Below, piece after piece: positions 1 through 27,943 of a stretch of 27,943 nt of DNA (the stretch's first letter is position 1; each line of letters opens with the position of its first letter). Position numbers and translations under genes: made by a program. The stretch lies in IMG/VR virus record IMGVR_UViG_3300005531_000247, positions 1-27,943 of that record, one strand, 5' to 3'. This DNA comes from a virus. The notes beneath the pieces were generated by a model. The model ran no database searches. It was not told the DNA's origin and saw nothing but the letters and a program-made list of their open reading frames with translations.

Positions 1-1233
1 TCACCGGCAGCTCCATCCTAAAACCGTTCCGGGATGGAGCACAATGAAATGGCAGCGAACGGCCAACAGTGTCTTAACTGGTTGTCTCACGAAACGGGGC
101 AGGCGCATAGAGAGGGGCGCCCCCGCTTGGAGCATCATCGCGGCCGCTGAGTGGCGGAGTAGATGGGCACCGCGCGCAGGCGCATCATCGATGCCGGCGC
201 GGACCAAAGCCCGACGAACGATCTTGCCAACTGCGTTCCAACGAAAAAACGGGCGGCACGGTGCTTTCGCACGCAAGAAGACCTTTGTGATGGGGACATC
301 AGGGCGCGCCTCAGTCATGTATCTCAATAGTGCATCGCCGACGTCCTGCGGCAAAGGGAGCGTCGCCTCTCGGCGCCCCTTTCCACAAACGCGCAGCGTT
401 CCATGCTGCCAGTCGATGTCTTCGATGCGCAGCATATTAACGTCTCCCGCTCGAAGGCCAAGCCGTGCGAGCAGGAGCAGGATCGCCCGGTCGCGAATGC
501 CAGCCGGGGTTGTCGTGTCGCACGAGTTGATCAACTGTTCTACTTTCTTTGCGGGAAGGAATTTGGGGATGTTCGAATACTTCGAGTGGCACACGCTTGG
601 CACGGCCTGAACCAACGATGGCGGGCATTGACCTTGTGTGATCAAAAACCGCAAATAGGACCGCAACGCGGTCACATAATGCTTCACATCGACGGAACTC
701 CTGCGCTGGGACTCGGCGATGATCACACCGCGCACTCGCGCGGCATCATATTTGCGAGGATCGGGGCCGAGCAGAGGCAGAAGCTGCTTCATAACGTGGC
801 GGTATCCGGGGATGGTTCCTTCTGATACTCCTCGGTGCTGCCTCAGCCAATCCAGATAGATGTGAAGGTGGTCATCATCGGGTGGAGGCGCCGGCAAGTG
901 AATGACCTGGGCTTGCTCCAGAAAACGGACGAACTTCCGAGCACCAGCAATCGAAGGCGCACTTATAATCTGGGACGCTCGGTATCCCGGGCACTTGCAT
1001 CGATGCGCTGCAAACTTTTTGATCACGTCGTCATTGACCTCAGCGACCGCGATATTGGCCTGATTGAGCCAGTAGCAGAAATGCCTGGCAATATGCCCGA
1101 AATAGCCGAGCGTGCGCTCCGGGTAGCCCTGAGATTCGAGATGTTTGAAATACGATTCACACAGAGGCCGCAACGCGCCGGGATCGAGGACCCACCGCTT
1201 CGGCCGCACCACTACAGACGTTGAAGTAGACAT
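1..1233 (-). CDS. Tyrosine recombinase/integrase, C-terminus lost
   Basis: Site-specific tyrosine recombinase that would cut and rejoin DNA through a covalent 3'-phosphotyrosine. The ATG at 1233 is preferred over 1266 because a GGAG lies 7 bases upstream; it gives 410 residues. An N-terminal SAM-like core-binding domain fills roughly residues 20-220. The catalytic domain shows the first Arg in LGLRAGD (about residue 261), Lys in CGKGR (about 285) and HLLR (about 357-360). After GAPLSM (about residue 376) the last 34 residues no longer resemble the family. The second His/Trp and the nucleophilic Tyr are absent, so the protein should be inactive. It is transcribed away from the phage genes. An HRCKCP segment near residue 80 recalls stand-alone or trio recombinases rather than classic phage integrases, so it may belong to a separate element. 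Family sure; ownership unsure. Confidence 0.82.
   Translation of the reverse strand: MSTSTSVVVRPKRWVLDPGALRPLCESYFKHLESQGYPERTLGYFGHIARHFCYWLNQANIAVAEVNDDVIKKFAAHRCKCPGYRASQIISAPSIAGARKFVRFLEQAQVIHLPAPPPDDDHLHIYLDWLRQHRGVSEGTIPGYRHVMKQLLPLLGPDPRKYDAARVRGVIIAESQRRSSVDVKHYVTALRSYLRFLITQGQCPPSLVQAVPSVCHSKYSNIPKFLPAKKVEQLINSCDTTTPAGIRDRAILLLLARLGLRAGDVNMLRIEDIDWQHGTLRVCGKGRREATLPLPQDVGDALLRYMTEARPDVPITKVFLRAKAPCRPFFRWNAVGKIVRRALVRAGIDDAPARGAHLLRHSAAAMMLQAGAPLSMRLPRFVRQPVKTLLAVRCHFIVLHPGTVLGWSCR
10..40. repeat. 9-bp inverted repeat in the integrase 3' end
   Basis: GCTCCATCC at 10-18 is repeated inverted as GGATGGAGC at 32-40, with a 13-base spacer. It lies in the part of the integrase reading frame that has lost family similarity. 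There is no T-run, so it is a poor terminator. It could be part of the end of an insertion sequence or a recombination site. Confidence 0.5.
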
Positions 1234-1246
1234 GAAGATTCTCCAT

Positions 1247-1265
1247 TGATGCCAGGTAGGCATCA
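1247..1265. promoter_or_regulatory. 7-bp palindrome upstream of the integrase start
   Basis: TGATGCC, 5-base spacer AGGTA, GGCATCA: a perfect inverted repeat 13 bases upstream of the chosen integrase ATG. The position suits an operator for an autoregulator or excisionase-like protein, or a small mRNA hairpin near the ribosome binding site. No convincing -35/-10 pair was found, so the function is inferred only from position and symmetry. Confidence 0.35.
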
Positions 1266-1363
1266 TGGATATCGAATCATCATGCAGTGTCTGGATTATG
1301 CAAAGTGCGACTCACCGTTTTTGGCTGCTACCGGCTGGCGGAACCCGCCGACTCCACATAATC

Positions 1364-1495
1364 ATGGCCTCCGCATACTACGTGGTTATCAGCGAAACAG
1401 CGCTGAATCGGATCATCCGGGAACTGCGCTTGGCAAGCGCCGAGCGGCCGGAATCCGAATACCTTGTCGCGCGGCCGGAACATTCGTCTCGATAA
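1364..1495 (+). CDS. Possible 43-residue protein
   Basis: A short open frame starting MASAYYVV, with a helical Glu/Arg-rich middle (ALNRIIRELRLASAE). No ribosome binding site precedes the ATG, but it points the same way as the genes that follow and ends 60 bases before the next one. It lies in the 320-base gap between the integrase start and the first confident phage gene. An earlier in-frame ATG at 1265 would give 76 residues but lacks a ribosome site too. No family is recognised; it may be chance. Confidence 0.3.
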   Translation: MASAYYVVISETALNRIIRELRLASAERPESEYLVARPEHSSR

Positions 1496-1497
1496 CA

Positions 1498-1513
1498 CCG
1501 GCCTTGCGGCCGG
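1498..1513 (+). other. Short GC hairpin before the first phage gene
   Basis: CCGGCC, TTGC loop, GGCCGG: a perfect 6-bp stem just after the stop of the small frame ending at 1495 and 43 bases before the ATG at 1556. It is not followed by a T-run, so intrinsic termination is unlikely. A leader hairpin or mRNA-end stabiliser is possible. Confidence 0.35.
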
Positions 1514-1555
1514 CCAATAAGGCCCATTCCCAGACAACAGAAAGGACAAAATCGC

Positions 1556-1912
1556 ATGATTACGTTGCAGAAGGCTGAGCACGCTATCGCCAGCGTCGCT
1601 CATGACATCGTGAAGATCGCGCGGGCCGTCGTACCCGTGCTCCAGAAAGTGCAGGGCGAGGAATCGACCGTCGAAGCGTTGACTTCGCTCGTCGATCCTA
1701 ATGCCGTCAACATCGAGCGCGCAGCGTTCGCCGTATTGGGCAAGATCTGCGTGGCAATCACGGATGCCGGCAATGCGGTCGCGGCAAACGGCGTGAATCT
1801 TCAGCTCGATGCCCAGGAGGTCGGGGATCTGAAGAATATCGCGGCGTATCTCCAGACCGTCACGAAAAGCGCGGTTGCGAGCGTGCCCGCCGTTCTGTCC
1901 GCCAAGGCGTAG
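1556..1912 (+). CDS. Small helical hypothetical protein, phage operon head
   Basis: 118 residues, no family recognised. An AAAGGA element about 10 bases upstream supports the ATG. The protein is almost entirely predicted alpha-helical, with Ala/Val-rich amphipathic stretches and a conserved-looking centre (VDPNAVNIERAAFAVLGK). There is no signal peptide and no clear membrane span. It is followed after 4 bases by a small membrane protein, so the two probably share one mRNA and could act together. A lysis or membrane-associated accessory role is possible but not shown. Confidence 0.7.
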   Translation: MITLQKAEHAIASVAHDIVKIARAVVPVLQKVQGEESTVEALTSLVDPNAVNIERAAFAVLGKICVAITDAGNAVAANGVNLQLDAQEVGDLKNIAAYLQTVTKSAVASVPAVLSAKA

Positions 1913-1916
1913 GAAG

Positions 1917-2093
1917 ATGCAAAGCTTTTGCAGTCTCGTTGAGCGCGAGGCTGGCCACGTCATGGTCAGCCTCGCGCTGATCGTCCTGGGCGCTGCCCTC
2001 TGGCTTCTGAAGGTGCCGAAGGGCGAGGATCTCATACCGTTCGCGCTAGGCGTGCTCGGCAGAAGCATGATCGGCAAACAAGGGGCGGTATGA
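1917..2093 (+). CDS. 58-residue small membrane protein
   Basis: One clear hydrophobic segment (VMVSLALIVLGAALWLL, about residues 15-31) is followed by KVPKGED and a second, weaker hydrophobic patch. The ATG at 1917 has AGGA close upstream; an inner ATG at 1962 would start right at the membrane segment. Small size, one or two membrane spans and a phage setting fit a holin-like or other inner-membrane accessory protein, but the endolysin lies 24 kb away, so this is only a suggestion. Its TGA overlaps the ATG of the next mini-gene as ATGA, implying translational coupling. Confidence 0.6.
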   Translation: MQSFCSLVEREAGHVMVSLALIVLGAALWLLKVPKGEDLIPFALGVLGRSMIGKQGAV

Positions 2094-2230
2094 GATTCCG
2101 GCTGCGCATAAAGAAGAACGGCATCGAGCTCGAGCTGGAGCAGGCGAACGATTAGACCCTCGCTGGCGTTAAGGAACTGGTCCAGCACGTCATCCGGGAG
2201 ATCGCGATTCTGGAGCGGGAACCGAAGTGA
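2090..2230 (+). pseudogene. 46-codon mini-gene split by an in-frame TAG
   Basis: The first part (2090-2155) encodes 21 residues starting MRFRLRIKKNG and ends at TAG 2153-2155. The same frame then continues for 24 sense codons (TLAGVKELVQHVIREIAILE...) to TGA at 2228-2230, which overlaps the portal GTG as GTGA. The start overlaps the upstream stop as ATGA. Both junctions are typical of coupled phage genes, and the part after the TAG reads like real amphipathic helix. The simplest view is one ancestral 46-codon gene with a nonsense mutation. Amber suppression, readthrough or a base error are alternatives. Function unknown. Confidence 0.6.
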
Positions 2231-3906
2231 ACCTTCTCGATAAAGCCATAAGCGTCGTATCGCCAAGCACGGCATTGCAGCGTGTGAGGAGCCGGGTGGC
2301 ACTGGAACTGACCACGGGCTACCTGGGGCGGCACGCGCAACGCTTCCGCTATGAGGGCGCCAGTGCGGGCCGCCGCTCCAACGGCTGGTATGCCGCTTCG
2401 ACGGACGCCAACGTTGAGCTGATGGGCTCGCTCATCTGGCTTCGCAACCGCGGCCGCGAGCTCGTCCGCAACAATCCGTATGCTGCTCGGGCCATCGAAG
2501 AGTTGGCCGGCAACGTGGTCGGGACCGGAATTGTGCCGAAAGCTAAGACGGGCAACACCGGTATCGACAAAATCATCGATGATGAGTGGCCCTTCTTTGC
2601 CGAGGCCTGCGATACGCCCCAGCGCCTCGACTTCTACGGGATGCAGACGCTGACCGTCCGCACCATGGCCGAGAGCGGAGAATCCATCGTGCGGTTCCGG
2701 CCGCAGCCGGCGGATTTTGGCTTGCGGGTTCCGCTTCAGCTTCAGATGCTCGAAGCGGATTTTCTGGACCAGGCCCGCACCATGGGCCTCGTGAATGGCC
2801 ACGTGATGGAGGGCGTGCAGTTCGACGAGAAGGGCCGGCGCGTCGCGTACTGGCTCTTCAGCTATCACCCCGGCGGCGTCCTGATCTTGAATCCGCGCGG
2901 CGGAATCGTGAGCCAGCCGGTTCCGGCGGACCAGATCATGCACATCTACCGCGTGCTCCGGCCTGGCCAGGTCCGCGGCGTGCCGTGGCTCGCGCCCGTG
3001 ATGATGGCCCTCCGCGACCTTGATGATTACTGCGACGCGGAGCGCGTCCGGAAGAAGATTGAGGCCTGTGTCACCGCGTTCGTCGAGCAGCCCGAAGGTA
3101 TAGACGGCGATCCGCTGGGGCTGGCCAGCACAGATCCATCCACCGGGCTTCCGGTGGAGAATTTCGAGCCGGGAATGGTCGAGTACCTAAAGCCCGGCCA
3201 GACGGTGAAATTCAACAATCCTCCGGCGGCGGGCGGCTACCGCGAATACAAGATGACGGAGCTGCAGGGGATCATGGCAGGAATCGGCCTGCCTTACGAA
3301 CTCGGCACCGGCGATATGTCGCAGGTGAATTACTCCTCCTGGCGCGGCGGCATGCTCGGTTTCCGCAATACCGTGGAGGCCTACCGCTGGCTCACCCTCA
3401 TCCCGCTCTTCTGCATGCCCGTGTGGCGGCGCTTCATTGACACGCTGATTTTACAGGGCAAAATCCCGCAATCGATCCTGAAGGACGACAAGGTCAACCT
3501 GCGGACGGTACAGTGGACCGCGCCACGGTTTGAGTCCGTCGATCCGGTGAAGGACGCCGAGGGCGTGCTGAAGGACGTCCGCATGGGCCGCAAGACTTGG
3601 TTCGAGGCGGTGCTGGAGAACGGCTACGATCCCACGACGCAGCTTGAGCAGATTGCGCTCTTCAACAAGCTGGTGGATAAGTTCCAAATCGTTCTCGATT
3701 CCGACCCGCGCAACACCACGTTGCGCGGCCAGGCGCAGCCGGCGGCGAATGCAGATCCCGCGCTGGGCGGCAAGGCGGCGACAGCCAAATCCAAACCGGC
3801 CGCGCTCTCCCAGGAGGACCTCGGGATGGTCGGCGAATTACTGGCCGCCGGCATGTCGCGCGTGCACAACAGCTTTGAATCCACGACCCGGATCTACCGG
3901 GGATAG
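2227..3906 (+). CDS. Phage portal protein, lambda gpB type
   Basis: Forms the dodecameric ring at the capsid vertex through which DNA enters and leaves and on which the head assembles. 559 residues, the usual size for the lambda portal family. Family signatures: NPYAARAIEELAGNVVGTGI near residues 83-102, VLRPGQVRGVPWLAP near 244-258 and YSSWRGGMLGFRN near 369-381. The start is a GTG overlapping the upstream TGA as GTGA, so it depends on coupled translation. The last 60 residues are Ala/Pro/Lys-rich and probably flexible. In lambda the protease follows directly; here a ferritin-like gene sits between. Confidence 0.95.
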   Translation: MNLLDKAISVVSPSTALQRVRSRVALELTTGYLGRHAQRFRYEGASAGRRSNGWYAASTDANVELMGSLIWLRNRGRELVRNNPYAARAIEELAGNVVGTGIVPKAKTGNTGIDKIIDDEWPFFAEACDTPQRLDFYGMQTLTVRTMAESGESIVRFRPQPADFGLRVPLQLQMLEADFLDQARTMGLVNGHVMEGVQFDEKGRRVAYWLFSYHPGGVLILNPRGGIVSQPVPADQIMHIYRVLRPGQVRGVPWLAPVMMALRDLDDYCDAERVRKKIEACVTAFVEQPEGIDGDPLGLASTDPSTGLPVENFEPGMVEYLKPGQTVKFNNPPAAGGYREYKMTELQGIMAGIGLPYELGTGDMSQVNYSSWRGGMLGFRNTVEAYRWLTLIPLFCMPVWRRFIDTLILQGKIPQSILKDDKVNLRTVQWTAPRFESVDPVKDAEGVLKDVRMGRKTWFEAVLENGYDPTTQLEQIALFNKLVDKFQIVLDSDPRNTTLRGQAQPAANADPALGGKAATAKSKPAALSQEDLGMVGELLAAGMSRVHNSFESTTRIYRG

Positions 3907-3941
3907 CAGTCCACGAATCCACATCACAAGGAGAAAGTTCC

Positions 3942-4427
3942 ATGAAAGCACCGCCACAGGTATTGGCTGCGCTCCAGGAAAGCATCGATGTCGAGGCAAC
4001 CTTGGCGCTCCAATACCTTCTCGACCAGCGCGACGTGAAGCGCCTCGGCCTCGATCTTGCCGACGGCTTGAAGCAGATGCACGAGCAGTGCCAGGAGCAT
4101 CTGAAGCACCTCACGAGCCGGCTTCTGTTCCTGGAAGGCGCGCCCACAATCGCCCCCAAGCCCGCCGCCACGCACGACAGCGTCACCGAGATCCTGAACG
4201 ACGCGTTCGCGGCCGAACAGGCGGCCGTTGCACGCTTCAACGAGCTGTGCAAGGTGTGCTACGAGACCGGCGACATGTCGAACTTCCACTTCTACCAGCA
4301 CCTGGTGAAGTGGCATCGCGAGGGCGACGACAAGTTCAAAGGCCACGTGGCGTGGCTCCAGAAACAGCTCTATCAACTGAAGAAACTCGGCGAAAACGAC
4401 TTCATCGCCGTGAACGCGGCGAAATAG
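3942..4427 (+). CDS. Bacterioferritin-like (ferritin superfamily) protein
   Basis: 161 residues, close to the 158 of bacterioferritin, and alignable by eye along the whole four-helix bundle: VEATLALQY matches the helix A ligand region, LLFLEGAP the helix B end, AAEQAAVARFNEL helix C and GHVAWLQ helix D. Matches to ferroxidase positions are E18, Y25, H53, E92 and H135. The glutamates of the two ExxH motifs appear replaced by C50 and F132, and the haem Met by Gln, so iron oxidation may be weakened. A strong AAGGAG lies 8 bases before the ATG. It sits between portal and protease/capsid genes and would be expressed with virion proteins. It could be a packaged metal-binding or DNA-protecting protein, or an assembly helper. 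Family likely, function open. Confidence 0.75.
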   Translation: MKAPPQVLAALQESIDVEATLALQYLLDQRDVKRLGLDLADGLKQMHEQCQEHLKHLTSRLLFLEGAPTIAPKPAATHDSVTEILNDAFAAEQAAVARFNELCKVCYETGDMSNFHFYQHLVKWHREGDDKFKGHVAWLQKQLYQLKKLGENDFIAVNAAK

Positions 4428-4440
4428 GAGAGGCGAATCG

Positions 4441-6705
4441 ATGCCACTGCTCAAAACCGAATACCTGCACCGGGATACCGGCGCGCCGCCGCCCCCGAAT
4501 CCCAATTCGGAAGTCTTTTCCGCCGACGCCCAGGTCCTGCCGAGTACGGCCAACGCGAAGGACGGCACCATCGACGTGGTCTGGTACAGCGGCGCTTATG
4601 TCCCCCGCGTGGACCGTTCCACGGGCGAGCCGTACATGCTGAGGCTCGATATGTCCGGCTGCCGGTTCGACCGGCTCAACAACGGCGCGCCCGTCTTCGA
4701 CACGCACTTCACCGGCGACGATTTCAAATCGCTCATCGCCGGGAAGGTGGGCACGCGCGCCCAGGTGGGCGTCGTCCGCCGTGCCTGGCCCAATGGCGAT
4801 AAAGGCATGGCCACGCTGCAGTTCGATCTCGGCGACGAAGACGGCGCCGAGATGTTCCGCAAGTCCTCGGCCGGCATCCTCCAGAACTTGAGCTTCGGTA
4901 CCTTCGTGTATAAACGCGAAAAGGTCGATGCACAGGTGGAGGGATTGCCCGAAGGCAAGCCGCCGTACATCAATGACAAGGAAATCGGCATGTTCAAGGC
5001 GACCGACTGGGAGCCGTTCGAAATCTCTCCCTGCACCGTGCCCGCCGATTTCAATACGTGTTTCTTGAGCGCCCAGCCCACGGGCGAGGTCACGATCTTC
5101 GGCACGCCGGAGCCCGGCGTGATCGATGCATTACGGGCAATCAGCCCACACAAGGAGAATCCTGCCATGCCGGAAACGACGCAGGGAGCGGGCGCGGATG
5201 CCCGTCGAGTGAACGAACAGGCCCTGACCGCCGCGCGCGAAGAGGCGGTCAGGGCCGAACGGCAGCGTGTCAACGAGATTGAATCGCTGGGCGCTACCGC
5301 AACGAAATACGGGATCGACGGCGCCGTCATCAGCGAGTTCATCGCGAAGGGCGTCTCTGTCGATCAGGCCCGGAAAGAGATCTTCGATCGCCTGGCCAAA
5401 AAGGGCACGCTGAACGTCCACGGCGACGAGTTCGTCACCCGGTCCGAAGGCGGTGCATCGGTGACGCGCGATGGCCTCGAGCAGCGCCTCGCGTGCATGC
5501 AGATGGCCATGCTGCTGCGCACCGACGGGCGGTTCTTCCTGTCGCGCCGCAAGGATCATAACGGCAACGATCTCGGCGAATACCTCCGCGGCTGTGGTCC
5601 GGAGGCACAGCAGCGCGCCGAGGACATGGGGCGCGAGTACCGCCATTTCAAACTCATCGATATGGCGAAGGAATACCTCGAGCTCAGGGGCGCCCCCGTG
5701 CGCGGCATGGACGTGACGCGGATCGCAGAGTTGGCGCTCCAGGGGCCCTCGCGCGGGCCGGAGTTCTTCGCGGGCGGCGCCGAATCGACGTCGGATTTTC
5801 CGGCGATCGTGGCCAATGTCGCCAACAAGACCCTGCGCCAGAGCTATGAAGCTTACCCGCGCACCTTCCAGCCGTTCTGCCGGCAGGTCACGGCGCAGGA
5901 CTTCAAGCCCATTAACCGGGTGCTCCTGGCCGACGCTCCCGCCTTGCCCCAGTTGAACGAAAAGGGCGAGTTCACTCACATCCAGTTGACCGACAACAAC
6001 ATCAGCTACGCTCTGGCGACGTTCGGCGGCCTCGTGGCCCTGACCCGCAAGGTCATCATCAACGATGACCTCCAGGCCTTCACGCGTGTTCCGGCGGTGC
6101 TGGGCGTGGCCGCCGCGCAGCGCGAATCGAACACGGTTTGGGGCATCATCACTTCGAACCCAGCGGCGGTGTATGCGGGCGACAAAGCGTCCACCGCGCT
6201 TTTCCACGCCAATCACGCCAACCTGCTGACCGGCGCCGGGAGCAGCATCGATCCCAACGTGAATGCGACCGAAGCCGCGCTGCAGAAGGCTTACGGCCAA
6301 GCGCGCGCCGCGTTGCGGTCCCAGAAGGGTCCGCAGGGCACGCCGCTGAACCTCATTCCGCGCTTCATCGCGGTGCCGACGGCGCTTGAAATGTACATGC
6401 TCCAGCGCGTGTACCCGATCAACCTCGCGGCCTCGTCCGCCACCGCCGTGGTGCCGGAGTGGGTCCGCAGCCTGGTGCCGGTGGTCGAGCCGCGTCTCGA
6501 TGCCAACAGCACGACCGCATGGTACTTCATCGCAGACCCCGCGCAGATCGACACGATCGAGTACTGCTATCTCGAAGGCCAGCAGGGCGTGTACATCGAG
6601 ACCAAGCAGGGCTTCGAGATCGACGGCGTCGAGATCAAGGCTCGCATGGACTTCGGCGCGGCCGCCATCGATTACCGCGGCCTCCAGAAAAACGCTGGCC
6701 AATAA
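4441..6705 (+). CDS. Prohead protease-major capsid protein fusion
   Basis: 754 residues joining three usually separate jobs. Residues 1 to about 215 are an HK97-type prohead serine protease (clan SH): likely His89 in VFDTHF, Ser151 in LQNLSFG and Glu194 in WEPFEIS, followed by the usual P-A-D/N motif. Residues 243 to about 325 are Ala/Glu/Arg-rich coiled coil, as expected of a scaffold or delta domain. About 440-754 is the major capsid protein (gpT-like/HK97-fold). Such fusions are known in phages. AGGAGAGG overlaps the upstream stop and drives the first ATG. A second site before Met243 could make capsid protein alone. The protease is expected to trim the scaffold during maturation. A strong hairpin follows the stop. 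Confidence 0.9.
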   Translation: MPLLKTEYLHRDTGAPPPPNPNSEVFSADAQVLPSTANAKDGTIDVVWYSGAYVPRVDRSTGEPYMLRLDMSGCRFDRLNNGAPVFDTHFTGDDFKSLIAGKVGTRAQVGVVRRAWPNGDKGMATLQFDLGDEDGAEMFRKSSAGILQNLSFGTFVYKREKVDAQVEGLPEGKPPYINDKEIGMFKATDWEPFEISPCTVPADFNTCFLSAQPTGEVTIFGTPEPGVIDALRAISPHKENPAMPETTQGAGADARRVNEQALTAAREEAVRAERQRVNEIESLGATATKYGIDGAVISEFIAKGVSVDQARKEIFDRLAKKGTLNVHGDEFVTRSEGGASVTRDGLEQRLACMQMAMLLRTDGRFFLSRRKDHNGNDLGEYLRGCGPEAQQRAEDMGREYRHFKLIDMAKEYLELRGAPVRGMDVTRIAELALQGPSRGPEFFAGGAESTSDFPAIVANVANKTLRQSYEAYPRTFQPFCRQVTAQDFKPINRVLLADAPALPQLNEKGEFTHIQLTDNNISYALATFGGLVALTRKVIINDDLQAFTRVPAVLGVAAAQRESNTVWGIITSNPAAVYAGDKASTALFHANHANLLTGAGSSIDPNVNATEAALQKAYGQARAALRSQKGPQGTPLNLIPRFIAVPTALEMYMLQRVYPINLAASSATAVVPEWVRSLVPVVEPRLDANSTTAWYFIADPAQIDTIEYCYLEGQQGVYIETKQGFEIDGVEIKARMDFGAAAIDYRGLQKNAGQ
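5152..5169 (+). promoter_or_regulatory. Internal ribosome binding site and in-frame ATG
   Basis: AAGGAG at 5152-5157 stands 9 bases before ATG 5167-5169, which is Met243 of the protease-capsid fusion. The site sits at the end of the protease domain, where the linker reads PHKENPAMPE. Use of this start would give a 512-residue scaffold-plus-capsid protein without protease. It equally looks like the relic of an intergenic region that became coding when two genes fused. Confidence 0.6.
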
Positions 6706-6736
6706 ATCGCGGCCGACGCAGCGAAACCACAACAGA

Positions 6737-6760
6737 CCGGGGCGGCGCGAGCCGCTCCGG
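6737..6760 (+). other. 10-bp GC hairpin with GCGA loop after the capsid gene
   Basis: CCGGGGCGGC at 6737-6746 pairs with GCCGCTCCGG at 6751-6760 (one G-U pair), closed by a GCGA tetraloop of the stable GNRA class. It lies in the 75-base gap between the capsid stop and the decoration gene, 7 bases before that gene's AGGAG. No T-run follows. It could protect the 3' end of capsid mRNA or set the protein ratio. Confidence 0.6.
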
Positions 6761-6780
6761 ATCAAACAGGAGACGATTCA

Positions 6781-7575
6781 ATGCAGAATTACATTCAACG
6801 AGGCAATACCGTCACCGTCGCCGCGCCTTATGCTCTCGTGAGCGGCCAGGGCTGCCAGGTGGGCAACATCTTCGGCGTGGCCGTCAACAACCAGAATCTG
6901 GGCGATTCAACCGAGCTCGTGGTCGAAGGCGTGTTCGATCTCGCGAAAGACGGGAGCACGTTCAACTCCGGCGACAAGGTCTACTGGAACAACTCGACCC
7001 AGCAGGCCACGTCCAGCACCTTGACGGCGGCCGGCGGTTCCAACAAGGAAATCGGCTTTGCGGTGCTGAATACGCCGAGCGGCGTGAACGCGCCTGGCGG
7101 CCAGGCGGCCGATCCAACCGTCCGCGTGCGGCTGAACCCACTCAGCTTCGGCCCGGTGCAGGCAGGCGATACCGATCCGTCACTCATCCAGAAAGCGGTA
7201 GTGACGCTGACGGCCGCGCAGATCATGGCAATGTACGGTGCGCCCGTCAGCATCCTCCCGGCGCCGGCAGCGGGCCAGGTGCTCGTGATCGACCAGATCA
7301 TCGCGCAGATGAAACCCGGCGGCACCCAGTTTACCGGCGGGGGCGTGGTGACATTCCAGTATCACGGGACCGCCGTCGTGCCGCACTCGGGGAATATTCC
7401 GGTCGCAACCATCACCAGTGCGGCCGCCAGCGAAAACGTGGTTCCGCCGCCCACGGGAACGATCCAACCTCCCGCCGCGACCGGCCTCGACATCACCAAC
7501 GCCACGGCCGCGTTTGCGACCGGCAACGGCACGCTGGTGGTGACGGTGTTCTACTCCATCATCACATTGAGTTAA
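6781..7575 (+). CDS. DUF2190-like capsid decoration protein with C-terminal extension
   Basis: Residues 1 to about 120 resemble the DUF2190 (capsid cement/decoration) family: MQNYIQRGNTVTVAAPYALVSGQGCQVG, an EGVFDLAKDGSTFNSGDKVYW core and IGFAVLNTPSGVN. Such proteins bind the outer surface of the capsid lattice and strengthen it against internal DNA pressure. The family is usually little over 100 residues; here a further 140 residues follow, rich in beta-type sequence, Pro, Ala and Gly, with no family recognised. That part may be a second capsid-binding or surface-displayed domain. AGGAG lies 8 bases before the ATG. Position directly after the capsid gene matches lambda gpD-like placement. 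Confidence 0.8.
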   Translation: MQNYIQRGNTVTVAAPYALVSGQGCQVGNIFGVAVNNQNLGDSTELVVEGVFDLAKDGSTFNSGDKVYWNNSTQQATSSTLTAAGGSNKEIGFAVLNTPSGVNAPGGQAADPTVRVRLNPLSFGPVQAGDTDPSLIQKAVVTLTAAQIMAMYGAPVSILPAPAAGQVLVIDQIIAQMKPGGTQFTGGGVVTFQYHGTAVVPHSGNIPVATITSAAASENVVPPPTGTIQPPAATGLDITNATAAFATGNGTLVVTVFYSIITLS

Positions 7576-7626
7576 AAGCAGTTCCACCGTCGTGTGGCTG
7601 CTTGGGGCGGCTGCCGCGCCGCCCCA
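7576..7626 (+). other. Two tandem stem-loops after the decoration gene
   Basis: First hairpin: AAGCAG 7576-7581 with CTGCTT 7598-7603, and CCAC 7584-7587 with GTGG 7594-7597 inside. Second: GGGGCGGC 7604-7611 with GCCGCCCC 7618-7625, a perfect 8-bp stem with a 6-base loop. They start directly at the decoration gene stop and end 18 bases before the next ATG. Neither has a T-run. They may be a partial terminator, RNase barrier or translation control. The 3' base T7603 could pair in either stem, so the two may compete at their border. Confidence 0.55.
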
Positions 7627-7643
7627 GCTCCGTATCCTTATAT

Positions 7644-7988
7644 ATGCCGGCAGATTGGCCCAGCATCGGCGCGGCAGTGAACGCAGCGCTCCAGGACGCC
7701 TTCGGCGAGCCGGTGGTGTATCAGCAGGTACAGGGCTGTTTGCCGGTGGGCAATCCGGTGACGATCACGGCCATCCGCCACGTGCGCGAGCGTGCCGAGT
7801 CCGGCACGGCCGCAAGTGCCGAGGAGATATCGGTCGATCCCGCCGAACTGCCCAACTTCCCCCAGCCCGGCGATTGGGTCACCGCCTGGGGAATCCAGTT
7901 TGCGGTCAGCACGGTGCGCCAGGCCGATCCATACGGTATGGCGCAGCTAACGCTCATCGCACGGAAAAGCCCCGATGATCAGTCCTAA
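7644..7988 (+). CDS. Probable head-tail joining (neck) protein
   Basis: 114 residues starting MPADWPSIGAAVNAALQDAFGEPVVYQQ. Size, position after the decoration protein and beta-strand pattern (ITAIRHVRE, DWVTAWGIQFAVSTVRQ, AQLTLIARK) fit small lambda gpFII-type head-tail attachment proteins, which bind the portal connector and the tail terminator. The frame is open far upstream, but only this start leaves a sensible protein; no clear ribosome binding site is visible and a strong hairpin ends 18 bases upstream, so initiation may depend on structure or on coupling. It overlaps the next gene by 14 bases. Assignment rests mostly on position. Confidence 0.6.
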   Translation: MPADWPSIGAAVNAALQDAFGEPVVYQQVQGCLPVGNPVTITAIRHVRERAESGTAASAEEISVDPAELPNFPQPGDWVTAWGIQFAVSTVRQADPYGMAQLTLIARKSPDDQS

Positions 7989-8472
7989 AACGCTGCTCGC
8001 TGAATGGGTGACGGCGCTCCAATCCCTGCCGCACCTCGTGGAAGCGGTCGGTGGCAACGCCCATCATATCCAGTTCTATTCCGAGAACGCGGTTGTTTTC
8101 GGAAGGCCCACGCAGAACAACATTCGCCTGGCGATCCTATCCATGCCGCCCGGGTCGATACTGATCGCGTGGCAAGGAAGCGGTCCGGGCAGGCTCGGCA
8201 ACGCGCTTGTCTTCGTGCATGATTTCTCGCTCTACCTGCGCGCGCCCGAGGAAGCCGATGTCGGCTACGAAGACCTCTTCAACTGGATCGTGAATGACAC
8301 CCCCACCGGCGGCACGCTGCGGATGCTACACACCCAGATCGACCCGAACTGCGAGCCGATGGATTTCTACCTGCCATCGGCCAGGCGCAACACCATCGTG
8401 ATCAGCGCCGACGGAGCTACGTTCGAGTACTTCGAGGTTCCGGTGCGGCTGATCGAATCTTACAACCCGTAG
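7975..8472 (+). CDS. Neck or tail-terminator candidate protein
   Basis: 165 residues, no firm family. Begins MISPKTLLAEWVTALQSLPHLVEAVGG and contains LVFVHDFSLYLRAP and NWIVNDTPTG segments, an alpha/beta layout common to tail-completion and tail-terminator proteins. In lambda-like gene order the slot between the head-tail joining protein and the tail tube is held by tail completion and terminator proteins, which cap the growing tail and dock it to the head. The ATG lies inside the 3' end of the previous gene, so the two are translationally coupled. Confidence 0.55.
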   Translation: MISPKTLLAEWVTALQSLPHLVEAVGGNAHHIQFYSENAVVFGRPTQNNIRLAILSMPPGSILIAWQGSGPGRLGNALVFVHDFSLYLRAPEEADVGYEDLFNWIVNDTPTGGTLRMLHTQIDPNCEPMDFYLPSARRNTIVISADGATFEYFEVPVRLIESYNP

Positions 8473-8489
8473 TTTCAGGAGACACAGCT

Positions 8490-8648
8490 ATGGCCGAGGT
8501 GGTCTATTTGGCGTCGCCTCACGGCGATGAGGTCAAGGAAGTGGAAGCGACGGCGGAAAAGCTGACCCCATGGTTAGCCGCCGGGTGGCACCAGGTGCCC
8601 GCGCCCGCGCCGCAGAAACCCGCAACCGAAGTTCAGGAGGAGAAGTAG
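8490..8648 (+). CDS. 52-residue acidic protein in the tail operon
   Basis: MAEVVYLASPHGDEV followed by a charged helix and a Pro/Ala-rich tail ending in EVQEEK. A CAGGAG element 8 bases before the ATG and a 3-base gap to the tail tube gene make it a real gene despite its size. The pattern (strand, charged helix, LAAGWHQV) recalls tiny proteins often found before phage tail tube genes, but no function is known to me. Confidence 0.65.
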   Translation: MAEVVYLASPHGDEVKEVEATAEKLTPWLAAGWHQVPAPAPQKPATEVQEEK

Positions 8649-8651
8649 TCG

Positions 8652-9680
8652 ATGGCGAATATCAGCGAGCTCATGAATGGCTGGGGCTTCGGTAAACAGG
8701 CCGCGATCGGCACGCCCAATACGGCGGCGACGATCTGGCGCCACACGAACCTGAACACCAAGCCCTGGCCCAAGATTCCGGTCAACGAAGATGATCGGGC
8801 GGAAATCGGCAAGCAGCACGAATTTCCGACGGCCGTTTTCAGATCGCATTACAACATGCCGGTGTACGAGATCTCCAAGTACGCCTCGTCGGAGATTCTC
8901 GCCTGGGGGATGGCGTTTTCGCTCGGGAATGTCGTGCTGAGCGGCAGTGGGCCCTATACGTACGTGATCGTTCCGGCCTTGGGCGCCACGAATCCCACAG
9001 GGCTCGAGCTGCCGTACTTCTCCTTCGTGCAGCAGATCCGGCCGGGCGGTTCCGCCGTGTTGGATGAAATCCTGGTCGGGTGCGCCATCAAAGGCTGGAA
9101 GCTCTCTATCAAGAACTCGCCCGGCCGCGCCAGCGCGATGTACACGGTGGACTGCGTCGCCACGGGCCAGTACACCACGCCCAGCAGCATCACGCTGCCC
9201 GCCGTTGGCACACCGCACGAATTCAACGCGGGAATGATCACGGCGCTAACTTTAAACGGCATCAATTACCTGACGGGCGGTAGCGGTAAGCAGTTCGTAT
9301 CGCTCGAAGCTTCCTGGGACAACAATTTCCGGTCGGGCTTCTTCCCCGGCTCCGGCGCCCAAGACGGATATCAGATACAGGGCCGCTTCGAGTGGGGCGA
9401 CCGCAGCTTCAACGTGCAGTTTGTGGTGCGCGTGCAGACCGGCTCGACCGAGTATTCGAACCTGATCAACCTGACCACCGGGACCGCCACGTTCACCATG
9501 ACGCGCGATGCCAACAATAGCTTTTCTCTGGTTATCCAAAAGATGGCTTTTGCTGTCGCCGAGCTCGGAAACACGGACGGTATCGTCACGCTGCAGGTGA
9601 CCGGCACTCAGCTCTATGACGCCACGAACGGCCTGCTGACCATAACCGTCGTGACCCCCCAAAACGGCATCGCGCAATAG
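8652..9680 (+). CDS. Major tail tube protein
   Basis: 342 residues forming the stacked hexameric rings of the tail. The pattern MANISELMNGWGFGKQAAIGTPNTAATIWR, with an early GFGKQ..IGT, is typical of siphovirus tube proteins, as are the alternating beta-strands and the IKGWKLSIKNSPGRASAMYTVDCVATG segment, which matches the tube-protein strand and beta-hairpin region. The C-terminal 100 residues (FNVQFVVRVQTG to TITVVTPQNG) may be an extra immunoglobulin-like surface domain, as in lambda gpV. A GGAGGAGAAG run inside the end of the previous gene serves as ribosome site. Position just before the chaperone and tape measure supports the call. Confidence 0.85.
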   Translation: MANISELMNGWGFGKQAAIGTPNTAATIWRHTNLNTKPWPKIPVNEDDRAEIGKQHEFPTAVFRSHYNMPVYEISKYASSEILAWGMAFSLGNVVLSGSGPYTYVIVPALGATNPTGLELPYFSFVQQIRPGGSAVLDEILVGCAIKGWKLSIKNSPGRASAMYTVDCVATGQYTTPSSITLPAVGTPHEFNAGMITALTLNGINYLTGGSGKQFVSLEASWDNNFRSGFFPGSGAQDGYQIQGRFEWGDRSFNVQFVVRVQTGSTEYSNLINLTTGTATFTMTRDANNSFSLVIQKMAFAVAELGNTDGIVTLQVTGTQLYDATNGLLTITVVTPQNGIAQ

Positions 9681-9760
9681 CGATACACGTCCTGCCGGAC
9701 GAGCCGTAGCGGCCCCGCGGCGCGGTGACGTCGCAGACGATTTCAATTCGAGAGGAACAC

Positions 9761-10375
9761 ATGGAGCAAACACAGACGAACAAACCTGTTTTCGACGCCA
9801 CAAAGCCGTTTGTGGTACCGATCCTGTCGGGCGGCGAGAAGAAGTGCGAAGTGCGCTTCCCGACGGACGATGAATGGAGCGGTTGGGCCCGCTCGCAACG
9901 TACCGTGCGGCGCTTTCTCGGGCGCGGTAAATCACAGAGCGAAGACCTGGATTTGCCCAAGGTCAACGCGGAGCTGTTCGCGAAGATCCGCGTCGACAAA
10001 GACGGTCCGGAGTTCGACGACGCCGAAGCCGGCATGGTGATCGGCCGAATCGAGCGTTGCACGGTCACCGCCGTGGATCGCGAAGGCATCAATTACCGCA
10101 TCGAGATGAAGGTCCCCGGCGCTCGTGTGGTCCACGTACTGCGGATGCCGACCGCCAAGGAGATGCAGGACCACGAGCGGGCATCGACCTCTGTGGTGGC
10201 CGCGCGTCGGTCCATCGAGACACGGGCGTTCCTGGAGCCGAGCGGCGCGCTTTACGACAAGCTGCACATCTCGCACGATGGTTATGCCGGCGCGGTGCCG
10301 ATCGTGCACAAGTCCGCGGCCGTGTCCGAAGTGATTGCGCAACTGGCGATCGAGGCCGACGACGACCCGGAATAG
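9761..10375 (+). CDS. Tail assembly chaperone (gpG-like)
   Basis: 204 residues from the ATG at 9761, which follows AGAGGA; an in-frame GTG at 9725 would add 12 residues but lacks a ribosome site. Acidic C-terminus (AIEADDDPE). Place between tail tube and tape measure is that of the lambda gpG chaperone, which coats the tape measure protein during tail assembly and is normally made in a short and a frameshifted long form. Exactly that layout exists here: the -1 frame is open across the end of this gene and runs on for about 149 codons. Sequence similarity to known chaperones is not obvious, so the assignment is by context. Confidence 0.65.
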   Translation: MEQTQTNKPVFDATKPFVVPILSGGEKKCEVRFPTDDEWSGWARSQRTVRRFLGRGKSQSEDLDLPKVNAELFAKIRVDKDGPEFDDAEAGMVIGRIERCTVTAVDREGINYRIEMKVPGARVVHVLRMPTAKEMQDHERASTSVVAARRSIETRAFLEPSGALYDKLHISHDGYAGAVPIVHKSAAVSEVIAQLAIEADDDPE

Positions 10376-10821
10376 AGGGGCCCGACCCCCCGGAGGGGCC
10401 GGGCCTGCGATTCTTAATTCGGTCGGCGCTGCACCAGGCGACACTATGCGGGAAGGAGGAGGACTGTCCGGACCGCGTTTTCCGCTGCCGGCGATGCGGC
10501 TACTCGCAGCCGGATGAGTTGGACGCCTGCCCGGCATGCGGCGCCGGCTGGAAGGCCATCGATGTCAGCCACGGTCCCACTTGTCCCAAGAACCTGATGG
10601 AAGAGGCATTCGACACGCCTAACGGCATCCTGGTGCGCCGATGCTTCCGGCTGCTAAACGCGAAGGCAATGGGACTGACGATCACCCTGGCGGATATTAC
10701 GGAGGAGGAATTCCGCGCCATGGAATTGATCGAGACGGAGCGCCAGGAACAGGCCAAGAGTGACGACAACGGTGCCCAGAGCATCGAGGAACTGCTGCTG
10801 CGAAAGCTCTCGCGTCGGTGA
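10372..10821 (+). CDS. Zinc-ribbon extension in the -1 frame (gpGT-like)
   Basis: About 149 codons in the -1 frame relative to the chaperone, without a usable ATG, GTG or TTG near its beginning, so it is probably translated as an extension after a ribosomal frameshift near the chaperone stop, giving roughly 353 residues in total. The sequence begins IEGPDPPEGPGLRFLIRSAL, then carries CRRCGY and CPACGAGW, a C-x2-C-x10-C-x2-C zinc ribbon with codons at 10486, 10495, 10528 and 10537. The end is a charged helix (ITEEEFRAMELIETERQEQ). In lambda the T part binds the tail tube. A zinc ribbon here is unusual. No classic X-XXY-YYZ heptamer is visible, so reinitiation is an alternative. Confidence 0.55.
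   Translation: MEGPDPPEGPGLRFLIRSALHQATLCGKEEDCPDRVFRCRRCGYSQPDELDACPACGAGWKAIDVSHGPTCPKNLMEEAFDTPNGILVRRCFRLLNAKAMGLTITLADITEEEFRAMELIETERQEQAKSDDNGAQSIEELLLRKLSRR
10379..10405 (+). promoter_or_regulatory. GC hairpin just downstream of the chaperone stop
   Basis: GGCCCG 10379-10384 pairs with CGGGCC 10400-10405; after one mismatch, CCCC 10386-10389 pairs with GGGG 10395-10398, leaving a 5-base loop. The stem starts 4 bases after the TAG at 10373-10375. Distance and strength fit a frameshift-stimulating structure. Confidence 0.5.
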
Positions 10822-10845
10822 TACGGCGCTGGAGCAGTTCCGAGA

Positions 10846-11334
10846 CTACTGCTTTCGGCCGGAGGTGGGAACTTTCTTTAACACTTCGGCCGCTGCTTGT
10901 TTGACGTAACGGTTGGCCAGGGCTGCCGGGGCCCCCATCTGTCTTTGTACGGTTCTCCCAATTTCCGTGTCGGCCAGTTTCTGGTCCTCGGTTTCAGCCA
11001 ACCGCTCCCTTTCGGCCTGGACCGCTTTACGGATGATCTCCTTGCCAGCGCCGGTGGGCTCACCGTCGCTGGTGGCAAGCGCCTTCCGCCTGGCCTTGCC
11101 GAGAACAGGGTAGGCTCGGCCCCAAACGTCATCCAGCGAGCGTTCTCCGAATGCCTGAAGTTCCAGTTTGCCGTCATCCGTCAAGGTGAAATCTACCATG
11201 AAGTGTTGAACCTGCCGAACCTCCGCAAGATCGGCGTTGTCCCACTCGTCCAGCATGACAATGGCGTCCTCTTTATTTCGAGCGGAAACGAATGACAGGT
11301 CGCCGTTCGGCCAGCGGCACATAAAGACGGGCAT
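10846..11334 (-). CDS. Reverse-strand hypothetical protein inside the tail operon
   Basis: 162 residues, opposite to all neighbours. The N-terminal half (MPVFMCRWPNGDLSFVSARNKEDAIVMLDEWDNADLAEV onward) is a compact alpha/beta module with a WPNGD hairpin. I have an impression of similar stand-alone hypothetical proteins in environmental bacteria, but no function. The C-terminal half is a charged helix (RKAVQAERERLAETEDQKLADTE) ending in a basic tail. Its stop faces the tail chaperone stop at 24 bases. There is no clear ribosome site; ATG at 11334 or the Met four codons later could be used. Looks like a cargo (moron) gene with its own control, possibly made in the lysogen. Confidence 0.6.
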   Translation of the reverse strand: MPVFMCRWPNGDLSFVSARNKEDAIVMLDEWDNADLAEVRQVQHFMVDFTLTDDGKLELQAFGERSLDDVWGRAYPVLGKARRKALATSDGEPTGAGKEIIRKAVQAERERLAETEDQKLADTEIGRTVQRQMGAPAALANRYVKQAAAEVLKKVPTSGRKQ

Positions 11335-11617
11335 GGTTCATTGTAGGCGCGCGGTACTGGCGAGTGGCAACGACAAAGAACGGGCGGCCGCCTCGCTTCG
11401 ACAGAGAGGTCGGCTTCGGCATCCACGCGCCGCTTGGCTCCGGGCGGATCGAGGCCGCCGCCGGCGCCAGCGGCTCGACACACATCGATTGACAAGTTGA
11501 AGTATGGCTTTGTCCGGTCGAACGTCAGCAGGTAGCTGAAGGCTCAATACGGCGCGAGTCTTAAGCCGAATATCGGTGCCCGTCCAGCAGGAAGAGCCCG
11601 AATAGAAAGCGATTACT
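11335..11617. other. 283-base gap, possible 42-codon relic
   Basis: No confident gene. On the plus strand, GTG 11364 to TGA 11490-11492 encodes 42 residues (MATTKNGRPPRFDREVGFGI...), rich in Gly/Arg/Ala, without a ribosome site. It could be a small protein or a fragment left when the reverse-strand gene was inserted. A TTGACA at 11489-11494 has no matching -10 element. A promoter for the reverse gene should lie here, but none was recognised. Confidence 0.3.
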
Positions 11618-12145
11618 ATGCCCCGATTCCAAACCGTCGTCCGGCGCGCCCGCTTTGTTTACTCGCCCTATGCCGCTTATGAGATGCAGGGCTTCGCGCA
11701 GGTGCTGGCAGACACGATCCGCGCGCGCATTCAGAGCGGCCAGAACATCTACGACCAACCTGCGGCCCCGCTGAAGCCGGGCAAGCCCGGCCGCCGTGGA
11801 TATCCGGATTACAAATCCGCACGTGGGCTTCAGCCGATCCGCGACTGGACTTGGAGCGGGCATACACTGCGGTGCCTGAAGGTCCTCACCGTCAACGAGA
11901 ACCGCGCGGCGATCGGATTCCTGGATGAGGCCATGCCCGGCCGGAAGCAGACGGCCTCGCAGATTGCTTTCTACAACAACCAGCGAGAGCGCGAGTGGGG
12001 CGTCTCGCCGCGCGACCGTGAAGCGCTGCTCGCCGTGATGTTGAATTACAGGCCGCTGGTTGTGGCAGCGGGCGGCGCCGAATTGGCCGGTTACCGGCAG
12101 TATGGAGCGGCGGTGTATTTCTCGGCCTTGAGGCCGGCGGCATAA
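11618..12145 (+). CDS. Virion morphogenesis/tail-completion-like protein
   Basis: 175 residues. QPAAPLKPGKPGRRGYPDYK followed by RDWTWSGHTLRCLKV, NRAAIGFLDE, ASQIAFYNNQRERE and WGVSPRDREALLAVM recalls Mu gpG/HK97 gp10-like virion morphogenesis proteins, which typically carry a W(F/L)GLS..D motif near the end and complete or join tails. Here the gene sits between the tail chaperone region and the tape measure, later than usual, so it may act on tail assembly rather than on the neck. The ribosome site is weak; only 3 bases separate its TAA from the tape measure ATG. Similarity is by pattern, so moderate confidence. Confidence 0.5.
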   Translation: MPRFQTVVRRARFVYSPYAAYEMQGFAQVLADTIRARIQSGQNIYDQPAAPLKPGKPGRRGYPDYKSARGLQPIRDWTWSGHTLRCLKVLTVNENRAAIGFLDEAMPGRKQTASQIAFYNNQREREWGVSPRDREALLAVMLNYRPLVVAAGGAELAGYRQYGAAVYFSALRPAA

Positions 12146-12148
12146 ATC

Positions 12149-15100
12149 ATGGCGGACCAGGCAGAACGTGTCGTCCTCGAAGCGGAGGACGAGGTTAGTC
12201 CGGTAGTCGATAAGGCCAATGCCGGCCTCGAGCGCTTCGAGCAGAAGGCGGAATCGGCTCACGGGAAGGTCGTCCGCATCACTGACCAGATCCGATCTTC
12301 CGTCCAGCGGCTCATCGCCTCGCTCGAAAAGCAGGCCGAAACCTACGGCAAGAGCGGCGTCGAGCGGCTGATTTCGCAACGGGACCAACTTCTCCAGCGG
12401 TATGCGAAGGAGCCGGCGGCCATCGACGCCATCACGCGCTCCTACGAGAAGATGATCGCGGTGGAGGAGAAGGCCGGGCGCGAAGCCGCCGCCGCGAAGG
12501 CCGCCAAAGAAGCGGAGGACGCGCTGAAAAAGCAGAGCGAATCCATCAAATCCTTCGGGGAACGCGTTGCCCAGTTCATCGAGAATCCCATCCAGGGAGC
12601 GAAGGGCGCCATGGGTTCCATGCTTTCGACGGTGGGCACGTTCGGCATCGGCGTGATGGCGGGCGCGACCGCCCTGGCCGGCTTCGGTGTCGCAGCGTTC
12701 GAGGCCGCGAAAAGTCTGGGCGAGTATGGCACCCGCGTGAAGGATGCCGAGCTGCGCACCGGCCTGACCGCAAAGGAGGTTGGCCAGTTCGGCTTCGCCG
12801 CGCGCGCGGTGGGTCAGGACATCTCCATTGTGGAGCGGCTCATGCGCGGCCTCTCCCAGGCGGCGGACGAGAATTCGCGAGAGGGCGAGAAGGCGCGCGC
12901 CACGCTCGAGCGGATGGGCATCAATCTCCATAACGCCGCCGGGGAATTGAGGCCCACGTCGGAAATCCTGGTAGATATCTCCGAAGGTCTGAACAAATTG
13001 CCGGAAGGCCTTCAGCGCGATGCGGCCGCCATGGATTTGTTCAAGCGTGTGGGTGTCGAAGCGATTCCATTCATGACGGAGTTGAACGAGAACCTTCGCA
13101 TCGCACACGAGCAGGGCTTCGGGCCGACCGAGGAAGACGTGCGCCGCTTTCAGGAATACCAGCGCGAAGTCGCGCAGCTCGAAACCAAGTGGGATGCGCT
13201 GGTGCGCAAGTTCAAAGAGGGCATCGTCATCACCGTCTCCTGGGTGGGTAATGGCGTCGACTGGTTCCTCAACAACGTTGGCACGGCGGGTGACGAGGAG
13301 CGCGCGCGGCGCGAGGAGGAGGAGGCCCGCCAGGAAGCGGAACAGGTCCGGGCCGCGGGCGGTTACGGCGCCAGCATGTCGCGCAGCGGCCGTCGCCGGG
13401 AAGTGGCGGATTTGGAGCAGCGGGCGCCGGAGATCATGCGGAACCGCGAGGCAACGTTGAAGCGCATCGAAGATCTGCGGGCCGAGCAGCAAAACCTGGT
13501 TGGCAATTTCGGCTGGGTTCAGATGGTCGCGCCCACCGAGGAAGAGCTTGGCCGCATGCGGAAGGCGGCGGATCTCCAGAAGGAAATCGGGAACCTTCAG
13601 CACATGCTCGATGCGGCTGGGCAGGCGATGCACCGAACGGAACTACGCCAGGGCAAGGAGGAGGCGGATAACCTCCGCGCCCGGTTCTTCGGCACACACG
13701 AGGGGATGGAGAAGGCTTACTCCGACGCGAAGAAGGACATCGAGCGATACCAGAAGGAATTGTTCGAGCCGGCGAAGCCGCTCACCAAGACCGAAGTACT
13801 CGATCTTTCGGGCAAGCTCCGGACCGCACAGGCTACCGAGGCGCGGTGGAAGGCGGCGCTCGATGCCGAGAAACAGCAGTCGGAACAATTAAAGGAGTTC
13901 CACCGCGAAGCCGCAGCGTTCGTGAAGAAGGGCGAAGAATCGGAGCTCGATGCCATCGGCAAGATCTACTACCAGCGCGACCTTCTGCTGAAGCAGGCCG
14001 CGCACGTGAAGGCGACCGAGAGCGAGATCGCGGCCATCCGGAAATCGGCGGACGAACAGGCCTCGGTGATCTTGAAAAAGTCCGAAGAGGAATTTGAGAA
14101 GTACGACCAGAAGCGCCGGGCGGACCGACAGAAGGAAACGATGGCCATGTTCCTTCCCTCCAAGGAGCAGTTGAAGGAATGGGAGGAGGTCTTCAAAGCG
14201 CAGGACCGGATTGAGGACATCGGTGTCGACATGCAGCGCCAGACGCTGCGCCGGCGGGCTGGACTTCAGGCCAAGGCCGCCGAAACGCCCGAGGACGCCT
14301 ACAGGATTCGCGTGGGCCTTGCCATCCAACTGGCCCAAATCGAAGTGGATCGCATTCAGCGGGAAGAGAATGCCGCGCGGCGCATGGTCCTGGCGGCCGA
14401 GGCACAGAAGCAGTTATACACCGATCTGGCGGCCGCCCAGGATGAGCTCGACGAAAAGCGTGCGGAAGCCGAGCGCAAACGCGTCGAGGAATTGCAGCGG
14501 GAGGTGGACGAGATCCAGAAAACCGCGTCCGGCCTGCTGCACACGCTGTTTACGAAACCCGGCGATTTCCCAAAGCAGTTGGGCAGCACGATTCGGGAGG
14601 CGGCGCTGAAGCCCATGACGGAAGGCCTGGGCGGGATGATTGCGAACGCGATCCACCCGCTGATATTCGGGAGCGATGGCCAGGGCGGGCTGGCGGGCAT
14701 CTTCCACGGCGTATTTGGCGGCGGCAAGCAGGATCCGGTCACGGTCACAGCCGACAACACCACGGCCACGCGGCAGAATTCCAGCGCGATCCTGATGCTC
14801 ACGTCGGTGCTGGCTGGCTTCATGGGCATCGGCGCGCCCGCGATGGCTTCGCCGATCGGCATTCCAGGTGTCGGCGGCATCTCGCCCCCCACGATCTCCA
14901 CTTCCATAATGGGCAACAGTGGTATCGCCAGCATAGCGGCGAGCCTACCGGGAGTGTGGGGTGGATACTCTCCGGCTGCCACGAGTTCGGGTGGAACGGC
15001 CGCCGCCAGCGGCGGCTATTCTCCGGCGCCATGGGGCTCGAACCCGCTGGCGGCGATCCTCCGCGGCGGCGTCGGCTCTCAGCCCCCCGCCTCCGGCGTG

Positions 15101-15982
15101 AACAGCCTCTTTTCCAAGGGCGGCTTCTCACAGGCGCTGTCAAACCTCAAGGGCGCCGTCTGGAACGAGGATGCTTGGAACAGGTATCCCTGGACCACGG
15201 GCGGTGTAATTGCAGGCGGCTTTGAGGGCGTCGCCAGTTCGCCCGCGGCTGGCGTTGCAGGCTTGAGTCTCGCCACGCGCGGCCTGATCTCGAATGCCGG
15301 ATCGTGGACGGGCGCGATCCAGGGCGCGGCAGGCGGGGCTCTGATCGGCAACCAGATCGGCGGGCCGCTGGGCGCGGCGGCTGGCGCGTCGTTCGGCTTC
15401 GAGATCGGCGCGCTGGAGAAGCTGTTCGGCGTGAAGTCGCTTAACCAGACGGCCCACGATGACATCAAATCGATCTATGGCGTCGACATTCCGGCCAACA
15501 GCGGGACCATCAAGCAGATCGTGGAGATCGCGAAGTCGCAGTTTGGCGGAAGCATTTCGGTTGCTGTGCGGTCGCCCAGTGTTCGCCAGCTCGTGATGCT
15601 GTACTCGGAGGCTACGGGCCAGAGGATGCCACTGTCCGCCACAACGCCCTATGCGGGTAGCCTCGTCGAGCAGGGCGGTAGTCTCTATCAGCAGGCCAGC
15701 TTCCAGAACAACGCCTGGCACGTTTACCAGTCGAACCTGCCCACGCTGGGCGGGATCGTGGGCAGCACGTATCCCACTCCCGGCGCCCCGAACACAGCTG
15801 CCGGCGCCGGGCCGATCCTGATGCAGGTTCTGGTTGATGGCAAAGGTTCCGGCGACTACATGGCCGGCAATGTCTTCACGCCGCAGTTCGTCACCGACCA
15901 GTCGATGGCCGCGCAGTACGCGAGCTACGGACGGACACAGCAGTCGGCCAACATGCAGGTACCTGGTTTGAGCGTGGCGTAA
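12149..15982 (+). CDS. Tail tape measure protein
   Basis: 1277 residues; longest-but-one gene of the tail block. It extends through the growing tail tube, sets its length and is injected with or before the DNA. Evidence: long coiled-coil stretches (residues 1-150 and about 380-830), a hydrophobic segment near 155-190 (MLSTVGTFGIGVMAGATALAG), the phage tape measure core with SEILVDISEGLNKLPEGLQRDAAAMDLFKRVG, and a Gly/Ala-rich hydrophobic stretch near 1050-1090 that could enter the host membrane. Using the usual 0.15 nm per residue, the tail would be near 190 nm. It follows the previous gene after 3 bases and is followed after 2 bases by the distal tail gene. Confidence 0.93.
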   Translation: MADQAERVVLEAEDEVSPVVDKANAGLERFEQKAESAHGKVVRITDQIRSSVQRLIASLEKQAETYGKSGVERLISQRDQLLQRYAKEPAAIDAITRSYEKMIAVEEKAGREAAAAKAAKEAEDALKKQSESIKSFGERVAQFIENPIQGAKGAMGSMLSTVGTFGIGVMAGATALAGFGVAAFEAAKSLGEYGTRVKDAELRTGLTAKEVGQFGFAARAVGQDISIVERLMRGLSQAADENSREGEKARATLERMGINLHNAAGELRPTSEILVDISEGLNKLPEGLQRDAAAMDLFKRVGVEAIPFMTELNENLRIAHEQGFGPTEEDVRRFQEYQREVAQLETKWDALVRKFKEGIVITVSWVGNGVDWFLNNVGTAGDEERARREEEEARQEAEQVRAAGGYGASMSRSGRRREVADLEQRAPEIMRNREATLKRIEDLRAEQQNLVGNFGWVQMVAPTEEELGRMRKAADLQKEIGNLQHMLDAAGQAMHRTELRQGKEEADNLRARFFGTHEGMEKAYSDAKKDIERYQKELFEPAKPLTKTEVLDLSGKLRTAQATEARWKAALDAEKQQSEQLKEFHREAAAFVKKGEESELDAIGKIYYQRDLLLKQAAHVKATESEIAAIRKSADEQASVILKKSEEEFEKYDQKRRADRQKETMAMFLPSKEQLKEWEEVFKAQDRIEDIGVDMQRQTLRRRAGLQAKAAETPEDAYRIRVGLAIQLAQIEVDRIQREENAARRMVLAAEAQKQLYTDLAAAQDELDEKRAEAERKRVEELQREVDEIQKTASGLLHTLFTKPGDFPKQLGSTIREAALKPMTEGLGGMIANAIHPLIFGSDGQGGLAGIFHGVFGGGKQDPVTVTADNTTATRQNSSAILMLTSVLAGFMGIGAPAMASPIGIPGVGGISPPTISTSIMGNSGIASIAASLPGVWGGYSPAATSSGGTAAASGGYSPAPWGSNPLAAILRGGVGSQPPASGVNSLFSKGGFSQALSNLKGAVWNEDAWNRYPWTTGGVIAGGFEGVASSPAAGVAGLSLATRGLISNAGSWTGAIQGAAGGALIGNQIGGPLGAAAGASFGFEIGALEKLFGVKSLNQTAHDDIKSIYGVDIPANSGTIKQIVEIAKSQFGGSISVAVRSPSVRQLVMLYSEATGQRMPLSATTPYAGSLVEQGGSLYQQASFQNNAWHVYQSNLPTLGGIVGSTYPTPGAPNTAAGAGPILMQVLVDGKGSGDYMAGNVFTPQFVTDQSMAAQYASYGRTQQSANMQVPGLSVA

Positions 15983-15984
15983 GT

Positions 15985-16404
15985 ATGCCGGGGAACCTTC
16001 AGCCAGCCGCGCCCAACGGCGTGATGCCGCAGTCGCTCTGTACGGCGTTTACGGAGCTGCGCGACTTTGTGCAACTCCAGAACCAGTTCCATGACGGGAC
16101 GATTCAGAGATCGCAGCTCGCGCAGACCTCGCGGCGCACTTACCGGCTCAGCAAGCGGCTGAGTCCTTCTCAGCTCTCGGCGCTGTACAATTTCTGGGTC
16201 ACGCAAAACGGCGATCTGACGCCGTTCGCCTATTATGACCCGTTCGATATCTTGCCGGGTCAGCAGATCGGCTCGAATTTTGATCCAACCGGCAATAACA
16301 TTCAGGGGCGCGTAACAGTGGCGTTCCGTAACGCGGTGTGGGCCCAATCCACCGGTCTTGCCAGGACGGATGTGCCGCAGATCGAGCTCGTAGAGGTAGC
16401 CTGA
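15985..16404 (+). CDS. Minor/distal tail protein (gpM-like)
   Basis: 139 residues. The pattern R..R.Y.LSKRLSPSQLSALYNFWVTQNGDLTPFAYYDPFD is the arch of small distal tail proteins (lambda gpM, DUF2460-like), which link the tube to the tail tip. The N-terminus of the hub gene at 17193 shows the same arrangement (RKFQFRRSNLNWNESRALKAFWESMEGPWKAFTYNAPNP), suggesting two related modules. The ATG lies 2 bases after the tape measure stop, implying coupled translation. In a standard layout the next gene would be the gpL-like protein; here two inserted genes intervene. Confidence 0.65.
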   Translation: MPGNLQPAAPNGVMPQSLCTAFTELRDFVQLQNQFHDGTIQRSQLAQTSRRTYRLSKRLSPSQLSALYNFWVTQNGDLTPFAYYDPFDILPGQQIGSNFDPTGNNIQGRVTVAFRNAVWAQSTGLARTDVPQIELVEVA

Positions 16405-16418
16405 TCGCGGGGCATCAC

Positions 16419-16595
16419 ATGAGATTGACATCCGTCCTCTGCGTCACCTGCGTGTGCGGGCGCCAGATCGAAATTCCAGATACCCAGCGCGTCGCACAGT
16501 GCGCGTGTGGGCGCACGCTCGTCGTGGAAGCGATCCGGAATGACGAGCTAATGACGGTCCCGTCAGAACTCCCGTTGAATCCTGCATCACGGTAG
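16419..16595 (+). CDS. 58-residue zinc-ribbon protein
   Basis: Starts MRLTSVLCVTCVCGRQIEIP and carries C-x2-C-x-CG and, 13 residues later, C-x-CG, a small zinc-ribbon arrangement. The remainder is short and charged. It lies 14 bases after the distal tail gene and 52 bases before the homing endonuclease, in the same direction. Such small ribbons bind nucleic acid or protein; the target is unknown. It may have arrived with the endonuclease. Ribosome site is weak. Confidence 0.55.
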   Translation: MRLTSVLCVTCVCGRQIEIPDTQRVAQCACGRTLVVEAIRNDELMTVPSELPLNPASR

Positions 16596-16647
16596 CAAAC
16601 CACCACAGTCGAAACCATCGATCCATCCCTGAGCATCGCGCGTTCTC

Positions 16648-17187
16648 ATGTCCTCGCAATCAGAAGAACTGTGGCGGGATATACCAGGGTTCCCGGATTA
16701 TTATGCCTCCACGCTGGGGCGAATCAAGAGTCGTCCTGGGGGCCGCCGCAAGGGCGGCATTCTCAAACCTTACGCCCATCCAGGAACCGGGTATATGCAG
16801 CTCAATCTATATCGAGACGGCGTGGCATATCCTCGGATGATTCATTTCCTCGTGGCGATCACTTTTCTGGGGCCACGACCGTCACGCATGGAGATCAATC
16901 ACAAGAACGGAGACAAACACGATAATGAACTCGACAATCTGGAATACGTAACGGGCATCGAGAACCGGAGGCACGCATGCCGCCTCGGTCTATGCCATGG
17001 GCGACCAAAACTCACGAGAGAGATGGTTGAGCTGATCCGGTGTCTCTACCGAACTGGCGCTTACACTCAGCGGCAACTCGCCCGTCAGTTCCAAGTACGT
17101 CAACAGACTATCAGCAAAATCGTGACTGGCAAGAGGTGGCCTGAGCAAAGGTGGCCTGAGCAAAAGCCAGCAATCTTCGCAGTGTAG
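16648..17187 (+). CDS. HNH homing endonuclease (NUMOD4-HNH-HTH)
   Basis: 179 residues in three parts: an N-terminal NUMOD4-like DNA-binding module (ELWRDIPGFPDYYASTLGRIKS), an HNH_3 nuclease core (MEINHKNGDKHDNELDNLEYVT, with the metal-binding His and Asn visible) and a C-terminal helix-turn-helix (YTQRQLARQFQVRQQTISKIVTGKRW). Free-standing enzymes of this kind cut phage alleles that lack them and spread by repair. It interrupts the tail-tip genes and its base composition is less GC-rich than its neighbours, both signs of recent arrival. The C-terminus contains RWPEQ twice from a 15-base tandem duplication. It is likely active, as no key residue seems missing. Confidence 0.88.
   Translation: MSSQSEELWRDIPGFPDYYASTLGRIKSRPGGRRKGGILKPYAHPGTGYMQLNLYRDGVAYPRMIHFLVAITFLGPRPSRMEINHKNGDKHDNELDNLEYVTGIENRRHACRLGLCHGRPKLTREMVELIRCLYRTGAYTQRQLARQFQVRQQTISKIVTGKRWPEQRWPEQKPAIFAV
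17134..17163 (+). repeat. 15-bp tandem duplication in the homing endonuclease
   Basis: AGGTGGCCTGAGCAA occurs twice in a row, at 17134-17148 and 17149-17163. The unit is a multiple of three and adds RWPEQ a second time near the C-terminus. The identity of both copies suggests a recent slip event. Confidence 0.9.
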
Positions 17188-17192
17188 GCGAT

Positions 17193-20100
17193 ATGGATCA
17201 GATAGGGCGCGTGGCCGTCCCCGCGATAATTAATTCCGGCCAGACATTCCCGCTCACCAGCCAGTTCCCGTTCGGCTTCTCCGTCGAGCGCACGGTGATT
17301 TCGCACCGCTTCGGCACGCTCGATGCCAAGCAGGAACAGCGGTTTTACTGTGGTCTCGGACCGCGGAAATTCCAGTTCCGGCGATCCAACCTCAACTGGA
17401 ACGAATCGCGTGCGCTAAAGGCCTTCTGGGAATCCATGGAGGGGCCGTGGAAAGCTTTCACCTACAACGCGCCGAATCCCGATGGCACTGCCACGGCCAC
17501 GCTGGTCACCTTCGAGCAGGCGCCGATTTCCTTCGACTACCTGCGTAATGCATGCCAAGTCGGATTGAATTTCGTCGAGGTCATCGACCCGGCCCAGGCC
17601 CCTACCTACACGATCAACTCCACCTGCCTGCGCTTCCCCTCGATCGCGTTGTCTGCGGCATTACTCTCGGAGGTCCAGCAGATCATCCCTCTCGTTCACA
17701 TCCGCGTGCGAGAAGCCGCCGCCGTGGACATCTACATCTCCGACCGCCGCGTCACCGTCGGCGGCCAGCTCTATTTGCCGCGGCTCATCGGCATCGGCGA
17801 GCCCGGCTCCGACGTGATCATCTCACAGGACATCAAAGGCTCGTCCGATAACGTGCGCTTCACCTTCGGCAACGCCGATCGCGTGATGACGCAGCTCGCC
17901 AACGACACTGACCTCAAGTACGCCGAGATTGACCTTTGCCTCTTCCACGTCAACTCCGGCATCCTGCTCCAACTCTGGAAAGGCGTCATTCAGAACTACG
18001 TGAGCGACGGAACGGCGAATTTCCCGGTCACCTGCTCCGATGGATTTTTCCAGCTTTTCAATCAGTACCCGGAGCGGCAGGTCAGCCGTCAGTGCTGGAA
18101 AGGCTTCAATGACAGCATCAATTGTCCTTACGCCGCGCACGGCAGCGGCGGCGATCCGAACTCTTGCGATTATTACCTCGAATCCGCGAATGGATGCCAG
18201 GCGCACGGCATGGCGAAGTATTTCGGCGGACATTCCTGCGACCCGCAGGGCGTCGTCATCAAGGACGATTCCACTGGTTTCCTGGGCTTCGGCCGCAACA
18301 CGGTCACGGCGACCTCGATCATTTCCGATACCGTTTGGGGCCTGGCGCTCCCTGAGATCTGGTGCAACAGCGGTGGCAACCCGCTGTTCGCATTCATGGC
18401 AACGGCATTGATGGTGGACTACCGCGACGAATCGGGATACTCCGATTCGCTCGGCATCCTGGGCACCGGCCCGCTGGGCGGCTTCACGCCGTCAATGGTC
18501 GTCCAGAACGCGGATGGCTACCGGTATCTCGTTGCCCCCATGGTGGACGGCTATCCTTGGCAGGGTCTCAAAATCGACGGCAATCTGAATGTGACGAAAT
18601 ATCAGCCGGGAATGGGGCTGCGCTACATCCCCGGTAATGACCCGGCGAATCCCGGTACGGACTTCTTTTCGCTCGGGCAAGGCACGCCACAAGTCTGGGA
18701 GCCGAACGTCTATGCGGCGGGGACGGCCGCCTGCGAGATCCGCATCGTCAAGTCCACTACGATTCAGCCCAGCACGCCGGACCAGCATCAGATGAAGGTG
18801 CCGATCGATTATGGGCTATGGGGCTGGACTTGGGATGCGGCGGGCAACCGGTCCGCGGTGAAGGGCCTCGTCAATCCATTCTGGATCGCCGTCAACATGC
18901 TCCTCCGCGCGCTCGGGTTGTATGGTGATCCATCAACCAACTCGAATCCCGCCGGCGGTTCCGGTCCGGCCTCCGCCGATCAGCTCGGCACGTTCGTGCT
19001 GCCGTCGCTTGTGGTGGGGGATGGTAGCGGCGCGGCCGAGATCGCCGCCGACCAGGTTCCGGCCATCCTCGGCAGTGGCAATGAAACGCAGTTCCAGTTC
19101 CAGGGCGTGATCAGCAGTCAGAAGCCGTTCCGCGATTGGCTGGCGCAGGTGCTTGATTGCTGCCTGGGCTTCTACACCTGGGAGTTCGGCAAACTGAAGC
19201 TCGGTTGCCGCATCAACGCCAGCGCGGTGGATGCCTACACTACCGCAAACATGCTGTTCCAGAGCCTCCGGCTGACTCCGATCCAGGCAGCCTTCGAGCA
19301 CATGGTGCTGTCGTTTGCCGATGCGTCCTACGCGTATCAGGCGAACACCGCCGAGTACTGCGACAAGACCCACGCTGCCTATTACGGCCGCGCGGGTTCC
19401 CCGCTCACTACGCAAAGGCACTCGGTGGGAATCTCCACGTTGAGCCAGGCGCTTCGGATCGCAGCGACTCTGGTTCGCGAAGAAATCGGCGGCGTGAATC
19501 CCACCGAGTGGCGCAACGCCCGTGTCGCCGCCTGGGGCACGACGCTCCTGGGCCTGGGTAACGAGGTCGGCCAGGTGGTGTCGATCACGCATCCGGATGT
19601 GCCGGGCGGCACGGCAAAATTCCGCATTCAGCGCTGGAGCCTGATGAAGGACTGGTCGGTGCGCATCGAGGCCCAGACCGTCACTGATTCGATGTACGAC
19701 CTCGACGTCGGCCCGAAGCCCATGGATGTGACACCTGCGCCGCTGCCGGGCCTGTATTATCCAATTCCTCTGGGGCCGGCGTGGGCGCCGTATCAGGTCC
19801 AGGCTCCCGCCAACGATGCGCTCTTTCCAGGCGAATGGAATTTCGATTCGAACCAGGAATACACCGTGATGGCCGACGGCAGCGCGCTCGCCAGCCTGCT
19901 CGTCACGGGCAAGCTGCCGGTGAACGAATTCAGCGCCACCGGCGCCGGCGCGCCGGGAATCGGTTCGATCTCGCAGTCCACGACGGGCGGATCTCTGCCG
20001 GCCAACAACACGCTGCGAGTGGCCCTCTGCGCCGTCGACTCCAACGGCCTTCCTTCGGCCCCGTCGAACATCGCAATTATCGGGACATCCGGGTCGGGGA

Positions 20101-21374
20101 CGGACTCGTTCACTTTGGAAAACATCGTCTGGCCGGCGGTTGCGGGATTGGCATCTTATGTGCTGTTTGTAGCCACCCAGGACGATTTGATCTGCGCCCA
20201 GACGGCCGGGGCACTCACCGCTGGTCCGAACAACACTTACACGCCCGGTTCGATCACCTTCGGCGGGCCACTCACGCGCTCCACGTGGGCGCTTCCCTCG
20301 CCCTACGTCTCGAAAATTCGCGTCAAGGCAAAGCGCGCGATCCACAGCGGCATCGTGGGCGTGAACGTCGATAACATCACCGCCACCACCATCGTTTGCA
20401 GCGAGCTGGTGAACCCGTCGACCACATTCAGTCCGGTGGGCCGGATCGTTTCGGTTATTGGCCGGCCGGAGAACAGTACGCCGTTCGTGAGCTTCACGAT
20501 CACCGCTTACGACAAGACGACTGGCACGCTCACCGTGACGCCCTCGCCGCTCACCACGGGCCACCCCGAACTATCGGTCCAGCAGAACGACACAATCGTC
20601 ATTCGGTTCAAGGCCGATGCTGCCAACACCAGCACGCCGACGCAGATCACCGATTCCGGCTGCCAGAACATGATCTATGCGAACGGCATGACGCCGGGCG
20701 CCGAGGTGGGCAACATCCTGCGCGTGATTGCAGGCAAGGGCCGTGGGGAACTGCGCAAAATAACCGGCAACACAGCAACGCAGTTATCTTGGGACCTGCC
20801 CTTGGTCCTCGACCAGACCTCGGTCTGGATTGTGGTAGCGGCAGCCTGGGATTACAGCGCCGATTCGGCGGCCATCGATAATGCCGATCCTTCACACCCG
20901 GTCACGCTGAACATTCCGACCGCCAATTTCCTCGATCAGGCGCTCGTGATTGCCGGCTTCACCGTGGATGTCAACGGCAACGAGTCGCCGGACGGAGACG
21001 TGGCGATCCGGGAGGATTGGATTTACGGCGCGGAAGGCCAGGTTTCCGGTTTCACGCTCCCGGTGAGTGGCGCGCTGGGCATCCAGTCCGACGCCGCGCC
21101 CGCGTTCTACCTCAATAGCGATTTCACCGCCGGGTCCGTGAAGGCCTACGTGAAGTCCGCGCCGGTGGGAGCGGACCTGGTGTTCACGATCTACGCGGGC
21201 GTCAATGCGTGGATGACACTAACGATTTCGAACGGCAGCACGTCGGTGGTGGCTACGACGGCGCAGGTCGATGCGGCCGCCACAATCCCGGCCAATACCA
21301 ACGTGCGGTTGGCCATCGCCTCCGTGGGGACATCGTATCCCGGCGCGGATCTGTCGGTCTTCGTGTATTCGTGA
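17193..21374 (+). CDS. Giant tail-tip hub protein (gpM/gpL/gpJ-like fusion)
   Basis: 1393 residues. About 1-140 resembles a distal tail module. About 140-360 is gpL/DUF2163-like and holds five cysteines (301, 311, 325, 335, 349) in the context CPY..CDYY..CQAHG..FGGHSC, like the iron-sulphur loop of lambda gpL. About 360-870 contains hub domains ending with RIQRWSLMKDWSVRIEAQTV, typical of gpJ and other hubs. The rest (about 900-1393) has fibronectin/immunoglobulin-like beta domains (LRVALCAVDSNGLPSAPSN) and probably reaches toward the receptor or fibre. The protein would form the trimeric baseplate hub. The ATG follows the endonuclease stop by 5 bases with only a poor ribosome site, perhaps because its own leader was displaced. 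It ends 5 bases before the facing reverse gene. Confidence 0.8.
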   Translation: MDQIGRVAVPAIINSGQTFPLTSQFPFGFSVERTVISHRFGTLDAKQEQRFYCGLGPRKFQFRRSNLNWNESRALKAFWESMEGPWKAFTYNAPNPDGTATATLVTFEQAPISFDYLRNACQVGLNFVEVIDPAQAPTYTINSTCLRFPSIALSAALLSEVQQIIPLVHIRVREAAAVDIYISDRRVTVGGQLYLPRLIGIGEPGSDVIISQDIKGSSDNVRFTFGNADRVMTQLANDTDLKYAEIDLCLFHVNSGILLQLWKGVIQNYVSDGTANFPVTCSDGFFQLFNQYPERQVSRQCWKGFNDSINCPYAAHGSGGDPNSCDYYLESANGCQAHGMAKYFGGHSCDPQGVVIKDDSTGFLGFGRNTVTATSIISDTVWGLALPEIWCNSGGNPLFAFMATALMVDYRDESGYSDSLGILGTGPLGGFTPSMVVQNADGYRYLVAPMVDGYPWQGLKIDGNLNVTKYQPGMGLRYIPGNDPANPGTDFFSLGQGTPQVWEPNVYAAGTAACEIRIVKSTTIQPSTPDQHQMKVPIDYGLWGWTWDAAGNRSAVKGLVNPFWIAVNMLLRALGLYGDPSTNSNPAGGSGPASADQLGTFVLPSLVVGDGSGAAEIAADQVPAILGSGNETQFQFQGVISSQKPFRDWLAQVLDCCLGFYTWEFGKLKLGCRINASAVDAYTTANMLFQSLRLTPIQAAFEHMVLSFADASYAYQANTAEYCDKTHAAYYGRAGSPLTTQRHSVGISTLSQALRIAATLVREEIGGVNPTEWRNARVAAWGTTLLGLGNEVGQVVSITHPDVPGGTAKFRIQRWSLMKDWSVRIEAQTVTDSMYDLDVGPKPMDVTPAPLPGLYYPIPLGPAWAPYQVQAPANDALFPGEWNFDSNQEYTVMADGSALASLLVTGKLPVNEFSATGAGAPGIGSISQSTTGGSLPANNTLRVALCAVDSNGLPSAPSNIAIIGTSGSGTDSFTLENIVWPAVAGLASYVLFVATQDDLICAQTAGALTAGPNNTYTPGSITFGGPLTRSTWALPSPYVSKIRVKAKRAIHSGIVGVNVDNITATTIVCSELVNPSTTFSPVGRIVSVIGRPENSTPFVSFTITAYDKTTGTLTVTPSPLTTGHPELSVQQNDTIVIRFKADAANTSTPTQITDSGCQNMIYANGMTPGAEVGNILRVIAGKGRGELRKITGNTATQLSWDLPLVLDQTSVWIVVAAAWDYSADSAAIDNADPSHPVTLNIPTANFLDQALVIAGFTVDVNGNESPDGDVAIREDWIYGAEGQVSGFTLPVSGALGIQSDAAPAFYLNSDFTAGSVKAYVKSAPVGADLVFTIYAGVNAWMTLTISNGSTSVVATTAQVDAAATIPANTNVRLAIASVGTSYPGADLSVFVYS

Positions 21375-21379
21375 TGCCC

Positions 21380-22264
21380 TCAATGGCCGCCAGGCACATG
21401 ATAGAACCTCGCGGCGAAGGCAGGCTTCTTTTTGAGAAAGACCTTCACGGCCCGCTCCAGATTTCCAACCTCCACGAAGACTGCGGCCACTGACGACAGC
21501 GTGAATATCGGATCTTCCCGCATTGCGCGGCGCAACGCGGCGGGCACACCGGCGGAGTCCATTCTGTGCTTGAGGTTCCATGCGGCCTTATACACCACCG
21601 GTTGCTTCTCCCTAAGCGATGCCTTCGTCCAGCGGCGCTTCGGCCGGCGGGGAAGATCGGCGAAGAGTTGCACTGTTTGGCTGAAGCTCCGTGAGGCGAT
21701 TCTCCGATTGCTGCTCGAGAAGCCGGTCTGGTCCAGGATTTCGGCCCATGCCTTACCCGTTGCTGCCACCAGCTTGCGCTGCAAAGCCTGCTTCGTTATG
21801 ACGGGCTCCTCGCCGTATTGGCTGGATAGCGGAAACGTTCCGGGACAGCGAAGGCTTAGCGGTAACGGGATTCTGTCGGTACTGTGCATCCCGTTATCGT
21901 GCAGGCCTTCCGCGCCAACGATATCCGCAGTCTCCGAGATGATCTGCCGCAGGCGGGCTTTCACCCGCCCCTTGTCCAGCCGGGAACGTAAGTGGACGTC
22001 CGGGTCGATTCCAGCTTCGATAAAGCTCTCCCGCAAACGGCCTTTTTGAAGCCGCATTCGATCGGCCCCCGAAAGTTCGGCCGCCAAATAGTGAACGAAT
22101 GTTCCACGCGATCCGGTTCTGTGCCACTTGTGGAACTTCGATGCGAGCTGAGAGGCAAATCCGGATGACGGCGCCATGTTGCTGGCGGCGAGATCGACGC
22201 CGGTCCACCAGAGAGAACGCGGCGGCGCGATTCTCGCAGCGAGGATTCCCATTGTATCTGCCAT
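21380..22264 (-). CDS. Reverse-strand orphan protein of 294 residues
   Basis: No family recognised. The protein is basic and helical, with repeated Arg/Lys-rich stretches (KGRVKARLRQIISETADIV; LPRRPKRRWTKASLREK) and a compact C-terminal helix (FVEVGNLERAVKVFLKKKPAF). No signal peptide or membrane span. It faces the hub gene stop-to-stop and starts 45 bases from the fibre gene start in divergent orientation, so it must have its own promoter in that short gap or inside the fibre gene. Placement between hub and fibre, opposite orientation and DNA/RNA-binding-like charge fit a lysogenic cargo gene. The forward frames opposite it are poor, which supports it being the real gene. Confidence 0.55.
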   Translation of the reverse strand: MADTMGILAARIAPPRSLWWTGVDLAASNMAPSSGFASQLASKFHKWHRTGSRGTFVHYLAAELSGADRMRLQKGRLRESFIEAGIDPDVHLRSRLDKGRVKARLRQIISETADIVGAEGLHDNGMHSTDRIPLPLSLRCPGTFPLSSQYGEEPVITKQALQRKLVAATGKAWAEILDQTGFSSSNRRIASRSFSQTVQLFADLPRRPKRRWTKASLREKQPVVYKAAWNLKHRMDSAGVPAALRRAMREDPIFTLSSVAAVFVEVGNLERAVKVFLKKKPAFAARFYHVPGGH

Positions 22265-22309
22265 CGCTTATCTCGGCCCACCACGATTCACAAAAGGCCA
22301 TCCGCAATC

Positions 22310-25300
22310 ATGGACCAGCTTCTTAAACTCCAGCCCCACCGCACGCTCCATTTGCAAGGCTCGGATGGTTTCGGAGCCGCGGCCGCGCTCTGGGGCGCAT
22401 CGGACGTCGGCTTCAACGTATCCGGCGTCTTCCGCGACCAGGGTGATTTCGCGGTGCTGGTCCTCTTCCAGAAGGACGACCCCTTCGGCCATCCGCGATT
22501 TTCATATCTGCCCGATGGCAATTCCTCCGGCCTGAAGCTCGACTTCGATATCGTGTTTCAGGGCATCCAGGCGTTCGAATCGAAGAAGTGGCCCTGGATC
22601 GATTGGGCGTATCTGAACGCCCACGACGCCAGTGGCAATCTGCTTCAGAAGCGGCTCAGCGAATTGGCGACCGGGCCGTCCGGGCGCACCGGTGCTTCGG
22701 GCACCTTCACGCTGAACGTGGGCACGCCGGTCGCCGGCGACCGCGTCACGCTCTGGTATCAGAACCGCGCTTATGATTACAGCGTCACCTCCGGCAGCGG
22801 CGGTAGTTCCTGCGTGCAGGATATCTGGTGGGAGCCGGCCACAACCTCGTGCGAGCAGGATATCTGGTGGCAGAGCGCGAGCACGTCCTGCGTGCAGGCT
22901 ATGTGGTGGCAGGGTGACCACGAGTCCTGCGTCCAGGCGATGTGGTGGCAGGGCAACGCGAACTACACGCATTACGTTCAGATCCAGTCCCAATCACACG
23001 GCTGGAACCACATCTATGGCGTTCAGGAGGATGGTCTCAATAGCGCCGGAATCGCGCAGAACATCGCCGCACAGATCAACTCGACCGATCCGTACTGCGG
23101 CGCGACTGTGGGCGGCGCGTACGGCAACGAGATCACGGTCTTCCTGAAGACGCTCATTCCGCTGAACGATGTGGTCGTGTCGAGTTCGGATGGCTCCGGT
23201 TCCGCGACCCTGAGCATGTACGTCCACTGGGTCGAGATCGGATCTAACAAGTATCAGGCCGCCGAGGACGGCATGAACAGTGCGCAGGTCGCGCAGGCAA
23301 TCGCCGGGCAGATCAATTCGTCGGACCCGAACTGCACAGCCACGGTTGGCGGCCAGTACAACAACGAGATCACGCTGGCGCTCAAGCCAGGCGTTGCAGA
23401 GCCGGTGTCCATCTCGAGTTCCGATGGCTCCGGGGCGGCCACTCTCAGCGACTACGTGCATTGGGTGCAGATCGGGACGGCGCGGTACTCCTGCAACCAG
23501 GGCGCGCTTTCCTCGACGCAGATCGGCGCGAACATCGCCAGCCAGATCTCGGCCAACGATCCCAATTGCACAGCCACCGCCGCGAGCAACGCGATCACTA
23601 TCTCTTTACGGAGCGGTGTGAATGGGCCGATTGCCATCTCTAGTTCGGACGGCTCCGGCCCGGCGACATTGAGCACCTATACGCATTGGGTGAAGATCGG
23701 AACCGCCACTTACTCTTGTGCGCAGGGCAGCCTCGCCGCCTCCCAGATCGCCAGCAACATCGCGAACCAGATCGTGACGAGTGATCCGAACTGCACGGCC
23801 ACGACTGGTGGCGCGCAGGGAAACGAGATCACGATCAGCCTCCGCACCGGCATTCAGGGTCCGATCCAGGTGTCTAGTTCGGACGGGTCCTCGTCGGCCA
23901 CGCTCACCGGCTTCGATGCCGCCGCCGCGTGCTCGCAGCTCACAACTCAGATCAACCAGACGGACTGGAGCCTGAACGGCCCGGTGGCGCTCTCGGCGGC
24001 CGGCTCGGGCAACCAGATCACGATCACCGCGGAACCGGGCGCCGACGGCAACATGGTCACGTTCTACGAGCTGCACGCCAGCCAGAATCTCTACTTTTCG
24101 CCGTCGTCGGTTCAGCTTGCCGGCGGATCATCGGACAACGTGCCTTGGCACATCTCGGTAGATTTCTCAGCACTGGGCTGGACGGACCTGGCGAAGCTCT
24201 GGCTGACGTTCGCGCCCGCGCTGGCCAACAGCGCCGCCTACGCGCCTACGGAATGGCAGGTGAGTGCCACGAATTGGACCGTCGCCGATCCCAATGGCGT
24301 GCGGCCGCTCAAAGTCGCCGGGCCGGGGTCCATCCGCATTGAGGAGGACAATCTTTGGGTGGTGCGCGCGGGATATTGGGAGGACCCGTCCATCGCAGAT
24401 CCCAAGGTCGCCGCATATTGGAGCCGCGGCCGGGCGATCCGTTCGGCGTACAGCCAATACGAGACGCGCACGCTCACAATCGAAATGCATTGCCAATCCC
24501 CCCACGACATTTACGTGGGCACGTGGCTGGATTGGAACTGCGGCATCATCTCGGCCGCACTGGACGGTGGCACGCCGGTCACGCTCGATTGCTACGGCTC
24601 CGGCATGCTTGTGCGGCGGCGGCTGTTCGCCAACGTTGCGCCCGGCAAGCACAGCGTAGTCCTCACGCTTACCAGCAACAAGAACGCGAACAGCGGCGGC
24701 TGGTACTTCTATTTCGATTTCCTCGAATGCGCCGTGCTATCCGATGTTCCCGGCGCGCCGGAGACGCGCACGGACATCGGGCTGGCCGCTGACTTCGACA
24801 CGGACAACACGTACAAGCTCTCGCCGCAGCGACTGATCTGGAATCTCCAGAAGCTCGGGCTGGTGGGCGAGATCGATCACTATGCGGGCGTCTTCTGGTG
24901 GAACCAGCGCAAGGTCGTGGGCGGCCATTACCCGAGCGCGACGATCACGTTCGCCGGACCCTGGCAGAACCAGGACGTGATCTGGGTTCATATTGGCAGC
25001 GGCGCCATCGGCAAGACCGTCTTCCCGGCTGACACCTCGGCGACCATCGCGGCGCACTTCGCGTACTTCATCAACGCGACGCTCGTCGGCGTGTGGTCCG
25101 AGGCGAACGGCGCGGTGTTGACGATCACGTGCCGGAGCACCGGTGCGAACTGGCAGTACTCGCTTGCGGTCGATACGAGCACAGCGCACGGGACCGCGAC
25201 GATCAACGGCAACCTGAATACGGGTGCGGCAGATCCGACGTGGGTGATCGATCCGACACAGTCGCCGGTCCTTAACCGCGCATTCCGCGACTGGCACGCG

Positions 25301-26188
25301 GACTACTTCGCGGCGCTCAAGGCGGCCGGCATCGGCGTTACGGTCTCGTTCTCGCAGGAGCTCGTGAACCCGCCTGATGACCCGGCGCATGGCTCCGTCT
25401 GGGTGCAACGGTTTCCGGATGGCACCGCCGTGCAGACCGACACGGGCTTCGCCAATCTGAAAAGCTCGATGTGCGCCTTCGGAGCGCCGGTGCAGACCTA
25501 CATGGCATCGGCGTATATCCAGATGGCGCAAATGGTGGCCGCCGCCGGGCTTCCAGCACGATTGCAATTCGGCGAAGTGCTGTGGTGGTATATCGCGGGC
25601 ACGAGCGGCATGGCGTTCTATGATGCCGACACGACTGCCGCGGCATCGACGGCTCTCGGGCGCGCGCTCACTGTATTCCACGCGGCCAATGATGACCCGG
25701 GTGTCAACGGCTTCGCCGACGCGAACTTCCTGCGTTCGCGCTTGGCTGGCTATGTGGCGGCCGTTCAGACGGCGGTGCTGGCGAGTGTGCCTGCCGCGCT
25801 GTTCGAACTACTCTGGCCCATGGATGTGAACGATCCGGATGCCTGCAGACTGCTCCACTACGTGAACCTGCCTCCGGCCTGGCAGGCGCGCTCGGGCTCC
25901 GGCTTCGACACGTTCCTTTGCGAAGGATTTCAGTACGCGGGCGTCGATCACAATCTCGATAAGGCGAAGCGCTGCGCCGCATACCCGTTCACGGAGCTGT
26001 CCTGGGATCGCGCCCACTGCCGCTACCTCATGGGCTGGTACAACGCCGGCTGGCCGTGGGCACGCGAGTGCCAGGCGGCCCAGCGCACCGCCGTGCCGCT
26101 GATCAAGTTCTGGGCATACGACCATCTATGCCTCTACGGGTGGCCGCTGCCCCTACCGAAGCAACCAAGCAGTCCTTCGTTCATTTAG
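22310..26188 (+). CDS. Tail fibre/receptor-binding protein with repeats and glycosidase-like domain
   Basis: 1292 residues. Residues 1-166: probable attachment domain. 167-218: four 13-residue repeats SC-x-Q-x-x-WW. 219-534: four beta-rich repeats of 75-85 residues, each starting Y(V/T)HWV.IG and ending SSSDGS..ATL, of the kind seen in many phage fibres. About 535-835: beta-sandwich regions, one perhaps carbohydrate-binding (RTLTIEMHCQSPHDIYVG). About 837-1292: a TIM-barrel-like glycoside hydrolase region with QFGEVLWWY (E1089), FELLWPMDVND (E1166) and CEGFQYAG (E1205). It likely binds and perhaps trims host surface polysaccharide. AAAAGG lies 12 bases before the ATG. Followed closely by the endolysin. 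Confidence 0.78.
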   Translation: MDQLLKLQPHRTLHLQGSDGFGAAAALWGASDVGFNVSGVFRDQGDFAVLVLFQKDDPFGHPRFSYLPDGNSSGLKLDFDIVFQGIQAFESKKWPWIDWAYLNAHDASGNLLQKRLSELATGPSGRTGASGTFTLNVGTPVAGDRVTLWYQNRAYDYSVTSGSGGSSCVQDIWWEPATTSCEQDIWWQSASTSCVQAMWWQGDHESCVQAMWWQGNANYTHYVQIQSQSHGWNHIYGVQEDGLNSAGIAQNIAAQINSTDPYCGATVGGAYGNEITVFLKTLIPLNDVVVSSSDGSGSATLSMYVHWVEIGSNKYQAAEDGMNSAQVAQAIAGQINSSDPNCTATVGGQYNNEITLALKPGVAEPVSISSSDGSGAATLSDYVHWVQIGTARYSCNQGALSSTQIGANIASQISANDPNCTATAASNAITISLRSGVNGPIAISSSDGSGPATLSTYTHWVKIGTATYSCAQGSLAASQIASNIANQIVTSDPNCTATTGGAQGNEITISLRTGIQGPIQVSSSDGSSSATLTGFDAAAACSQLTTQINQTDWSLNGPVALSAAGSGNQITITAEPGADGNMVTFYELHASQNLYFSPSSVQLAGGSSDNVPWHISVDFSALGWTDLAKLWLTFAPALANSAAYAPTEWQVSATNWTVADPNGVRPLKVAGPGSIRIEEDNLWVVRAGYWEDPSIADPKVAAYWSRGRAIRSAYSQYETRTLTIEMHCQSPHDIYVGTWLDWNCGIISAALDGGTPVTLDCYGSGMLVRRRLFANVAPGKHSVVLTLTSNKNANSGGWYFYFDFLECAVLSDVPGAPETRTDIGLAADFDTDNTYKLSPQRLIWNLQKLGLVGEIDHYAGVFWWNQRKVVGGHYPSATITFAGPWQNQDVIWVHIGSGAIGKTVFPADTSATIAAHFAYFINATLVGVWSEANGAVLTITCRSTGANWQYSLAVDTSTAHGTATINGNLNTGAADPTWVIDPTQSPVLNRAFRDWHADYFAALKAAGIGVTVSFSQELVNPPDDPAHGSVWVQRFPDGTAVQTDTGFANLKSSMCAFGAPVQTYMASAYIQMAQMVAAAGLPARLQFGEVLWWYIAGTSGMAFYDADTTAAASTALGRALTVFHAANDDPGVNGFADANFLRSRLAGYVAAVQTAVLASVPAALFELLWPMDVNDPDACRLLHYVNLPPAWQARSGSGFDTFLCEGFQYAGVDHNLDKAKRCAAYPFTELSWDRAHCRYLMGWYNAGWPWARECQAAQRTAVPLIKFWAYDHLCLYGWPLPLPKQPSSPSFI
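22808..22963 (+). repeat. Four tandem 39-bp repeats in the fibre gene
   Basis: Units at 22808-22846, 22847-22885, 22886-22924 and 22925-22963 each encode 13 residues with the consensus S-C-x-Q-(D/A)-(I/M)-W-W-x-x-x-x-x. Units 1-2 have DIWW, units 3-4 AMWW, suggesting pairwise duplication. Confidence 0.95.
22964..23911 (+). repeat. Four tandem 225-255-bp repeats in the fibre gene
   Basis: Units 22964-23218 (85 residues), 23219-23452 (78), 23453-23677 (75) and 23678-23911 (78). Each encodes Y-x-H-x-V-x-I, a helix with S..QIA..IA.QI, a DPNC(T)AT turn, ITISL-type strands and SSSDGS..ATL. Units 3 and 4 have an extra YSC that may pair with the DPNC cysteine. Confidence 0.93.
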
Positions 26189-26229
26189 TTCCGACTCAAT
26201 CTCAAGCCAAAACAACAGGAGGTTTCATC

Positions 26230-26715
26230 ATGGAAGACCGCGACGCGCGTCTGCGAGAGGTCGCGCGCTTTGCCGTTGCGCTCGAAGCGCAGACCGGCTG
26301 CCCTGCGCAATTGCTGATTGCGCAGTGGGCGCTGGAATCGAAATGGGGCGCCAAGCCCGTGGGCCACGCCAACTACTTTGGAGTGAAGGCCCATCCGCAA
26401 GCTCCGCAAACGTGTACCGTGACGACACACGAGATAATCGAGGGAAAAGCTGTCGAGTGCCAGCAGGTGTTCGCCGATTACCCCTCGCTCGAGGATTCGT
26501 GCCGGGATTACGCCCGGCTGATTACGCAGGGCCCTCCGTATCGGGCCGCCTGGGAGCGTTACCAGAACGACCGTGATCTGCACGCGTTGATTGACGGCGT
26601 CGCAGCCAAATACTCCACCAGCCCGGCATACGCGAACCTGGTTGCTACCATTTCGGGCCAGACGAACGTGACGCAGGCTATCGCGGCCGCGCGCCAGGAG
26701 ACCGCCAATGCCTAA
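26230..26715 (+). CDS. Glucosaminidase-type endolysin
   Basis: 161 residues, single domain of the glucosaminidase/FlgJ family, which cleaves the glycan backbone of peptidoglycan. Visible signatures: PAQLLIAQWALESKWG with the catalytic Glu (about residue 37), NYFGVKA, and YPSLEDSCRDYARLI, the usual helix after the active site. No signal peptide, so release needs a holin or another route. Start chosen at 26230 because a perfect AGGAGG lies 8 bases upstream; longer in-frame starts lie inside the fibre gene. The end overlaps the next gene by 8 bases. Placed after the fibre, as expected for a lysis gene; a role as tail-associated wall hydrolase is less likely. Confidence 0.88.
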   Translation: MEDRDARLREVARFAVALEAQTGCPAQLLIAQWALESKWGAKPVGHANYFGVKAHPQAPQTCTVTTHEIIEGKAVECQQVFADYPSLEDSCRDYARLITQGPPYRAAWERYQNDRDLHALIDGVAAKYSTSPAYANLVATISGQTNVTQAIAAARQETANA

Positions 26716-27436
26716 GCCCATTCCGAGGTCGTGGATGTTCTTCCACTACCTGAAATTGGTCCTGGCATGCGCCGTATTGGCCGCCCTCGCGGCAGCGGGA
26801 ATACAGGCTGTCCTCCTCCTGCGCGCCGCGACTGCGGCCGCCGGTGCGTTGCCGGCGGCGGTTTCAGGAGAGTTATGCGCCACGCGCACCGCACTGGTGA
26901 ACGAGATCGCTTCCACACGCCGCCAGCTACTGGCGCTCGTAAACTCCCAGGCTGGAGATGCCCAGGAAAAAGTGGACCGGGCGTTATCGATCCTGGACCG
27001 GCGTATAGGAGATGCGCTCGCGCGGGTCGATGCCGCGATCACCAGCAACAACGCCGCCGTGGCTTCTGCGAACGCGCAATTATCGACCGCCAACCGCACC
27101 CTGGCCGGAATCCGCGAGGATCTGAAGCCATCGCTGCAGGAAACTCAGGCCACAGTGAAGGACCTGCGTGATTCCTGGGACGACCTGTACTGGGATGTGA
27201 AGGCCTCCGTCGAGTCGGCAACGGTTGCCGCTCGCGGCGTGGCCGAGGCCGCGGAAGCGGCCGGCAAGGCCGCCCCGAAACTATCCGATGCGGCGGTGAA
27301 GAACGGCGACAACATCGCCGGAATCACCGCCGACGTCCACACCGCCACCAGTGCGTTCGTCAAGCCGAAATCCACCTGGCAGAAGATCAAATCCGCGCTG
27401 TGGCTGGTCGCCTACGGCGCGGCGCACGCGATGTAG
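26708..27436 (+). CDS. Membrane-anchored coiled-coil protein, lysis accessory candidate
   Basis: 242 residues. A transmembrane segment lies near residues 14-38 (LKLVLACAVLAALAAAGIQAVLLL) after a short positive N-terminus, giving an N-in single-span anchor. Then follows a long heptad-rich helix with regular Ala, Asn, Lys and Asp positions (STRRQLLALVNSQ to VDAAITSNN and beyond), ending with a hydrophobic patch (SALWLVAYGAAHAM). The ATG lies inside the endolysin gene, so both are co-translated. Topology resembles i-spanins or membrane-tethered accessory proteins that join the inner membrane to the wall, but it is longer than typical spanins and no lipoprotein partner is seen. Holin-like action cannot be excluded. 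Confidence 0.6.
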   Translation: MPKPIPRSWMFFHYLKLVLACAVLAALAAAGIQAVLLLRAATAAAGALPAAVSGELCATRTALVNEIASTRRQLLALVNSQAGDAQEKVDRALSILDRRIGDALARVDAAITSNNAAVASANAQLSTANRTLAGIREDLKPSLQETQATVKDLRDSWDDLYWDVKASVESATVAARGVAEAAEAAGKAAPKLSDAAVKNGDNIAGITADVHTATSAFVKPKSTWQKIKSALWLVAYGAAHAM

Positions 27437-27467
27437 ATGGGCTCAGGGCGCAGAGGGAAGTCCGCCT

Positions 27468-27749
27468 TCAGGAACGGACCTCCCCCCGCGTCTTGGCGAG
27501 CGCAGCGCGTGCCTGCCGGATTACCGGCCCACCACGCTCGCCGAGCTGCTCCAGCATGGCTCCGAGCGCATCCGCCAGTTCCGGAGCCGCTGCAATGAGC
27601 CGTGCGTTGGCCGCCGCAATCGCGCCCCACGTCAGATCGACTCTAGCAACCGGCAGCCCGCCGCCGGCTGGGCAGATCTGATTCGGGCCGTCCTTGCATA
27701 TCACCCAAGGTCCGGGGGTGTACGACGTGCGCCCTGTGCTCACCGGCAC
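27468..27749 (-). CDS. Small phage-type hypothetical protein (TPGPW...NARLIAAAPEL family)
   Basis: 93 residues. Both signatures of a widespread family of unknown function are present: YTPGPW at the N-terminal side and AANARLIAAAPELADALGAMLEQL near the middle. Members are very common in phages and prophages, usually outside the structural genes. It reads leftwards, faces the coiled-coil gene stop-to-stop with 31 bases between, and its start overlaps the 3' end of the upstream zinc-finger gene by 10 bases, so the two form an operon. No function is known. Confidence 0.75.
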   Translation of the reverse strand: MPVSTGRTSYTPGPWVICKDGPNQICPAGGGLPVARVDLTWGAIAAANARLIAAAPELADALGAMLEQLGERGGPVIRQARAALAKTRGEVRS

Positions 27750-27943
27750 CTCTGCGCTCGCTTCTTCCGAACCCCCAGCCTGCTCCCCGCGGCCCTGAGC
27801 GTCCGCACGATCTCAATCTCCACCGCGAGCCGCTCCCGGCAGTCGCGGCAGGAGGCGAGGTGCTCCTCCAGCCGCCGCGCGCGATACGCGGACAGCCTGC
27901 CCATCGCGTAGTCCTCGAGCGCCTCTTCGGGTGCGTGCCGCAT
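27740..27943 (-). CDS. Small zinc-finger (zf-HC2/anti-sigma-like) protein
   Basis: 67 residues, with ATG at the very edge of the window (27941-27943); a longer start outside cannot be excluded. APEEALEDYAMGRLSAYRARRLEEHLASCRDCRERL contains the HxxxCxxC pattern of the anti-sigma zinc-binding domain, together with the usual preceding helix. No membrane segment or periplasmic part follows, so it may be a soluble regulator. Short proteins of this type are frequent in Acidobacteriota genomes. It overlaps the following leftward gene. Confidence 0.7.
   Translation of the reverse strand: MRHAPEEALEDYAMGRLSAYRARRLEEHLASCRDCRERLAVEIEIVRTLRAAGSRLGVRKKRAQRCR

Follow-up and report, generated by a model that had tools for sequence, protein, structure and literature searches.

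The ferroxidase center of bacterioferritin is built from six residues, with Glu18 and His54 as terminal ligands of Fe1, Glu94 and His130 as ligands of Fe2, and Glu51 and Glu127 as bridging ligands (PMC3467274). Ferritins in phages are not new in themselves, since two cases have been published. A bacterioferritin encoded by a viral auxiliary metabolic gene is reported to be a likely functional iron-oxidizing protein of a putative Bathyarchaeia virus (PMC10904782), and gp217 of Vi01-like phages is a predicted ferritin with a proposed operon that includes a tail completion gene and with detection by mass spectrometry (PMC10892097). A further point of comparison is provided by the encapsulins, which are HK97-fold shells, probably derived from phages, that package ferritin-like proteins and whose shell gene lies next to a ferritin-like gene (PMC8346489).

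The locus discussed here lies in an IMG/VR virus record of 27,943 bases, the whole of which is called the window below. It encodes a bacterioferritin-like protein of 161 residues in the head operon. As with the viral bacterioferritin of PMC10904782, a bacterioferritin relative is found in a viral genome and under purifying selection, but the phage protein has a rebuilt site and its gene occupies a slot between portal and capsid. A predicted ferritin fold is shared with gp217, which belongs to different phages and to a tail-operon context. The adjacency of an HK97-fold shell gene and a ferritin-like gene recalls the encapsulins, which differ in being bacterial compartments rather than phages and in having cargo that carries targeting peptides. 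A search of the open literature, with subscription journals outside its scope, turned up no report of a ferritin between portal and capsid, and the literature searched holds no description of the rebuilt site, the head slot, or the phage clade. This family is a natural, monophyletic case of a viral bacterioferritin relative with a retained fold in which both bridging catalytic ligands have been replaced. Two questions can now be put to the test: what role a ferritin without a ferroxidase can have, and whether a phage head uses a ferritin-like protein as encapsulins do. The reading that fits best, which we hold tentatively, is that of an accessory metalloprotein that can be exchanged, that descends from a bacterioferritin and is produced together with the head proteins, and that is neither a mineralizing store nor a required part of the head.

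Predicted Fold and Place in the Head Operon

Several lines of analysis agree on the identity of the protein. The Pfam ferritin profile matched with 53.8 bits against a curated cut-off of 24.5, and a phmmer search matched solved bacterioferritins at 4e-9. An AlphaFold2 model built from an input of 18 phage sequences (pLDDT 92.4, pTM 0.87) has helices at residues 5-34, 39-63, 81-108, 112-126, 135-149, and 151-158, the last of which is the fifth helix of the phage ferritin; functional bacterioferritin assembles into a cage of 24 subunits. Foldseek placed bacterioferritins and close ferritins first among the PDB entries (TM 0.91-0.92, rmsd 1.2-1.4), and the five-helix subunit fold is like that of the proteins from Brucella (8sqr/3fvb), Rhodobacter (1jgc), and Blastochloris (4am2). 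L137, a locus whose protein is among the most divergent members, is also predicted to fold as a ferritin. The model thus confirms, at the level of predicted structure, the four-helix bacterioferritin fold that the original prediction had proposed to look for. Its description of a bacterioferritin-like open reading frame with a ribosome-binding site between portal and capsid genes is likewise borne out by these searches together with the profiles of the flanking genes (Table 1). A chance reading frame is further countered by the ~100 related contigs that share the slot and by a median dN/dS of ~0.13.

Viral collections offered less. A viral structure library returned only weak ferritin-like matches, and in the PHROG search the protein matched only a family of unknown function, weakly (0.0063). 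Among the structural matches are three BFVD entries from uncultured Caudovirales named 'Prohead protease' (A0A6J7WIS1, A0A6J7XDU5, and A0A6J7WPK9), which share a ferritin-like fold and are linked to the head by name. They differ in that the structural match is weak (E 0.015-0.1, ~10% identity) and the domain is part of longer proteins rather than the product of a separate gene. These entries are a possible independent tie of ferritin folds to phage heads.

The gene is encoded inside the head gene cluster, with a lambda-family portal gene upstream and a protease-capsid fusion gene followed by a cement protein gene downstream. Its place in this slot suggests that the protein is made simultaneously with the head; expression with the head genes and the oligomeric state of the protein are both points that we infer. 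A consensus-only scan near the gene, for hosts whose promoters may differ from the consensus, found one promoter-like site (0.1 expected) at 3437-3464, inside the portal gene and ~480 bases upstream of the ferritin gene. Within the capsid gene the scan picked up a single terminator-like site, which is not convincing against 1.7 expected. No RNA elements or tRNAs were found within the window.

Table 1. Features of the ferritin locus (window coordinates unless a locus is named)
Feature	Position	Strand	Basis
Portal protein, lambda family	2227..3906	+	PF05136, 1.1e-102
Ribosome-binding site AAGGAG ahead of ATG	3928..3933	+	Sequence reading
Bacterioferritin-derived phage protein, 161 aa	3942..4427	+	PF00210, 2.5e-14; AlphaFold2 pLDDT 92; Foldseek TM 0.91
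Cys50 codon, in place of bridging Glu51	4089..4091	+	Cys 62/67, Ser 4, Ala 1
Glu92 codon (equivalent to Glu94, Fe2 ligand)	4215..4217	+	Invariant, 67/67
His125 codon, in register with bridging Glu127	4314..4316	+	Invariant, 67/67; spacing 33; model helix 112-126
Loop 127-134, splitting helix D	4320..4343	+	AlphaFold2 secondary structure; length variable among relatives
His135 codon (equivalent to His130, Fe2 ligand)	4344..4346	+	Invariant, 67/67
Protease-major capsid fusion	4441..6705	+	PF25209, 2.3e-51; phrog_4523 'major head and protease', 5.4e-162
Head decoration (cement) protein	6781..7575	+	PF09956, 2.1e-17
Deletion scar, ferritin N-terminal codons	L211 ~2588-2620; L209 ~4070-4100		In-frame fusion to capsid gene

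Elsewhere in the window, an HNH/NUMOD4 homing endonuclease gene sits amid the tail genes (16648-17187), and two long open reading frames without a Pfam match run antisense to the structural operon, at 21380-22264 (-) and 10846-11334 (-). The gene at 22310-26188 codes for a large protein in which a non-contractile tail sheath TIM-barrel domain (PF23845) was recognized, and the gene contains a 39-base tandem repeat of ~3.8 copies at 22808-22954.

Changes at the Metal Site

The active site was compared residue by residue in 67 distinct phage proteins and 28 Acidobacteriota bacterioferritins. All six ferroxidase ligands and the haem ligand Met52 are present in every one of the cellular proteins. 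Among the phage proteins, neither Glu51 nor Glu127 nor Met52, which belongs to the dimer interface, occurs even once. The position of Glu51 is mostly taken by Cys. On the Fe1 side, the first ligand position holds Glu in 64 of the 67 proteins (Leu in 2, Gln in 1), and the position of His54, which is His53 in the window protein, holds His in 56 (Tyr in 5, Asp in 2, Ala in 2, and Cys and Phe in 1 each). The equivalents of both Fe2 ligands are invariant. Like bacterioferritin, the phage protein also has Gln24/Tyr25.

The fate of Glu127 is apparent from the register. Counting 33 positions on from Glu92 leads to His in all 67 phage proteins, and the same spacing separates Glu94 from Glu127 in all 28 cellular proteins; the modeled helix 112-126 runs through this His125. 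From His125 to His135 the spacing is 10 in 63 sequences and 14 or 15 in the rest, whereas the corresponding spacing in the cellular proteins is 3. Because the extra residues follow His125, it is Glu127 that became His125, and the insertion of 7-12 residues splits helix D, which is not the case in bacterioferritin. The original prediction that the glutamates of both ExxH motifs were replaced, by C50 and F132, therefore stands for C50 and for the loss of the second glutamate, but F132 is rejected as its counterpart. That assignment arose from reading the ExxH motif backwards from the GH motif across the variable loop, and F132 falls in the inserted stretch. The accompanying count was of five matching active-site positions; of the six canonical ligands, the window protein matches four (E18, H53, E92, and H135). 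The broader suggestion of a changed metal site is upheld across the whole family.

With both bridging carboxylates missing throughout, a di-iron ferroxidase is unlikely judging from the sequences. The same applies to a classical ferroxidase that would store iron or shield DNA; the original prediction had raised iron or oxidative-stress protection of packaged DNA. An active ferroxidase or iron store, of the kind put forward for viral bacterioferritins reported as metabolic genes, could appeal to the bacterioferritin fold and to the published virus-encoded example (PMC10904782), but some members lack Glu18 or His54 in addition to the bridging ligands, and we consider this reading highly improbable.

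What the site has been converted to is better approached through the residues that do not vary. The proteins of the divergent loci L137 and L226 have lost Glu18 and His54 and have kept Glu92, His125, and His135. Our best guess from the alignment is a single metal on the Fe2 side, most likely held by these three residues as a 2-His-1-carboxylate site, with Glu18, Cys50, and His53 assisting in most members. The proximity of the three residues would follow from their register with solved bacterioferritins. In this conversion the predicted subunit fold is retained, Glu51 has given way to Cys (sometimes Ser or Ala) and Glu127 to an invariant His, the haem Met is lost, and a loop separates the final two ligand positions. 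Should the one-metal site prove real, the bacterioferritin family would gain a novel kind of center.

Residues newly invariant in the phage clade include D28, R34, Q49, H78, H116, H120, H125, G128, Q140, Q145, and E151. The invariant His116, His120, and His125 set the phage proteins apart from bacterioferritin. His116 and His120 probably lie outside the former metal site; they could form an interaction surface, and they are left unexplained by the accessory-metalloprotein reading. The main rival of that reading has the ferritin fold turned to structural use within the head (as a minor capsid, core, or connector-associated protein), with internal residues that just stabilize the bundle. We regard such reuse as unlikely on balance but as a serious contender. 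On the Fe1 side, ligands have been replaced in some members by L, D, A, F, and Y, as they might be under this alternative, and the invariant R34, Q49, H78, H116, H120, Q140, and Q145 could make contacts. A purely structural role, however, needs no invariant Glu92, His125, and His135 in the former metal site.

Two further alternatives take the encapsulins as their model. In one, the protein or its metal would be ferritin-like cargo inside the virion. The abutting capsid gene, the probable phage origin of encapsulin shells (PMC8346489), and the mass-spectrometric detection of the Vi01-like protein (PMC10892097) are all consistent with this, yet the C-terminus stops soon after the last helix, the alignment contains no long cargo-loading tail, and a true ferroxidase is absent; we rate the idea as quite improbable. 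In the other, also improbable in our estimation, a one-metal 2-His-1-carboxylate (+Cys) enzyme or metal carrier would be packaged in or assembled with the HK97-type head, as a viral counterpart of ferritin-loaded encapsulins.

Relatives and Hosts

Scans of IMG/VR with three queries found 76, 97, and 99 relatives, mostly on the same contigs and amounting to ~100 contigs in all. Wherever the contig is long enough, the portal gene lies upstream and the capsid gene downstream, so the proposed search for the gene next to portals in other phages gave a positive answer. No homologue was found in the 50,697 INPHARED records of cultured phages. Three Acidobacteriota metagenome-assembled genomes (MAGs; Bryobacterales and Solibacteraceae) carry the phage ferritin. 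In one of them, the L137 phage region is bordered on both sides of its Solibacteraceae contig by bacterial genes (solute-binding protein, GDSL lipase, and radical SAM), which identifies it as an integrated prophage. The carriers are viruses of soil Acidobacteriota, namely lambda-portal tailed phages and prophages. Two side observations concern these loci. On an Acidobacteriota MAG, L136 (10001-10913) is a prophage remnant with an N-terminally cut ferritin and a broken capsid gene beside host-like genes. At window positions 1-1266 (-) there is a tyrosine recombinase gene (PF00589, 5e-23). The corresponding place in L137 is taken by a terminase gene (5110-7005 of that locus), and the recombinase gene may represent a mobile insertion or mark a contig joint.

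The phage sequences form a single clade with support of 100/100, apart from the 28 Acidobacteriota bacterioferritins. The branch between the phage and sampled cellular ferritins measures 1.68 changes per column. The cellular side of the tree consists of these Acidobacteriota proteins. The tree bears on another possible role, in which the phage subunit would join the host bacterioferritin cage and disable it or unload its iron during infection. Each of the three host MAGs has at least one further ferritin match beside the phage copy (E 1e-9 to 1e-14), which we assume to be the host's own bacterioferritin, and phage and cellular proteins have in common an N-terminal MKG(N) and an LFLEGxP loop. 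Cages that mix non-equivalent subunits have been described (PMC12120770). The long branch that separates the phage clade from the cellular proteins speaks against co-assembly of this kind, which we judge distinctly unlikely. Genes for host takeover, moreover, are not usually found in a late head operon.

Selection, Loss, and Exchange of the Gene

The ferritin gene is under strong purifying selection as estimated from the sequences, with a median dN/dS over 185 pairs of 0.126, compared with 0.093 for the portal and 0.175 for the capsid, although these values are rough because dS is high (~0.87). A strength of selection resembling that of the neighboring genes, together with the fixed position between portal and capsid, is what one might expect of a structural head part. 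The pattern of presence and absence points the other way. A portal search found 28 loci, two of them cultured outgroups, that have portal and capsid with no gene between, so the ferritin is not kept in every phage with the same portal and capsid; the locus counts (199 with and 28 without ferritin) exceed the number of independent contigs, as the searches overlap. Among 51 portal representatives at 96% identity, 38 have the ferritin and 13 do not, the contigs being metagenomic and possibly fragments. On the tree of these portals, presence and absence require six changes, at least four of which are forced by starred branches. L059, with ferritin, and L216, without it, have portals that are 94% and capsids that are 90% identical. 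In L209 and L211, which represent one lineage, the ferritin codons for NPQV(I/T)AG remain as a deletion scar in frame with the capsid gene. In the cultured relatives LPPA33 and RcBaka, the portal and capsid genes overlap. The ferritin gene is inserted between genes that adjoin in its absence, as a moron-type accessory gene would be.

Alleles are exchanged as well. The window and L137 have portals that are 91% and capsids that are 82% identical, but ferritins that are just 45% identical, and the corresponding values for L134 and L191 are 95%, 78%, and 50%. Taken together, presence and absence, the deletion scar, and the allele swaps mark the slot as a site of loss and allele exchange. The same observations weaken the proposal, present in the original prediction, that a ferritin fold serves as a general or essential capsid assembly factor, and they count against structural reuse more broadly.

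The accessory metalloprotein remains the best fit because the gene is dispensable in close relatives, is under purifying selection, and encodes three invariant residues of the old site. A phage-specific branch of bacterioferritin would then travel as an exchangeable cassette between the portal and protease-capsid genes, and its late product may bind metal or face reactive oxygen, either within the head or as the cell dies. It has the look of an optional metal-handling extra for the virus more than of a component indispensable to all heads. In 13 ferritin-less records, several of which are fragments, neither the family alignment nor PF00210 found a ferritin relocated elsewhere, and the same type of search matched 11 of 11 ferritin-bearing records as a positive control. 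In L017 (3740-5001, on the same contig as L092 and L201), an insertion of ~1.25 kb with an antisense open reading frame lies between the portal and ferritin genes.
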